Shown here: positions 1 through 64,000 of the stretch, in pieces
Position numbering within the stretch: position 1 is the stretch's first letter
Layout of the letters: every line of letters starts with the position of its first letter
From: Bosea sp. 29B
GTDB lineage: Bacteria > Pseudomonadota > Alphaproteobacteria > Rhizobiales > Beijerinckiaceae
Length of the DNA: 64,000 nucleotides
NCBI RefSeq assembly: GCF_902506165.1
Contig: NZ_LR733817.1
Location: 1,534,255 to 1,598,254 of the forward strand
Reading direction: 5' to 3'
Notes under the pieces: generated by a model
The model's input: the letters and a program-made list of their open reading frames with translations, nothing else
Databases searched by the model: none
Told to the model about the DNA's origin: nothing
Program-made: the position numbers and the translations under genes

Positions 1-363
1 CGCGATCAGCGCCAGGAACTCGTCCGCGAGCTGGCGCCGGCCGAACGGGAAATGCTCGGTGATGACGATATCCGGCGAAAGCTCGTGCGCCAGCGCGACC
101 AGTTGATCGCGCCGTGCGGCCAGGCGCTCCGGCGTCGCCGACTTGCTGTCTTCGTCGAGCAGATTGCGGAAATCCGTGCCTTGCGTGCGCACCGGCGGCA
201 ATTGCACGAAGCGATAATCCGCCGCCTTGCCGTCCGGCATGCCGCCGCTGACGAGCGTGACCTCGTGGCCTGCTCCAGCCAGCGCCCGCGCCAGCTGCCG
301 CGCCCGCACGAGATGGCCGATCCCGAGCAGATGCGTGACCGCGATCAGGATGCACGCATTCAT
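1..363 (-). CDS. Glycosyltransferase, MurG-like (COG4671 type), 5' part only
   Basis: The first 121 residues of a gene that runs off the left edge. The N-terminus has a Rossmann opening followed by GIGHLVRARQLARAL, the glycine-histidine motif seen in MurG-like GT-B glycosyltransferases. The same motif appears as GLGHIRRCRAIANSL in the glycosyltransferase at 16232-17512, so the two are probably paralogues. Its ATG overlaps the TGA of the upstream GT4 gene (ATGA), which implies translational coupling and one operon with the methyltransferase-like gene before it. The acceptor and sugar donor cannot be told from this fragment. A cytoplasmic role in building a surface glycan is inferred from the neighbours. 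Confidence 0.75.
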   Translation of the reverse strand, partial: MNACILIAVTHLLGIGHLVRARQLARALAGAGHEVTLVSGGMPDGKAADYRFVQLPPVRTQGTDFRNLLDEDSKSATPERLAARRDQLVALAHELSPDIVITEHFPFGRRQLADEFLALIA

Positions 364-1631
364 GGCGCGCCATCGTCCTTGCCGGCGACCGCCGCCAGCA
401 GCGCCCGATGCACCCGCTCCAGCCCGGCCTGCGCCGAGAACTCGGTGCTCAACCTGTCGAAGGCGGCCGCTCCCAGCTTCCCGCGCCATTGCGGATCGCG
501 GGCCAGCCCATCCAGCGCCTTGGCCAGGGCCGTGACGTCGCTCGGCCGCAGCAGCAACCCTTCGCGGCCATGCTCGACGAACTCGGGAATGCCGGCGAAA
601 TCGGTGGCGACGATCGGCAGGGCCTGGCTCGCCGCCTCCATCACCACATTGGGCAAGCCGTCGCGATCGCCGTTCCCCGCCTGCTTCGAGGGCAGCACGA
701 AGAGGTCGGCCTCGCGCAACGCCGCGACAACGGCATCCTGCGCCTGCGCTCCGCGCCACTCGATCCGCGAGGCAAGGCCCAGTTTCTCGGCTTGCGCCTT
801 CAAGGCCGCGAGCATCTCGCCGCCACCGATATGGACGAGCCGCCAGTTCAGCTCCGCCGGCAGGATCGCCAAGGCTGCCAGCAGATCGTCAAAACCCTTC
901 TTCGCCACCGCCCGCCCGATGGTGATGAAGCGCACCGGCTCGGCCGGATCGGAGCCGTCGCGCGGCGGGCGCGCCTCAGGCGGTACCGGAAACCGCGCAA
1001 GATCGAGCCCGTGATAGAGCAGCGCGACCGTGTCGGGCCGATCGGCAAGACGCGCGAGCTCGGCATGGCCGTCGCGGGTGCAGGTCACGCCCCAGCGCGC
1101 GTCAGTGATCTTCTCGCGCTTCTCCCAATTCGGCGTCGTCCAGATATCCTTGGCATGGGCCGAGAACGACCAGGACAGGCCCCGGCTCAACGCTGCGTAG
1201 CGGATCACGGAGGCGGGCGTGTGCAGGTAGTGGACATGAAGATGGCGGGTGCTGGCCGGCAGTTCGCGCGCCATCACACAGGCCTGGCCGAAGCGGCGCA
1301 AGCGGTTGCGCGTGCGGTCACGGGAAAAATCACGCACAAAGACGCCGAGCAGGCGCAGGATACTCGGCCGCGCGAGGGCGTCGATGATCCCGCGCAGCAC
1401 CCGCGGCCAATCGTCGTGCAGGTATTCCGGGAGATAGTGCAGCGGCGCCGTGATCTCCCGGTGCATCATGTGTCGCGCGCCATCGGTCGGGTGCCGCAGC
1501 GACCAGATCGCGAAGGGCAGGCCGAGCCGCTGCAGACCGAGCAGCTCCTGGGCGATGAAAGTCTCCGACAGGCGCGGATAACCCTTCATCGCGATCGCGA
1601 TCGCCGGTCCGGCAGGCTCTTCGCTGCTCAT
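360..1631 (-). CDS. Glycosyltransferase family 4 protein
   Basis: A 423-residue retaining GT-B glycosyltransferase. The N-terminal half carries a short FSAHAKDIW segment (about 157-165) typical of GT4 acceptor domains. The C-terminal half has IGRAVAKKGFDDL (about 238-250) and an EX7E-like donor-site region around DGLPNVVMEAASQALPIV (about 324-341). I chose the ATG that overlaps the TGA of the upstream methyltransferase-like gene (ATGA). A longer start exists but would run about 60 bases into that gene. Its own stop overlaps the start of the next glycosyltransferase, so three genes are translationally linked. It probably transfers a hexose to a lipid-linked or surface polysaccharide; the substrate is unknown. 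Confidence 0.85.
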   Translation of the reverse strand: MSSEEPAGPAIAIAMKGYPRLSETFIAQELLGLQRLGLPFAIWSLRHPTDGARHMMHREITAPLHYLPEYLHDDWPRVLRGIIDALARPSILRLLGVFVRDFSRDRTRNRLRRFGQACVMARELPASTRHLHVHYLHTPASVIRYAALSRGLSWSFSAHAKDIWTTPNWEKREKITDARWGVTCTRDGHAELARLADRPDTVALLYHGLDLARFPVPPEARPPRDGSDPAEPVRFITIGRAVAKKGFDDLLAALAILPAELNWRLVHIGGGEMLAALKAQAEKLGLASRIEWRGAQAQDAVVAALREADLFVLPSKQAGNGDRDGLPNVVMEAASQALPIVATDFAGIPEFVEHGREGLLLRPSDVTALAKALDGLARDPQWRGKLGAAAFDRLSTEFSAQAGLERVHRALLAAVAGKDDGAP

Positions 1632-2293
1632 CTGCGGCCGATCAGCATGAAGCGGGTGTAGTTCTTCGTCGGCAGCGCGCCAGCGAACCACAGCTCCGAC
1701 AGTCCGGCCTGCTCCTTGAAGGCCTCGAGCGAGGGCACGCAGCTGCGATGGTCCGGCTCGCGGAAGTAATCATTGGATTGCAGCAGCAGCGGCAGCCCCA
1801 CGGGCAGGCTGGCGACCCAGCCCGGCACATCGTCGAGATGCTCGCAGCTGGTGTTGATCACCAGCCCCGGACGCCCGCCTTCGACCTGCTCGAAATCGAG
1901 CCCCATCATGTCGGCGGTCACCGCCCGGAAACGCCCCGCAGCGACATGGCGATGGTTGAGGATCTCGGCGATCGGCGCGCAATCGGGATCGATGTCGAGG
2001 CTCACCAGCTCGGCGATGTCGAGGCGCGGATCGGCCAGCAGCAGGGCGCCGAGCACACCGTACCAGGCACCGAGGACGAAGACCGACCCGTCCGGCGTCG
2101 GCATCACCTTGGTCAGCTCGTCCACCAGCCAGCGCTTGGAAGCGATCTGCTTGTGGTTGAAGGCGATCGACAGATCGGCCGGCGCGCCCTTGCCGACGAG
2201 TCGGGCGAGGTCGGTCACGATCGCGTTCCCGGTCAGGGCTGCGACCCCGCGCAGGATATCGTAGAGAGCGTCGGCGGGCAGCGCGCTGGACAT
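1628..2293 (-). CDS. SAM-methyltransferase-like protein of the glycan operon
   Basis: A 221-residue soluble protein. VFVLGAWYGVLG (about 71-82) resembles the SAM-binding glycine loop, and LVSLDIDPD (about 97-105) has the acidic end of strand beta-2 that normally holds the ribose. A later VINTSCEHL segment resembles the catalytic-strand region of small-molecule methyltransferases. It opens a coupled operon with two glycosyltransferases, so modification of a sugar or lipid carrier is a reasonable guess. Its start codon lies only 18 bases from the start of the divergent gene at 2312, so its promoter must sit inside that neighbour. The family is unnamed; the fold assignment is moderately sure and the substrate unknown. 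Confidence 0.7.
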   Translation of the reverse strand: MSSALPADALYDILRGVAALTGNAIVTDLARLVGKGAPADLSIAFNHKQIASKRWLVDELTKVMPTPDGSVFVLGAWYGVLGALLLADPRLDIAELVSLDIDPDCAPIAEILNHRHVAAGRFRAVTADMMGLDFEQVEGGRPGLVINTSCEHLDDVPGWVASLPVGLPLLLQSNDYFREPDHRSCVPSLEAFKEQAGLSELWFAGALPTKNYTRFMLIGRR

Positions 2294-2311
2294 GCGGACG
2301 AAGGCTGAAGG

Positions 2312-2923
2312 ATGAAGACCCAGGATCAGGCGGAACGCGGCGGACCATATGCAGTGTCACCGGCAAAGGCCAGTGCAGACGAGCCCGACGTTCCACTGCC
2401 GCATCTCGGCTCTCCGGCCGCGGCGCTGCGCCAGGTCATGGCCGCCCATCTCCTGCTGCGCTGCGATCACATCATCGAAATCGGTGGGGCCGGGCTGCCG
2501 ATCACCGGTTACATCACGCATCGACCTGTTACCGTCACCGTCGTCGATCCGAAGATTGTCTCTTTCGCCGGGGAGAGCCTGAACGGCGCGCCGTGCCGGG
2601 TGCGCCATGTCCGGGCCAAGCTACAACAGCTCGACCTCGAAGCGCCGCAATCGCCGTTTGGGCTGGTGCTGCTCGGGCTGTCGCTCAAGCCGTTCGGCGA
2701 TGATGAGGCGATCGACGCAAGGCTGCTGTCGCTCGTCCGCGCCGCAGACGTCCTGATCCTGGAGCATGCTCACAGCCTCGAACGGGTGCGCGGGCAGGTG
2801 CCTGCGCTGCTGGCGGCGCGCCAGGATCGGCCGGCAATCGACCTCGATCTGACCATCAACGATGCTGCGCTGGTGCAGGCTGGCTATCAGCGCCGGCGTT
2901 TCGCCGCCTTCGGTGCGTTCTGA
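2312..2923 (+). CDS. Hypothetical protein with Rossmann/methyltransferase-like core
   Basis: A 203-residue protein I cannot assign to a named family. After a probably disordered N-terminus of about 30 residues comes HIIEIGGAGLPITGYI (about 53-68), then VTVVDPK (about 75-81). This is the order of glycine loop and acidic strand end expected of a SAM-dependent methyltransferase. A hydrophobic strand, GLVLLGLSL, follows. No clear catalytic motif is present. It is divergent from the methyltransferase-like gene and convergent with the cyclase-domain gene, whose stop lies four bases away. An AAGG at 2301-2304 fits a ribosome site. It may be a degenerate partner of the divergent methyltransferase-like protein. 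Confidence 0.6.
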   Translation: MKTQDQAERGGPYAVSPAKASADEPDVPLPHLGSPAAALRQVMAAHLLLRCDHIIEIGGAGLPITGYITHRPVTVTVVDPKIVSFAGESLNGAPCRVRHVRAKLQQLDLEAPQSPFGLVLLGLSLKPFGDDEAIDARLLSLVRAADVLILEHAHSLERVRGQVPALLAARQDRPAIDLDLTINDAALVQAGYQRRRFAAFGAF

Positions 2924-2926
2924 GGT

Positions 2927-4684
2927 TCAGACCGGCTTTTCATCGACGATGGCCGTCGGCGCACCGCGGCCATCGTCGCGCAAAGCGTCGGTCCGCGGAT
3001 CGCCTGCCGGCGTGCTACCGAAACCGTAGACCTGCATCGGCTTGTCGCGGCCCTTGACCGCGATCTTGTGCGGGACGGTGTCGCGATAGCTGCGGCCGGT
3101 CGCGCTCACCGTCTCGGCGGAGACGACGATGTCCGAGAGGAGCCGCCGCGTCGCCGCCTCGAGCTGGCTCGCGATCATCACGGTCTCGCCGACGGTGATC
3201 TCGCGCCGCCCCATGCTCTCGTTCTCGACCGCGCCGACGATCGCCTGGCCGCCATGGATGCCGATGCCGATGCGCAGCGGCAATGGCAGGCCGTTGGCAT
3301 ATTCGCGGTTGAGCGCCTCGACCGCGCGCACCATGTCGCCGGCTGCTGCGATCGCCGCCGCGCCCGCCCGCGCCGGCGTCGTCTCCAGGCCGAACACCGC
3401 CATCAGCCCGTCGCCATAGATCGCCTCGATCCGTCCGCCATGCGCAGCGATCGCCTGGGACATCTCGTCATAGAAGCGGTTGAGCAGGGTCATCAGGTCG
3501 TGCGGCAATTGCCGTTCGGACAGCGCGGTGAAGGCTCTGAGGTCCGCGACCATCACCGTCAGCCCCTTCTTGCCGATCCGGTCATCCGGATCGATGGTCC
3601 CCGACGGGCCGGCGCCGCGCTGCTTGGCGGCGAGCAGGATCTGGACCTGGAGGTCGCGCTTGGGCCTGATCTGGCAGGCGAGCCGAACATGGTCGCCAGC
3701 CGAAATCCGGCGCAGCAGCCGCGCTTCGTTCGGGCCGGGCGGCGGCAGGTCGTCGGCGCCGTCGAGCACCAGAACGCGACAGGTGGCGCAGCGCGCCCGC
3801 CCGCCACAGAGCGCGGCATGGGGAATGCCGAAGCGACGGAAAATCTCGAGCAGGGTCGGGCCGGGAATGACGCGGCGCACGCCGTGGCCAACGAAGCGCA
3901 CCGCGATGGCGCCGAGCGCCCGCGCCCGCAGCTCGCGCAGCACGACGAAACCGGCAAAGCCCCCTATCAGGCCGAAGAAGGCGCGCTTGGCCCAGGTCAC
4001 ATGCAGATTGAAGGCATCGACCTGGTTGGCCGTATAGAGCTCGGGCGGGAGCGCCATCATCTGGGCTTCGCGGCCTGCCACCGAGAAGCCTATGATGGCC
4101 AGCAGCGGTATCAGGATCGCAACGAGCAGAAACGGATCGCGCCAGCTCGCATAGGCATCGCGCGCCCGGAAGGTGAAGTGCAGGCCGATCACGCCATGCG
4201 TCCAGACGAGCAAGAGCAGGAAGCTCTGCGACAAGGCGAGGCCCGGCCAAAGCCGGCGCAGCACCGCGTGATAGCTCTCGTCCTGGCCGAACAGGGAACC
4301 CTGAACCCGGGTGCCGACGATATGGTCGATCAGCAGGAGCGGGATCGCGACGCCGAGGATGATCTGGATCACTTCGCGCATCGGCATGCGGAAGGTGCGC
4401 CGCTGCGCCACGCGCAGCAGGGCGAAGACCGGATGGACGAAGAGCGAGCCATAGAGCGCGACCGTGCCGACCCAGCTGTGCCAGAACCAGTAGCGCCACT
4501 CCTGCGCCGCCTCCATCGCCGCAACGCCGAAGATGCCAAGCGCGTGATTGAGGAAATGCGTGGTCGCAAAGACCATCAGGATGCAGCCGGAGGCGAAGCG
4601 CACGTCCCGGCTCCAGGACGACATCTGGTCGAAGCCTGAGGCGGCGGGCTTGCGCCCCGCCGGCGTGCTCGGAATCGCTGTCAT
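2927..4684 (-). CDS. Membrane [2Fe-2S] protein with degenerate class III cyclase domain
   Basis: 585 residues in three parts. Residues 30-250 hold about six membrane helices with several histidines in or near them (H43, H47, H84, H121, H163, H169, H228), like the dihaem anchor of redox-regulated cyclases such as Sinorhizobium CyaC. Next is a plant-type ferredoxin domain with C293, C299, C302 and C337. Residues 375-555 form a class III nucleotide cyclase domain. Both metal aspartates are present (D381, D425), but by motif alignment the transition-state Asn and Arg are M503 and Q507, and the purine-selecting Lys and Asp are A421 and R494. Nucleotide cyclisation is therefore doubtful. It is the last gene of the operon behind a cNMP-domain gene. 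An in-frame ATG at 4720 would overlap that gene. Confidence 0.85.
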   Translation of the reverse strand: MTAIPSTPAGRKPAASGFDQMSSWSRDVRFASGCILMVFATTHFLNHALGIFGVAAMEAAQEWRYWFWHSWVGTVALYGSLFVHPVFALLRVAQRRTFRMPMREVIQIILGVAIPLLLIDHIVGTRVQGSLFGQDESYHAVLRRLWPGLALSQSFLLLLVWTHGVIGLHFTFRARDAYASWRDPFLLVAILIPLLAIIGFSVAGREAQMMALPPELYTANQVDAFNLHVTWAKRAFFGLIGGFAGFVVLRELRARALGAIAVRFVGHGVRRVIPGPTLLEIFRRFGIPHAALCGGRARCATCRVLVLDGADDLPPPGPNEARLLRRISAGDHVRLACQIRPKRDLQVQILLAAKQRGAGPSGTIDPDDRIGKKGLTVMVADLRAFTALSERQLPHDLMTLLNRFYDEMSQAIAAHGGRIEAIYGDGLMAVFGLETTPARAGAAAIAAAGDMVRAVEALNREYANGLPLPLRIGIGIHGGQAIVGAVENESMGRREITVGETVMIASQLEAATRRLLSDIVVSAETVSATGRSYRDTVPHKIAVKGRDKPMQVYGFGSTPAGDPRTDALRDDGRGAPTAIVDEKPV

Positions 4685-4700
4685 CGGCGCACCCGGCGCT

Positions 4701-5150
4701 TCAATGTGTCTTCTCGCCATGCAGGACGGAGTCGGCCAGGCGATAGAGCCGCCCGGCGAGATCGCGCGACAGCGCGACCGAGAACTCCGGAATATTGTCG
4801 AGCAGTTCGAAGAACAATGTCCGCGGCAGGCGCAGCGCCACCACGTCGGTCTTGGCGGTCGACCGCGCCGCATAGGTCTGGTTGCAGAGCAGGGGCACGT
4901 CGCCGATCAGGCTGCCGCTCGCAAGCCGGAAGGTCTTTGACCGTCCTTCCGGCGCCTCATGCGAGAGCTCCACCTCGCCTTCCAGCACGCAATAGACCTC
5001 CTCCGGCTTGTCGCCCTCTTCGGTGATGACAGTGCCGGCCGGGAAATGCAGCCGCTCGCCCATCAAGGCGAGCAGCTTCAGCCGCGGCCCCGGCAGCCCG
5101 CGGAAGAGGGGGATCGACTTCAGGCAGCCTATATCGCTCTCGAGCGTCAT
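4701..5150 (-). CDS. Cyclic-nucleotide-binding-domain protein, stand-alone
   Basis: A 149-residue protein made of one CAP-type cNMP domain with no DNA-binding helix-turn-helix, so it is not a Crp-family regulator. The beta-roll and the phosphate-binding cassette are recognisable at IGDVPLLCNQTYAARSTAKT (about 82-101). Aligned by eye with the usual FGE-x-L-L-x3-PRxA pattern, the ribose-binding Glu is Asp84 and the phosphate-binding Arg falls on Tyr93. cAMP or cGMP binding may therefore be weak, altered or absent. Its ATG overlaps the TGA of the ABC-like gene (ATGA), and the cyclase-domain gene follows 16 bases after its stop. It is probably a cytoplasmic partner of one of the two membrane proteins. 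Confidence 0.85.
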   Translation of the reverse strand: MTLESDIGCLKSIPLFRGLPGPRLKLLALMGERLHFPAGTVITEEGDKPEEVYCVLEGEVELSHEAPEGRSKTFRLASGSLIGDVPLLCNQTYAARSTAKTDVVALRLPRTLFFELLDNIPEFSVALSRDLAGRLYRLADSVLHGEKTH

Positions 5151-7921
5151 GTCCTTGCCCCGATCGGAACCGCGCCATTGGAAATCGGCAGATCGTCCTG
5201 CAGATCGTCCGACTCGTCGCTGGCTCCGCCTTTGCTGCCCACCCGGGCCACAGCTCCGTTGAATACGATCTTCTCAGGGATATCGGCAGCCAGCCCCTGA
5301 TCGGTCAAGAGCAGGAACGTCGTCTTGTCCTGGCAATAATGGCCGATACGCCGGATCAGGCCGCCGGGATCGGCGCAGGTGACGGCGAAGGCATCGAGAT
5401 CGAGCACCAGGATATCGGGCCGTTTGATCAGCGCCTGCGCCAGCGGCACCATCAGCCGCAGCCGCAGCGGCAGATAGCGGCCACGCAGCCCGACATCGGT
5501 GCCAAGCCCCAGGCGATAGGCTGCCGAGTCGAGCCCAGCGCGCGACAACGCCGCCCGGGCGATCTCCGCCACCTTGCGACCGGCATCGGGGACGCCGAAA
5601 CCGATACGCCCGAACAGCAGGTTGTCGCGCACGCTCGCGCCGTGGATCACATCGGCCGGATCGTAGAACTCGATCTCGTCGGCCTTCTCGCCGGGCAGAT
5701 AGGTCTTGAAGCTGTGCCGGGCCCGCAGTACCCGTCGGCGCAGGGCGATATCGAGCAGATTGAGCCGGTGCTTGGGCTCGACATAGCCGAGCGCGAGCGC
5801 GACCAGCTCGCGCTGCACAGTCGGATCGAGCAGGCTGCGCCGGTCGTGCCGCCGCAGCGCCTCGGCGAGCTCGCCGAGCTTCTCCAGGTCGATCTCGCCG
5901 CCGAAGGCGTAGCGCTCGAACAGGATGTGGCCCTGCGGCAGGCCGGCGAAGATCTCGACCAATGTCGAGGCGATACGCCCGCCGATCTCGGCCAGCGGTT
6001 CCTCCAGCGCCTCGGCCTGCAGCACCGAGCGTGCGTAAGGATCCTCGAGCAGGAAATCGGCCGGCTGGCGGCCATTGCGCATTGCGCCGAAGACGAGGTT
6101 CTCCGCGATCGTCGCATTGGCATTGTAGCGGTCGAGGTCGAAGGTCTCGATCAATCCGCCGAGCTTGGTCTTGGTCAGTTCGGCCGCGACGACCTTGCGC
6201 GCCTCGACGATGCGCTCGGCCGCGCCTTCGGGCAGCGGCGCGATCACCTTGGCGTCGAGGCCGAGCTCATAGATCTCGTCGGCGCAGCCGAGCGTGTCGA
6301 GCACGGCGAGCATCCGCTCGTCCAGCGCCTCCTCGCCGTCGAGGCCTACACCTTCATAGTCGTTCCAGTCGGCGCCGAAGGGCAATGGCGTGTTGCCGGC
6401 CCGCAGCGCCTCGATGAAGCGGCGATGCTCGTCCTGGTCGACGACACGGTCGGGTTTGACCACCGGCCGCTTGCGCTTCAGCGGCAGCAGGATGTTGTCG
6501 CGCAGCGAGCCGTTGATGATCTCGATCTCGGGGCCGGCATACCCGATCAGATGGCTGGCGCGCTCGACGCTGATTGCGGACAGGGGCTCGCCGTCGATCA
6601 GCACACGCCCGCCATAGCTCATCGTCTGCCGGCCGAGGATGCGGCCAAGCGTGTCGCGGCCACTGCCTGCCGGCCCGATCAGCGCGACCTTCCCAGGTCG
6701 GTGCAAGCTCAGGCTCAGCGGCGCCAGCAAAGGCTGGCCGCGATTGTCGACCATCTCGAGCTTGTCGAGCCTGATCTCGCCGCGCGGCGCCAGCGGCGCG
6801 ATCTCGCCCTTCTCCTCCAGCGTGACCACCTCGCTCGGATTGAACTGCTGGATCACCTGCTCATATTTGATGGTGACGTCGTTGCGTTGCTGCTCCCAGT
6901 CGATCAGCTCCTTGATCGGCGGCGGCAGGTCGCGATAGGCCGCGATCACCGCGACGAGCTGTCCGATGTCGAGCCGGCCCTGCAGGGCGAAGAAGCCGCC
7001 GACCGCGTAGAAGAAGAAGGGCGTGATCTGCGCCAGCAGGTTGTTCAGGAACTTGACCGCGAATTTGCGCTTGTAGAGCGCATAGCGGATGTCGAAGAGC
7101 GTCCCCAGCCGGCCGGCGATGTCCGACTGGATATAGGAGGTCGCGCCATTGCCCTGGATCGTCGGCCCGGCATCGACGATCTCGCCGATGCGGCCCGCAA
7201 GCTGGCGCGAGGCGATCTGGCGCTCTCGGCCGAGCCTGAGCTGCTCCTTGCGCAGAATCGGGATGATCACCGCCTGGATCAGCACGATGACCAGCGCGAT
7301 CGAGCCGAGCCAGACGCTCTGCATCATGATGAAGGCGAGCGCGGTCAGCGCCTGGCTGAGCAGGAAGGCCGGCTGGATGAAGGCGTCACCGACGAAGCTG
7401 CCGATCGGCTCGACCTCGTCCTTGATCATGCTCGCGACCTCGGCCGGCTTGACCGAACGGATCTCCTCCGGCCGGAAACGCATCAACTGGCTGAACAGAT
7501 CGTAGCGCATGCGCCTGAGCATCCGCTCGCCCAGAATGCCCTTCTGCAGGTTGACGACGTATTTGAAGCCGCCGTTGATCAGGACGAGCGCGAGGAAATA
7601 GAGGCTCAGCGTCAGCAGCAACCCGAGCTGGCTGACCTTGAAGCCTTCGAAGAGCTGGACGCTGCCGCCACCGAGCATATCGGGCCAATGCAGCGTCCAG
7701 TCGAATACCGTCGCCGTCGTCTTGCCATCCTTGAAAGCCCCGCCCTGGATGGCGTCGTTGACGATGCGCTTGGGGACGTCGAAGGACAGCCAGTTGAACG
7801 GGATCGAGACGAGGATCACGAGCAGAACGATGATCTGCTCCCGGCGACTCTTCTGCCAGACGTAACGGAAGAGGCTTCTCTCCAAGGGGCTTTCCCATCC
7901 CGTATCCGGAAGAGCGGACAC
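5147..7921 (-). CDS. ABC-exporter-like protein with degenerate, expanded ATPase region
   Basis: A 924-residue protein. Residues 25-330 look like a type-I ABC exporter membrane domain with an unusually long first periplasmic loop. The following ATPase region is about 540 residues, more than twice the usual size. The Walker A position reads GPAGSGRD (416-423) with R422 instead of the catalytic Lys. No LSGGQ signature is visible. The Walker B strand ILVLDLD (837-843) lacks the catalytic Glu, and the H-loop His appears to be T873. Three copies of the post-Q-loop pattern occur: GSLRDNILLP (471), ATIAENLVFG (603), ASVRDNLLFG (762). It opens the operon with the cNMP-domain and cyclase-domain genes. 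ATP-driven transport is unlikely on these residues; a gated channel or scaffold is possible. Confidence 0.85.
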   Translation of the reverse strand: MSALPDTGWESPLERSLFRYVWQKSRREQIIVLLVILVSIPFNWLSFDVPKRIVNDAIQGGAFKDGKTTATVFDWTLHWPDMLGGGSVQLFEGFKVSQLGLLLTLSLYFLALVLINGGFKYVVNLQKGILGERMLRRMRYDLFSQLMRFRPEEIRSVKPAEVASMIKDEVEPIGSFVGDAFIQPAFLLSQALTALAFIMMQSVWLGSIALVIVLIQAVIIPILRKEQLRLGRERQIASRQLAGRIGEIVDAGPTIQGNGATSYIQSDIAGRLGTLFDIRYALYKRKFAVKFLNNLLAQITPFFFYAVGGFFALQGRLDIGQLVAVIAAYRDLPPPIKELIDWEQQRNDVTIKYEQVIQQFNPSEVVTLEEKGEIAPLAPRGEIRLDKLEMVDNRGQPLLAPLSLSLHRPGKVALIGPAGSGRDTLGRILGRQTMSYGGRVLIDGEPLSAISVERASHLIGYAGPEIEIINGSLRDNILLPLKRKRPVVKPDRVVDQDEHRRFIEALRAGNTPLPFGADWNDYEGVGLDGEEALDERMLAVLDTLGCADEIYELGLDAKVIAPLPEGAAERIVEARKVVAAELTKTKLGGLIETFDLDRYNANATIAENLVFGAMRNGRQPADFLLEDPYARSVLQAEALEEPLAEIGGRIASTLVEIFAGLPQGHILFERYAFGGEIDLEKLGELAEALRRHDRRSLLDPTVQRELVALALGYVEPKHRLNLLDIALRRRVLRARHSFKTYLPGEKADEIEFYDPADVIHGASVRDNLLFGRIGFGVPDAGRKVAEIARAALSRAGLDSAAYRLGLGTDVGLRGRYLPLRLRLMVPLAQALIKRPDILVLDLDAFAVTCADPGGLIRRIGHYCQDKTTFLLLTDQGLAADIPEKIVFNGAVARVGSKGGASDESDDLQDDLPISNGAVPIGART

Positions 7922-8204
7922 TCCGCCGGCTTGACCCCATATGTGGGCAGTTCACTCCGCCGCGCAACACGTTGCGGGACTCGACAAGTTCGGCGAATTC
8001 AAGTTCGGTCGAGGCAGGCGGCGTAGCCGGGAGCATCGCCCTGTTGCAAGATCGTCATCGAGACGGGACAAGGACGGCGGACGGGAGAGCGCAGACGCCA
8101 CACGATAGCGGGAGGAGACGCTTCGGCGGCAAATCGATCGGCACGGCGGCGTAGATCGCGGGTCCGGTACCACGAACATCAGGGGACGACGGCGGCAGCC
8201 GCAG
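7922..8204. promoter_or_regulatory. Divergent intergenic region between ABC-exporter-like operon and peptide importer
   Basis: 283 bases that must hold promoters for both directions. Two structures stand out: an inverted repeat CGCAAC-AC-GTTGCG near 7962-7975, and a direct repeat of CAAGTTCGG at 7985-7993 and 8000-8008, a 15-base period. Either could be an operator; no regulator gene is adjacent. No convincing -35/-10 pair was found by eye. Confidence 0.3.
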
Positions 8205-10088
8205 ATGAACATTCTCGAGATCAACGACCTCCGGATCGGCTTCACCATCCATGGCTTCGCTCGCGATGTCGTGAAGGGCGTCGATTTCCGCATTCCGGCC
8301 GGCAAGACGGTGGCGCTCGTCGGCGAGTCCGGCTCCGGCAAGTCGGTGATCTCGCAGGCGATCATGGGGCTCCTGCCGCGGGCCGGCGCGGTTACCGGCG
8401 GAAGCATCCTGTTCCGCGACCCGCAGACGCCTGGCGCCGTCACCGACATCGCCGGCCTGCCGGCCGAGGGCAAGGAGATCCGCGACCTGCGCGGCGGGCG
8501 CATCGGCATGATCTTCCAGGAACCGATGTCCTCGCTCTCGCCGGTCCACACCATCGGCAACCAGATCGAGGAGGCGCTGCAACTGCACCGGCCGATGCCG
8601 AAGCCGCAGGCGCGCGAGCTGATCGAGGCAATGCTGAAGCGCGTCGGCTTCAGGGACCCGGCCCGCGCTTATGATTTCTACTCCTTCGAGCTCTCCGGCG
8701 GCCTGCGCCAGCGCGCCATGCTCGCCATGGCGCTGATCTGCCAGCCCGCGCTGCTGATCGCCGACGAGCCGACGACAGCGCTAGACGTCACCATCCAGGC
8801 CCAGGTGCTCGACCTGATGCGCGATCTCCAGGCCGAAATGGGCATGGCGATCCTGCTGATCACCCATGATCTCGGCGTCGTCGCCAACATGGCCGACGAG
8901 GTCGTGGTGATCTACCATGGCGAGATCATGGAGAGCGGCCCGGCCGAGGACATCTTCCGCCGCCCGCAGCACCCCTATCTCAAGGCGCTGCTCAAGGCCT
9001 CGCCGCATTTCGACATGCAGGAGGGCGAGCGGCTTGTCGCCCTGCGCGAGGCGCGCCCGCGCGTGCCGGCCGCGCCGAAACCGGCGCCGCCGCCGCAAAG
9101 CCGCGATCAGCAGGCACCGCTGCTGGCGGTTCGCAACGTCCACAAGACCTATACGACCCATTCGAGCCGCTTCTTCGGCAAGGGTACGACTTCGACCGTG
9201 ACCGCCGTCAACGATGTCAGCTTCGACATCGAGCGCGGCGAATGCCTCGGACTGGTCGGCGAGAGCGGCTGCGGCAAGACCACGCTCAGCAAGCTGATCA
9301 TGCGGGCGCTGACACCGGATTCAGGCGAGATCCGCTTCGACGACGGCAAGGACTGCATCGACCTCCTCTCGCTGCAGGGCGAGGCGCTGCGCCGCTTCCG
9401 CCCCAAGCTGCAGATGATCTTCCAGGACCCGGTCTCGTCATTGTCGCCGCGCATGACCGTGATGAACCTCCTGCGCGAGCCCCTCGTCATCCACGAGCGC
9501 GGCGACGGCGCCGAGCAGAAGGCTCGCGTCAAGGCCCTGATGGACGATGTCGGGCTCGATCAGCGCTTCCTTTCGCGTTATCCGCACTCCTTCTCCGGCG
9601 GCCAGCGCCAGCGCATCGGCATCGCCCGCGCGCTCGCGCTCGATCCGGAGCTGATTATCTGCGACGAGCCGGTCTCGGCGCTCGACGTCTCCGTCCAGGC
9701 GCAGATCCTCAACCTGCTCAAGGACCTGCAGGCCGAACGCGGCCTGACCTTCCTGTTCATCTCGCACAATCTCGCCGTGGTGAACTACATGGCCGACCGC
9801 ATCGCGGTGATGGCGAACGGGCGCATCGTCGAGCTCGCACCGCGCCATACGCTCTTTACCGCACCGGTCCACCCCTACACCAAGGCGCTGCTGAAATCGG
9901 TGCCCTTCGCCGATCTCGACCGCAAGCTCGACTTCAAGCTGGCTGCGCCCGGCGGCGCCTCCGACACCCGCCATTGGCCGGCCTCCTTCAAGCCCGACGC
10001 TCAAGGCGAGCCGCTCGCCCATCTCGATCTCGGGGCCGGTCATCTCGTCCTCGCCAAGCCCGGTGCCGATGTCAGGGAGCTCGCCTGA
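8205..10088 (+). CDS. Dual-ATPase subunit of a peptide-type ABC importer
   Basis: 627 residues holding two fused oligopeptide-type ATPase domains, as in YejF or GsiA (DppD plus DppF in one chain). The first has Walker A GESGSGKS (about 40-47) and an LSGG signature at about 163. The second has GESGCGKT (about 352-359) and an FSGGQRQR signature at about 463. Both have intact Walker B ADEP/CDEP segments and switch histidines, so both look active. Each domain ends in the [16 protein letters not shown] segment of the OppD/OppF family. It is the first gene of a four-gene unit, and its TGA overlaps the ATG of the binding protein. It powers uptake of a peptide- or oligosaccharide-like solute; the substrate is unknown. 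Confidence 0.93.
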
Positions 10089-12001
10089 TGCGGATCGCGC
10101 GCCGGAGCTTTCTCCTCGGGACGGGCGCCGCCCTCCTTGCACCGCGGCTCGGCCTCGCCGGCGTCGAGACACTAATCGACAGCCCGGCGCTCGCCGCCAA
10201 GGTCACGGCCGGCGAACTGCCTGGTCTTGCCGAGCGCCTGCCGAAATCGCCACGACTGATCAACGTGGCGGCGATGGGCCGCGCGCCCGGCAGGCACGGC
10301 GGCACCATGCGCATGCTGATGGGCGACCAGCGCGATATCCGCATGATGACGATCTATGGCTACACCCGTCTCGTCGTCTACGACGACAAGCTCGAGCTGG
10401 CGCCCGATCTGCTGGAGAGTTTCGAGGTCGAGCGCGGCCGCGTCTTCACCTTGCGGCTGCGGGCCGGCCACCGTTGGTCCGACGGCCACCCCTTCACCGC
10501 CGAGGATTTCCGCTATTGGTGGGAGGACGTCGCCAACAACAAGCGGCTCTCGCCGGGCGGGCCGCCGCAGGCGATGGTGATCTCCGGCCAGCCCTGCCGC
10601 TTCGAGATCCTCGACGAGCTGACGCTGCGCTACAGCTGGGCCGAGCCGAATCCGGTCTTCCTGCCTGCGCTCGCCGGCGCCCAGCCGCTCTATATCGCCA
10701 TGCCGGCGCATTACCTGAAGCAGTTCCACCAGCGCTATGCCGGCAAGGAGGAGCTGGAGCAGAAGATCAAGAACGGTCGGGTCAAGGACTGGGGCTCGCT
10801 GCACGAGCGCTTCTCGCGCCAATACCGGCCAGAGAACCCCGATCTGCCGACGCTCGACCCCTGGCGCAATACCACGTCGATCCCGGCCGAGCGTTTCACC
10901 TTCGTTCGCAACCCCTATTTCCACCGGGTCGACGAGAACGGTCGGCAGCTCCCCTATGTCGACGAGGTCACGCTGACTATCGGCAGTTCGGCGCTGATCC
11001 CGGCCAAGACCGCAGCCGGAGAGACCGACCTGCAAGCCCGCTATCTGCGCTTCGAGGACTATACCTTTCTCAAGGGCGCTTCGAAGCGGATGAATTTCGA
11101 GGTCAGGCTGTGGAAGCGGGCCGAGGGCGCCTCATTCGCGCTGATGCCCAATCTCAACGCGATCGATCCGATCTGGCGCGACCTCAACCGCGATGTGCGC
11201 TATCGCCGTGCACTCTCGCTCGCGATCAATCGCCGCGACATCAACCGGGTCATCTACTTCGGGCTCGCCAAGGAGAGCGGCAACACCGCTTTGCCCGAGA
11301 GTCCGCTCTATGATGCGGCGCTGGCGCAGCTCAACATGACGCCGGATCTCGCCGAGGCCAACCGCCTGCTCGACGAGATCGGCTTGTCCAAGCGTGACGG
11401 CGAGAAGATCCGCCAGTTCCCGGATGGGCGACGCCTGGAATTCACCATCGAGACCGCTGGCGCCTCGACCGAGGAGACCGACATCCTCGACCTGATCAAG
11501 CAGGATTTCATCGCGATCGGCATCAAGATCCACCCGCGCTCGAGCCAGCTCGATGTCTTCCGCCGCCGCATCCTCGCCGGCCAGACGATCATGTCCGGCT
11601 GGACCGGAATGGACAACGCGCTGGTCGCGGCCGAAATGGAACCGGACGCGCTGGCGCCCACCTCGCCCGCCCAGTTCAACTGGCCGCGCTGGGGCCAGTA
11701 TTTCGAGAGCGGTGGCCGCGAAGGCGAAGCGCCCGACAGTCCGGAGGCAAAGGAACTCGTTGCGCTCTACAAAGCCTGGCGGCACTCAGCGACCCATCAG
11801 GAGCGCCGGGAAATCTGGCAGACGATGCTGAAGATCAACGCCGAACAATTGTTCACGATCGGCGTGGTCAACGCCACGCTGCAGCCGGTCGTGGTCGCCA
11901 AGACGCTACGCAATCTGCCTGAAAATGGCCTCTACAGCTTCGAGCCGGGCGCCTTCTTCGGCCGCTACATGCCGGACACGTTCTGGTTCGAGGGGAAATA
12001 G
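10088..12001 (+). CDS. Periplasmic solute-binding protein, family 5 (peptide/DppA type)
   Basis: 637 residues. The start ATG shares an A with the TGA of the ATPase gene. The N-terminus [17 protein letters not shown] is a twin-arginine-type signal (RRSFLLG), so export may be folded through Tat. The body follows the SBP family 5 pattern, with FTLRLRAGHRWSDGHPFTAEDF (in a stretch of the first 150 residues) and a later block of regular family residues on conserved proline-rich loops such as PLYIAMPAHYL. It is longer than DppA (about 530), like the binding proteins of several rhizobial oligopeptide or oligosaccharide importers. It delivers the solute to the two permeases encoded directly downstream. 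Confidence 0.9.
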   Translation: MRIARRSFLLGTGAALLAPRLGLAGVETLIDSPALAAKVTAGELPGLAERLPKSPRLINVAAMGRAPGRHGGTMRMLMGDQRDIRMMTIYGYTRLVVYDDKLELAPDLLESFEVERGRVFTLRLRAGHRWSDGHPFTAEDFRYWWEDVANNKRLSPGGPPQAMVISGQPCRFEILDELTLRYSWAEPNPVFLPALAGAQPLYIAMPAHYLKQFHQRYAGKEELEQKIKNGRVKDWGSLHERFSRQYRPENPDLPTLDPWRNTTSIPAERFTFVRNPYFHRVDENGRQLPYVDEVTLTIGSSALIPAKTAAGETDLQARYLRFEDYTFLKGASKRMNFEVRLWKRAEGASFALMPNLNAIDPIWRDLNRDVRYRRALSLAINRRDINRVIYFGLAKESGNTALPESPLYDAALAQLNMTPDLAEANRLLDEIGLSKRDGEKIRQFPDGRRLEFTIETAGASTEETDILDLIKQDFIAIGIKIHPRSSQLDVFRRRILAGQTIMSGWTGMDNALVAAEMEPDALAPTSPAQFNWPRWGQYFESGGREGEAPDSPEAKELVALYKAWRHSATHQERREIWQTMLKINAEQLFTIGVVNATLQPVVVAKTLRNLPENGLYSFEPGAFFGRYMPDTFWFEGK

Positions 12002-12003
12002 CC

Positions 12004-13005
12004 GTGCTGCTGAAGTACATCTTCAAGCGCATCCTGGTGATGATCCCGACGCTGTTCGTCACCAGCGTCCTGATCTTCACCGTGATCAACCTCCCCGAGG
12101 GCGACTATTTCGAGACGATGGTCGCCGAGATGCAGGCCCAGGGCGAGAAGGCGGATATGAGCCGCGTCGAGTTCCTGAAGAAGGAATACGGCTTCGACAA
12201 GCCACCGGCCGAGCGCTATTTCTGGTGGGTCACCGGCCTTCTGCGCGGCGATATGGGCTATTCCTTCGAGTACCAGTTGCCGGTGCGCGACATCGTCGGC
12301 GACCGCCTGTTGCTGACCATGGTGGTCTCCTTCTTCACCATCATCTTCACCTGGATCGTCGCTTTTCCGATCGGCATCTACTCAGCGACGCACCAGTACA
12401 GCTGGGGCGATTACGGCCTCACCTTCATCGGCATGCTCGGCCTCGCCATACCGCATTTCCTGCTGGCGCTGATCTTTCTCTATTTCGCCAATATCTGGTT
12501 CGGCACCTCGATCGGCGGCCTGGTCGACCCGCAATATCTCAACCAGCCGATGAGCTGGGCCAAGTTCAAGTCGGTGCTGGAGCACCTCTGGATTCCGGTG
12601 ATCATCATCGGCGCCGGCGGCACCGCCGGCATGATCCGCAAGCTGCGCGCCAACCTGCTCGACGAACTGCAGAAGCAGTACTACGTCACCGCCCGCGCAA
12701 AGGGCCTGCCGCCGGGCAAGGCGCTGCGCAAATATCCGCTGCGCATGGCGCTCAACTTCTTCATCTCGGATATCGGCGACATCCTGCCCTCGATCGTCTC
12801 CGGCGCCGAGATCGTCGCGATCGTGCTCTCGCTGCAGACCACCGGCCCGCTGCTGATCCGGGCGCTGCAGAGCCAGGACATGTACCTCGCCGGCTCCTTC
12901 CTGATGTTCCTGTCCTTCCTGACCGTGATCGGCGTGCTGATCTCCGACATCGCGCTCGCCATTCTCGATCCGCGCATCCGCCTGCAGGGGACGGCGACCA
13001 AGTGA
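12004..13005 (+). CDS. ABC importer permease, DppB type
   Basis: 333 residues starting at GTG, two bases after the binding-protein stop, with a GAGGGG ribosome site just before. The N-terminal MLLKYIFKRILVMIPTLF helix and the six membrane segments are typical of DppB-family permeases. The cytoplasmic coupling loop (ARAKGLPPGKALRKY, about 230-245) matches the family EAA-type loop that docks on the ATPase. A large periplasmic segment between helices 1 and 2 contains charged residues, as in long-form DppB proteins. It forms the channel with the DppC-type partner that follows. Confidence 0.92.
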   Translation: MLLKYIFKRILVMIPTLFVTSVLIFTVINLPEGDYFETMVAEMQAQGEKADMSRVEFLKKEYGFDKPPAERYFWWVTGLLRGDMGYSFEYQLPVRDIVGDRLLLTMVVSFFTIIFTWIVAFPIGIYSATHQYSWGDYGLTFIGMLGLAIPHFLLALIFLYFANIWFGTSIGGLVDPQYLNQPMSWAKFKSVLEHLWIPVIIIGAGGTAGMIRKLRANLLDELQKQYYVTARAKGLPPGKALRKYPLRMALNFFISDIGDILPSIVSGAEIVAIVLSLQTTGPLLIRALQSQDMYLAGSFLMFLSFLTVIGVLISDIALAILDPRIRLQGTATK

Positions 13006-13007
13006 CG

Positions 13008-14180
13008 ATGCCTCCCGCCCCACAGGCTTCCGAGCCGCTGCCGCATCGCTGGTCGACCGCGCCGTTCGAGCCCTATGCGATCGAGAAGATGTCGCCCGAG
13101 CAGGAGCGGGTCTATCTCGCGCCGCAATGGAAGCTGATGTGGTGGAAATTCCGCAAGCACAGGCTCGCGGTGATCTCCGGCGTCGTCATCCTGCTGATGT
13201 ACCTGTCGGTCGCGATCTGCGAGTTCCTGGCGCCCTATCACTACACGACGCGCAACACCGACTTCATCCGCGCCCCGCGGCAGGAGCTGCATCTCTTCCA
13301 CGAGGGCAGCTTCGTCGGGCCCTTCGTCTATCCGTATGTCCAGCGCCTCAACATGGAGAACCTGAAGCGCGAATATGACGTCGACGAAACCAGGCCGCAG
13401 AAGCTCCGCTTCTTCTGCCGCGCCGACAATTACGAGTTCTGGGGCCTCATCCCCGGCAATCTCCACCTGATCTGCCCGCCCGAGGGCGGCACGCTCTATC
13501 TGCTCGGCACCGACCGGCTCGGGCGCGACATGTTCTCGCGCATCCTCTATGGCGGGCGGATCTCGCTGACCATCGGCCTGCTCGGCGTCAGCGTCTCCTT
13601 CGTGCTCGGCATCATCATCGGCGGCATCGCCGGCTACTATGGCGGCAAGGTCGATCTCATCGTCCAGCGCGTCATCGAGATCGTGCAGTCGCTGCCGCAT
13701 ATCCCGCTCTGGCTTGCGCTGGGGGCGATCATGCCGCCCTCCTGGAGCCCGTTGCTGGTCTATTTCGGCATCACCGTGATCCTCGGGCTGATGGACTGGA
13801 CCGGGCTCGCCCGCGCCGTCCGCTCGAAACTGCTGGCGCTGCGCGAGGAGGATTATGTCGTCGCCGCCCAGCTGATGGGCGCCAAGCCGGCCCGCATCAT
13901 CGGCCTGCATCTCGTGCCCGGCTTCATGAGCCATCTCATCGCCGCCGCGACGATCACCATTCCCAAGACGATCCTTGGCGAGACTGCGCTGTCCTTCCTC
14001 GGCCTCGGCCTGCGCCCCCCGATCACCAGCTGGGGCGTGATGCTGAACGAAGCGCAGAACATCAACGTCGTCGCGCTCTATCCTTGGCTGCTCTACCCTT
14101 GCGTCCCGGTGATCGTCATCATCCTCGCCTTCAACTTCCTCGGCGACGGCCTGCGCGATGCGGCCGATCCGTATCGCTGA
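13008..14180 (+). CDS. ABC importer permease, DppC type, with periplasmic insertion
   Basis: 390 residues. The start is ATG two bases past the stop of the DppB-type gene. A GTG at 13002 overlapping that stop would add two residues and is also possible. After the first membrane helix (about 50-70) there is an insert of some 100 residues before the conserved LGTDRLGRDMFSRILYG entry into the permease core; this longer architecture recalls YejE-like rather than classical DppC proteins. The coupling loop AAQLMGAKPARIIGLHLVP and the closing LGDGLRDAADPYR are family signatures. It is the last transporter gene, followed 29 bases later by a glycosyltransferase. Confidence 0.92.
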   Translation: MPPAPQASEPLPHRWSTAPFEPYAIEKMSPEQERVYLAPQWKLMWWKFRKHRLAVISGVVILLMYLSVAICEFLAPYHYTTRNTDFIRAPRQELHLFHEGSFVGPFVYPYVQRLNMENLKREYDVDETRPQKLRFFCRADNYEFWGLIPGNLHLICPPEGGTLYLLGTDRLGRDMFSRILYGGRISLTIGLLGVSVSFVLGIIIGGIAGYYGGKVDLIVQRVIEIVQSLPHIPLWLALGAIMPPSWSPLLVYFGITVILGLMDWTGLARAVRSKLLALREEDYVVAAQLMGAKPARIIGLHLVPGFMSHLIAAATITIPKTILGETALSFLGLGLRPPITSWGVMLNEAQNINVVALYPWLLYPCVPVIVIILAFNFLGDGLRDAADPYR

Positions 14181-14209
14181 AGCTCGCTCGCCCATCGCAA
14201 GACCAACCC

Positions 14210-15349
14210 GTGAAGATCGCTTTCCACACGCCGCTGAACCGCTATGGCGACGGCGCCCCCTCCGGCGACCGGCTGATGGCGCGCCAGCTGGTGACGCTGC
14301 TGGAAGATCTCGTCCATGCTGTCGAGATCGTCCCGGCCGAGCGCAGCTTCATGCGCGAGCCCGACCCGGTGCTGCTCGCAGCTCACAAAAAAGCAGCGCA
14401 AGACGTGATCGCGGCGCTGACTGAGCGTTGGCAGGCGCCGAAAGCCCGGCCCGACCTGTTCTTCACCTATCACTGCCACTACCGCGCCCCGGACCTGATC
14501 GGCCCAGCCCTGGTCGAGCACTTCGCCCTGCCCTACCTGATTGCCGAAGCCAGCGATGCGCAGAAGCGCTTCACCGGCCCCTGGGCCGAGGCGGCGGCGC
14601 TCGCCCGCGAGGCGATCCTGCGCGCCGATCTGCATCTCTGCATGACCGAGCGCGACCGCGAAGGCCTGAGCCGGCTCGTCCCCGAGCCTGAGCGCCTGGT
14701 CGACCTGCCACCCTTCCTGCTCGGTGTCGAAGACGTTCCGGAGCACTCTGTCGCGCCTCGCGAGGGGAACGAACCGGTGCGCCTGATCGCCGTCGCGATG
14801 ATGCGCCAGGGCAACAAGGCCGCCTGCTACCTCTTCCTCGCCCGCACGCTTGCCCACATCGCCGACCTGCCCTGGACACTGACGCTGATCGGCGATGGCC
14901 CCGAGCGTTCCGTCATCGAAGCCGCCTTTGCCGGCTTTCCGCCCGGTCGCATCCGCTTTCTCGGGCGGCGCGAGCGCGCCGAGATCCTCGCCGAACTCGC
15001 GACGCACGACCTCTTCGTCTGGCCGGGTCTGAACGAGGCCTACGGCGTCGTCTATCTCGAAGCGCAGGCGGCTGGGCTTGCCGTCGCGGCGTTGGACAGC
15101 GGCGGCGTGCCCGCCGTCGTGGCGCGCGATCGCACCGCACTACTCGCGCCTCATGGCGACGAGGCCGCGCTGGCGGCAACGATCGCGCGGCTGGTCAAAG
15201 ATTCCGGCTTACGCGCCCGCATGGGCGGGGCGGCACAATTGTTCGCGCGCCAGGAACGGAATGGCGACAGCGCCCGCAAAATCCTCGCCGGCGCGCTGGA
15301 CGCCGCCATCGCCCGGCATGGCCGCAGGGCCCCGGAGACCGTACTGTGA
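14210..15349 (+). CDS. Glycosyltransferase family 4 protein of the second glycan module
   Basis: 379 residues from a GTG start. Upstream ATG codons in frame lie inside the permease gene and are unlikely. The N-terminal VKIAFHTPLNRYGDGAPSGD is the nucleotide-sugar Rossmann opening. The C-terminal domain has LIGDGPERSVIEAAFAG and then FVWPGLNEAYGVVYLEAQAA, which contains the GT4 EX7E-like donor site with E and GVVYLEA. It probably works in the cytoplasm on a surface glycan. The stop overlaps the next start as GTGA, so the deacetylase-like gene is translationally coupled. The acceptor is unknown. Confidence 0.85.
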   Translation: MKIAFHTPLNRYGDGAPSGDRLMARQLVTLLEDLVHAVEIVPAERSFMREPDPVLLAAHKKAAQDVIAALTERWQAPKARPDLFFTYHCHYRAPDLIGPALVEHFALPYLIAEASDAQKRFTGPWAEAAALAREAILRADLHLCMTERDREGLSRLVPEPERLVDLPPFLLGVEDVPEHSVAPREGNEPVRLIAVAMMRQGNKAACYLFLARTLAHIADLPWTLTLIGDGPERSVIEAAFAGFPPGRIRFLGRRERAEILAELATHDLFVWPGLNEAYGVVYLEAQAAGLAVAALDSGGVPAVVARDRTALLAPHGDEAALAATIARLVKDSGLRARMGGAAQLFARQERNGDSARKILAGALDAAIARHGRRAPETVL

Positions 15350-16137
15350 CCGAGGATGCGCCCTGGTCCGCCCTCTTCGCCGAGCTCGACCGGTGGGTCG
15401 CCGCCGGCAAACGCCTCGATCTCTGGCTGCGCGACGACGACGCGACTGCTCCCAGCGACCAGCTCGACCGGCTCGCAGCCCTTGCCGGGCGCTTCACGAT
15501 CCCTGTGCTGCTCGCCTCGATCCCGCTGCTGGCACAGGAAGCGCTGGCGAAACGCCTCGATACCGCCCCCCTTCTCCAGCCCTGCCAGCATGGCGCCTGG
15601 CATCGCAGCTATGCCCCGGCCGGCGAGAAGAAGAACGAGTTCGGCCTGCACCGGCCGCTTCCGGAGATTCTCGCCGAGATCGCCCTCGGCCAAGAGCGCC
15701 TGCGCGAGCTGTTCGGCAGCCGCTTCCTTCCGGTCTTCGTGCCCCCTTGGAACCGCATCCATCCCGATGTCGCCGCGGAACTGCCCGGGCTCGGCTTCAC
15801 CGGCCTGTCCTGCTTCCGCAATTTCGCGCTCGGGCCGGCCGGCGGCCCTCGCCTCGTCAACACCGATCTCGACCTGATCGACTGGCACAATGGCCGCGTC
15901 GGCCGGCAGCCCGGCGACCTCCTGGCCGAGATGGTCCAAACGCTCGCCATTCGCCGCACGAGCCCGGAATCGAGCCAGCCTTTCGGCTTGCTACTGCACC
16001 ATCACGATCATGACAGCGCGGCCTGGGACTTCCTCTCGAATCTGCTGGAGCGGCTCTCCGGTCACGCAGCTGTCGCATTCTCCAGCCCCGATGCACTCTT
16101 CGGCGCTGCAACAAACTTGGCAACAGACTTGGATTGA
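15346..16137 (+). CDS. Polysaccharide-deacetylase-like protein
   Basis: 263 residues from a GTG start overlapping the GT4 stop. Features fit the NodB-like carbohydrate esterase fold: an acidic WLRDDDA (D30-D32) where NodB enzymes place the catalytic and metal Asp, CQHGAWHRSY (80-89) supplying histidines, FVPPWNRIHPDV (about 129-140), and a C-terminal LLLHHHDHDS. There is no signal peptide, so it would act in the cytoplasm, perhaps on a lipid-linked sugar intermediate made by the flanking glycosyltransferases. Similar genes sit beside glycosyltransferases in other rhizobia (recalled from general knowledge, not searched). The exact substrate is not known. Confidence 0.75.
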   Translation: MTEDAPWSALFAELDRWVAAGKRLDLWLRDDDATAPSDQLDRLAALAGRFTIPVLLASIPLLAQEALAKRLDTAPLLQPCQHGAWHRSYAPAGEKKNEFGLHRPLPEILAEIALGQERLRELFGSRFLPVFVPPWNRIHPDVAAELPGLGFTGLSCFRNFALGPAGGPRLVNTDLDLIDWHNGRVGRQPGDLLAEMVQTLAIRRTSPESSQPFGLLLHHHDHDSAAWDFLSNLLERLSGHAAVAFSSPDALFGAATNLATDLD

Positions 16138-16231
16138 CGCGCCGCCGGCGCTATGGTTTTGGCCAGTTCGGGTGCGTTCCTTGCGTCCCCCGGAGGCCAT
16201 CTGACCTTCAAGCAGAGGACGCGACGCGCGC

Positions 16232-17512
16232 ATGGGCCTCAGTCTGATCGACGATAGCGGGGTGCGCCGCCCGCCATGCAGCCCGCATGCGCCGCGCGTC
16301 CTGATCTATAGCCACGACACCTTCGGTCTCGGTCATATCCGCCGTTGCCGGGCGATCGCCAATTCGCTCGTCGCGAGCTACCCTCATATATCAGTGATCA
16401 TCGTCTCCGGCTCGTCGATGATCTCCAGTTTCCAGTTCGGCGACGGCGTCGACTATGTCCGTATTCCCGGCATCGAGAAGCAGAGCGACGGACGCTACCT
16501 GCCGCATCATCTCAATCTCGAGCTCGCCGATACGATCCGGCTGCGTACCGACCTGATCAAGCAGACGGTGCTCTCCTTCGACCCGGATATCGTCATCGTC
16601 GACAAGGAGCCGATCGGCCTGCGCGGCGAGCTCATTCCCTCGCTCGAAATCCTGCGCCGGCGCGGCGCCCGCATCGTGCTGGGTGTGCGCGACGTGCTCG
16701 ACGAGCCGGCCAAGTTGCATGAGGAGTGGCGCCAGAGCGGCGCGCTCGACGCGCTCGCCACCATCTATGACGACATCTGGGTCTACGGGCTGGACAGCAT
16801 CTACCGGCCGCTCGACGGACTGCCGAACCAGCACCTCTTCGCTAGCAAGATCCGCTATACCGGCTATCTCAAGCGCGCCGTGCCCTCGCCCATGCCGCCG
16901 AACCGGCATCCGCGCATCACCAAGGGCCCGTTCATCCTGGTGACGCCCGGCGGCGGCGGGGACGGCGCCGGCGTGATCGACTGGGTGATCTCGGCCTATG
17001 AGACCGACCCGACCATCGAGTTGCCGGCGCTGATCGTCTTCGGCCCATTCATGTCGCGTGAGAAGCGCAAGGAGTTCACCGAGCGCATCGCCAAGCTGCC
17101 GAAGCTGGAAAGCATCGGCTTCGAGCCGCGTCTCGAACTCTTGATGAACCGCGCCCACTGCGTCGTTGCCATGGGCGGCTACAATACCTTCTGCGAGATC
17201 CTCTCCTTCGACAAGCCGGCGCTGATCGTGCCGCGCGTCCGGCCTCGTCTCGAGCAGGCTATCCGGGCCGAGCGCGCCGACAGCCTGCGCCTGATCGACG
17301 TGCTGTTCGACCCGACCCAGACCGGCGCGAGCGCCCGCGATCCCTGGCAGATGGCCAAGGCGCTGCACGCGCTGCCCAAGCGCCTGCCGCCCTCGCAAGC
17401 CTTCCTGCCGGACCTGCTCGACGGGCTGCCGGCGATCAATCGGGCGCTGGCCGACGATCTCTCACCGCCGGTCCGTGGCCGGGCGCTGGCGCAGAACGCC
17501 GCCGCCGGCTAG
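16232..17512 (+). CDS. Glycosyltransferase, MurG-like (COG4671 type)
   Basis: 426 residues. The N-terminal SHDTFGLGHIRRCRAIANSL (about 27-46) is the donor-fold glycine-histidine motif of this family. TPGGGGDGAGVIDW (about 236-249) and VAMGGYNTFCEILS (about 312-325) are the C-domain donor-binding loops that correspond to the GGS/GG-N-T segments of MurG. It lies 94 bases after the deacetylase-like gene and is probably in the same transcript. It is a likely paralogue of the truncated gene at the left edge, so the window holds two copies of a GT4 plus MurG-like pair. Activity is presumed to be sugar transfer during surface glycan assembly. Confidence 0.85.
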   Translation: MGLSLIDDSGVRRPPCSPHAPRVLIYSHDTFGLGHIRRCRAIANSLVASYPHISVIIVSGSSMISSFQFGDGVDYVRIPGIEKQSDGRYLPHHLNLELADTIRLRTDLIKQTVLSFDPDIVIVDKEPIGLRGELIPSLEILRRRGARIVLGVRDVLDEPAKLHEEWRQSGALDALATIYDDIWVYGLDSIYRPLDGLPNQHLFASKIRYTGYLKRAVPSPMPPNRHPRITKGPFILVTPGGGGDGAGVIDWVISAYETDPTIELPALIVFGPFMSREKRKEFTERIAKLPKLESIGFEPRLELLMNRAHCVVAMGGYNTFCEILSFDKPALIVPRVRPRLEQAIRAERADSLRLIDVLFDPTQTGASARDPWQMAKALHALPKRLPPSQAFLPDLLDGLPAINRALADDLSPPVRGRALAQNAAAG

Positions 17513-17612
17513 AGCATTTTCGAGCGAAGTGGATACCGGTTCGCGTGAAGAAAATGCGATGAATAGAACTTGACCCTGCCTGCGCTTCGGAGAAGCGCAG
17601 GCAGGGTCAAGT
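17513..17612. repeat. Two adjacent intergenic palindromes
   Basis: The first element (about 17514-17558) begins GAGCATTTTCGAGCGAAG and ends GTGAAGAAAATGCG, with GCATTTTC pairing to GAAAATGC and GCGAA to TTCGC. I recognise it as a dispersed intergenic repeat type of Hyphomicrobiales genomes. Directly after it, 17568-17612 is a perfect 21-base inverted repeat around a three-base GGA loop. It has no T-run, so it is not a classic terminator, although it could still stop or stabilise the glycan-module mRNA. Confidence 0.75.
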
Positions 17613-17710
17613 CGGAAAAGGCGACTCCGCCGCGCTATTGCGCGCAAGGCGTGATGGACAGGGCCCGCGAAGCTCATAATATATCAGGAGCTTTGCCGGG
17701 AGACGCCGCC

Positions 17711-18946
17711 ATGACGCAGATCCTGTTCCGCAATTTCGCGATGCTGGAGCCCGATCGCGGCGAGCTGCGCAAGGGCTATGAGCTGCTTGTCGAAGGCGAG
17801 CTGATCCGCGAGGTCTCCGACAAGCCGATCAAGGCCGACAAGGCCACCGTGATCGATTGCGGCGGGCGCACCCTCATGCCCGGGCTGATCGACAGCCATG
17901 TCCACGTCATGCTCTCGGAAGTCTCGATCCCGCTGCTCGAAAAGGTCCCGCTGACGCTGGCCACCGCCCGTGCCGCCCGGTTGATGAAGGGCATGATCGA
18001 CCGGGGCTTCACCGCGGTGCGCGACACCGGCGGCGCCGACTGGGGCATCAAGGAAGCGGTCGAGAAGGGCGATGTCCCCGGCCCACGCCTGTTCATCGCC
18101 GGTGCCGCGATCGGCCCGACCGGCGGCCATAGCGACCCGCGCCGGCGCACCGATTTCGGCGCGCGCTGCCATTGCTGCAATGCCATGGCCTTTACGATGA
18201 ACGTCTCCGACGGCGTCTCCTCCGTCATCAAGTCGACGCGCGAGCAGATGCGGCTCGGGGCCGACCACATCAAGATCATGATGTCGGGCGGCGTCGCCTC
18301 GCCTTACGACCCGCTCGACTCGATGCAGTTCACGGTCGAGGAGGTCACGGCCGCCGTCACCGAGGCCAAGGCCTTCGGCCGCTATGTCTGCGCCCATGCC
18401 TATACGCCCGAAGCCATCACTCGCGCCGCGCAGTGCGGCGTGCGCGCCATCGAGCACGGCAATCTGATCGACGAGGCCTCGGCGAAGCTGATGGCTGAGA
18501 ACAACATGTTCCTGACCGCCAACCTCGTCGCCTACTATGCGATGCGCGAGCGCGCCGCCGAGTTCGGCATGAATGCCGACATGCTCGCCAAGAACGACCT
18601 TGTCATCGATGGCGGGCTGAAGTCGCTGGAGATCTGCAAGCGCGCCGGCGTGCCGGTCGCCTATGGCTCGGACCTGCTCGGCCAGCTCCAGGTCGACCAG
18701 TCGCGCGAATTCCTGCTGCGCCGCGAGGTGCTGTCGCCGATCGAGATCATCCGCTCGGCCACCACCATCGGCGCGCAATTGCTACGCATGGAAGGCAAGC
18801 TCGGCACGCTACGTGCAGGGGCTTATGCGGACATCATCCTGGTCGACGGCGATCCGCTGAAGAGCCTGGAGCTGTTCCAGGATCAGGGCGCGAAGCTGCC
18901 TGTGATCATGAAGGGTGGCGCCTTCCACAAGAATACGCTCCATTGA
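17711..18946 (+). CDS. Metal-dependent amidohydrolase
   Basis: 411 residues of the amidohydrolase superfamily (imidazolonepropionase/prolidase-like branch). The metal site can be read in full: H63 and H65 in DSHVHV, K188 in HIKIMMSGG (the likely carboxylated Lys), H229 in CAHAY, H249 in IEHGN and D321 in YGSDLLG. No signal peptide, so cytoplasmic. It sits 31 bases before the first gene of a PotABCD-type importer and is probably cotranscribed. I infer that the importer brings in an amide, peptide-like or N-acyl compound that this enzyme hydrolyses. The chosen ATG follows a GGGAGA ribosome site; longer starts reach into the repeat upstream. Confidence 0.88.
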   Translation: MTQILFRNFAMLEPDRGELRKGYELLVEGELIREVSDKPIKADKATVIDCGGRTLMPGLIDSHVHVMLSEVSIPLLEKVPLTLATARAARLMKGMIDRGFTAVRDTGGADWGIKEAVEKGDVPGPRLFIAGAAIGPTGGHSDPRRRTDFGARCHCCNAMAFTMNVSDGVSSVIKSTREQMRLGADHIKIMMSGGVASPYDPLDSMQFTVEEVTAAVTEAKAFGRYVCAHAYTPEAITRAAQCGVRAIEHGNLIDEASAKLMAENNMFLTANLVAYYAMRERAAEFGMNADMLAKNDLVIDGGLKSLEICKRAGVPVAYGSDLLGQLQVDQSREFLLRREVLSPIEIIRSATTIGAQLLRMEGKLGTLRAGAYADIILVDGDPLKSLELFQDQGAKLPVIMKGGAFHKNTLH

Positions 18947-18977
18947 GCGCGCACATGGCGATGAAGAGGGCTGGAAT

Positions 18978-19793
18978 TTGAGCGCCGCACGCTTGAGCCT
19001 GGGACGGCTTGCGCTGAACAGCGCCGCCACGCTCTCGCTCGGCTTCATCCTGCTGCCGCTGTTCTTCGTCTTCTGGCTCGCCTTCTTCCGCCAGGAGATC
19101 CCCTCCTTCCCGCCGGAAGGCTATTCGCTGAAATGGTTCCAGGCGGCGGCGAACAACAAGCCCTTCGTCGACGGCTTCCTGCTCAGCCTTCAGGTCGGCG
19201 TATCAGCGACCCTGATCGGGCTCGTGCTCGGCGTGCCCGCCAGCCTCGCATTGATGCGCCATCGCATCGCGCTCGGGCCCGCGATCAACACGCTGCTGCT
19301 GCTGCCGCTGGTGATGCCGGGCATCGTGCTTGGCACCTCGCTCTACGTCTTCCAGATCGAGACCGAGATCGCGACCGGCCTGCCGGTGATGGGCTCGGCT
19401 GGCGGCCTCGTCGCCGCCCACAGCCTCGTCGTCATCCCTTGGGTGGTGAAGCTGGTCACCGCCAGCCTCGCCGGCTTCGACCGCACCATCGAGGAGGCCG
19501 CGCAGAATCTCGGTGCCGGTCCCTGGACGACCTTCCGACGCGTTACCTTGCCGAGCATCAGACCCGGCCTCGTCGCCGGCTCGCTGTTCGGTTTCGTCAC
19601 CTCCTTCGGCAATCTCGAGATGAGCCTGTTCCTCGTCGGACCTGGGCGCACGACGCTGCCGATCGCGATCCTGCAATATCTCGAATGGAAGATCGATCCG
19701 ACGGTCGCAGCCGCCTCGGTCATCCAGATCGTCCTGATCGGAGCGGCGATGATCATCACCGACCGTTACGTCAAGCTGAGCCGGGTGGTCTGA
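18978..19793 (+). CDS. ABC importer permease, PotC type
   Basis: 271 residues with six membrane helices and the coupling loop EEAAQNLGAGPWTTFRRVTLP, which is the EAA motif. I chose TTG at 18978 because a GAAGAGGG ribosome site lies eight bases upstream and the protein then starts just before the first helix. A longer GTG start at 18915 would overlap the amidohydrolase gene by 32 bases. The family moves polyamines and other small cations, but also opines, amino-acid derivatives and iron. Its stop TGA overlaps the ATG of the ATPase gene. Confidence 0.87.
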   Translation: MSAARLSLGRLALNSAATLSLGFILLPLFFVFWLAFFRQEIPSFPPEGYSLKWFQAAANNKPFVDGFLLSLQVGVSATLIGLVLGVPASLALMRHRIALGPAINTLLLLPLVMPGIVLGTSLYVFQIETEIATGLPVMGSAGGLVAAHSLVVIPWVVKLVTASLAGFDRTIEEAAQNLGAGPWTTFRRVTLPSIRPGLVAGSLFGFVTSFGNLEMSLFLVGPGRTTLPIAILQYLEWKIDPTVAAASVIQIVLIGAAMIITDRYVKLSRVV

Positions 19794-20854
19794 TGGCCAG
19801 ATTGTCGATCAACCATTTGCGCAAGGTCTATGGCGAGTTCACCGCCGTCGACAATTGCAGCATCGACATCGCCGAAGGCGAGTTCCTCGTCCTGCTCGGC
19901 CCCTCCGGCTGCGGCAAGACCACGACCCTGCGCATGGTCGCCGGCTTCATCCAGCCGACGGCGGGCAAGATCACCATCGGCGAGCGCGATGTCACCAACC
20001 TGCCGCCCTGGAAGCGTAATTGCGGCCTGGTCTTCCAGTCCTATGCGCTGTTCCCGCATATGACGGTCGCCGAAAACGTCGCCTTCGGCCTGGAGATGCG
20101 CAAGATCGCGCCGGCCGACCGCGGCCCTCGCGTCACCGAGGCCTTGCGGCTCGTACGCCTGACCGGTCTCGACGAGCGCTATCCGCGCCAGCTCTCCGGC
20201 GGCCAGCAGCAGCGCGTTGCGCTTGCCCGCGCGCTCGCCGTGGAGCCCGATGTCCTGCTGCTCGACGAGCCGCTCTCCAATCTCGACGCCAAATTGCGCC
20301 AGGAGGTCCGCGTCGAGATCCGCGACCTGCAACGCAAGCTCGGCCTGACCACGATCATGGTCACGCACGACCAGGAGGAGGCCCTCACCATGGCCGACCG
20401 GCTGGTGGTGATGGAAAAGGGCAAGGTCCGCCAGATCGGCACGCAGCGCGAGCTCTACGAGAGGCCCGCCGACCGCTTCGTCGCCGGCTTCATCGGCCGC
20501 AGCGCCTTCCTCGACGGCGCCATGGCCGAGGCCGGACGCTTCCGCAGCGGCGGCGGCCTCGATATCCACTGCAAAGGGGATGCGGCAGGTGCGGCGACGC
20601 TGGCGCTGCGGCCCGAACGCCTCGCCATCGGTGCGGAAGCGGAAGCTTGCGCCAACCGCTTCCCGGCCCGGGTCGAGCACGTCTCCTATCTCGGAGCGCT
20701 GCTCGACATCGATGTCCGGCTGACCGAGCAGGACCGCATACTGCTGCAGGTGCCCAACCGCCAGGGCGCGGCCGAGCCGAAACCGGGCGACATGATCACG
20801 ATAGGCTGGGCCGAAGACGCCGGGCTCGTCTATCCGCGCGAGCCGAAGGCATGA
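19793..20854 (+). CDS. ABC importer ATPase, PotA type
   Basis: 353 residues. Walker A GPSGCGKTT (about 36-44), the Q-loop FQSYALFPHMTV, signature LSGGQQQRVALARAL, Walker B LLLDEPLSNLD and the switch MVTHDQEEA are all intact. The C-terminal 110 residues form the TOBE regulatory domain of the spermidine/putrescine and iron importers. The start overlaps the permease stop by one base. Its own stop lies inside a palindromic repeat at 20849-20893, so the end of the coding region has been built into that element. Confidence 0.93.
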   Translation: MARLSINHLRKVYGEFTAVDNCSIDIAEGEFLVLLGPSGCGKTTTLRMVAGFIQPTAGKITIGERDVTNLPPWKRNCGLVFQSYALFPHMTVAENVAFGLEMRKIAPADRGPRVTEALRLVRLTGLDERYPRQLSGGQQQRVALARALAVEPDVLLLDEPLSNLDAKLRQEVRVEIRDLQRKLGLTTIMVTHDQEEALTMADRLVVMEKGKVRQIGTQRELYERPADRFVAGFIGRSAFLDGAMAEAGRFRSGGGLDIHCKGDAAGAATLALRPERLAIGAEAEACANRFPARVEHVSYLGALLDIDVRLTEQDRILLQVPNRQGAAEPKPGDMITIGWAEDAGLVYPREPKA

Positions 20855-20893
20855 CGCCGAAAAGTGGTTTCCGGTTTTCGGACCACGTCATGC
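20849..20893. repeat. Palindromic repeat within the importer operon
   Basis: Nested inverted repeat: outer arms GCATGACG and CGTCATGC, inner arms CCGAAAA and TTTTCGG. It overlaps the last codons of the ATPase gene and separates it from the binding-protein gene. Its TGG-TTTCCGG core resembles the element at 17514-17558. Placed inside an operon just before the binding-protein gene, it may protect or trim mRNA and raise expression of that subunit. Confidence 0.7.
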
Positions 20894-20930
20894 CCCAAAA
20901 TCTCGACCGGCGTCCAACAGGGGAACGAAC

Positions 20931-21989
20931 ATGAAAAAAATCGACAGACGCGATGTCCTGAAAGGCCTGGCCGTCGGCGCTGGCGCCGCAGTAGCCATGC
21001 CTGCGCTCGGCGGGCAGGCGCAGGCGCAGTCGGCTGGCAAGGTCGTGGTCGGCACCTGGGGCGGCGACTATGCCCGCCTGCTGACCAAGAACATCGAGGA
21101 CCCCCTGCTCAAGCCTAAAGGCCTCGAGGTGCTGCAGGACCAGGCCGGCGACGCACCGCGCCGCGCCAAGATGGTGGCTGAACGCCGCCTGCCGCGCGGC
21201 ACGGTCGACATCCAGGGCTTCTCGGCCGCCAACATGTTCGAGATGAACGAGGCCGGCGCGACGGAGACCCTCGACTACTCGAAGATTCCGAACGCCAAGA
21301 ACCTCCTGCCGACGATGAAGTATCCGTATGGCATCGGACACATCTATTCCGGCAACGTCGTCATCTATAATCCGAAGCTGATCAGCCCGGCCCCGACCGG
21401 CTTCAAGGACTGGCTCGACCCGAAATGGGGCAACAAGATCGGCTTCATCGACATCCAGTACCAGGCGATCATGATCGCCGCCTCGATGGCCGCCACCAAT
21501 GGCGCCAGCATGAACGACATCGAGAAGGCCAAGGAGGTCCTGCTCGCGGTCAAGAAGGCCGGCGCGCGCGTCTACCCGACCAATGAGGCCTTCGCCCAGG
21601 CGATGAAGAACGAAGAGGTCGGCATCAGCGCGATCTGGAAGGCGCGCGTGGTGCAATGGCAGAACGCCGGCATCCCCTGCGAGGCGGTCTCGCCGGTCGA
21701 GGGCATCCCGGCCTATGTCTCCGGCTTCGTCATCGCCAAGAACGCGCCGAACAAGGACAACGCCTACGCCTATATGAACGCGATGCTGGCCAAGGAGCCG
21801 CAGGAGGCCTTCGCCGTCGACATGGGCTATAACGGCACGGTCTCCGGCCTTTCCGTCGCGCCCGACCTGCAAAAGCGCATCGGCTTCACGCCCGAGGAGG
21901 AGAAGCGCATCAAGGATCTCGACTACGCCTTCCTCGCCAAGAACGATTCGGCGATGAAGGAGTGGTGGGACAAGGTGTTCAAGGGGTGA
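20931..21989 (+). CDS. Periplasmic solute-binding protein, PotD type
   Basis: 352 residues with a twin-arginine-type signal (DRRDVLKGLAVGAG) ending near QAQAQ at about residue 34. The mature part begins VVVGTWGGDYARLLTKN, the opening typical of family 1 polyamine/opine-type binding proteins. The later GIGHIYSGNVVIYNPK and DWLDPKWGNKIGFID segments line the ligand cleft in this family. It follows the palindromic repeat and overlaps the next permease as GTGA. The ligand is unknown; the linked amidohydrolase argues for an amide-containing compound rather than a simple polyamine. Confidence 0.9.
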   Translation: MKKIDRRDVLKGLAVGAGAAVAMPALGGQAQAQSAGKVVVGTWGGDYARLLTKNIEDPLLKPKGLEVLQDQAGDAPRRAKMVAERRLPRGTVDIQGFSAANMFEMNEAGATETLDYSKIPNAKNLLPTMKYPYGIGHIYSGNVVIYNPKLISPAPTGFKDWLDPKWGNKIGFIDIQYQAIMIAASMAATNGASMNDIEKAKEVLLAVKKAGARVYPTNEAFAQAMKNEEVGISAIWKARVVQWQNAGIPCEAVSPVEGIPAYVSGFVIAKNAPNKDNAYAYMNAMLAKEPQEAFAVDMGYNGTVSGLSVAPDLQKRIGFTPEEEKRIKDLDYAFLAKNDSAMKEWWDKVFKG

Positions 21990-22855
21990 GCATCGCCCCC
22001 GAACCTGTCGCGGGTGCCCGCACCAGCCTTGCCGGGATGCTCGTCGTCCCGGCGACGATCTTCGTCGCGATCGGGCTGATCGGCCCGGTTGCGATCCTGT
22101 TCCGCTATTCGCTCAACCAGTTCATCCCCGGCCAGTTCATGGTCGATGGGCTGACGATCGAGAACTACGTCAAGTTCTTCACCGACGGCTTCTATCTCAA
22201 CGTGCTCTGGCGCACGGTCCGCGTCGCCGTGATCTGCACCATCGTCTGCCTCGTCATGGGCTTCCCGCTCGCCTATGTGCTGGCGCGCACGCAGAGCCGC
22301 TTCAAGAACCTCCTGATCATGCTGGTGGTGCTGCCGCTTTTCGTCGGCAACGCCGTGCGCGCCGCCGGCTGGATGACCGCCTTCGGCAGCAAGGGCGCGC
22401 TCAACGCCTCGCTGATGGGTCTTGGCCTGATCGACCAGCCGCTCGAGATCATGTTCACCGAGACCGCCGTGATCATCGGCATCATCGCGGTCAACCTGCC
22501 CTTCATGGTGCTGACGCTGCAGAGCGTGATCGAGGGCATCAACCGCAATGTCGAGGAAGCCGCCTTCAGCCTCGGCGCCGGGCCGGCGGCAATGTTCCGC
22601 CGCGTGCTCTGGCCGCTCGCCATGCCCGGCATCCTCGCCGGCACGATCCTGACCTTCATCCTGGCGATGAACGCTTATGCCACGCCGGTCCTGCTCGGCG
22701 GCCCGAAATTCCAGACCATGGGTCCGCTGGTCTACGGCCAGTTCGCCCAGCAGAACAACTGGCCCTTCGGCGGCGCGATCTCCTTCATCCTGATGACGGC
22801 GACGCTGCTGCTCACGATCGTCGCCAACCTGATCGTGCAGCGACGCTATCGTTGA
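21986..22855 (+). CDS. ABC importer permease, PotB type
   Basis: 289 residues from a GTG that overlaps the binding-protein stop. Six helices are visible, with the coupling loop VEEAAFSLGAGPAAMFRRVLWPLAMPG (EAA motif) near residue 190. It pairs with the PotC-type permease. The operon order (amidohydrolase, PotC, PotA, PotD, PotB) is complete, so a functional importer is likely. The palindromic repeat at 22873-22927 lies just past its stop. Confidence 0.9.
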   Translation: MSIAPEPVAGARTSLAGMLVVPATIFVAIGLIGPVAILFRYSLNQFIPGQFMVDGLTIENYVKFFTDGFYLNVLWRTVRVAVICTIVCLVMGFPLAYVLARTQSRFKNLLIMLVVLPLFVGNAVRAAGWMTAFGSKGALNASLMGLGLIDQPLEIMFTETAVIIGIIAVNLPFMVLTLQSVIEGINRNVEEAAFSLGAGPAAMFRRVLWPLAMPGILAGTILTFILAMNAYATPVLLGGPKFQTMGPLVYGQFAQQNNWPFGGAISFILMTATLLLTIVANLIVQRRYR

Positions 22856-22872
22856 GAGGCTGATCAACAGTT

Positions 22873-22927
22873 CAGCCCTCATCCTGAGGAGCGGACCGGA
22901 GGTCCGCGTCTCGAAGGATGAGGGCTG
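22873..22927. repeat. Dispersed palindromic repeat after importer operon
   Basis: Outer arms CAGCCCTCATCC and GGATGAGGGCTG (12 bases each, perfect) enclose an inner hairpin GCGGACC-GGA-GGTCCGC at 22891-22907. The CTCATCCTGAGGAG and CTCGAAGGATGAGG ends are familiar to me as a widespread intergenic repeat of Hyphomicrobiales genomes. It may act as a transcript end. No T-run follows. Confidence 0.75.
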
Positions 22928-23019
22928 CAGGAGGTTCCTGGATCGCTTTCCCCAAGCTGTGGCGCTTCGCCGCCGTGGCCATGCTGGTCAACCGCCCCCG
23001 CGAGGATTAAAGCACGGCG

Positions 23020-23208
23020 ATGAACGTCTCCTCCGCCATCGTCCCGATCGCCGTCGGCGCCGTTGCCGTCGTGCTGCTGCTCGGCCTGGTCAACATGCTG
23101 CGCGGCGGCAGTGCCAACACCTCGCAGAGGCTGATGCGGCTGCGTGTGGTGCTGCAGTTCATCGCGATCCTGGTGATCCTCGGCGTGCTCTGGTGGCGTG
23201 CCGGCTGA
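23020..23208 (+). CDS. Small twin-transmembrane protein (HIG1-type)
   Basis: 62 residues with two membrane helices (about 6-27 and 42-58) joined by a basic loop. LLGLVNMLRGGSANTSQRLMRLRVVLQ (about 20-46) has the NM-R-G/SQ-LMR-RV-LQ pattern of HIG1-domain proteins, which in alphaproteobacteria and mitochondria associate with respiratory complexes. Inner-membrane location is expected. The gene stands alone after the palindromic repeat, and the start ATG follows AAAGCACGGCG. Confidence 0.8.
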   Translation: MNVSSAIVPIAVGAVAVVLLLGLVNMLRGGSANTSQRLMRLRVVLQFIAILVILGVLWWRAG

Positions 23209-23308
23209 CCGTTCAACCGTGTACAAGGGCGGCGTCGTCACATTGCGGCCACCACTCTCTGCGCTTTTCTAATCTTTAAAAGCTCCGCTGAAAGCCCGTT
23301 TCCCTGTC

Positions 23309-23914
23309 ATGGTTCGCGTCGCGTCGCTGTTCGCTGTCCTCTCGGTCCTGTCTGCGCCCGCGCTGGCACAGAGCGACCGTGGCGGCACCCGCGCGCTCGG
23401 CTATGCCCCCGCGACGGAAGCGCCGGCTCCCGCCTGGGAGGCTCGCTTCGGCCTCGGTGCCGCCAATCCCGGCGGGCGCGAGAGCGGCCTGCTCAATGTC
23501 GGCGGTGAACTCCTGACGCCGCGCATCGCCAGCCTGAACGACCGCCTCGCCAACGCCTTCGTGCCACGCTTCCATCTCGGCTCCAGCCTCAACGTCAACG
23601 GCACGCAATACGCCTATGCCGGCGCGACCTGGACCTTCGACGTCTCGCAATCGGTTTTCCTCGAGGCGAGCCTCGGCGCCGCCGTCAACAACGGCAAGAC
23701 CGGCTTCGTCGTTCCCGAGAACCGCCTGAATGTCGGCTGCAACACCGGCGCGCGCAGCGCCGCCGCCCTCGGCTTCCGCCTAAGCGACCGCTGGAGCCTG
23801 ATCGCGACGCTGGAGCATTTCAGCACCACCGGCTGCTCCGACAATCCCGTCGCCAACGCCGGCAATCCGCGCGGCCCCTCGAATTTCGGCGCCCGCCTCG
23901 GCTATACTTTCTGA
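23309..23914 (+). CDS. PagL-like acyloxyacyl hydrolase (lipid A 3-O-deacylase family)
   Basis: 201 residues with a Sec signal (cleavage near ALAQ at about 21) and an outer-membrane beta-barrel pattern ending in GARLGYTF. The C-terminal region LEHFSTTGCSDNPVANAGNPRG carries His170-x-Ser172 and the NP-G turn, matching the catalytic His-x-Ser and following loop of PagL. The third catalytic residue (Glu in Pseudomonas PagL) is not obvious. If active it would remove an acyl chain from lipid A at the cell surface and alter envelope charge and immune recognition. Two cysteines, one in this loop, could form a disulphide. Confidence 0.75.
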   Translation: MVRVASLFAVLSVLSAPALAQSDRGGTRALGYAPATEAPAPAWEARFGLGAANPGGRESGLLNVGGELLTPRIASLNDRLANAFVPRFHLGSSLNVNGTQYAYAGATWTFDVSQSVFLEASLGAAVNNGKTGFVVPENRLNVGCNTGARSAAALGFRLSDRWSLIATLEHFSTTGCSDNPVANAGNPRGPSNFGARLGYTF

Positions 23915-23953
23915 AGCCGGCCGCTTTGAGCCGGCCTCACGGGAGGCGGCGTC

Positions 23954-24586
23954 ATGAAGCTGCATGGCTATTTCCGCAGTTCCGCCGCCTGGCGCGTGCG
24001 CATCGCGCTCAACCTCAAGGGCCTCGACGTCGAGCACGTCTCGCATCATCTGCGTCATGGCGAGCAGCGCGACCCTGCCTATCTCGCCCTCAACCCGCAG
24101 GGGCTGGTGCCGACGCTGGAGCTCGACGACGGCACGGCGCTGACCCAGTCGCTCGCCATCATCGAATGGCTCGACGAGACCCATCCGGAGCCGGCATTGC
24201 TACCGAAGAACCCTCTTGAGCGGGCCAAGGTCCGCGCCTTCGCCCAGGCGATCGCCTGCGACACCCACCCGGTGCAGAATCTCAAGGTCCTGAACCGGCT
24301 GCGCGAGCTCGGCCATGATGGTGATGTTGCCCTGGCCTGGGCGGCAAGCGTCAATGTCGACGGTCTCTCCGCCTGCGAACAGCTCGCGGCGAACAATCCC
24401 GGTCCGTTCTGCTTCGGCTCGCAACCCGGCCTCGCCGATATCTGCCTCGTGCCACAGCTCGGCAATGCCCGGCGCTTCAAGGTCGATGTCGCCCAATTCC
24501 CGCGCCTGCTGCGGGCGGAGGCGGCTGCCATGGAGCTTCCCGCCTTTCGCGATGCCACACCGGACCGTCAGGCCGACGCCGAATAA
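23954..24586 (+). CDS. maiA: Maleylacetoacetate isomerase (zeta-class GST)
   Basis: 210 residues. The N-terminal thioredoxin-like domain has SSAAWRVRIALNLKGL (about 9-24), corresponding to the SSxSxWRVRIAL active-site motif of zeta GSTs, and ALTQSLAIIEWLDE (about 58-71) with the glutathione-binding Gln-Ser. The enzyme isomerises maleylacetoacetate to fumarylacetoacetate with glutathione in tyrosine and gentisate breakdown. No other gene of the pathway adjoins it, although a fumarylacetoacetate-hydrolase-fold gene occurs at 47789. The start ATG has GGGAGGCGG upstream. Confidence 0.9.
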   Translation: MKLHGYFRSSAAWRVRIALNLKGLDVEHVSHHLRHGEQRDPAYLALNPQGLVPTLELDDGTALTQSLAIIEWLDETHPEPALLPKNPLERAKVRAFAQAIACDTHPVQNLKVLNRLRELGHDGDVALAWAASVNVDGLSACEQLAANNPGPFCFGSQPGLADICLVPQLGNARRFKVDVAQFPRLLRAEAAAMELPAFRDATPDRQADAE

Positions 24587-24590
24587 AGCA

Positions 24591-24836
24591 TCACCAGCGC
24601 CTGTAGGGCCAGGGTCCCCAATACGGACCATAGAAGCCGGACGCCTCCAACCTGGCCCGGCGCGAGGCCGAGCGGTCGAGATCGACCTCCATCAGGCAAT
24701 TGGCGAAGCCCTCCGCTCCCGGCTTGAACCCGTAGGAGCGGCAGCGTGCTTCATCGGCGCTGCGCTGCTCGGCCGCCGTCATGCAGCCGCCGAGCGCGGC
24801 TGCCAGCCCCAATGCAATGAGCCATGTCGCACGCAT
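24591..24836 (-). CDS. Small conserved lipoprotein
   Basis: 81 residues with a lipoprotein signal ending LGGC (Cys18). The mature part contains RSADEARCRSYGFKPGAEGFANCLM (in one run from about 25), with two cysteines likely to be disulphide-bonded, and a Trp/Tyr/Pro-rich tail. Short lipoproteins with this C-x-x-YGF-PG-F-C-M pattern are common in Hyphomicrobiales, but I know no function for them. It is convergent with maiA, with only four bases between stops. Confidence 0.75.
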   Translation of the reverse strand: MRATWLIALGLAAALGGCMTAAEQRSADEARCRSYGFKPGAEGFANCLMEVDLDRSASRRARLEASGFYGPYWGPWPYRRW

Positions 24837-24955
24837 CGTCAGATCCTCCAGGCCGTGCGGGATTCGCGGGGATCATGCCATGAAAGCGGCGCTTTGACGC
24901 TAGTTTTCAGGGACGGCCTGCGACAACCTGCTGTTTCGAAGGCTTTTCCTGCGTT

Positions 24956-25825
24956 TCAGAGGGAGGAGGCAAGCCGCCCGACCTCCGCCAGCACGGCTTC
25001 GCGCTCGGGGAAAGCTGCAGACGATTCCGCATAATAGGCCGTGACAACCAGCGGTGCTCGGCCGGGCGGCCAGATCACGCCGACATCGTTGGTGGCGTTG
25101 TTGTTGCCGGTTCCGGTCTTTTCGCCGATGCGCCAGCCCTTTGGCACGCCGGCCCGCAGGCGCTTGTCGCCGGTCTTGTTGGCGACCAGCCAGGTCGTCA
25201 ATTGCTGGCGCGACGCTGGCGACAGCGCCCCGCCGAGCACAATCTGGCGCAGTACGCCGGCCATGGCGACCGGCGTCGTTGTATCGCGCGGATCGCCGGT
25301 CTTGGCCTCGTTTAGGTCCGGCTCGCGCCGGTCGAGTCGCGAGGCTTCGTCGCCGAGCGAACGCATATAGTCCGTCAGCCCCTGCGGGCCGCCGAAGGAA
25401 TCGAGCAGGAGATTGCCCGCCGTGTTGTCGCTCAGCGTAACCGCCGCATCGCAGATCTCGGCGATGGTCAGGCCTTTCTCGACATGCTTCTCGGTCACCG
25501 GCGAATAGGTGATCAGATCGGCCTTGCTGTAGCTCACACGCCGTTCGAGCTCCTCTTCGCCGCGGTCGACACGCGCCAGCGCAAAAGCCGCAGCGACGAG
25601 CTTGAATGTGCTGCACATGGCGAAACGTTCCTCGCCGCGATGGGCGACGATGCGGCCATTGCTGCTGTCGAGGATGGCGACGCCCAAGCGCCCGCCATGC
25701 TTGCGGTCGAGAGCGAACAGGGCCTCGCGCACCTTGTCTTCGCGCTCCTGCGCCAAACCGGGCAGGCTGCCCAGCATCGGAGCAGCCATCAGGGAGCCGA
25801 TCAGCAGCTCTCGGCGTCGGATCAT
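24956..25825 (-). CDS. bla: Class A serine beta-lactamase
   Basis: 289 residues. MIRRRELLIGSLMAAP is a twin-arginine-like signal with cleavage expected near LAQ at 26. All class A motifs are present: S72-x-x-K75 (in CSTFK), S132-D133-N134, E168 in REPDLNE and K236-T237-G238. A cysteine (C71) precedes the nucleophile, as in several carbapenemases, but its usual partner two residues past KTG is Gly240 here, so the stabilising disulphide is not expected. It hydrolyses beta-lactams in the periplasm. The start chosen has a GGAGACAACC ribosome site; longer starts are in frame but unsupported. The divergent ampR-type gene and the operator between them imply induction by cell-wall fragments. Confidence 0.93.
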   Translation of the reverse strand: MIRRRELLIGSLMAAPMLGSLPGLAQEREDKVREALFALDRKHGGRLGVAILDSSNGRIVAHRGEERFAMCSTFKLVAAAFALARVDRGEEELERRVSYSKADLITYSPVTEKHVEKGLTIAEICDAAVTLSDNTAGNLLLDSFGGPQGLTDYMRSLGDEASRLDRREPDLNEAKTGDPRDTTTPVAMAGVLRQIVLGGALSPASRQQLTTWLVANKTGDKRLRAGVPKGWRIGEKTGTGNNNATNDVGVIWPPGRAPLVVTAYYAESSAAFPEREAVLAEVGRLASSL

Positions 25826-26011
25826 CGGTTGTCTCCATGCGCGAGCCATCGCGCCCGAGCGGAATGCCGGCGCGGGAGGCAGAAATCGGTTTTGGGGAGG
25901 ACGCCGCGTTCGAGGCAGCGGGGCAGCGCCCGCCGCCGTTCTCGCCGCAAGCTTGCCCAATCGCAAACGATGATATCTCTACAGAGCCATTAGATTTCCT
26001 AAGGCTCAGCC
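25826..26011. promoter_or_regulatory. Divergent bla-ampR control region
   Basis: A 186-base gap. A perfect TTAG-N5-CTAA dyad lies at 25990-26002 and fits the T-N11-A LysR pattern. It overlaps the probable ribosome site of the regulator gene, which would allow autorepression. On the bla side a TATCAT (25970-25975, minus strand) could be a -10 with a poor -35, as expected of an activator-dependent promoter. The rest of the gap shows no structure I can name. Confidence 0.55.
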
Positions 26012-26902
26012 ATGCTTCGCCCGCACCTCCCCTTGAACGCCTTGCGCGCCTTCGAGGCCTCGGCCCGCCATCTCAGCTTCACCAAGGCTGCGATCGAGCT
26101 CTGCGTCACCCAGGCCGCGATCAGCCATCAGGTGAAGGGGCTGGAGGAACGCCTCGGCGTCGAGCTCTTCCGCCGCCTGCCACGCGGCCTTGCCCTGACC
26201 GATGAAGGCCGCAGCCTGCTGCCGACGCTGCGCGAGAGCTTCGACCGCATCGCCGGGCTGCTCGAACGCTTCGAGACCGGGCGCCCCGTCGAGGTCCTGA
26301 ATGTCGGCGCGGTCGGCACCTTCGCGCTCGGCTGGCTGCTGCCGCGTCTCGCCGGCTTCCGTGCAGCCCATCCGCAAGTCGACCTCAGGCTCACCACCAA
26401 CAACAACCGGGTCGATCTCGCAGCCGAGGGGCTCGACTACGCCTTGCGCTTCGGCGGCGGTGCCTGGCATGGCACGGCGGCGCTGCGCCTATTCGAGGCG
26501 CCGATGACGCCGGTCTGCGCTCCGGCTCTGACCGCAACGCTGCACCACCCGATCGATCTTTCCGAACACGTCCTGCTGCGCTCCTATCGCGCCGATGAGT
26601 GGGCGCTGTGGAGCGATGCGGCCGGGATCGAGCCGTTGCAGGCGCGCGGGCCGGTCTTCGACAGCTCGATCGCCCTTGCCGAGGTCGCTGCGGCCGGCGA
26701 AGGCGTCGCGCTGGTGCCGGCGTTGCTGTTCTCGCGTTATTTCGACGATGGTAGGCTGCTTTGCCCTTTTCCAATCGAGGTCTCGCTCGGCAGCTACTGG
26801 CTGACCTGGCTGCAATCGCGCTCGCTCACGCCAGCCATGCTGGCCTTTCGCGACTGGCTCACGGATGAGAGCCGCAAAGGGAACGCGTCGCGAGCGGACT
26901 GA
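26012..26902 (+). CDS. ampR: LysR-family regulator, AmpR type
   Basis: 296 residues. The N-terminal winged helix-turn-helix reads LNALRAFEASARHLSFTKAA (about 8-27). In the effector domain VGTFALGWLLPRLAGFRAAHP followed by LTTNNNRVDLAAEGLDYALR matches the AmpR subgroup very closely. AmpR binds UDP-MurNAc-pentapeptide as repressor and anhydro-muropeptides as activator, and controls the divergent beta-lactamase. GcvA-type regulators share the fold, but the divergent bla gene supports AmpR. An efficient terminator of the tRNA unit follows on the other strand. Confidence 0.9.
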   Translation: MLRPHLPLNALRAFEASARHLSFTKAAIELCVTQAAISHQVKGLEERLGVELFRRLPRGLALTDEGRSLLPTLRESFDRIAGLLERFETGRPVEVLNVGAVGTFALGWLLPRLAGFRAAHPQVDLRLTTNNNRVDLAAEGLDYALRFGGGAWHGTAALRLFEAPMTPVCAPALTATLHHPIDLSEHVLLRSYRADEWALWSDAAGIEPLQARGPVFDSSIALAEVAAAGEGVALVPALLFSRYFDDGRLLCPFPIEVSLGSYWLTWLQSRSLTPAMLAFRDWLTDESRKGNASRAD

Positions 26903-26908
26903 CCAGCC

Positions 26909-26940
26909 AAAACAAAACGGCCGCCCTGTCGGGCGGCCGT
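26909..26940 (-). terminator. Rho-independent terminator of tRNA-Val transcript
   Basis: Read on the minus strand: a 10-base GC-rich stem (ACGGCCGCCC/GGGCGGCCGT, tetraloop GACA) followed by TTTTGTTTT. It lies 24 bases past the tRNA 3' end. It sits directly after the convergent ampR gene and may serve it weakly as well. Confidence 0.85.
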
Positions 26941-26964
26941 CTGTCCTTGGATCCAAGGAGAAAA

Positions 26965-27039
<75 letters not shown>

Positions 27040-27102
27040 GTTTCGCCCTAAAGCGTCCGGAACGACACCGGCCCGAGGGCGGTATCGCTGCGAGGTGGAG
27101 GG

Positions 27103-27131
27103 GCTATAGCGGAGGCGTGCGCGCCTTGCAA
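27103..27131 (-). promoter_or_regulatory. Sigma70-type promoter of tRNA-Val
   Basis: On the minus strand TTGCAA (27126-27131), a 17-base spacer and TATAGC (27103-27108). The expected start lies near 27096, leaving a leader of about 57 bases. The -35 hexamer sits inside a perfect 16-base palindrome, GCGCCTTGCAAGGCGC (27121-27136), which could be a regulator site. Confidence 0.6.
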
Positions 27132-27183
27132 GGCGCTTCGTCGGCTTCTTTGCAAGAAGCTGTGTTCGGCCCCTGCCGAGCCC

Positions 27184-27543
27184 TCACGCCGCAAGCAGCT
27201 TCTCGACCTCGTTGACCAGCTCACGCAGGTGGAAGGGCTTCGACAGCACCTTGGCATCCTTCGGCGTCTGTGAATCCGGATTGAGCGCCACCGCCGCGAA
27301 ACCGGTGATGAACATCACCTTGATGTCGGGATCGAGCTCGGTGGCACGGCGCGCCAGCTCGATTCCGTCCATCTCGGGCATGACGATGTCGGTCAGGAGC
27401 AATTCGAACGGCTCCTCGCGCAGCCGGTTATAGGCCGATAGCCCGTTGTCGAACGAGGCGACGTCATAGCCCGCATTCTGCAGCGCCTTCACCAGGAAGC
27501 GGCGCATGTCGTTATCGTCTTCGGCCAGGAGGATCTTGGTCAT
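27184..27543 (-). CDS. cpdR: CpdR, single-domain response regulator
   Basis: 119 residues, a receiver domain only. D52 in LLLTDIVMPEMDG is the phosphoacceptor, D9-D10 form the acid pocket and K102 in LSKPFHLREL completes it. The sequence follows Caulobacter CpdR almost word for word (LLAEDDNDMRRFLVKAL, FITGFAAVALNPDS). Unphosphorylated CpdR brings ClpXP to the pole and primes degradation of CtrA-network and other cell-cycle substrates; CckA-ChpT phosphorylation switches it off. Longer in-frame starts exist, but homologues begin at this M-T-K-I. The N-formylglutamate amidohydrolase gene is divergent from it. Confidence 0.95.
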   Translation of the reverse strand: MTKILLAEDDNDMRRFLVKALQNAGYDVASFDNGLSAYNRLREEPFELLLTDIVMPEMDGIELARRATELDPDIKVMFITGFAAVALNPDSQTPKDAKVLSKPFHLRELVNEVEKLLAA

Positions 27544-27831
27544 GGCGCCTTGCTTCATCCGTGATGTTGCACCGAGCCCACGCCGCCCTGCCCGTTGGCC
27601 GGAAGCCGATTCGCTCGTTCGTCGTCCCTCGTACCGGGTGGCCGTCCCTGCCATCCCGGGTGTCGCCGGTCCAGCCCGGCGTGAGGCGAACTCGTCGCTC
27701 GCACACACCCGGATGGATCAGCCAGTTCTATTTGGCGACATTACGGTAAACAACCAGTGAAGGCTGGCTAGCCAGATGACGAAAGGTCAGGCCCTTCAAT
27801 CAGCGGCAGCTTTGTGCTTGAGTCCATCAAC

Positions 27832-28752
27832 ATGACGCTGCCAGCCGGATTCTCCTTTCCCCGCCCGGACGACGTGATCGCTGAGATCGAGCGGCCGTTC
27901 ACGCTCCATCAGCCCGCGCTGCAGGTCGTCCCCGTCATCGTCGACGTGCCCCATGCCGGGCGGTGCTATCCGCGCGCCTTCGTCGAGGGCTCGCGCCTGC
28001 CGCTGCGGGCGCTGCGCCGCTCGGAGGACGCCTATGTCGACCTGCTCTTCTCCCATGCGGTCGCTCTCGGCGCGCCCCTGCTCGTCGCCGAGTTCCCGCG
28101 CGCCTTTCTCGACGCCAACCGCGAGCCCTACGAACTCGATCCGCGCATGTTCGAGGGCCGGCTGCCGGGCTTCGCCAACACCCGCTCGCTGCGCGTCGCC
28201 GGCGGGCTCGGCACGATCCCGCGCATCGTCGGCGAATCCTATGAAATCTATTCCGCCCGCATTCCGGTCGAGAGTGCGCTCAGCCGGATCGAGGCGCTCT
28301 ACCGGCCCTATCATGCCGGCCTGCGCCATCTGGTGAACCGCACCCAGGCCAGCTTCGGCAGCTGCATCTTGGTCGACGCCCATTCCATGCCGTCGACCGG
28401 ACTCGATCGCGACGGCGTCGCCAAGGCCGACATCATCCTCGGCGACCGCTTCGGCACCAGCGCCGCGAGCTTCGTAGTGGATGCGGCGGAAGAGGCGTTC
28501 ACGCGCGCCGGGCTCACCGTGACCCGTAACCGCCCCTATGCCGGCGGCTTCATCACCGAGCATTACGGCGCACCCGGCTCCGGCGTGCATGCCCTGCAGA
28601 TCGAGGTCAGCCGCGGCCTCTACATGAACGAGGCGACACTCGAGCCGAACAGCGGCTTTGCCGCGCTTCAACAGGTGATCAGCGCCGCCATGGCCGAATG
28701 CTTCGCGCGCTGGAGCGGCTGGAGCGACGACTGGCGCCAGGCCGCGGAGTAA
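27832..28752 (+). CDS. N-formylglutamate amidohydrolase family protein
   Basis: 306 residues from ATG. A GTG at 27814 would add six residues; neither has a clear ribosome site. VPVIVDVPHAGRCYP (about 32-46) carries the first histidine of the zinc site, LVDAHSMPS (about 176-184) the second region, and GFITEHYGAPGSGVHALQIEVSR (from about 240) the Glu/Gln-rich end of the active site. The family cleaves N-formylglutamate to formate and glutamate at the end of one histidine-degradation route; related proteins hydrolyse other N-acyl amino acids. No hut genes adjoin, so the substrate is uncertain. It stands divergent from cpdR. Confidence 0.85.
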   Translation: MTLPAGFSFPRPDDVIAEIERPFTLHQPALQVVPVIVDVPHAGRCYPRAFVEGSRLPLRALRRSEDAYVDLLFSHAVALGAPLLVAEFPRAFLDANREPYELDPRMFEGRLPGFANTRSLRVAGGLGTIPRIVGESYEIYSARIPVESALSRIEALYRPYHAGLRHLVNRTQASFGSCILVDAHSMPSTGLDRDGVAKADIILGDRFGTSAASFVVDAAEEAFTRAGLTVTRNRPYAGGFITEHYGAPGSGVHALQIEVSRGLYMNEATLEPNSGFAALQQVISAAMAECFARWSGWSDDWRQAAE

Positions 28753-28783
28753 GTCTCCATACGCGGCCAATTCCTTGAGACCA

Positions 28784-28878
28784 AAAGAAAAAGGGCCGCG
28801 CACTTTCGTGGCGGCCCGAAGTCTAGGGAGGAAACGCCCAAGGAGGGCAACGAAGGTTTGAGGTCATCTCCCCTTCGC
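28784..28878 (-). ncRNA. mmgR: sRNA of the mmgR/suhB (alpha-r8) type
   Basis: About 95 nt inferred from promoter, structure and terminator. A 5' stem CGAAGG/CCTTCG is followed by GCCC-TCCTT-GGGC and a single-stranded TTTCCTCCC, both exposing anti-Shine-Dalgarno CCUCC. A strong terminator stem GGGCCGC/GCGGCCC, capped by CAC-GAAA-GTG, ends in TTTTTCTTTT. The GCCCTCCTTGGGCGTTTCC core is as I remember it for the rhizobial suhB/mmgR RNA, which represses polyhydroxybutyrate granule formation in Sinorhizobium. It lies next to an inositol-monophosphatase-family gene, as the Rfam name suhB implies. It probably acts in trans on ribosome sites. The match is from memory, not a search. Confidence 0.8.
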
Positions 28879-28884
28879 AGTGCA

Positions 28885-28913
28885 CAATAGCGCATTGCGC
28901 TGCAAAAACGCAA
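28885..28913 (-). promoter_or_regulatory. Promoter of the mmgR-type sRNA
   Basis: On the minus strand TTGCGT (28908-28913), a 17-base spacer and CTATTG (28885-28890), giving a start near 28878. The spacer holds the dyad GCGCAATGCGC. The hexamers fit alphaproteobacterial housekeeping sigma preference (TTG..., CTAT...). Confidence 0.6.
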
Positions 28914-29102
28914 GTCGAAACACGGATATCGACATGCAAAAAACGCATGATGAACCTCATAGTCGTCATGAGCTGTCCGATTTCGCCGGACCGGCCGAAG
29001 CTGAACTGTCCTGACCTGATCGGTCTCTGCCGGGACGGCGCTTGTCATCCCGTGCGCCGCACAGCATGAAGGCGGCAGGCGGGTGGAGCCAAGGGAACCC
29101 TG
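28914..29102. other. Non-coding stretch upstream of hisN-like gene
   Basis: The rest of the 350-base gap after the sRNA. It is relatively AT-rich around 28905-28970 and should hold the promoter of the phosphatase gene at 29103. I see no repeat, reading frame or RNA structure that I can name in it. Confidence 0.4.
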
Positions 29103-29885
29103 ATGAGCGCGGTCGATTTCACGGAATTCGTCTCCCGGCTGGCGACTCTGTCGGGCAAGGCGATACTGCCCTTCTTCCGCGCCCGGCATACCACCGAGGA
29201 CAAGTCCGGCGGCGGCGTCTTCGACCCCGTGACCGAGGGCGATCGCGCCGGTGAGGACGTGATGCGCAACCTGATCAAGCGCACCTTCCCGGCCCATGGC
29301 ATCCTCGGCGAGGAATTCGGCTCCGAAAATGCCGACGCCGAATATGTCTGGGTGCTCGACCCGATCGACGGCACCCGCGCCTTCATCTCCGGCATCCCGG
29401 TCTGGGGCACGCTGATCGGCCTGACCCGCAAGGGCGTGCCGGTCTACGGCATGATGAATCAGCCCTTCACCGGCGAGCGCTTCTCAGGCGACGGCCGCAT
29501 GGCGCGCTATGAAGGGCCGAACGGACCGCGCACGCTGCACACCCGCCAGGTGACCGATCTCACTGAGGCGACGCTGATGACGACGAGCCCGAACCTCTTC
29601 GTCGACGGGCAGAAAGCCGCTTACAACCGGGTCGAAAGCGCCGTCCGCATGGCGCGCTATGGCTGCGACTGCTACGCCTATTGCATGCTCGCCGCCGGCC
29701 ATATCGATCTCGTCATCGAAAGCGGGCTGAAGCCTTATGACATCGTCGCGCTGATCCCGATCATCGAGGGCGCCGGCGGCATCGTCACCTCATGGGACGG
29801 TGGCAGCGCCGCCCAGGGCGGCACCATCCTCGCCGCCGGCAACAAGACCTTGCACCAGGCCGCTCTCGCCCTCCTGAACGGCTGA
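29103..29885 (+). CDS. hisN: Inositol-monophosphatase-family histidinol-phosphatase
   Basis: 260 residues. The two metal motifs of the IMPase family are intact: GEEFGS (E70-E71) and DPIDGTRAF (D86, D89, G90, T91). The third region GLKPYDIVALIPIIEGAGG (from about 211) contains the P-Y-D-x-x-A variant seen in HisN-type histidinol-phosphate phosphatases rather than the W-D-x-A of SuhB. It would perform the last phosphatase step of histidine synthesis; activity on other sugar phosphates cannot be excluded. The last 96 bases overlap the convergent hydrolase gene. Confidence 0.85.
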   Translation: MSAVDFTEFVSRLATLSGKAILPFFRARHTTEDKSGGGVFDPVTEGDRAGEDVMRNLIKRTFPAHGILGEEFGSENADAEYVWVLDPIDGTRAFISGIPVWGTLIGLTRKGVPVYGMMNQPFTGERFSGDGRMARYEGPNGPRTLHTRQVTDLTEATLMTTSPNLFVDGQKAAYNRVESAVRMARYGCDCYAYCMLAAGHIDLVIESGLKPYDIVALIPIIEGAGGIVTSWDGGSAAQGGTILAAGNKTLHQAALALLNG

Positions 29886-30857
29886 CGCCGGGGCCGACAT
29901 CTCGACCGGCACGTCCTCGCCGGGGATGAAGGCGTCGAAGGCTGCCCAGAACTGCGCCCGGATCGCGTCGGTCTCCATCAGGATCTCGTGGCGCGCCGTC
30001 GGCAGCACCAGGGCGGAACCCGTCTTGAGCCTCGCCGCAAAGCGCTCGATCGCCGGCGTCGACACCACGGGATCGCGCCCGGCGGCGACGATCAGGGTCG
30101 GCACCCTGACCTCGAGCGGCGCGCGCGGCTGCGCCAGCCGATCCATCAACTGGAAGGCGGCGTGGATCCAGCCGACGCTGGGGTCGCCGATCGCAAGATC
30201 GCGCGCCGCAGCCGACAGGGCAGCGTTGCGGGCATAGCGGACCGGGTCCGAGCTCAGCCGGTTGCCCTCGAACGGCTTGGTGCCGATCGCGGTGTCGCCG
30301 CCGCCAGGCACGAAGGCCTTGCCGAAGCCGAGCCAGTACAGCACCCGCGCCAGCCAGCGCGCGCCGCGCGGATTCTCGATCATGGCGATGCCGAGCATCG
30401 GCGCGATCGCGACCAGTCGCTCCACTGGCAGCGCCTCGTGCCGGGCAGCGTCGAGGCAGAGTGCCGCGCCCATCGAGTGCGCCAGGACGAAATAGGGCGG
30501 CGGCAGGCGCTCCTGCATCTGCGCCACGACCAGCGCGAGATCGCGCTCGTAATGCACCAGCCGACCGATATGTCCCTTGCGCAGCCGGCCGGTGAAGCGT
30601 TGCGAACCGCCTTGCCCGCGCCAGTCGAAGGTCAGCACATGAAAGCCGCGGCGACGCAGCTCGGCGATCGTCTCGCTATAGCGCTCGATGAACTCAGCCC
30701 GCCCCTGCACGACCAGGACCGTGCCTCTCTCCTTGCGCACGCTCGGCCGCCAGCTCGCCAGGCGCAGCCGCGCCCTGTCGCTGGTCTCGCCGAACCAGAC
30801 CTTGCCATGGCCGGGCACCGGGTAATCCGGCTGATGGAAGAATTCGGCCTCGGTCAT
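29790..30857 (-). CDS. Alpha/beta hydrolase, lysophospholipase/monoacylglycerol-lipase type
   Basis: 355 residues. The nucleophile S128 lies in LAHSMGA, a variant of GxSxG. The acid is in AAGRDPVV and the His in TARHEILME. The strand-turn FDWRGQGGSQR is characteristic of the PldB/MAGL group. No signal peptide. I chose ATG because a GGAG lies five bases upstream; a GTG two codons earlier is less likely. The C-terminal 32 codons overlap the 3' end of the convergent hisN-like gene on the other strand, which is unusual for two apparently intact genes and could produce antisense control. Confidence 0.85.
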   Translation of the reverse strand: MTEAEFFHQPDYPVPGHGKVWFGETSDRARLRLASWRPSVRKERGTVLVVQGRAEFIERYSETIAELRRRGFHVLTFDWRGQGGSQRFTGRLRKGHIGRLVHYERDLALVVAQMQERLPPPYFVLAHSMGAALCLDAARHEALPVERLVAIAPMLGIAMIENPRGARWLARVLYWLGFGKAFVPGGGDTAIGTKPFEGNRLSSDPVRYARNAALSAAARDLAIGDPSVGWIHAAFQLMDRLAQPRAPLEVRVPTLIVAAGRDPVVSTPAIERFAARLKTGSALVLPTARHEILMETDAIRAQFWAAFDAFIPGEDVPVEMSAPASAVQEGESGLVQGLVAGGEDGAALGGAATVP

Positions 30858-30905
30858 CGACACTCCGGCAGGATCACCGCTTCGTTATGCCCAGTTGGAC
30901 CCGGA

Positions 30906-31034
30906 CTTGAAAAGCCGGAAAACGTCACCCAGATCATTGCTGCGCAGGCCGTGAAGCGGCTGCGCGAGCCTTACCCAAAGCCCGCGCTCATGATGAGGCG
31001 GGTGATCAACTGTCGCTTCCCTTGGAGGACAATC
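30906..31034 (+). promoter_or_regulatory. RpoH-like promoter and ROSE-type RNA thermometer of hsp20
   Basis: CTTGAA (30906-30911) and CACCCAGAT (30926-30934) resemble an RpoH promoter, with a start near 30942 and a leader of about 93 bases. At the leader's 3' end TCGCT (31013-31017) and the following TTCC can pair with the ribosome site GGAGGA (31024-31029). U-Y-G-C-U opposite the Shine-Dalgarno is the hallmark of ROSE thermometers of rhizobial small heat-shock genes. Melting on heat would free the ribosome site six bases before the ATG. Confidence 0.7.
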
Positions 31035-31496
31035 ATGCGTTCCTACGATCTTTCCCCGCTCTATCGCTCGACCGTCGGCTTCGACCGCCTGTTCTCGCTG
31101 CTCGACCAGGCCACCAATGTCGAGAACGCCCCGAGCTATCCGCCCTACAATATCGAGCGTACCGCCGAGAACGCCTATCGTATCTCGATCGCGGTCGCCG
31201 GTTTCGGCGACGCCGACCTCTCGATCGAGAGCAAGGAGAACGCGCTGACCGTCCGCGGCGAGAAGAAAGCCGCCGATGACGCCGACAAGCGCGAGATCCT
31301 GCACCAGGGCATCGCCGCTCGCGCCTTTGAGCGCCGCTTCCAGCTTGCCGACTATGTCCAGGTCACCGGCGCCAGCCTCGAGAACGGGCTGCTCCATATC
31401 GACCTCGTCCGCGAGATCCCCGAGGCCAAGAAGCCGCGCCTGATCCCGATCGGCGGCAGCGCCCCCAAGGTGATCGAGGCCAAGAAGGCGGCGTAA
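31035..31496 (+). CDS. Small heat-shock protein, Hsp20/IbpA family
   Basis: 153 residues. It begins MRSYDLSPLYRSTVGFDRLF, typical of rhizobial class A small heat-shock proteins. The alpha-crystallin domain runs from about 35 to 130, with YRISIAVAGF, LTVRGEKK and a GASLENGLLHIDL strand. It is an ATP-independent chaperone that holds unfolding proteins in oligomers. The upstream RpoH-like promoter and ROSE-type leader indicate strong heat induction at both transcription and translation. A good terminator follows. Confidence 0.95.
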   Translation: MRSYDLSPLYRSTVGFDRLFSLLDQATNVENAPSYPPYNIERTAENAYRISIAVAGFGDADLSIESKENALTVRGEKKAADDADKREILHQGIAARAFERRFQLADYVQVTGASLENGLLHIDLVREIPEAKKPRLIPIGGSAPKVIEAKKAA

Positions 31497-31522
31497 CCAG
31501 TATCTCGCCTCCCTAAAACACG

Positions 31523-31558
31523 AGAGCCTCCTCGGGAAACCGGGGAGGCTCTTTGTTT
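31523..31558 (+). terminator. Terminator of hsp20
   Basis: Stem AGAGCCTCC/GGAGGCTCT with additional inner pairs around a GAAA loop, followed by TTTGTTT. It lies 27 bases past the hsp20 stop. Confidence 0.88.
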
Positions 31559-31573
31559 GCCGACCTGCCGCCC

Positions 31574-32374
31574 TCAGTTCGGCGGATTGACCGGCGCTAT
31601 CGGCGTCTCCGGCTTCGGCTGCGCCGTCTTCATCTCCTCGATCTGCACCGGCGGCAGCGTCGTATCGGGCGTCGGGATGCCGCTCGGATGCGCCCGTGCC
31701 AGCGGCGGCAGGCGATCGGGCTCCTCGGCCCCGCGGACATCCTGCGGATTGACCAGTTTCGGCTTGCCGATGTCGCTCGGCGCGACCGAGGGTACCGCAG
31801 CCGGCTTCGTCGTGGGCACATCGGGCTTCGGGGCAGCCGGTGACGGCGGAACGACCGTCGCCGGCGCGCTCGCCTCGGCCGGCGGCTGCGCCGGCTTCAA
31901 CGCGGCCGGCCGCTCGGGCGGGCGCGGCGTCAGCTTCTTCGGCGCCGGGCGCTCCTCCTCGCGCGGATCGAGCCTGACAACCCGCGGCGGCTGCAGCACA
32001 ATCCGGTCGATCAGTTCGCCATTGAAGCGGTCGATGATCAGCCGCACCCGCGACCCGTTCGCCGCCAGGCCGTCGACGACGATGGCCGAGCCGGTGCGCA
32101 CCGTCCGCTGCACCTCGCGCAGACCAAATTCCTGCGCCGCAATCCGTCCGACAGCCCGCGGCGGAATCGGCGCTGCCCGGCGCGGCGCGTAATCGTAGCG
32201 CGGGCCGTAGTCATCGTCGTAGTCGTAGCCGTAACGGGCGTAGCCGCCGCCATAGTCGTCGAGCTGCGCCAGGGCCGGGCCACTCGCGCCGGCCATCACG
32301 GCCAGAACGGCGAGGCCGGCCATCCGATGGCGCAAACGGCGCGGCGCGGCGGCGGGCGAAACCAAAACTGCCAT
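31574..32374 (-). CDS. Exported proline-rich protein with PepSY-like segment
   Basis: 266 residues with a Sec signal ending near ALAQ at 37, then a Tyr/Asp-rich stretch (YGYDYDDDYGPRYDY). A folded segment follows at about 72-128 (RIAAQEFGLREVQRTVRTGS and onwards), which resembles a PepSY-type domain ending in NGELIDRIV. The C-terminal half is Pro/Ala-rich and probably unstructured. It is periplasmic or envelope-bound. Similar proteins of unknown role are common in Hyphomicrobiales. It is convergent with hsp20, and an AAGGACA ribosome site supports the start. Confidence 0.75.
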   Translation of the reverse strand: MAVLVSPAAAPRRLRHRMAGLAVLAVMAGASGPALAQLDDYGGGYARYGYDYDDDYGPRYDYAPRRAAPIPPRAVGRIAAQEFGLREVQRTVRTGSAIVVDGLAANGSRVRLIIDRFNGELIDRIVLQPPRVVRLDPREEERPAPKKLTPRPPERPAALKPAQPPAEASAPATVVPPSPAAPKPDVPTTKPAAVPSVAPSDIGKPKLVNPQDVRGAEEPDRLPPLARAHPSGIPTPDTTLPPVQIEEMKTAQPKPETPIAPVNPPN

Positions 32375-32476
32375 GGTCTGTCCTTTACCAGACGAAATTC
32401 GCAGCCTTCAGTTCTCGGTAAGGATTGCGGCGCGCTTGCGGCGTGAATCGGCTGGGAAACAGGCTCTTTCCGGCGC

Positions 32477-33535
32477 TTAGACGGTCGCCAGGACAGCAGC
32501 GAGCCGGTCGACCTCCTCTGCTCGCGTCGCAAACGAGCAGACGAAGCGGCCGACGACCTCGCCAGCCTGAAGCTTCTCCCCCACAGGAAGCGCACCATCC
32601 GACCAGGCGATGTACTGCACGCCCTGCGCCGCCAGCGCCGCTTGCACCCGTGGCGGCAGCACCAGAAAGACCTCGTTCGCTTCGCTGGCCCAGGCCAGCC
32701 GCAGCTTGCCCGCAGCCGCGACGGCATCGGCCAGGCGCTTGGCCATCGCATTGGCATGGCGGGCAAGGTCGAGCCAGTGGCCATCGGCCAGCAACCCTTC
32801 GAACTGCGCTCCGATCAGCCGGCCCTTGGACAGGGTGTGCCCGGCACGCTTGCGTCGCCACAGCATCTCACCTGCATCCGCCGGATCGAAGACGATCACC
32901 GCTTCGGCTGCAAAGGCGCCGTTCTTGGTGCCGCCGAAGGAGAGCACGTCGACACCCGCCCTCCAGGTGATCTCGGCGGGCGTGCAACCCGACGCCGCGA
33001 CCGCATTGGCGAAGCGGGCGCCGTCCATATGCAGCTTCAGCCCGCGCGGCGCGATCGCCTGCTTCAGCGCCGCGATCTCCTCCGCCTTGTAGACCAGCCC
33101 GCACTCTGTCGCCTGCGTGATCGACAACATCTGCGGCTGGACCTGATGCACGGCGCCCGCGCGCATCCGCGCGAGCTGGTCGATGACGACCTCCGGTGCG
33201 AGCTTGCAGCCATCGCCCGGCAGGCCGACGATCTTGGCCCCGCCGGTGAAGAATTCGGGCGCTCCGCATTCGTCGGCGGCGATATGCGCCTCGTGATGGC
33301 AGAGCACTGCCCCCCAGGGCTGGACCAGGCTCGCCAACGCCAGGGAATTCGCTGCCGTGCCGGTCGTGACCAGGAAGACTGCGACCTCCCGCTCGAACAG
33401 CTCGGCGAACCGCCCTTCGACCCGCTTGGTCCAGGCATCGTTGCCATAGCCGGCGGCGAAGCCGTCATTGGCCGCCACCATAGCCTGCATCACCGGCGCG
33501 CTCGCCCCGGCCAGATTGTCGCTGATGAAGTTCAT
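32477..33535 (-). CDS. ltaE: Low-specificity L-threonine aldolase
   Basis: 352 residues of fold-type I PLP enzymes. K204 in SFGGTKNGA is the Schiff-base lysine, and HMDGARFANA (about 169-178) holds the aspartate that binds the pyridine ring. TTGTAANSLAL near 57-67 is the phosphate cup. It splits threonine or allo-threonine to glycine and acetaldehyde. It is monocistronic, and its promoter lies in the long gap towards gltB. Confidence 0.9.
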   Translation of the reverse strand: MNFISDNLAGASAPVMQAMVAANDGFAAGYGNDAWTKRVEGRFAELFEREVAVFLVTTGTAANSLALASLVQPWGAVLCHHEAHIAADECGAPEFFTGGAKIVGLPGDGCKLAPEVVIDQLARMRAGAVHQVQPQMLSITQATECGLVYKAEEIAALKQAIAPRGLKLHMDGARFANAVAASGCTPAEITWRAGVDVLSFGGTKNGAFAAEAVIVFDPADAGEMLWRRKRAGHTLSKGRLIGAQFEGLLADGHWLDLARHANAMAKRLADAVAAAGKLRLAWASEANEVFLVLPPRVQAALAAQGVQYIAWSDGALPVGEKLQAGEVVGRFVCSFATRAEEVDRLAAVLATV

Positions 33536-34227
33536 GGGGATATCCGGCGGGCCGCTGCGAGGTTCCGAGGGATAAGCAGCCTCCTGCCGCAGCGCAATCG
33601 ATGCTGGAGCCCGTTCCGATCTGCTTGCACCGCAAGCCGATCGGTAAAACGGTCTCCAAGCTCAAAGTGAGCGACGGATTCACCGATCAGGTTGATTCAA
33701 CCTGATCGGATCCGGCTCTCGCGCAGGGCAGCCCCGATTCTTAAGATCGACAACTTCCGGCTTGGCGCACCAGCCATCATGATGTGAAAATGTCCGGCCA
33801 GCGAGTGAGGTCGCAATAAAATGTCGCTGCAACGCAAAATCGGCGCTTGTGCCCAGATTGGAATTCTGGCAAGGTCAAGGCAATAGGACAGCGATGCTGT
33901 CCCATTTTCGAAGCGGGCCTCGCCGAGGCCCCGGCGCAGGCGGATGGAGCGGACGATGACGGGAGGTACGGCAAACAGAGCCAAAGCCAACCGTACGACG
34001 CGCGCCGCCCGCAAAACGGCGGCGTGACCAGGCGCGGCAGGGCTTAACGCCCGGGGCGCCTGCGGAGGACGCGGGCGCAAGACAAGACCAGCGCAAGCAA
34101 CCTTCGCAAACCGAGAATAAAGCCGGACCGGCCCGATCCTTGCTCCGCAAGGTGGAAGCCGGAGCGGCGGTGGACTTTGGCTGGCTCCCGAGCCGATGCT
34201 GCGGGACCGATGCGGGCGGAGGCGACG
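33536..34227. other. Long divergent gap upstream of gltB
   Basis: 692 bases without a supported gene; the codon pattern here does not sustain a reading frame. It contains a perfect 27-base palindrome at 33683-33709 and a hairpin GGACAGC-GAT-GCTGTCC at 33886-33902 followed by CATTTTCG, which might act as an attenuator. The promoters of ltaE and gltB must both lie here. An upstream leader of several hundred bases before gltB would fit nitrogen control, but no NtrC or sigma54 site was recognised. Confidence 0.45.
33683..33709. repeat. 27-base palindrome
   Basis: Arms CCGATCAGGTTGA and TCAACCTGATCGG, perfectly complementary around a single central T. Repeats with a GGTTGATTCAACC core are frequent between genes in this bacterial group as I recall, so this is probably a dispersed repeat rather than a gltB-specific operator. 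Confidence 0.65.
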
Positions 34228-38964
<4,737 letters not shown>

Positions 38965-38968
38965 CACG

Positions 38969-40393
38969 ATGGGCAAGGTAACCGGTTTTCTCGAGATCGA
39001 CCGCCGCGACCGGAAGTATCGTCCGGCCTCGGATCGCATTCGCAACTACAAGGAATTCGTGATCCCGCTCGGCCGGGAGGCGACCCGTGACCAGGCGGCG
39101 CGCTGCATGAACTGCGGCATCCCGTATTGTCACAATGGCTGCCCGGTCAACAACCAGATCCCGGACTGGAACGACCTCGTCTACAACGACAAGTGGCAGG
39201 AAGCGCTCGGCAACCTGCACTCGACCAACAACTTCCCGGAGTTCACCGGCCGCGTCTGCCCCGCCCCGTGCGAGGCGTCCTGCACGCTGAACCTCGAGGA
39301 CACACCCGTCACCATCAAGTCGATCGAATGCGCGATCGTCGACAAGGGCTGGGAAGAAGGCTGGATCGTTCCAGAGCCGGCCGAGGTCAAGACGGGCAAG
39401 AAGATCGCCATCATCGGCTCCGGACCGGCCGGCCTCGCCGCCGCGCAGCAACTCGCCCGCGTCGGCCACGAGGTCCATGTCTACGAGCGCCAGGGCCGCG
39501 CCGGTGGCCTGCTGCGCTATGGCATTCCCGACTTCAAGATGGAGAAGTCGCATGTCGACCGGCGCGTCACCCAGATGGAAGCCGAAGGCGTCGTCTTCCA
39601 TTACGGCGTCAATGTCGGCATCGACATCGATCCGCAGGAACTGCTCGCTCAGTACGACGCGATCGGCCTGACCGGCGGCGCCGAGAAGCCGCGCGACCTG
39701 CCGATCGAGGGTCGCGACCTCGACGGCGTCCAGTTCGCCATGGATTTCCTGCCGCAGCAGAACCGCCGCAATGGCGGCGAACCTGATACGACGGGCAACG
39801 CCCGGCCGATCCTCGCTGGCGGCAAGCACGTCGTCGTCATCGGCGGCGGCGATACCGGATCGGATTGCATCGGCACCTCGGTGCGCCAGGGCGCGCTCTC
39901 GGTGACCCAGCTCGAGATCATGCCGCAACCGCCGGAGAAGGAAAACAAGGCGCTGACCTGGCCGAACTGGCCGCTGAAGCTGCGGACCTCCTCCAGTCAT
40001 GAGGAAGGCGCCGAGCGCGACTTCGCCGTCGGCACCGTCAAGTTCACCGGCGAGAACGGCAAGGTGAAGACGCTGCATTGCGCCAAGGTCGACGCCGGCT
40101 TCAAGCCGATCGAGGGCAGCGAGTTCCAGCTCAAGGCCGACCTCGTCCTGCTCGCCATGGGCTTCGTCTCGCCGGTGCATGACGGGCTCATCGCCAAGCT
40201 CGGCGTCAAGCTCGACGGGCGCGGCAATGTCGAAGCCAACATGCTTGCCTACAAGACCACGGTCGAGAAAGTCTTCGCCGCCGGCGACATGCGCCGCGGC
40301 CAGTCGCTGGTCGTCTGGGCGATCCGCGAGGGCCGCCAGATGGCCCACTCGATCGACAAGCACCTGATGGGCGAGACCATCCTGCCGCGCTGA
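38969..40393 (+). CDS. gltD: Glutamate synthase small subunit
   Basis: 474 residues starting four bases after gltB. The N-terminal region has the two low-potential [4Fe-4S] cysteine clusters ([15 protein letters not shown] near 49-63 and CPAPCEASC near 94-102). Two Rossmann folds follow: [15 protein letters not shown] for FAD and [15 protein letters not shown] for NADPH. It passes electrons from NADPH to the large subunit. The pair forms a complete GOGAT operon. Two hairpins follow the stop. Confidence 0.96.
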
Positions 40394-40414
40394 GCGGCAA
40401 TCGAAGGCAACGTC

Positions 40415-40515
40415 ATGCTCGGGCGAAGACCCGAGCATCTCAAGCCGGAAGAGGCGCCACCCAGCGCCTTCCTGTCACGGGATTCTCGGGTCGTCGCTGC
40501 GCGCCGCCCGAGAAT
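40415..40515. repeat. Pair of inverted repeats after gltBD
   Basis: A hairpin with arms ATGCTCGGG/CCCGAGCAT (40415-40438) and a second with arms ATTCTCGGG/CCCGAGAAT (40482-40515) around a 16-base loop. Both share CTCGGG...CCCGAG. The second, with GTCACGGGATTCTCGGG at one end, looks like a dispersed repeat of these genomes. They lie between convergent gltD and the Nudix gene and may end both transcripts, but there is no T-run. Confidence 0.65.
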
Positions 40516-40527
40516 GACGGCTGGCGC

Positions 40528-40932
40528 TCACGCCCCCAGCAGATCGACCAGCGGCGGGATCAGCGGCTCGTCGGCCGGCGGCATGGCGAGATCGCGCAGC
40601 TTGCCGGGACGCACCCATTTCAGCGCCTGCCCCTCGCGCGACATCGCCGTCCCTTCCCAGCGCCGGCAGATATAGAGCGGCATCAGCAAATGGAACTCGG
40701 GATAGGCGTAACTGGCGAAGGTCAGCGGCGCCAGGCACGCTTCCTTGACGGTAATGCCGAGCTCCTCGGCAAGCTCGCGGATCAGCGCCGGCTCCGGCCG
40801 CTCGCCGGCCTCCAGCTTGCCGCCGGGAAACTCCCAGAGGCCTGCCAGGGCCTTGCCCTCGGGACGTTGAGTGACGAGCACGCGATTGTCGGAATCGACC
40901 AGCGCGCAGGCGACGACGAGCAGCAGTTTCAC
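40528..40932 (-). CDS. mutT: Nudix hydrolase, MutT type (8-oxo-dGTP diphosphatase)
   Basis: 134 residues. The Nudix box is complete in GGKLEAGERPEPALIRELAEELGI (the 23-residue motif from about 37), with the metal-binding REL-EEL helix, and WEFPGGK precedes it as in MutT. It removes oxidised guanine nucleotides from the pool before they enter DNA. The only in-frame start near the lipoprotein gene is GTG, seven bases after that gene's stop, so it is probably transcribed with the lipoprotein and DMT genes. Confidence 0.9.
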   Translation of the reverse strand: MKLLLVVACALVDSDNRVLVTQRPEGKALAGLWEFPGGKLEAGERPEPALIRELAEELGITVKEACLAPLTFASYAYPEFHLLMPLYICRRWEGTAMSREGQALKWVRPGKLRDLAMPPADEPLIPPLVDLLGA

Positions 40933-40938
40933 GAAAGG

Positions 40939-41454
40939 CTAATGTCCCGAGAGGATGACCTCGACCGGCTCGGTTTCCTTGCCAGTCAGCGTGACTTCGT
41001 CATAGACCGTGCCGCCCTCGCGGAAAACCTGATCCTCCTCGCCCCAGATCACCTGGGTCGAGACGAAATAGGTGCCGGGCGCGACCTTGTCGAAGCTGAA
41101 TTTCCCGCGCGCTGTTGTCTTGGTCGTGCGGGTGAACTCGGCATAGCGCGGATCGACCTGCTCGCTCGGATAGCGCCAGTGTGGCAGGAACTTGGCCTTG
41201 CCGAAAACGCGAGTGAAGCGCTCGCGGGCATAGGCCGTCGCCGGGATCAGCCGGACGACCTCGCCAGCCGCGTTGACGACCTGCCCCTTGGAGCGCGTCC
41301 GGAAGGCATGTCCCTCGATGACGCCGGTCCCGGCTTTTCGGATGAAGGCCGCCTCCTCCGCCGAGAAGGAGGAGGCCGTCGTCGATGACGGTCCCTGCGC
41401 GACACAGGCTCCAAGCAGGGCCGCAAGGCCCAGCGCGAACGCTATCCTTATCAT
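40939..41454 (-). CDS. Lipoprotein with carboxypeptidase-regulatory-like domain
   Basis: 171 residues with a lipoprotein signal ending LGAC (Cys17). The mature part has a transthyretin-like beta-sandwich pattern (TTARGKFSFDKVAPGTYFVST at about 113-133), which is typical of carboxypeptidase regulatory-like domains. Probably anchored in the outer or inner membrane facing the periplasm. Function unknown. Its ATG overlaps the TGA of the DMT transporter gene, so the two are coupled. Confidence 0.75.
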   Translation of the reverse strand: MIRIAFALGLAALLGACVAQGPSSTTASSFSAEEAAFIRKAGTGVIEGHAFRTRSKGQVVNAAGEVVRLIPATAYARERFTRVFGKAKFLPHWRYPSEQVDPRYAEFTRTTKTTARGKFSFDKVAPGTYFVSTQVIWGEEDQVFREGGTVYDEVTLTGKETEPVEVILSGH

Positions 41455-42392
41455 CTGGCTCGTCCCCCCGCAGGCGCCGTCGATACCAGAAAGACGCCTG
41501 CGAGGATGATGCAACCTCCGATAATCTGCCGCAACTCCAGCGTTTCGCCGAGCACGAATACACCCAGGACGGCAGCGACCGCCGGCACGAGATAGCCGGT
41601 CATCGCCGCCCGGGTCGGCCCAGCCGCACGGATCAATCGCATGAAGAACGCCACCGGCATCGCTGTCGCGAACACGCCGAGCGCCAGCGCGGCCTGCCAA
41701 TGCGGGGCCAGGGCCAGCAGCGCACCCCAGCCGGAGAAGGTCAGCGTCAGCAATAGCGCTCCCGTGCCGGAGACCATCTGCTGGCCGAGCGCGAGCCGGA
41801 TCGGATCGCCTGCTCGTGGCGGCACCGCGCGCGTGTAGAGGTTGGCGCAGGTATAGGACAGCGTCGCACCGACCATGGCGAGCAGGCTGAGCGCCGTGCC
41901 GCCGCCCTCGACCAGGCGCGGGCCGATCAGGATGGCGACGCCGGCCATGCCGACCAGGATGCCGCCAAGCCGGCGCCGGCTCAGATGCTCTTCCGAGAAC
42001 AGGAAATGCGCGAACAGCGCCGTGACCAGCGGCCCCGCTGCCTGGATCATCGCCGCCGGGCCGCTGGCGAGCTGGATCAGCGCATAGGCGACGAGCACGT
42101 TCGGCAGCCAGCCATTGCACGTGCCGAGCACCAGCCAATGGCGGATCTCATGGCGGCGCGGCAGCGGGCTCTGACCGCGCGCCGCGACGAAGAGTGCCAG
42201 TGTCGTCGCGCCGAGCAGGCCGCGGCAGGCGGCGATCGCCCAAGGGGCGACGTCGCCGGCCATCAGCTTGATGAACAGATAGCTGCTGCCCCAGAGAAAG
42301 GAGCAGACAGCGAGGTTACCGACGATGAACGTCCTGCTCGGGCCTACCGGGCCCGAAGGCTCAGGAGCGGTAGTCGCCGTTGATTTCAACAT
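41451..42392 (-). CDS. EamA/DMT-family transporter
   Basis: 313 residues with about ten membrane helices in two EamA repeats; [15 protein letters not shown] near 32-46 opens the first. Such proteins usually export amino acids or metabolites. The start lies 32 bases inside the 3' end of argJ on the same strand, and no later methionine gives a complete first helix, so the overlap is probably real and ties it to the argJ transcript. It precedes the lipoprotein and mutT genes. The substrate is unknown. Confidence 0.85.
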
Positions 42393-43614
42393 AGGCCTTG
42401 GTCAGGTCGCAGGTCCAGACGGTGGCCTTGCCGCGGCCGAGGCCGAGATTGGCGGTGACGACGATGTGCTCGCCTTTCATGTAGTCGGAGACGGCCTGCT
42501 CGTCATAGGAACCGGCGCGCGCACCCGCTTCCGCCACCTTGATCGCACCGAAGGAGATGTCGAGCCTGTCGCGATCGGCCGGCTCGCCGGCCTTGCCGAC
42601 CGCCATGACGATGCGGCCCCAATTGGCGTCCTCGCCGGCGACCGCCGTCTTGACCAGCGGCGAATTGGCGATCGAGAGCGCGACCCTCTTGGCCGAGCGC
42701 GCCGACTGCGCCCCGACGACGCGGACCTCGACGAATTTGCGGGCGCCCTCGCCATCCTTGCAGACCAGATGCGAAAGCTCGAGCAGAAGCGCGTTCAGCG
42801 CCCGCTTGAAGCCGGAAAGCCGGGCATCGTTCGGATCGGTGATCTCCGGCACGCCGCGTGCCCTAGCCTTGCCCGTCGAGAACAGCATCAGCGTGTCGGA
42901 GGTCGAGGTGTCGCTGTCGACCGTGATCGCGTTGAATGAGCCCTTGACGCCCTTCGACAGCAGGGCCTGCAGCACGGGAGCCGCAATCGGCGCATCGGTG
43001 AAGACGAAGGAGAGCATCGTCGCCATGTCGGGCGCGATCATGCCGGCGCCCTTGGCGATGCCGACGATGACGACCTCGTGCCCGTCGATCTTGGCCTTGC
43101 GCGAGACTGCCTTCGGGAAGGTGTCGGTGGTCATGATCGCCTTGGCGGCGTCGAGCCAGGGACCGTCGGCGGCGCGCTTGGCGCAATCGGCCAGCACGCC
43201 CTCGAACTTGTTGGCGTCGAGCGGCTCGCCGATCACGCCGGTCGAGGCGATGAAGACCTCTTCCGCCTTGCAGCCAGCGGCCTTGGCCGCGATCTTCGCC
43301 GTCAGCGCCACCGAGTCACGGCCTTTCAGGCCGGTGAAGGCATTGGCATTGCCAGAATTGACGACGATAGCGCGCGCCTTGCCCTGCGCCAGGTTCTCCC
43401 GACACCAGTCGACCGGCGCCGACGGGCATTTCGAGCGGGTGAAGACGCCGGCGGCCTGCGAGCCCTCGTCGAGCAGGACGAGCACCACATCGGTGCGGCC
43501 CTTGTAGCGGATGCCGGCCTCGGCAGTGGCAAAGCGCACGCCCGGCACCGCCGGGACCTTGGGCTGGCGCTTCGGCGCGAGCGGAGAAACGGGAACATCC
43601 TTGCCAGCCATCAT
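42361..43614 (-). CDS. argJ: Bifunctional glutamate N-acetyltransferase/amino-acid acetyltransferase
   Basis: 417 residues. T199 in [11 protein letters not shown] is the autocatalytic cleavage site that splits the precursor into alpha and beta chains and becomes the N-terminal nucleophile. The oxyanion threonines in ASTGVIGE (about 123-130) and the [10 protein letters not shown] loop (about 86-95) are present. It transfers acetyl from N-acetylornithine to glutamate in the cyclic arginine pathway, and may also make the first N-acetylglutamate. The start ATG has GGAGG upstream. An alternative ATG is one codon later. Confidence 0.95.
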
Positions 43615-43681
43615 GCGCCTCCTCGTATGGTTGGCCCGATGTGCCGCAGCAACGGCGCGAAGACAAGAGTCCGAGCCCCTC

Positions 43682-43713
43682 CAAAAGCAAACGCCCGGGC
43701 ATGGCCCGGGCGC
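43682..43713 (-). terminator. Terminator of the parvulin gene
   Basis: On the minus strand a perfect nine-base stem CGCCCGGGC/GCCCGGGCG with a three-base loop, followed by TTTGCTTTT. It lies 30 bases past the parvulin stop, so argJ needs its own promoter between here and 43615. Confidence 0.85.
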
Positions 43714-43743
43714 ATCACGACGGTACGATGAAAATCGTGCCGA

Positions 43744-44604
43744 TCAGGGCTTCTTCGGCTCGGCCGGAGCCGGGGTTGCTGGCGCGGGCGTCGCCGGGGC
43801 AGCCGGCTTGTCGAGACGCTCGACTTTGGCCTTGTCGCGCAGCGCCACGATGATGTCCTGCTGCGCCTTGCGGACCAGATACTGGTCGATCTGCGGCTTG
43901 ACCTCGTCGAAGCTCGGCAGCGGCTTGCTGCGCTTGTCCTCGAGCTTGATGACATGCCAGCCGAACTGGCTCTTCACCGGCTCGGAGACCTGGCCCTTCT
44001 CGAGCTTGAAGGCCGCCTCGGCAAATTCCGGCACCATCCGGTCCTTGGCGAACCAGCCGAGATCGCCGCCCTCCTTGCCAGAGCCCGGATCCTTGGAGAG
44101 CTCGGCCGCGACCTTGGCGAAGTCCTCGCCCTTCTTCACCCGCTCCAGCGCCGCCTTGGCCTGCGCCTCCTCGGGCACCAGGATGTGGCGGGCGTGGACC
44201 TCTTCCTCAGGCTTCATCGCCTTGACGGTGTCGTCGAACAGCTTCTTGGCCGCCTCGGGCGTCGCCGCCTTCTTGGCCTCGACCGTGAGGTATTCGTCGA
44301 GCAGCAGCTTGTCGCGGTTATAGGCAAGGCGCTTGGCGAATTCCGGCCCGTCGCCGACCTTGGCGGCGGCCGCGGCCTTGGCGCCGAGCTTGAGGTCGAC
44401 CAGATAGTTGATCACCTCCTCGCGCTTGCGCTCTTCCGGCATCTGCGCGGTACGCTCGCCGAGATCCTCCTCGGCCAGCTTGAGGTCGCCCTCGGTGATG
44501 GTGATGCCGTCGACCTTGGCGACGGGCTTGTCCTGCTGTGCGAGGGCCGGCACAGCGGCCAGCGCGATGCCGAGCGACAGCAAGGCGAGACGGGAGGACA
44601 ACAT
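43744..44604 (-). CDS. Periplasmic parvulin-type peptidyl-prolyl isomerase
   Basis: 286 residues with a Sec signal (MLSSRLALLSLGIALAAVPALAQ cut near 22). An N-terminal helical chaperone region is followed by a PpiC/rotamase domain at about 137-225, beginning HARHILV and including GGDLGWF and FGWHVIKLEDK. The tail is a Pro/Ala repeat. It should help outer-membrane or secreted proteins fold. It is divergent from secA, which is a common arrangement in alphaproteobacteria. Its longer in-frame starts would add an unconvincing basic leader. Confidence 0.9.
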   Translation of the reverse strand: MLSSRLALLSLGIALAAVPALAQQDKPVAKVDGITITEGDLKLAEEDLGERTAQMPEERKREEVINYLVDLKLGAKAAAAAKVGDGPEFAKRLAYNRDKLLLDEYLTVEAKKAATPEAAKKLFDDTVKAMKPEEEVHARHILVPEEAQAKAALERVKKGEDFAKVAAELSKDPGSGKEGGDLGWFAKDRMVPEFAEAAFKLEKGQVSEPVKSQFGWHVIKLEDKRSKPLPSFDEVKPQIDQYLVRKAQQDIIVALRDKAKVERLDKPAAPATPAPATPAPAEPKKP

Positions 44605-44908
44605 CGGTGCGGCCTTTCGACTGGACGGCGCGAAGATCGATCTCGCCGGCTGAGTGCCAGCAGAACGCGGCCTTGGCAAGACGGCGCATCGCACATCAAC
44701 GCGAGCCGGCAAGCATGGTTCATCCACCGCAATGCCTCGCCGGCGGGCGAAGCCTCTTGGAAGCGACCCCGCCGGACCCTACATGCGCGCGGATAAGCGC
44801 GTGCTGGACCACGCGCCTGCGCCCGTCTAAACACGCGCGTGAATTCTAGAGGTTACCGCTTCGGCCGCGCGGTCTGCGCAGGCCGGATTCGCTATTGAAA
44901 GGCCAGAC
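44605..44908. promoter_or_regulatory. Divergent promoter region, parvulin gene and secA
   Basis: 304 bases without a gene. On the plus strand TTGGAA (44757-44762), a 17-base spacer and TACATG (44780-44785) could be the secA promoter, giving a leader of about 115 bases. The leader contains GCGCGCGG/CGCG-rich inverted segments that might be structured. No secM-like regulatory reading frame was recognised. Confidence 0.4.
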
Positions 44909-47755
<2,847 letters not shown>

Positions 47756-47760
47756 CCATA

Positions 47761-47783
47761 GCGCCGGAGTGATCCTCCGGCGC
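47761..47783. terminator. Hairpin between convergent secA and hydratase genes
   Basis: Perfect nine-base stem GCGCCGGAG/CTCCGGCGC with a five-base loop, located between two convergent stops. There is no T-run on either side, so termination efficiency is uncertain. Confidence 0.45.
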
Positions 47784-47788
47784 GGACT

Positions 47789-48607
47789 TCAGGCGAAATT
47801 GGCCTCGACCGCGCCGAGCGCATCGATCTCGATCCGGACGCTCGCGCCGGCACTGACCCACTGCGTTCGGACGAGGCTGCCGAGCAGGACGGTCTCGCCA
47901 GCCCGTAACGGCATCCGGCGCTCGCTGGCGTGCTCCGCCAGCCAGGCCAATGCCGCATAGGGATGGCCGAGCACGTCGGCGCCGATGCCGGCGCCGGCTT
48001 CGACCCCGTCGATCAGGACCCGCCCGCGCAGCGTCGCAAGGTCAGGCAGCGCGGCCGGGTCATGCTCGCGGCCGAGCACGGCTCCGGCGGCGAAGAAATC
48101 GTCCGCGACCAGCATCGGCGTGCCCGTTCCCTGCCACTCGACATAGCGGTCGTCGACGATCTCGATCGCCGCCATCACCGCTCCGACCGCACTGCGGACG
48201 CTCTCGGTCGTGAAGGGCCCTTCCGGCAGATCGCTCGTCAACCGCACCGCGATCTCGCACTCGACGCCGACCTTGACGAAGTCGCCATGCCGAAGCCTGG
48301 CATCGCCGCGATGCGTGGTACCGGCGAAGAGCCCGGCCGCGCAGGGGTGGGCGATGCCGAGATAGGCCTGCATCACTGGCGTGGTGCAGCCGATCTTCCA
48401 GCCGATCCGCGCGCCAAAACGGCTTTCGGCAAGGCGCGCATGAACCGCATCGCGCACCGCATAGGCTTCCGCTAGGTCGCGCGGCGTGGCCCCCGCGGAC
48501 GGCGGCGCCAGAGGTGTCAGGCTCAGCCGCGCAGTAGCAATCGCATCGGCTGAAGCGGTAATGGCTGTTTCGGACAAGGCAGAACTCCGACTATCGGGAA
48601 CCGCCAA
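47789..48607 (-). CDS. 2-keto-4-pentenoate hydratase family protein
   Basis: 272 residues of the fumarylacetoacetate-hydrolase fold, MhpD/DmpE branch. KIGCTTPVMQAYLGIAHP (about 71-88) and VECEIAVRL (about 114-122) supply the Glu/Glu metal ligands, and IEIVDDRYVEW (about 147-157) the third acid. Family members hydrate 2-hydroxypenta-2,4-dienoate to 4-hydroxy-2-oxovalerate in aromatic meta-cleavage, or decarboxylate 4-oxalocrotonate. No other meta-cleavage gene adjoins, so the physiological substrate is open. Confidence 0.85.
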   Translation of the reverse strand: MAVPDSRSSALSETAITASADAIATARLSLTPLAPPSAGATPRDLAEAYAVRDAVHARLAESRFGARIGWKIGCTTPVMQAYLGIAHPCAAGLFAGTTHRGDARLRHGDFVKVGVECEIAVRLTSDLPEGPFTTESVRSAVGAVMAAIEIVDDRYVEWQGTGTPMLVADDFFAAGAVLGREHDPAALPDLATLRGRVLIDGVEAGAGIGADVLGHPYAALAWLAEHASERRMPLRAGETVLLGSLVRTQWVSAGASVRIEIDALGAVEANFA

Positions 48608-48718
48608 CCTGCCATGCCGGAACTCCCGATGGCCACACCAGCAAGAGCACGGTGGTCGCGAGATCTGCTCTCGCTATGGCAAGGGACCATGAACTCCCGA
48701 CAGCGAGGGCCGCCGGCC

Positions 48719-49294
48719 ATGCCGACAGCAGACGAAACGACCGGACCAGCGCATATCGCGCTCACGCTCGATTATACCGAGGAGGAGCTTGCCCGGTTCG
48801 ACGCGATGCTGGCGCAGAAGACTCTCGCCGAGGCCCGGCCGACCATCTGGGAAGGCTGGCCCGCCTTCATCGGGCTGGGCCTCGCAGTCGCGACCGGAGC
48901 GACCTTCCTCGCCATCGCCGGCGGCATCGCCACGGCCCGCTCCGGCGCCGGCATCGCGGCACTCTGCTTCGGGGTCTACTGGATCGGCATCACCGCTCCA
49001 GGCCTGGCGGCGGGCATTGCCGACAGACGGCGGCGCAAGGCTGTCTATGACGCCTTCCAGACGGAATGGAACGGCACGCGTCTGCTGGCGACACAGCGCG
49101 GCATCTGGTTCCGCCGCGATGGCTTGCGCAGCTTCATCGGGCGCAGCGCTATCCGCAAGGCCAGCAGCGCCGACGGCTTGTTGCTGCTGCACCTGCGCGC
49201 TGGCCAGCCGACTATGATCCCGCTGCGCCTGCTGACGGCCGAACAGCGCGACTTCCTCACCTCACTCGCCCGTAGCGATCAGCTCAGCGGGTGA
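48719..49294 (+). CDS. YcxB-like membrane protein
   Basis: 191 residues from the ATG that follows GAGGG with ten-base spacing; in-frame ATGs at 48689 and 48614 are alternatives. Residues 9-20 (IALTLDYTEEEL) open a short cytoplasmic segment, and two membrane helices follow near 44-66 and 69-92. The C-terminal beta domain (RGIWFRRDGLRSFIGRSAI) is the YcxB-like module. Function unknown. Its 3' end overlaps the convergent exonuclease gene by 11 bases. Confidence 0.65.
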   Translation: MPTADETTGPAHIALTLDYTEEELARFDAMLAQKTLAEARPTIWEGWPAFIGLGLAVATGATFLAIAGGIATARSGAGIAALCFGVYWIGITAPGLAAGIADRRRRKAVYDAFQTEWNGTRLLATQRGIWFRRDGLRSFIGRSAIRKASSADGLLLLHLRAGQPTMIPLRLLTAEQRDFLTSLARSDQLSG

Positions 49295-49853
49295 AGAAGC
49301 GCAGCAGGTTGGCGTAGCCGCGGGCATCGTCGATCGCCCGATGCGTGTGCGCGACCGAGCCCAGCCATTCGACCGGATAACGCTCGACATCGCACTCCCA
49401 TTGCCCGCGCCCGGTCCTGCCGGCGACGAAGGACATCAGGCACAGCGGCGCGTGCTTGAAGATGCGGCTCTGGACCCACGGCCCTTCGAGCAGCGGGCGC
49501 CCGATGAAGCGGCGCAGGTAATAATCGAACCACGGCCCGTCGAGCGCGAGCGGATGGGAGACGAAGATCGGCTCGCCCTCGATCGCGCCGATCCAGTCCA
49601 CGAACCGCCGCATCGCCTCCATGGGACTTTCTGGGTTCTCTGTCGCGGCCGCCCAGGCCTGCGGATGGCGGGCCCAGAACGCCATCGTATTCTCGTCGCG
49701 CACCGCGCCGTCGAGCGGCGCCAGCACCGCCTCGAACTCGCCGATGATGGCGCCATCGGCCGCGACGGCAACGGAGCCGAAGGAGAGCATCGAATTGACG
49801 CCCGGCGTCGGCCCGTCGAACTCGCAATCCATCACGACGTAGAATGGCGACAT
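49284..49853 (-). CDS. 3'-5' exonuclease, DEDDh type (RNase AS-like)
   Basis: 189 residues of the RNase H-like exonuclease fold. D9 and E11 in VVMDCEFDGP are the first metal ligands, and H171 with D175 in HTHRAIDDA form the ExoIII motif of the DEDDh class. The FDGPTPG loop after the first acid recalls the small exoribonucleases of the RNase AS (Rv2179c) group, which trim A-rich RNA 3' ends. A DNA substrate cannot be excluded. It lies 18 bases after the MFS gene and may be cotranscribed. Confidence 0.8.
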   Translation of the reverse strand: MSPFYVVMDCEFDGPTPGVNSMLSFGSVAVAADGAIIGEFEAVLAPLDGAVRDENTMAFWARHPQAWAAATENPESPMEAMRRFVDWIGAIEGEPIFVSHPLALDGPWFDYYLRRFIGRPLLEGPWVQSRIFKHAPLCLMSFVAGRTGRGQWECDVERYPVEWLGSVAHTHRAIDDARGYANLLRFFTR

Positions 49854-49871
49854 GCGACCCCTTCGAACTCC

Positions 49872-51077
49872 TCAGCTATGCGCCCGCCGGGGCAGCCGCG
49901 GCAGCAGGATCGTCAATAGCCCCAGCAGCGGCAGGTAGGAACAGACCTTGTAGACGAAGGTGATGCCATAGGCGTCGGCGAAGCCGCCGAGGAAGGCGGC
50001 GCCCAGCCCGCCCGCGCCGAAGGCAAAGCCGAAGAACATGCCGGCGATCAGGCCGACGCGGCCCGGCACCAGCTCCTGCGCGAACACCACGATCGCCGAG
50101 AAGGCCGAGGCGAAGATCAGCCCGATCATCACGCTGAGGACGCCGGTCCAGAACAGGTTGGCATAGGGCAGCAGCAGCGCGAACGGGATGACCCCGAGGA
50201 TCGAGAACCAGATCACGAAGCGCGCCCCGAAGCGGTCGCCGATCGGCCCGCCGGCGAAGGTACCGACCGCCGCTGCGCCGAGGAACAGGAACAGCATCAG
50301 TTGCGCGTCGCGGAAGCCGAGCTGGAACTGCTCGATCACGTAGAAGGTGAAGTAGCTGGAGATGCTCGCCATGTAGACGTTCTTGGTGGCGGTCAGCAGC
50401 ACCAGCACGAACAGGGCGAAGGCGACGCGCCCGCCCGGCAGCGGCAGGACACGGCTCGCCGGCGGACGACCGGCCTGCGCCCGGCGATGGGCGGCGTACC
50501 AGGAGCCGACCCGCGTCAGGACGACGACACCCGCCATCGCGATGACCGAGAGCCAGGCGACGCTGCCCTGGCCGAAGGGCAGGACGATGAAGGCGGCCAG
50601 CAGCGGCCCCAGCGCCGAGCCGAGATTGCCGCCGACCTGGAACAGCGACTGGGCCAGGCCGTGCCGCCCGCCCGAGGCGAGCCGCGCGATCCGCGACGCC
50701 TCCGGATGGAAGATCGCCGAGCCCAGCCCGATCAGGCAGGCCGCGATGATCAACACGGTGAAGTTATGGGCATTGCCGAGCAGGATCAGGCCGCCGAAGG
50801 TCGAGGCCATGCCAGCCGGCGCCGAATAAGGCATCGGCCAGCGATCGGTCACCATGCCGACGACCGGCTGCAGCAGCGAGGCCGTGACCTGGAAGGCCAT
50901 GGTCAACAGGCCGATCTGGACGAAATCCAGCGCGTAATTGGCTTTGAACAGCGGGTAGAGCGAGGCCAGCAGCGACTGCATGACGTCGTTCAGGAGATGG
51001 CAGAAGCTCACCGCAAGGAGGACGGAGAGTGTCGTTTTCTCAAAGCGGGGACGGCTCCCCTCGATCGTTGCAACCAT
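49872..51077 (-). CDS. MFS transporter, fosmidomycin-resistance (Fsr) type
   Basis: 401 residues with twelve membrane helices. HLLNDVMQSLLASLYPLFK near 27-45 followed by DFVQIGLLTMAFQVTASLLQP is the hallmark of the Fsr group. It is divergent from an AraC-type regulator with two direct repeats in between, so efflux is probably inducible. A second Fsr-like gene starts at 63808 with the same HLLNDLIQS/DFVQIGLITLAFQV pattern, so the window holds two paralogues. The substrate is not known. Confidence 0.9.
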   Translation of the reverse strand: MVATIEGSRPRFEKTTLSVLLAVSFCHLLNDVMQSLLASLYPLFKANYALDFVQIGLLTMAFQVTASLLQPVVGMVTDRWPMPYSAPAGMASTFGGLILLGNAHNFTVLIIAACLIGLGSAIFHPEASRIARLASGGRHGLAQSLFQVGGNLGSALGPLLAAFIVLPFGQGSVAWLSVIAMAGVVVLTRVGSWYAAHRRAQAGRPPASRVLPLPGGRVAFALFVLVLLTATKNVYMASISSYFTFYVIEQFQLGFRDAQLMLFLFLGAAAVGTFAGGPIGDRFGARFVIWFSILGVIPFALLLPYANLFWTGVLSVMIGLIFASAFSAIVVFAQELVPGRVGLIAGMFFGFAFGAGGLGAAFLGGFADAYGITFVYKVCSYLPLLGLLTILLPRLPRRAHS

Positions 51078-51139
51078 GGCGGTATCCCTGCGCGCGAACT
51101 CTCGGCGGCGCTCCTTCTACAGGGCTTGTCCGTGACCTG

Positions 51140-51180
51140 CTTTCGTGTTCCGGTCTAATTCTTTCGTGTCCGGGCCAATC
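51140..51180 (+). promoter_or_regulatory. Direct repeats between fsr-type and AraC-type genes
   Basis: Two near-identical units in tandem, CTTTCGTGTTCCGGTCTAAT (51140-51159) and CTTTCGTGTCCGGGCCAAT (51161-51179), with a 21-base period or two helical turns. This is the geometry AraC-family activators use. The second unit abuts the regulator's start codon, so autoregulation is likely. Confidence 0.6.
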
Positions 51181-51181
51181 G

Positions 51182-52003
51182 ATGAGAAAGCTGCCGCAGC
51201 CACAGGTCGAGGCCCTCCATTCCGACCATCGCCATATCCACGGCACGGTTGCCGACGCCGACGGCGATGTTCTGGTCCGTGTCTCCGACAATCCCGCCGG
51301 CTATACGATCCCGCTGCACAGCCATCGCCAGATTCAACTCCTCTGCGCCTTCTCCGGTGTGGTCCAGATCAACACCGAGCGTGGCAGCTGGATGATCCCG
51401 CCAGGCCATGGCCTGCTCATCCCCGCCCGGCTGCAGCACGCGGTGGAGATGCTGAGCGATGTCAGCATCAAGTCGGTCTATCTCCTCACCGGAGATGACG
51501 ACCTGGCCGAGCGCATGCTGCAGGTGCTCGGCGTCACCGATCTCGCGCACGCGCTGATCGTCGAGGCGATCCGCCTGCGCGACATGCCGCCCGGCCATCG
51601 CAAGCTCGCACTCGTCCTGGAGCTGCTGACGGCCGAGATCGCCGCGCTGCCGATCCGGCCGCTCGGCCTGCCCATCCCCGCCGACAGGCGGCTTGCCGCC
51701 CTCTGCCGTGCCTATATGGCCGCACCCTCGGTCAATGAGCGCCTCGATGATTGGGCCGCGAAGCTGGCGATGAGCCGGCGGACCTTCACCCGGCTCTTCC
51801 AGCGCGAAACCGGCCTCAGCTTCGTCGCCTGGCGCCAGCAGGCCAGCCTGTTCGCCTGCCTGCCCCGGCTGGCGGAAGGCATGCCGGTCACGGAAGCCGC
51901 CATGCTGGCGGGTTATGACAATGTCGCGGCGTTCACGACCATGTTCAGGCGGCGGCTGGGCACCGCGCCGCGCAACTACATGAGGGCCTCGCTGGCGCGA
52001 TAG
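51182..52003 (+). CDS. AraC-family transcriptional regulator
   Basis: 273 residues from the ATG directly after the direct repeats. Residues 20-95 form a cupin-like sensor (IPLHSHRQIQLLCAFSGVV and GHGLLIPARLQHAVEM). The C-terminal DNA-binding domain has two helix-turn-helices, WAAKLAMSRRTFTRLFQRE (about 197-215) and VTEAAMLAGYDNVAAFTTMFR (about 236-256). It is likely to control the divergent MFS gene. Earlier in-frame starts lie in the promoter region. Confidence 0.9.
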   Translation: MRKLPQPQVEALHSDHRHIHGTVADADGDVLVRVSDNPAGYTIPLHSHRQIQLLCAFSGVVQINTERGSWMIPPGHGLLIPARLQHAVEMLSDVSIKSVYLLTGDDDLAERMLQVLGVTDLAHALIVEAIRLRDMPPGHRKLALVLELLTAEIAALPIRPLGLPIPADRRLAALCRAYMAAPSVNERLDDWAAKLAMSRRTFTRLFQRETGLSFVAWRQQASLFACLPRLAEGMPVTEAAMLAGYDNVAAFTTMFRRRLGTAPRNYMRASLAR

Positions 52004-52021
52004 CGGCGCCGCAGCCGGCAT

Positions 52022-52050
52022 GGAAAAGGGCCGCTCTCGCGAGCGGCCCT
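52022..52050 (-). terminator. Terminator of the TorF porin gene
   Basis: Stem GGGCCGCTC/GAGCGGCCC with a four-base loop. On the minus strand it is followed by TTTTCC. It is located between two convergent stops, so it may serve the AraC-type gene as well. Confidence 0.75.
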
Positions 52051-52075
52051 GAAGCAGTCTGCGCGGCTAAGGCGC

Positions 52076-53005
52076 TCACTTCGGCGCGAAGATGCCGACG
52101 CTGCTGGCGGTGATGTCGAAGGAGAGCGTCGCCACCACCGTCGGGGCGCACCATTTCGAGCGCCCCGAGCCGGAGCTGACGCCGCGCGGATCGGCCGTCA
52201 GCGCGAAGCATTCGGTCTTCGACAGGTTGGTGTCGTGATAGCGCACATCGGCAGTCAGGTTCTTCCAGGTGTAGGAGACACCGGCGTTCCAGTAGGCGTA
52301 GTCGGGCAGGTTGGTCGGCGGCACCGTCGACCAGATCGCCAGATTGGTCGTGCCGAGCCAGTAATGGCCGAACTCGCCGGAGACAGAGAGGCCTTCCAGG
52401 AAGGGTAGGTTGTACTTCGCCGTCAGCGAGGCATAGGTGCCGGAGGCGCCGGTGCCGAGCCAGTCCCAGGCGTAGAACAGGTTCGCCCCGAGGATCAGCT
52501 TGTCCTCGAAATTATAGCTGACCTTGCCGTAGACCTCGGTGTAGTCGGTGTTCCGCGGCGTCCAGTAGACGCCAGCCGTATCGATGAACTGCTTCTCGCT
52601 GGGATAGTAGTACTGCCAGACGCCGACATCGACCGTGACCGGGCCAAATTTCGGGCGGATACCTGCGTAGAAATCGATCTCGGCCGGCGGACGCGTCGCC
52701 AGGTCGACATTCGAGGCATAGACGCCGGCATAGACCAGGTTGTCGTAGAACTGCAGCTCGGCGCCGCCCTGGATCGCCGGCTTGCGGTCCGTCTGCGAGA
52801 TGCCGCGGAAATTATAGTCCGTCATGCCCTTCACGCTGACGGCGATGTCGAACCAGGTGATGCTCGGTGCCACCGGCGGGGGCGGAGCGCCCTTGCGGCT
52901 CGGCAGATCGGAGGCGAGCGCTGCACCCGAAACCGTCAGCGCCATCGAAAGCGCAAAGCCCGTCAGCAAGCCGGAAGTTTTCAAGGCAGCCATCGCGAAC
53001 TCCAT
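52076..53005 (-). CDS. TorF-family putative porin
   Basis: 309 residues with a Sec signal (cleavage near ALAS, about residue 32) and a beta-barrel body rich in aromatic strand ends. DIAVSVKGMTDYNFRGISQTDR (from about 53) is the diagnostic first strand of the TorF family. DYAYWNAGVSYTWKNLTADVRYHDTN is a typical later pair. Two cysteines near the end could be bridged. Outer membrane; the solute is unknown. The ATG chosen follows AGGGATCTCG; an ATG four codons later is equally possible. Confidence 0.85.
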   Translation of the reverse strand: MEFAMAALKTSGLLTGFALSMALTVSGAALASDLPSRKGAPPPPVAPSITWFDIAVSVKGMTDYNFRGISQTDRKPAIQGGAELQFYDNLVYAGVYASNVDLATRPPAEIDFYAGIRPKFGPVTVDVGVWQYYYPSEKQFIDTAGVYWTPRNTDYTEVYGKVSYNFEDKLILGANLFYAWDWLGTGASGTYASLTAKYNLPFLEGLSVSGEFGHYWLGTTNLAIWSTVPPTNLPDYAYWNAGVSYTWKNLTADVRYHDTNLSKTECFALTADPRGVSSGSGRSKWCAPTVVATLSFDITASSVGIFAPK

Positions 53006-53146
53006 CGAGATCCCTGCACGACTCCAGTCATGCATTCGCCACGATTAGGCCTTCGCAGCCGCAATATCGGCAAGGCGAGCTTTTTGGCAGCCTGCCGCGC
53101 CGGTAGGCAAATCTGCCGGTTTCGGCAGGTTCCGCGCCTAGAAAAG

Positions 53147-53182
53147 CGCCCGCGGCCATTGCTGGCCACGGGCGTGACTTTT
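53147..53182. terminator. Bidirectional terminator between L,D-transpeptidase and porin genes
   Basis: Stem CGCCCG-GGCCA/TGGCC-CGGGCG with one mismatch and a four-base loop. On the plus strand TTTTTT follows. On the minus strand, the direction of the transpeptidase gene, GCTTTTC follows. Confidence 0.75.
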
Positions 53183-53207
53183 TTACATCAGGCGATTTGC
53201 AGGCTGC

Positions 53208-54629
53208 TCAGCGAGCCGTCGGCTGGCTCGCATAGACGGCGTCGGGCTGCTGGAGCTGCGAGGTCCGCAGGGCCGAGGAGCGCCGCGGCGGCAGCGGCAC
53301 GGTTACCGTCTGCGGCGCCTCCGGCACGGTCGAGGCGATCGGCGTCTGCTCCTTCGGCTCCGAGGAGCCACCGAGCAGCGGCACGAAGCTCAGCGCGCGC
53401 TGATAAAAGGAGGGCTGCGCCGGCTCGGCCGAAGCCGTCTGGATCGGGGCAGCGGTGGCCTCGCCCGGGGTCGCCTTGGCAACCTGCGCCGCTGCATCGC
53501 TCGCCGGCTTGGCGGCGGGCTGAACAGCCGCAGGCCTGGTCGGCGCGGCAGCGGCGACGACTGGCTTGGCTTCCTCCACCTGCGCGCTGCTGACCGCGGC
53601 GAGCACGGCGTCGTTATCAGCCGATTCGGCCCGGACGGTCGCCTTGGTGCGGCCCTTGTCGTCGAGCACCACGACGCGCGGGCCGATCAGCGAATCGACG
53701 CGGCTGATGCCGACATCGCGCGAGCCCCAGGCCACCGACCTGTTCAAGGAATCGGCGCCAGACTGGGCAAGCTGGCGCTTGAACGAGGAATGCTGGTCGC
53801 CGTCGTCATAGATCAGCTTGACTGCGGGCGTGCCCTTGGACACCAGCGCCGCGACCTGGATCTCGTCCTGCTGGCGCTTCTGCGCGATCGCCTGCGTCAG
53901 CGAAGGGTCGACCTGGACGCCGTCGCGATTGAAGGCGTAGCGCCCGCCGGCTACCGAGACCGAAGGCTCGTCCTTGGCAACCTCGAAATAATCCGAGCCT
54001 TCCTTCAGGTTCTTCCAGAAGGCGATGTTCGGGTCGAGCCGGTGCTTGGCGAGGTTCTCCGCCGTCATCCGGAAGGGATAAGCCTGCATCTGAACGGCGC
54101 GCTGCCCGCCATTCTGAGCCTCGCGCACCAGCGCGTAGATCTCGCCGATCTGGTCGTCGGTCATCGAGTAGCAGCCGGCCGAGGAACAGGCGCCGTGCAC
54201 CATCAGATGCGCGCCGGTGCGGCCATGCGCCCGGTCATAGGCGTTGGGATAGCCCATGTTGAACGAGACGTAGAACGACGAGTTCGGGTTCATCTGCGCC
54301 GGACTGATGGCGTAGAAGCCCTCCGGCGCCATGCGGTCGCCCTCGCGCACCTTCGGGCCGAGCTGGCCGGACCAGCGGCACATCGGGAAGGTCTTGAGCA
54401 GCGCGTACTTACCGTCGGCGCGCTTCTTCCAGACCTCGAGCTCCGACTCCTTCTTGTAGGAGCGAATCACGATCGGCTGGCTCTTGCTCATGCCCTTCTC
54501 GGACATCAGCGTGTAGGTCGCCGACGGAATCGGGATGTTGTGGCGCGCGGAGCCGCGATAGCGGTCCTCTTCGCAGGCTGCCAAACTGAGGCCAAGGAGC
54601 GCCGCCAGCGCGAAATGTCTCACAGCCAC
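53208..54629 (-). CDS. L,D-transpeptidase-like lipoprotein with long low-complexity tail
   Basis: 473 residues. A GTG start leads into a lipoprotein signal ending LAAC (Cys19). The YkuD domain (about 50-200) holds H145 and the nucleophile C153 in HGACSSAGCYSM, in the YafK-like arrangement. The enzyme would form 3-3 cross-links or attach or release a peptidoglycan partner. After about residue 330 the chain is Ala/Pro/Val-rich and probably disordered; it ends with several SSxLRTSQ-type segments. The tail is long for the family and may span the periplasm. Its transcript ends at the bidirectional terminator. Confidence 0.88.
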   Translation of the reverse strand: MAVRHFALAALLGLSLAACEEDRYRGSARHNIPIPSATYTLMSEKGMSKSQPIVIRSYKKESELEVWKKRADGKYALLKTFPMCRWSGQLGPKVREGDRMAPEGFYAISPAQMNPNSSFYVSFNMGYPNAYDRAHGRTGAHLMVHGACSSAGCYSMTDDQIGEIYALVREAQNGGQRAVQMQAYPFRMTAENLAKHRLDPNIAFWKNLKEGSDYFEVAKDEPSVSVAGGRYAFNRDGVQVDPSLTQAIAQKRQQDEIQVAALVSKGTPAVKLIYDDGDQHSSFKRQLAQSGADSLNRSVAWGSRDVGISRVDSLIGPRVVVLDDKGRTKATVRAESADNDAVLAAVSSAQVEEAKPVVAAAAPTRPAAVQPAAKPASDAAAQVAKATPGEATAAPIQTASAEPAQPSFYQRALSFVPLLGGSSEPKEQTPIASTVPEAPQTVTVPLPPRRSSALRTSQLQQPDAVYASQPTAR

Positions 54630-54827
54630 GTCGTCAATCCCATTTCGCGCAGACGCGTCAAAGCCGACAATGCCCCAGACAACGCGGCCAAATTATGCCC
54701 GTCGACTGGTTGCAGGATCGTTAGCCTTGACCGTTCCTTACCACAGGGGGCTCGCAGATGGCCATATGGTGAAGCCGCGGTAAAGCGCCCACCGGGCCGA
54801 ACGCCCGCTTGCGCACAATCGGCTGGG

Positions 54828-55781
54828 CTACAGCGCCCGGCCGATCGCCAGGTATTTCTGCGCCCGCCGATCGACGATCTCCTCGGCGCCGAGCCCGGCG
54901 AATTCGGACAATGCCGCCTCGATCGCCGCACCGGCCCGCTCGATCGCGCCCTGGGGATCGCGATGGGCGCCGCCGGTCGGCTCGGTAACGATCCTGTCGA
55001 TCACACCGAAGCGCAGCAGATCCTGGGCGGTGATCTTCATGCCGGTCGCGGCATCCTGGGCACGCGCCGTGTCGCGCCAGAGGATCGAGGCCGCGCCTTC
55101 CGGCGAGATCACCGAATAGATCGCATGCTCGAGCATCAGCACCCTGCTCGCGGCCGCGATCGCGATCGCCCCGCCCGAGCCGCCCTCGCCGATCACCAGC
55201 GCGACGCTCGGCGTGCGCAGGGCAAGACAGGTCTCGGTCGAGCGTGCGATCGCCTCGGCCTGGCCGCGCTCCTCGGCCTCGATGCCGGGGTAGGCACCGG
55301 CGGTGTCGATGAAGCTCAGCACCGGCAGGCCGAACCGGTCGGCCAGCTCCATCAGGCGCACCGCCTTGCGGTAGCCTTCGGGCTTGGGCATGCCGAAATT
55401 ATGCTTGATGCGGGTCTCTGTCGAGTTGCCCTTCTCCTGGCCGATGACGCAGACCGGCTCGCCGCGGAAGCGGCCGAAGCCGCCGACGATCGCCTCGTCC
55501 TCGCCGAAGGCGCGGTCGCCCGCCATCGGCGTGAACTCGTCGATCAGGGTCGAGCAATAGTCGAGGAAATGCGGGCGCTGCGGATGGCGCGCCACCAGCG
55601 TCTTCTGCCAGGGCGTCAGGGCGCCATAGAGGTCCTTCAGCGCCTGCGAGGCCTTGGCTTCGAGCTTGCCGACCTCCTCGGCGAGTGAATAGCCGTCGCC
55701 CTTGCCGTCAAGCGCGCGCAGTTCATCCGCCTTCGCCTCCAATTCGGCAACCGGCTTTTCGAAATCAAGATAGCTTCGCAT
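54828..55781 (-). CDS. accA: Acetyl-CoA carboxylase carboxyltransferase subunit alpha
   Basis: 317 residues, the normal size. It begins MRSYLDFEKPVAELEAKADE as in other alphaproteobacterial AccA. The crotonase-like core includes FIDTAGAYPGIEAEERGQAEAIA (about 165-187) and the oxyanion loop GEGGSGGAIAIAAASRVLMLEHA (about 209-231). With AccD it moves CO2 from biotin to acetyl-CoA, the first step of fatty acid synthesis. An ATG two codons earlier is also possible. Confidence 0.97.
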   Translation of the reverse strand: MRSYLDFEKPVAELEAKADELRALDGKGDGYSLAEEVGKLEAKASQALKDLYGALTPWQKTLVARHPQRPHFLDYCSTLIDEFTPMAGDRAFGEDEAIVGGFGRFRGEPVCVIGQEKGNSTETRIKHNFGMPKPEGYRKAVRLMELADRFGLPVLSFIDTAGAYPGIEAEERGQAEAIARSTETCLALRTPSVALVIGEGGSGGAIAIAAASRVLMLEHAIYSVISPEGAASILWRDTARAQDAATGMKITAQDLLRFGVIDRIVTEPTGGAHRDPQGAIERAGAAIEAALSEFAGLGAEEIVDRRAQKYLAIGRAL

Positions 55782-55899
55782 CGACATCCAGATCAGGTCC
55801 CGCTTTCCCAGGGAAGAGGCGGCAGCATCGGCCGCCAGGGGTCGCGGCGACGGAACGGTCAAAAAGGCGGCGGACCTTGGCCGCGCCCCGGCGAAATTG

Positions 55900-56670
55900 T
55901 CAACCCGCCGGCATCTTCGCGTCGTCCTGCCGCGGTAATCGGCTTGAAGGGTGGCCCTGCGGCAGCAGGACCGGCCGGAAGGCGAAGCTGCGCCGCGTCG
56001 CGCGCAACGGCGCGCGCCGGTAGAACTGCTTGGTCGCGTCGATGACGTAGACGCCGGCGAAGGGCAGCGACAAGCCGGCCCCAACCTTCTCCCAGGCCAT
56101 GGCCGAGCGCATGAACAGGCGCCGGCGCAGCGGCGGGACATAGAGCGCCTCGGCCCAGTGCTCGGGCGAGAACATGGCCCGGCGCATCAAGGCCTCGATC
56201 TGCGAACGGCTGAACGGCCGGCCATGGCCGAAGGGCGTTGTATCCATCCGCGCCCACAGGCCGCGCCGGTTCGGCACGACGACGATCAGCCGCCCGCCCG
56301 GACTGAGCACCCGCGAAACCTCTTCCAGCAGATCCTCGGGGCTTTCGGTCTCCTCGAGCGCGTGCACCAGCAGCACCCGGTCGACCGAGGCGGTCGGCAG
56401 CGGCAGCAGGGTCGGCTCGACCAGAGCGGAGGCGGAGAGCCCGGGCGATGGCCAGTTCACCACGCCCTGCGCCGCCGGCATGAAAGCGATGACCCGCTCG
56501 GCCTCGACGCCGAGCAGCGGCAGATAGGGCGTGGCGTATCCCAGGCCCAGCAGGCGCTGGCGCCGGCAATCCGGCCAGAGCCTCAGCATGACCCGGCCGA
56601 CGGTCCGCCGTGCCACATGCCCGAGCGGGCTGGCATAGAAGCTGCGCAGGTCGACGACATCCAAGGCCAT
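55900..56670 (-). CDS. Class I SAM-dependent methyltransferase domain protein
   Basis: 256 residues. RLLGLGYATPYLPLL (about 39-53) is a weakened SAM glycine loop. LPTASVDRVLLVHALEETESPEDLLEEVSRVLSPGG (one run from about 92) matches the motif IV/post-motif region of the Methyltransf_11 group, and LIVVVPNRRGLWAR follows. The E-x-G-x-G of typical enzymes is not conserved, so activity should be treated with caution. It is divergent from gloB, a pairing common in Hyphomicrobiales, and may act on the same detoxification pathway or a lipid. Confidence 0.75.
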   Translation of the reverse strand: MALDVVDLRSFYASPLGHVARRTVGRVMLRLWPDCRRQRLLGLGYATPYLPLLGVEAERVIAFMPAAQGVVNWPSPGLSASALVEPTLLPLPTASVDRVLLVHALEETESPEDLLEEVSRVLSPGGRLIVVVPNRRGLWARMDTTPFGHGRPFSRSQIEALMRRAMFSPEHWAEALYVPPLRRRLFMRSAMAWEKVGAGLSLPFAGVYVIDATKQFYRRAPLRATRRSFAFRPVLLPQGHPSSRLPRQDDAKMPAG

Positions 56671-56823
56671 GCCGACGGAGATGGCTCAGCAGGGGCAAGA
56701 GCGCAAGGGTGGCACTCGCGCGCCAGTCGTCACGCGCTGGCAGTCACGTGCCAGATTGTCTTGATACCGAGAGACGCATGCGGCAAGCAGTCACCTCGAC
56801 CGCCGACTGCCGGAGTTTCCCCC
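56671..56823. promoter_or_regulatory. Divergent promoter region, methyltransferase-like gene and gloB
   Basis: 153 bases. It contains CTGGCA-GTCACG-TGCCAG, an inverted repeat with six-base arms, and a partial copy GCCAG...GCTGGC beside it; these could be a regulator site shared by both genes. No clear promoter hexamers were identified. Confidence 0.35.
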
Positions 56824-57588
56824 ATGCCACTCGACATCCATGTCTTCCGCACGCTCAGCGACAATGCCGGCGCGCTGCTGCGCGACCCCGTCACCGGCGC
56901 CTGCGCTACTGTCGACGTTCCCGATGCCGGCGAAGTGCTCGCCGCCGCCAAGGCCAAGGGCTGGACGATCAGCCAGGTGCTGGTGACGCATGAGCATGCC
57001 GACCATGTCCAGGGCATCGCCGCGCTGAAGCAGGCGACCGGCGCCAAGGTGTTCGCGCCGGAAGCCGCACGTGCAGGCGCCCCCGTCGACGTCGTCATCA
57101 GCGAAGGCGACCGCGTCTCGGTCGGCAGCTATGAGTTCGAAACCTGGGCGACGCCCGGCCATGCTGAGGGCCATGTCAGCCTCGTCAGCCAGAAGGCGAA
57201 GCTCGCTTTGGTCGGCGACGTCGCCTTCGTCATGGGTTGCGGGCGCGTCATGCCGGGCCGGATGGAGGCGATGTGGACCTCGCTGTCACGGGTCATGGCT
57301 CTGCCGGACGCGACCACGCTGATCACCGGCCACGACTACACGCTCTCGAATGCCCGCTTCGCCGCGGCGATGGACCCGAGCAACGCCGCCGTCGCGGCGC
57401 GTCTCGCCGAGGCCGAGGCGGCGAAGGCCGAGGGACGCTTCTGGGCCGTGACCACGGTCGGCGAGGAACGAGCGACCAACCCATTCTTCCGCGCCGGCGA
57501 ACAGGCGCTCGCTGCGACGCTCGGCATCGTCGGCAAGCCGGCCGGCGAGGTCTTCGCCGCGCTGCGCGAGGCCAAGAACAAATTTTGA
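56824..57588 (+). CDS. gloB: Hydroxyacylglutathione hydrolase (glyoxalase II)
   Basis: 254 residues of the metallo-beta-lactamase fold. The metal motif T55-H-E-H-A-D-H61 corresponds to the THxHxDH of glyoxalase II. WATPGHAEGHVSL (about 110-122) and LVGDVAFVMGCGR (about 131-143) supply the remaining His and Asp ligands, and TGHDYTLSNARFA near 166-178 the last His. The C-terminal helical domain with NPFFR is the glutathione-binding part. It hydrolyses S-lactoylglutathione to lactate in methylglyoxal detoxification. The cupin gene starts 20 bases on. Confidence 0.92.
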   Translation: MPLDIHVFRTLSDNAGALLRDPVTGACATVDVPDAGEVLAAAKAKGWTISQVLVTHEHADHVQGIAALKQATGAKVFAPEAARAGAPVDVVISEGDRVSVGSYEFETWATPGHAEGHVSLVSQKAKLALVGDVAFVMGCGRVMPGRMEAMWTSLSRVMALPDATTLITGHDYTLSNARFAAAMDPSNAAVAARLAEAEAAKAEGRFWAVTTVGEERATNPFFRAGEQALAATLGIVGKPAGEVFAALREAKNKF

Positions 57589-57607
57589 GAACAGGTTCTG
57601 AACTGCG

Positions 57608-58063
57608 ATGAACACGCTGAGCGGCCTCAGCGCCGCCGAGGTCATCCGCCTGCTCGAGCTGAAGCCCCATCCCGAGGGCGGGTATTATCGCGAGACCTTC
57701 CGCGATCCCGCCGGGCCGGAGGGACGCGGCTTCTCGACCGCGATCTACTATCTGCTCGATGTCGGCGAGACCTCGGAATGGCACCGCGTCGACGCCGCCG
57801 AGATCTGGCACCATTATGCCGGCGCGCCGATGGTGATCACGCTCTCGCCGAACGGCCACGACGCCTCGGCCCATCATCTCGGCAAGGACCTTGCCGCCGG
57901 CCAGCGCCCGCAGATCGTCGTGCCGGCCGGGCATTGGCAGAGCGCGACCTCGCTCGGCGCCTGGACGCTGGTCGGCTGCACGGTCGCGCCGGGCTTCGCC
58001 TTCTCCGGCTTCGAGATGGCGCCGCCGAACTGGCGGCCGACGCCGCGGCCGGCCGGGGGCTGA
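57608..58063 (+). CDS. Cupin-fold protein, DUF985 type
   Basis: 151 residues. ELKPHPEGGYYRETFR (about 17-32) is the opening typical of DUF985 proteins. The beta-barrel includes SEWHRVDAAEIWHHYAGAP (about 56-74), whose histidines could bind a metal, and VPAGHWQSA (about 105-113). These small cytoplasmic proteins have no settled function. Close spacing suggests cotranscription with gloB before and the GNAT gene after. Confidence 0.85.
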   Translation: MNTLSGLSAAEVIRLLELKPHPEGGYYRETFRDPAGPEGRGFSTAIYYLLDVGETSEWHRVDAAEIWHHYAGAPMVITLSPNGHDASAHHLGKDLAAGQRPQIVVPAGHWQSATSLGAWTLVGCTVAPGFAFSGFEMAPPNWRPTPRPAGG

Positions 58064-58065
58064 TC

Positions 58066-58827
58066 ATGGACAAGCCCGTGACCGATCTGGCGCTGGTCGG
58101 CGCTTGCGAGACCCGCATCGTCAATGCCTGGCCGGCGCCGACCACGCTCGTCGTCGACCAATGGGTCGTCCGCTTCGCCAACGGCTATTCCGGCCGCGCC
58201 AACTCGGCCTCCTCGCTGCGCCAGGGCGGCGACATGGACGAGGCGACGCTGGCCTTCGTCGAGAATCTCTATCGCCAGGCCGGCCTGCCGCCGCGCATCC
58301 GCTTCACCCCTCTGGTCGCCGAGGACGCCCGCCGGCGCTTCACTGAGCGCGGCTACCGCATCGAGACCGCCTCCTTCGGCATGGTCGCCGAGCTTGATCC
58401 CGGCCTGCATACGCCTGTTCCAGGCATGCTCACGACCGCGCTGGCCGACGATGCCTGGATCGATGGCGTCTGCGCTCACCAGACTGGCGCGAAGCGCAAT
58501 CGCGAGCATCTTGCCGCGATCGTCTCCGGCGTGCGCGTCCCCGCCGCCTTCGCGACACTGCTGCACGAGGGGCATCCGGCAGCGTATGCGATGAGCGTCG
58601 CCGAGCGTGGCATGGCCGAGATCGGTGCGGTCATCGTCGACGAAGCCCTGCGCGGCAAGGGCCTCGGCAAGCAGATGATGCTCGGGCTGATGGGCTGGGC
58701 GGCGGCGCAGGGCTGCAGTCTCGCCTATCTCCAGGTCGACCAGAGCAACGGCCTCGCCTTCGAGATGTACAAGCGCCTCGGCTTCCGTACGGTCTACGCC
58801 TACGAGACCCGAATCCTCGACACCTGA
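58066..58827 (+). CDS. GNAT-family N-acetyltransferase
   Basis: 253 residues starting two bases after the cupin stop. The N-terminal half is a divergent, probably substrate-binding GNAT-like half. The C-terminal half has GAVIVDEALRGKGLGKQMMLGLMGWA (from about 187), where R-G-K-G-L-G-K is the acetyl-CoA pyrophosphate loop, and ends with NGLAFEMYKRLGFRTVYAY. It probably acetylates an amine or small metabolite. It is the third gene of the gloB unit. Confidence 0.85.
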   Translation: MDKPVTDLALVGACETRIVNAWPAPTTLVVDQWVVRFANGYSGRANSASSLRQGGDMDEATLAFVENLYRQAGLPPRIRFTPLVAEDARRRFTERGYRIETASFGMVAELDPGLHTPVPGMLTTALADDAWIDGVCAHQTGAKRNREHLAAIVSGVRVPAAFATLLHEGHPAAYAMSVAERGMAEIGAVIVDEALRGKGLGKQMMLGLMGWAAAQGCSLAYLQVDQSNGLAFEMYKRLGFRTVYAYETRILDT

Positions 58828-58828
58828 C

Positions 58829-59716
58829 CTAACCGCCGGCAGCCTTCGGCGCGACAGCCCGCGCAGCCGGCCCGAAGCTCGCCACCAGCGCGCCGACGAC
58901 GATCAGGACGCAGGACACCGCCAGCAGCCAGCTCGCCGGCGCATAGCCGGCGATGACCAGGACAACGGTCGAGAGCACCGGCGCGGCATAGGAGGCGACG
59001 CCGAGGAAGGCGACATCGCCTTTCTTCATGCCGATGTCCCAGCAGATGAAGGCGAGCCCGATCGAGCCGAGACCGAGGCCGAGCACGCCGCCCCATTCGA
59101 CCGCGCTTGGCGCCCACAAGGTCGTCTCGAAGATAAGATGGCAGGCGAAGGCCGGAATCGCGCAACCGAGCATGGTGATGGCGAGGCTCTCCGACGGCAC
59201 CCCGGCGAAGCGCCTAGATAGCACCGAATAGCTCGCCCAGACGAAGGCGCCGAGCGCCGCCAGCACATGGCCGAGCTGGATGCCGGCGCCCCCTGAGCCG
59301 AGGCTGCCGGAGATCAGCAGCGCCGTCGCGGCGAGGCCGATCAGTGCCCCGACCAGATGGCGGGCCTTGAGCCCCCCGCCCGGCAGCAGCGCCGCGAACA
59401 GCACGATCAGCAGCGGCCAGAGATAATGGATCAGATTGGCCTCGGCCGCCGGCGCCGTCTTCACCGCGGCATAATAGAGCGCCGTGTCGCCGAACGGCCC
59501 ATAGAGCCCAAGCAGGAAGGAGGCCGGGGTCGGCCGCGCCACATGCAGGCGCCCCCGCATCGCCGCGATCGCCAGCACGAGCACGCCGCCGATGACGAAG
59601 GTCATGCCGACGAGCTGGAAGGGCGGCACCCGCCCGGACATGGCGGTGAACAGCGCCAAAGTCGACCAGAGCAGGATCGCGATGGCACCGGTTGCGGTGG
59701 CAGTACGGGAGGTCAT
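58829..59716 (-). CDS. EamA/DMT-family transporter (YddG-like)
   Basis: 295 residues with ten helices. It opens MTSRTATATGAIAILLWSTLALFT, and NLIHYLWPLLIVLFAALL (about 93-110) resembles YddG, the exporter of aromatic amino acids. FICWDIGMKKGDVAFLGVASYAAPVLST (about 219-246) is the second EamA repeat signature. The substrate is inferred only from similarity. Its stop faces the GNAT stop with one base between. Confidence 0.83.
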   Translation of the reverse strand: MTSRTATATGAIAILLWSTLALFTAMSGRVPPFQLVGMTFVIGGVLVLAIAAMRGRLHVARPTPASFLLGLYGPFGDTALYYAAVKTAPAAEANLIHYLWPLLIVLFAALLPGGGLKARHLVGALIGLAATALLISGSLGSGGAGIQLGHVLAALGAFVWASYSVLSRRFAGVPSESLAITMLGCAIPAFACHLIFETTLWAPSAVEWGGVLGLGLGSIGLAFICWDIGMKKGDVAFLGVASYAAPVLSTVVLVIAGYAPASWLLAVSCVLIVVGALVASFGPAARAVAPKAAGG

Positions 59717-59807
59717 GGGAACGAGTTTCAGCGTGACGACTGGAGACCCGATAAGCGCTGCACCGCACCCTCGCCAGCCCATTTACCGTCAGCGGCCGGC
59801 ATGCACG

Positions 59808-59849
59808 CAAAAAAATGCCGGCAGGGCCAATCTGGCGGCCCCGCCGGCA
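59808..59849 (-). terminator. Terminator of the chloroperoxidase-like gene
   Basis: On the minus strand a stem TGCCGGC/GCCGGCA with additional internal GGGCC/GGCCC pairing, followed by seven T's. It lies about 45 bases past the stop at 59895. Confidence 0.88.
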
Positions 59850-59894
59850 ATCCTGTCGTAAAGAGTGGAGACCGAAAGCTCAGCCCCCCTCGCC

Positions 59895-60725
59895 TCAGCC
59901 CTTGATGAAGGCGAGCAGGTCGGCGTTGATCACCTCGGGATGGGTGGTGCACATGCCGTGCGGCAGGCCGGCATGGGTCTTCAGCGTGCCGTTCCTGAGC
60001 AGCTTGACCGAGAGCGGGGCGGAGTCGGCATAGGGGACGATCTGGTCGTCGTCGCCATGCATCACCAGCACCGGCACATCGATCGCCTTGAGATCGTCGG
60101 TGAAATCAGTCTCCGAGAAGGCCTTGATGCAATCGTAATGCGCCTTGGCGCCGCCCATCATGCCCTGCCGCCACCAATTGTCGATGATGCCCTGCGAGAC
60201 CTTCGCGCCCTCGCGGTTGAAGCCGTAGAACGGACCGGTAGGAATATCGACATAGAACTGGGCACGGTTGGCCACGAGCGCGGCACGGAAGCCGTCGAAG
60301 ACCTCGATCGGCAGGCCGCCCGGATTCTTCTCGGACTTGACCATGATCGGCGGCACCGCTCCGATCAGCACTGCCTTGGCGACGCGGCCGGGCTCGGCGC
60401 GGGCGACGTAGTGAGCGACCTCGCCGCCGCCGGTGGAATGGCCGATATGGACGGCGTTCTTGAGGTTCAGATGGGCGGCGAGCTCGGCAACGTCGGCTGC
60501 GTAGGTGTCCATCTCGTTGCCGATCGCAGTCTGGCTGGAGCGGCCATGGCCGCGGCGGTCATGCGCGATCACCCGGAAGCCCTGGTGCAGGAAGAACAGC
60601 ATCTGGCTGTCCCAGTCGTCGGCGCTGAGCGGCCAGCCATGATGGAAGACGATCGGCTGCGCCTCCTTCGGGCCCCAGTCCTTGTAGAAGATCTCGGTGC
60701 CGTCCTTGGTGGCGATCGTGCTCAT
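59895..60725 (-). CDS. Alpha/beta hydrolase, non-haem chloroperoxidase type
   Basis: 276 residues. S97 in IGHSTGGGE is the nucleophile. [15 protein letters not shown] (about 28-42) supplies the oxyanion Trp, [10 protein letters not shown] the acid and GLPHGM the His. This arrangement (GW-LS-DDWD and GHSTGGGEV) is that of cofactor-free haloperoxidases and perhydrolases, which are esterases that form peracids in vitro. No signal peptide. It is divergent from a GlxA-type regulator, which may control it. Confidence 0.9.
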
Positions 60726-60847
60726 CTGCCTTCTCCTTCGGCTTTCCGGGCGGCGGGAACGTCGCCCTTCGATGTGGACGGTTATAGGCGGGGCATTGCA
60801 TGCTGCCGCTTGGCGGAACCGACAATCAGCGGGGCAAAACTGACAGC

Positions 60848-61834
60848 ATGACGACGGGAAAGCAGATAGTCGCAGAGATCGGGCTCCTGCTCTATCCGGA
60901 TGTGCAGCTCGCGGCCGTCTACGGCCTGACCGACCTGTTCCGGATCGCCGGGGAGATGAGCCAGGAGCGCGGCGGACCTGACGCGCCTGCGATCCGCGTC
61001 AGCCATTGGCAGCAGGAGACGGGCGGCGCCGGTGTGGAATGCGTCTTCGACAGCCATCCCGGCCCCCTGCACGATCCGAGCCACCTCATCGCACCGCCGA
61101 GCCTGATCATGCCGGCGAAGATGCAGCCGATGAACGGTCTTGCCCGCTGGCTGGCCGAGCGCCATGGCGCGGGTGCGACGCTCTGCTCGGTCTGCGCCGG
61201 CGCCTTCCTGCTCGGCGAGGCCGGGCTGCTCGAAGGCCGCGAGGCGACGACGCATTGGGCCTTCGCCAAGGAGCTGGCTGCGCGCTTCCCCGCCGCGAAG
61301 GTCGATACCGACCGCATGGTGATCGACGATGGCGACATCATCACTGCCGGCGGCATCCTGGCCTGGACCGATCTCGGCCTGACGCTGGTCGAGCGCCTGC
61401 TCGGACCCAGCGTGATGCTGGAGACCGCGCGCTTCCTGCTGATCGATCCGCCCGGGCGCACGCAGCAGCCCTATGGCCATTTCGTGCCGCGGCTCGACCA
61501 TGGCGACGCCGCGATCCTCAAGGTGCAGCACTGGCTGCAGGCGAGCGGGGCCAGGGATCACGACGTGCCGGCGCTGGCGAAGCGGGCCGGGCTGGAGGAG
61601 CGCACCTTCCTGCGCCGCTTCCGCAAGGCAACGGGCCTGCGCCCGACCGAATACGCCCAGCAGGTCCGCATCGCCAAGGCGCGCGAGGCGCTGGAGCTGA
61701 GCCGCCGCCCGGTCGCGCAGATCGCCTGGGATGTCGGCTATGAGGATGCCTCGGCCTTCCGCAAGCTCTTCCAGCGCATTACCGGGCTCGCCCCGGCCGA
61801 TTACCGCCGCCGCTTCGGTGTCGCCGTCGCCTGA
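60848..61834 (+). CDS. GlxA-type AraC-family regulator with DJ-1/PfpI domain
   Basis: 328 residues. The N-terminal DJ-1/PfpI domain (about 8-190) has C at the nucleophile elbow in [15 protein letters not shown] (about 116-130), followed by a GREATTHW segment. The C-terminal AraC domain has two helix-turn-helices ([19 protein letters not shown] and [20 protein letters not shown]). I chose the ATG that starts the first DJ-1 strand; one at 60800 would add 16 residues. It is likely to control the divergent chloroperoxidase-like gene. Confidence 0.88.
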
Positions 61835-61842
61835 ACAGGCAG

Positions 61843-63009
61843 CTACAGGCCAAGCGCCGCGCGAACGCGAGCGCCAAGCCTGCGTAGGCGCTCGACCGGC
61901 TCATTGGCATAGACGAAGCGGATATATTGTGCGCCATGGCTCTCGCCCCAGCCGGCCATGGCGGTGGCGCAAACGCCCTGCTCCAGCAGCCGCTCCGACA
62001 TCGCCGCGCCGTCGAGCCCGAAATCCGAGACGCGCAGCAGCAGCGACCAGCCGCCGCTGGGGACACCGACCGGCAGGCCGTGCAGCTCGTCGAGCACACA
62101 ATCGCGCCGCGCCTGCAATTCGTCGACATAAGGCGCCAGCGTCACGGCGGAATTCTCGAGCGCAGTCGCAACCGCATCCTGCCCGATCCCGACTGGCACG
62201 ACGACATTGGCGAGTGAGACGGCGACGAGATCCGGCATGAACGCCTCCGGCGCCACGATCCAGCCGACGCGCCAGCCGATCATGCGCAGCTCCTTGGCCG
62301 AGGAACCGACCGTGATCGTCCGCTCCGCCATGCCGGGCAAGCCGGCCGGATGCAGCGCCGGCCGGCCGTCGAAGAGCAGCCGTTCCATCGCGGTGTCGAC
62401 GATCAGCAGCAGGTCATGCGCGACGCAGAGCTCTGCGACGAGCGCCCAGTCGCCGGCATCCAGGCAGCCGCCTGAGGGCATCGAGGGCGACATCAGCAGC
62501 ATTGCGGTCGTCTTCGGCCCGATGCTGGCGCGCAGCGCCTCGCGATCGAGCCGCCATTCGCCGCCCGGCTCGAAGCCGAAGGGCGTGAAGCGCGGCACCC
62601 CGCCGGCGAGCCTGATGCGGTTGATCAGCCCGGCATAGGTCGGATCGGTGACGATCACCTCGTCACCAATCTCGATCGTCGCCAGCAGCACGTTGAGGAT
62701 GCCGGAGAGCCCCCCGGCCGAGATCACGCAGTTGCGTTCGCCGCTATAGCTCACCCCGGAGATCGCCGAGACATGGCGCGCTGCGATATCGCGCAGGCGC
62801 ACCTGGCCGACGAAGGGCAGATAGCTGTTGTCGGCATCCTCGCTGGCGGCCCGCACCGTACGCGCGATCGCCGCGGGATCGGGAGGGATGTCGGTGTCGA
62901 GATTCTCCAGCCGCAGGAAATCCTTGCCCGAAGCATCGGCGATTGATCCCATGCGGTCGACGCCGATTCCGGCGATATGGCGCAGGCGGTCTGGACGAGA
63001 GCGTGTCAT
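61843..63009 (-). CDS. PLP-dependent aminotransferase, fold type I
   Basis: 388 residues of the class I/II aminotransferase group. K239 in VGSSAKELRMIGWRVGWI is the Schiff-base lysine with the R-x-G-W loop. SAGGLSGILNVLLA (about 97-110) is the phosphate cup, and DPTYAGLINRIRLAGG (about 122-137) contains the ring-stacking Tyr. LLMSPSMPSGG replaces the usual N-P-x-N-P-T-G, which marks an atypical branch in which the substrate-contacting Asn is changed to Ser/Met. It is divergent from a GntR/FCD regulator through a 35-base gap with an operator. The substrate is unknown. Confidence 0.85.
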   Translation of the reverse strand: MTRSRPDRLRHIAGIGVDRMGSIADASGKDFLRLENLDTDIPPDPAAIARTVRAASEDADNSYLPFVGQVRLRDIAARHVSAISGVSYSGERNCVISAGGLSGILNVLLATIEIGDEVIVTDPTYAGLINRIRLAGGVPRFTPFGFEPGGEWRLDREALRASIGPKTTAMLLMSPSMPSGGCLDAGDWALVAELCVAHDLLLIVDTAMERLLFDGRPALHPAGLPGMAERTITVGSSAKELRMIGWRVGWIVAPEAFMPDLVAVSLANVVVPVGIGQDAVATALENSAVTLAPYVDELQARRDCVLDELHGLPVGVPSGGWSLLLRVSDFGLDGAAMSERLLEQGVCATAMAGWGESHGAQYIRFVYANEPVERLRRLGARVRAALGL

Positions 63010-63021
63010 CGTGAAACCTCA

Positions 63022-63042
63022 TTTCATATATTATCTATGAAA
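63022..63042 (+). promoter_or_regulatory. GntR-type operator overlapping promoter
   Basis: Perfect inverted repeat TTTCATA-N7-TATGAAA. On the plus strand TATTAT (63029-63034) lies in its centre and could be the -10 of the regulator gene. The transcript would then begin at about 63041-63045, the same place as the ATG at 63045, so the mRNA is probably leaderless. One site controls both divergent genes. Confidence 0.65.
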
Positions 63043-63044
63043 AC

Positions 63045-63713
63045 ATGTGTGCCATGAGCTTTCAAGATGAAAGCGAGGCCGGCGCCTCGCTGACCAGCCG
63101 CATCGCCAGAAGCCTGTCGCAGCGCATCCTCACCGGAGCGCTGGCGCCGGGAGTTGCGGTGCGGCAGGACCATGTCGCGGCCGAGTTCGGCGCCAGCCAT
63201 GTGCCGGTGCGCGAGGCCTTCCGCACGCTGGAGGCACAGGGCCTGCTCGTCAGCGAGCCGCGACGCGGCGTGCGGGTCGCGCCGCTGGAACCGGGGCTCG
63301 TGCTGGAGGTGACGGCGATGCGCGCCGCACTCGAGGCTCTCGCGCTACGCCGCGGCTTCCCGAAGCTCGCCGCAGCCGATCTGGAAGCAGCCGCAGCGGC
63401 CATCGCCGAAGCAGAGGCGAGCAATGCGGCCCTGGTCTGGGAGGCGGCCAATCGCCGCTTCCATCACGCCATAACCGCGCCTTGCGGCCTGCCACGCCTG
63501 CTGGCGACGATCGAGGACCTGCAACGGACGAGCGCGCGCTTCCTGTTCGCGACCTGGCAGGGCCTCGACTGGCAGCCGCGCTCGGAGGCCGAGCACCGGC
63601 ACATCCTCGCCGAACTGACGGCGGGACGGATCGAACCGGCCGCCCAGGCGCTCGAAGCCCATATCCTCGCAGCGGGCGAAGCGCTCGCGGCGCAACTGCT
63701 GGCATCGCCCTGA
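63045..63713 (+). CDS. GntR-family regulator, FCD type
   Basis: 222 residues. The N-terminal winged helix has SRIARSLSQRILTGALAPG (about 18-36) and GASHVPVREAFRTLEAQGLL (about 49-68), the GntR pattern. The C-terminal FCD domain (about 85-210) keeps its metal-binding histidines in NRRFHHAIT and EAEHRHILAEL. It probably represses itself and the divergent aminotransferase through the palindrome between them, with an organic acid or amino acid as inducer. An ATG at 63054 is an alternative start. Confidence 0.88.
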   Translation: MCAMSFQDESEAGASLTSRIARSLSQRILTGALAPGVAVRQDHVAAEFGASHVPVREAFRTLEAQGLLVSEPRRGVRVAPLEPGLVLEVTAMRAALEALALRRGFPKLAAADLEAAAAAIAEAEASNAALVWEAANRRFHHAITAPCGLPRLLATIEDLQRTSARFLFATWQGLDWQPRSEAEHRHILAELTAGRIEPAAQALEAHILAAGEALAAQLLASP

Positions 63714-63807
63714 CGCGCCTTCGGCGCGCGCGTGTGCGATAGCCGCCATGCAACCTGCGCGCCGTGCGGCGATTGACCGCGCTCGCGCGCAGGCGCATGC
63801 GTGCGCC

Positions 63808-64000
63808 ATGACCACGCTCCCCTTGCCGACGACCGCCGCCCGCCCGCTGATGCCGGTCCTGGCGGCCCTCAGCGTCGCCCATCTGCTCAACGACCTCATC
63901 CAGTCGATGATCCCGGCGGTTTACCCGCTGATCAAGCAGACCTATCAGCTCGACTTCGTGCAGATCGGCCTGATCACGCTGGCCTTCCAGGTCACGTCTT
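63808..64000 (+). CDS. MFS transporter, Fsr type, 5' part only
   Basis: The first 64 residues of a gene that leaves the window. HLLNDLIQSMIPAVYPLIK and DFVQIGLITLAFQV are the same Fsr-group motifs as in the transporter at 49872-51077. It starts 94 bases after the GntR-type gene and may be cotranscribed with it. An in-frame ATG at 63748 would add a basic leader and is less likely. Confidence 0.8.
   Translation, partial: MTTLPLPTTAARPLMPVLAALSVAHLLNDLIQSMIPAVYPLIKQTYQLDFVQIGLITLAFQVTS

Follow-up and report, generated by a model that had tools for sequence, protein, structure and literature searches.

An ABC exporter-like protein that lacks its ATPase motifs is encoded beside, or fused with, a cNMP-binding-domain protein in nearly all of the alphaproteobacterial loci that we compared. 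In Bosea, this pair is followed by a homologue of redox-regulated class III cyclases whose catalytic residues are gone, and the cNMP protein has also lost the residues with which it would hold cAMP. The loss of both the cAMP-making and the cAMP-catching residues, with the sensor kept, suggests that the circuit has been rewired to work without its messenger. Our preferred reading, which we hold tentatively and with slightly less than even confidence, is that the three products form one membrane signaling assembly, a cAMP-gated pseudo-transporter that in Bosea would have been converted into a redox relay working by protein contact.

Results

Organization of the locus

We analyzed a stretch of 64,000 nucleotides from Bosea sp. 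29B (contig NZ_LR733817.1), referred to here as the window. Three genes follow one another along the minus strand from position 7921 to position 2927 in the order ABC-like, cNMP and cyclase (Table 1). The original prediction had described them as coupled, and both its coordinates and the coupling hold: the cNMP gene overlaps the ABC stop codon by 4 nt, and 16 nt separate the cNMP stop codon from the cyclase gene. The ABC protein matches the Pfam models PF00664 (ABC_membrane) and PF00005 (ABC_tran), the cNMP protein scores 69 bits against PF00027 (cut-off 27.5), and the cyclase protein contains PF00111 (Fer2) and PF00211 (Guanylate_cyc) domains. The nearest named loci are from Bosea, with the ABC protein of Bosea lupini at 96%. 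The 180 homologous loci comprise the top 80 from a single scan, 27 belonging to the Bosea clade, and 100 hand-picked matches; 178 are distinct, as two pairs are identical in sequence. Alignments A1-A5 are hand-picked subsets of 12, 18, 59, 20 and 33 sequences, respectively.

Positions 8205-12001 and onward on the plus strand hold a divergent peptide-importer locus, with 283 bp separating its start from the ABC gene. Its tandem ATPase is most like YejF, scoring below the YejF cut-off and above the cut-off of a dipeptide ATPase subfamily. A solute-binding-like protein is encoded from position 10088, with apparent permeases beyond. Of the 180 loci, 75 contain a similar ATPase and 70 contain the binding protein.

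Table 1. Genes, domains and motifs of the three-gene locus (positions in the window)
Feature	Residues	Coordinates	Strand	Remarks
Pseudo-ABC exporter-fold gene		5147..7921	-	GTG start, 924 aa
ABC protein domains	transmembrane ~1-360; nucleotide-binding-domain start 376-500; extra segments ~500-790; domain end 790-900			
Degenerate Walker A, GPAGSGRDT	416-424	6650..6676	-	Lys replaced by Arg422
Q-loop-like motif 1, GSLRDNILLPL	471-481	6479..6511	-	
Q-loop-like motif 2, ATIAENLVFGA	603-613	6083..6115	-	in the extra part
Q-loop-like motif 3, ASVRDNLLFGR	762-772	5606..5638	-	
Stand-alone cNMP-binding-domain gene		4701..5150	-	149 aa; PF00027
Six-helix / [2Fe-2S] / class III pseudo-cyclase gene		2927..4684	-	585 aa; PF00111 and PF00211
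Six-helix membrane domain	~15-250	3935..4642	-	His43, His84, His121, His163; helices in model
[2Fe-2S] domain	255-350	3635..3922	-	Cys293, Cys299, Cys302, Cys337
Pseudo-cyclase catalytic domain	372-555	3020..3571	-	

ATPase motifs are missing throughout the ABC family

The window ABC protein has a Type IV exporter fold with an ABC_membrane domain, and none of the motifs of an active ABC exporter. As had been claimed, alignment shows that the Walker A Lys (the motif reads GPAGSGRDTL), the LSGGQ sequence (the signature region reads LRGRYLPLRLR), the catalytic Glu (Walker B ends VLDLD, with Leu842 in place of Glu) and the H-loop His (the position corresponds to T873/D874) are all absent. The complete set of six ATPase features occurs in none of the 180 homologous alphaproteobacterial loci; the Walker A Lys is found in 40 and is followed by Ser or Thr in just 3. 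Judged by these motifs, the loss is a family-wide condition of the pseudo-ABC protein and is not peculiar to Bosea. Some class-level members retain more of the motifs, such as L176 with Lys, Asp, Glu and His. In other class-level relatives (L185-L206), the Walker B Asp is often replaced by Asn or Ser, and the Glu after Walker B and the H-loop His are retained (for example, LVVSEAT with LHRPS), a pattern that by its residues is a half-way state. A 52%-identical relative (P0095) is labeled Leptospira interrogans in the public source, probably owing to a contaminated assembly.

The nucleotide-binding domain holds three Q-loop/helical segments. Compared with hhalign, segment 1 scored 95.8% against segment 3 and 90.2% against segment 2, and segments 2 and 3 scored 98.5% against one another, versus 0.10-0.17% for three control comparisons. 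Residues E607 and N608 of motif 2 are present in 79 of 80 loci. The best conserved part of the protein is residues 1-360, where 68 of the 93 invariant columns fall.

The cNMP protein is a near-constant partner

The phosphate-binding cassette of the window cNMP protein is IGDVPLLCNQTYAARS. The domain is present, and the Glu and Arg that mark a cAMP-binding cassette are both replaced; the original prediction had Tyr in place of the Arg, which is correct (Tyr93), and Asp84 stands in place of the Glu. Among relatives, Gly83 of the cassette is invariant (176/176) and the Arg is retained in 144 of 176. All 26 Bosea-clade loci have Asp for Glu and lack the Arg, the position of which is taken by Tyr in 11, Phe in 10, Asn in 3 and Thr in 2.

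The cNMP protein is adjacent to or fused with the pseudo-ABC protein in 176 of the 180 loci, and a cNMP match lies beside the ABC gene in all 80 named loci. In 10 of the 180 loci, the two form a single open frame; in these, as in 11 of another 13 loci, the cNMP domain is fused at the C-terminal side. Two other cNMP ORFs were found in ~2662 kb of flanking DNA, a low estimate because the profile was built from the adjacent proteins. L170, L176 and L183 have no cNMP gene within range of the neighborhood scan; the miss at L099 is an artefact, as an overlong frame there contains a cNMP match of 91 bits. Because of this linkage and fusion, the ABC and cNMP proteins likely form a physical unit.

L170, from the family of the window genome, is a solo paralogue of 853 aa, and the genome-search match to it begins only at profile position 524. 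A second paralogue, an ABC-cNMP fusion of 1015-1102 aa, is found in nine Bosea genomes (L249-L257), and the cassette Arg is present in 9/9 of the Bosea genomes examined. This fused paralogue was not found in the window genome, which gave one match at 1e-60 and a next match that was 30% identical. In the Microvirga locus L080, the next gene after the cNMP gene (13289-14434) encodes an SLT-type transglycosylase domain.

A putative redox-sensing cyclase joins the pair in some lineages

The third protein has the six membrane helices with His residues and the [2Fe-2S] Cys residues of a CyaC-type protein, and every one of the 57 linked homologues has the four membrane His and the four cluster Cys. 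Its metal-binding D381 and D425 are retained, and the catalytic Lys, Thr, Asn and Arg of the CyaC type are replaced by Ala421, Ile496, Met503 and Gln507, respectively. The original prediction was right about the metal residues and the loss of Lys, Asn and Arg, but not about the loss of a purine-selecting Asp, because the Thr/Asp position is Thr in 11/11 intact linked relatives. In a structure model, the catalytic domain matched 1wc1 with a TM(target) of 0.87 at 1.8 A, and the 50 Foldseek matches listed for the whole model were all cyclases. Residues 1-250 gave just a chance-level Pfam match (E 1.5), and the six-helix domain gave a weak NCBIfam match to sdhC_b558 (E 2.3e-4, below the cut-off).

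An FeS-cyclase lies near the ABC-cNMP pair in 57 of the 180 loci and another cyclase (any cyclase-domain match, irrespective of catalytic residues) in 25, with two loci having both kinds. All four catalytic residues are present in 11 of the 57 linked FeS-cyclases. The other 46, defined as degenerate by loss of Asn and/or Arg, keep none of the four residues in 38 cases, one in 7 and two in 1, and they retain the metal Asp residues in 46/46 and 45/46; in the Bosea clade, all four positions are non-canonical at 26/26 loci. For comparison with unlinked relatives, 11 of 30 loci had no pair within 1.5 kb, and L217, L219 and L220, which are 2-3 kb from a pair, were left out. The eight loci counted (L230, L233-L236 and L238-L240) keep Lys, Asn and Arg; L233 was taken as unlinked though it shares a contig with a pair ~15 kb away. 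Three more unlinked relatives have Asn and Arg (3/3); in two of these, Gln occupies the Lys position. Degenerate FeS-cyclases were found only in linkage with the pair, 46 cases versus Asn and Arg in 11/11 of the unlinked relatives examined. Of 117 genomes of the order that gave a match, the FeS-cyclase sits next to the pair in about 22. By its distribution, the FeS-cyclase is a part-time member of the ABC-cNMP locus.

An MBL-fold hydrolase gene is found near 35 of the 180 loci and near none of the 46 degenerate FeS-cyclase loci. In L153 (9420-10271), L155 (9375-10244) and L165 (4714-5553), its neighbors are the cNMP gene on one side and a different cyclase on the other. The protein matches RNase Z and cyclic-nucleotide phosphodiesterase models below their cut-offs and may be a phosphodiesterase; its distribution may simply follow clades.

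The losses differ in age and the genes remain under constraint

The cassette Arg is present beside all 11 intact FeS-cyclases, in four further intact linked loci (L227, L228, L229 and L231), beside other cyclases (23/23) and in 93 of 96 loci with no cyclase near, a class that includes contig-end loci (L056 has a cut cyclase fragment). Beside degenerate FeS-cyclases it is kept in 17 of 46, Ancylobacter and Labrys being among the keepers. Thirty of the 32 Arg losses belong to one clade; L149 and L157, which lack the Arg and have no cyclase near, are outside the tree. The ABC-protein tree, which was built by a quick method and has long branches, comprises 75 rows; it leaves out L076, whose ABC gene is split in two, and most of the loci that lack an FeS-cyclase. 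A single change of cyclase state falls on it. The Arg state changes three times on this tree, in Bosea, in L063 with L056, and in L086, all within the degenerate clade. Such counts give no direction, and from the intact relatives found elsewhere we infer that the cyclase change was a loss. An independent-pairs test of co-loss yielded 1 pair and had no power; because there is a single cyclase event, the association between cyclase and Arg states is beyond statistical testing. On the sequence comparisons, the three defects are of different ages and do not count as three independent events within a single lineage.

The original prediction held that three defects in one operon are unlikely by chance and indicate a repurposed system, that the same substitutions should be conserved and the trio should stay together, and that canonical residues in most homologues would speak against it. 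Its argument survives in part. The Bosea clade is concordant (26/26), but the ABC defect is no coincidence with the other two because it is family-wide (0/180 with all motifs). The cNMP Arg is canonical in most relatives (144/176), which by the prediction's own standard counts in part against it, and 11 of the 57 linked cyclases have the canonical residues. Likewise, the ABC-cNMP pair stays together (176/180, 10 fused), but the FeS-cyclase is near it in just 57 of 180. Sensor residues that are invariant where catalytic ones are gone do suit repurposed signaling. Chance assembly of three defective genes was itself rejected, given the occurrence of the pair in 176 of 180 loci.

We estimated pairwise dN/dS by the Nei-Gojobori method for 27 Bosea-clade sequences (up to 351 pairs), which in high-GC DNA yields relative values only. 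On this scale, the FeS domain and the ABC transmembrane domain both had a median of 0.20 and the pseudo-cyclase domain one of 0.21, compared with 0.32 in the membrane anchor, 0.39 in the cNMP protein and 0.37-0.40 in the cytoplasmic parts of the ABC protein. No part of the operon looks neutral, and the pseudo-cyclase domain is under constraint. Because of these medians (0.20-0.40, as relative values), recent decay was rejected.

Discussion

CyaC of Sinorhizobium meliloti is a redox-regulated class III adenylate cyclase with a di-heme membrane anchor and a [2Fe-2S] domain. The window protein shares with it the six-helix anchor with His residues, the [2Fe-2S] domain, the class III catalytic domain and the metal Asp residues, but has no equivalents of K410, T484, N491 and R495, an equivalence drawn from motif and spacing (74/7/4 in the published numbering versus 75/7/4 here). 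The CyaC study reports that CyaC contacts Clr, a CRP-like cNMP-domain protein, that the K410A/T484A variant has very low activity and the N491A/R495A variant is silent in the test strain, and that both inactive variants still bind Clr in two-hybrid assays (PMC10463352). It also states that the purified proteins CyaC and Clr made contact only with ATP and that the contact was weaker or absent with the ATP-site mutant (PMC10463352), which counts against a simple messenger-free contact. In S. meliloti, cyaC is flanked by cycR, of the TetR type, and smc01817, of the LysR type (PMC10463352), not by ABC and cNMP genes, and we rejected equivalence of gene context.

In Nostoc PCC 7120, the ABC exporter HetC depends on its N-terminal cNMP domain for function (PMC10986499). 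HetC has a C39 peptidase and an essential ATPase residue, E970, whereas the ATPase motifs of the window ABC protein are gone and no Pfam match to a C39 peptidase was found in it at E <= 0.001; its cNMP partner is a separate gene or, in relatives, a fusion at the C-terminal side. Compared with the Type IV-fold exporters TM287/288, BmrCD, PCAT1 and Sav1866, the window protein lacks the ATPase motif set, is longer by ~300 residues that include two additional Q-loop/helical segments, and has a dedicated cNMP partner. The NCBIfam model TIGR03896 describes a cNMP protein named after bacteriocin-type transport, an association that links it to ABC exporters; the window cNMP protein scores 35 bits against its cut-off of 161. 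SUR and CFTR have a degenerate nucleotide site and put the exporter fold to use in regulation or as a channel; their likeness to the window protein is analogy only.

In the model that we prefer, the core would be an exporter-fold dimer that is unable to go through the ATPase cycle of ABC proteins. Its dedicated partner, the cNMP-domain protein, presumably sits on the enlarged nucleotide-binding-domain platform. The ancestral unit would have been a cAMP-responsive membrane protein without a motor of its own, often fed by a cyclase encoded nearby, which in one clade would have been a CyaC-like heme/[2Fe-2S] redox sensor. Silencing would have begun with a single change, presumably a loss, that removed the catalytic Lys, Thr, Asn and Arg of the cyclase, and the cNMP partner would later have lost its phosphate-binding Arg in Bosea and two other sublineages. 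In Bosea, the redox state of quinone, heme or [2Fe-2S] cluster would then reach the pseudo-ABC protein through contact between pseudo-cyclase and cNMP protein, and not through cAMP. This relay would set the state of the membrane domain, as conduit or receptor, without ATP hydrolysis. Complex formation, a messenger-free relay, gating of the scaffold and a function in the membrane are what we infer from the linkage and the residue losses. The CyaC-Clr contact and the need of HetC for its cNMP domain are precedents for the model; weighing against it are the 17 of 46 degenerate-cyclase loci that keep the cassette Arg, the presence of the FeS-cyclase in just 57 of 180 loci, and the two loci (L149 and L157) in which the Arg is gone although no cyclase is near.

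The same residues could be read as a switch of ligand, in which the Bosea cNMP protein binds a small molecule other than cAMP (e.g. ppGpp), the pseudo-cyclase binds nucleotide-metal as a switch, and the assembly is ligand-gated. The metal Asp residues of the degenerate cyclases persist (46/46 and 45/46), as does Gly83 of the cassette (176/176), and the N-terminal domain of HetC bound ppGpp and was not significantly stabilized by cAMP (PMC10986499). We nonetheless judge this unlikely, since the loss of cassette Glu and Arg in the Bosea clade, together with four different residues at the Arg position, looks as if a phosphate ligand had been given up and does not resemble the gain of a single new specificity. 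The chances seem slim that the ABC protein is a working transporter, whether it uses an atypical nucleotide site or pairs, as the degenerate half, with an ordinary ABC half-transporter encoded elsewhere, as in TM287/288, TmrAB or BmrCD. In favor of this reading, the closest solved folds include heterodimeric exporters, conservation is highest in the transmembrane domain (68/93 invariant columns; dN/dS 0.20), and L176 keeps Lys, Asp, Glu and His. In the window, the Walker A Lys, signature and H-loop are lost jointly, so that both composite sites of a heterodimer would be spoilt. A Pfam scan identified no partner half-transporter in the operon, and the three neighboring ABC genes scanned encode importer ATPases.

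That the FeS-cyclase is near the pair in just 57 of 180 loci, and beside it in about 22 of 117 order-level genomes with a match, would suit an arrangement in which the ABC-cNMP pair is real and the pseudo-cyclase is co-transcribed for some other partner, for example as a heterodimerizing cyclase regulator. This strikes us as improbable, given that degenerate versions were seen only in linkage (46, versus 11/11 unlinked with Asn and Arg) and that the cNMP and cyclase genes of the window are 16 nt apart. It is very hard to believe that the operon is a relic, deprived of its signal and in decay in Bosea: 33 of the 37 genomes examined from the genus have a match at >=64% identity, the median dN/dS is 0.20-0.40 in all parts, and the sensor residues are invariant. 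Signs of decay are that two of the three genes lack key residues in the Bosea clade, that the ABC gene is split in a MAG locus (L076), and that in two genomes of the genus the ABC match has an inner stop (G016) or spans residues 194-904 only (G023).

Among the matches listed in a search of the open-access literature, we found no description of the ABC-cNMP pair or of the trio. The parts are of known kinds. Their combination, a pseudo-ABC protein that is family-wide and has a triplicated segment, and a cAMP circuit silenced step by step did not turn up in the literature searched. The preferred reading of a rewired membrane assembly can be extended to a bolder proposition, which we regard as doubtful but worth stating. 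A widespread alphaproteobacterial class of motor-less ABC proteins, with a triplicated Q-loop/helical platform and a near-obligate cNMP subunit, would be cAMP-gated membrane effectors and not pumps, and in Bosea the circuit of sensor, cyclase, receptor and effector would be hard-wired, with cyclase and receptor as pseudo-domains and redox state relayed by contact alone. If true, this would constitute a new sort of bacterial cAMP target, an ABC-fold membrane protein that is gated instead of powered. The genomes would also provide a natural series in which the second-messenger step seems to fade, cyclase first and receptor next, as sensor and effector stay. With live and dead versions of the operon in related bacteria, the passage from an enzyme to a pure conformational relay would become testable.
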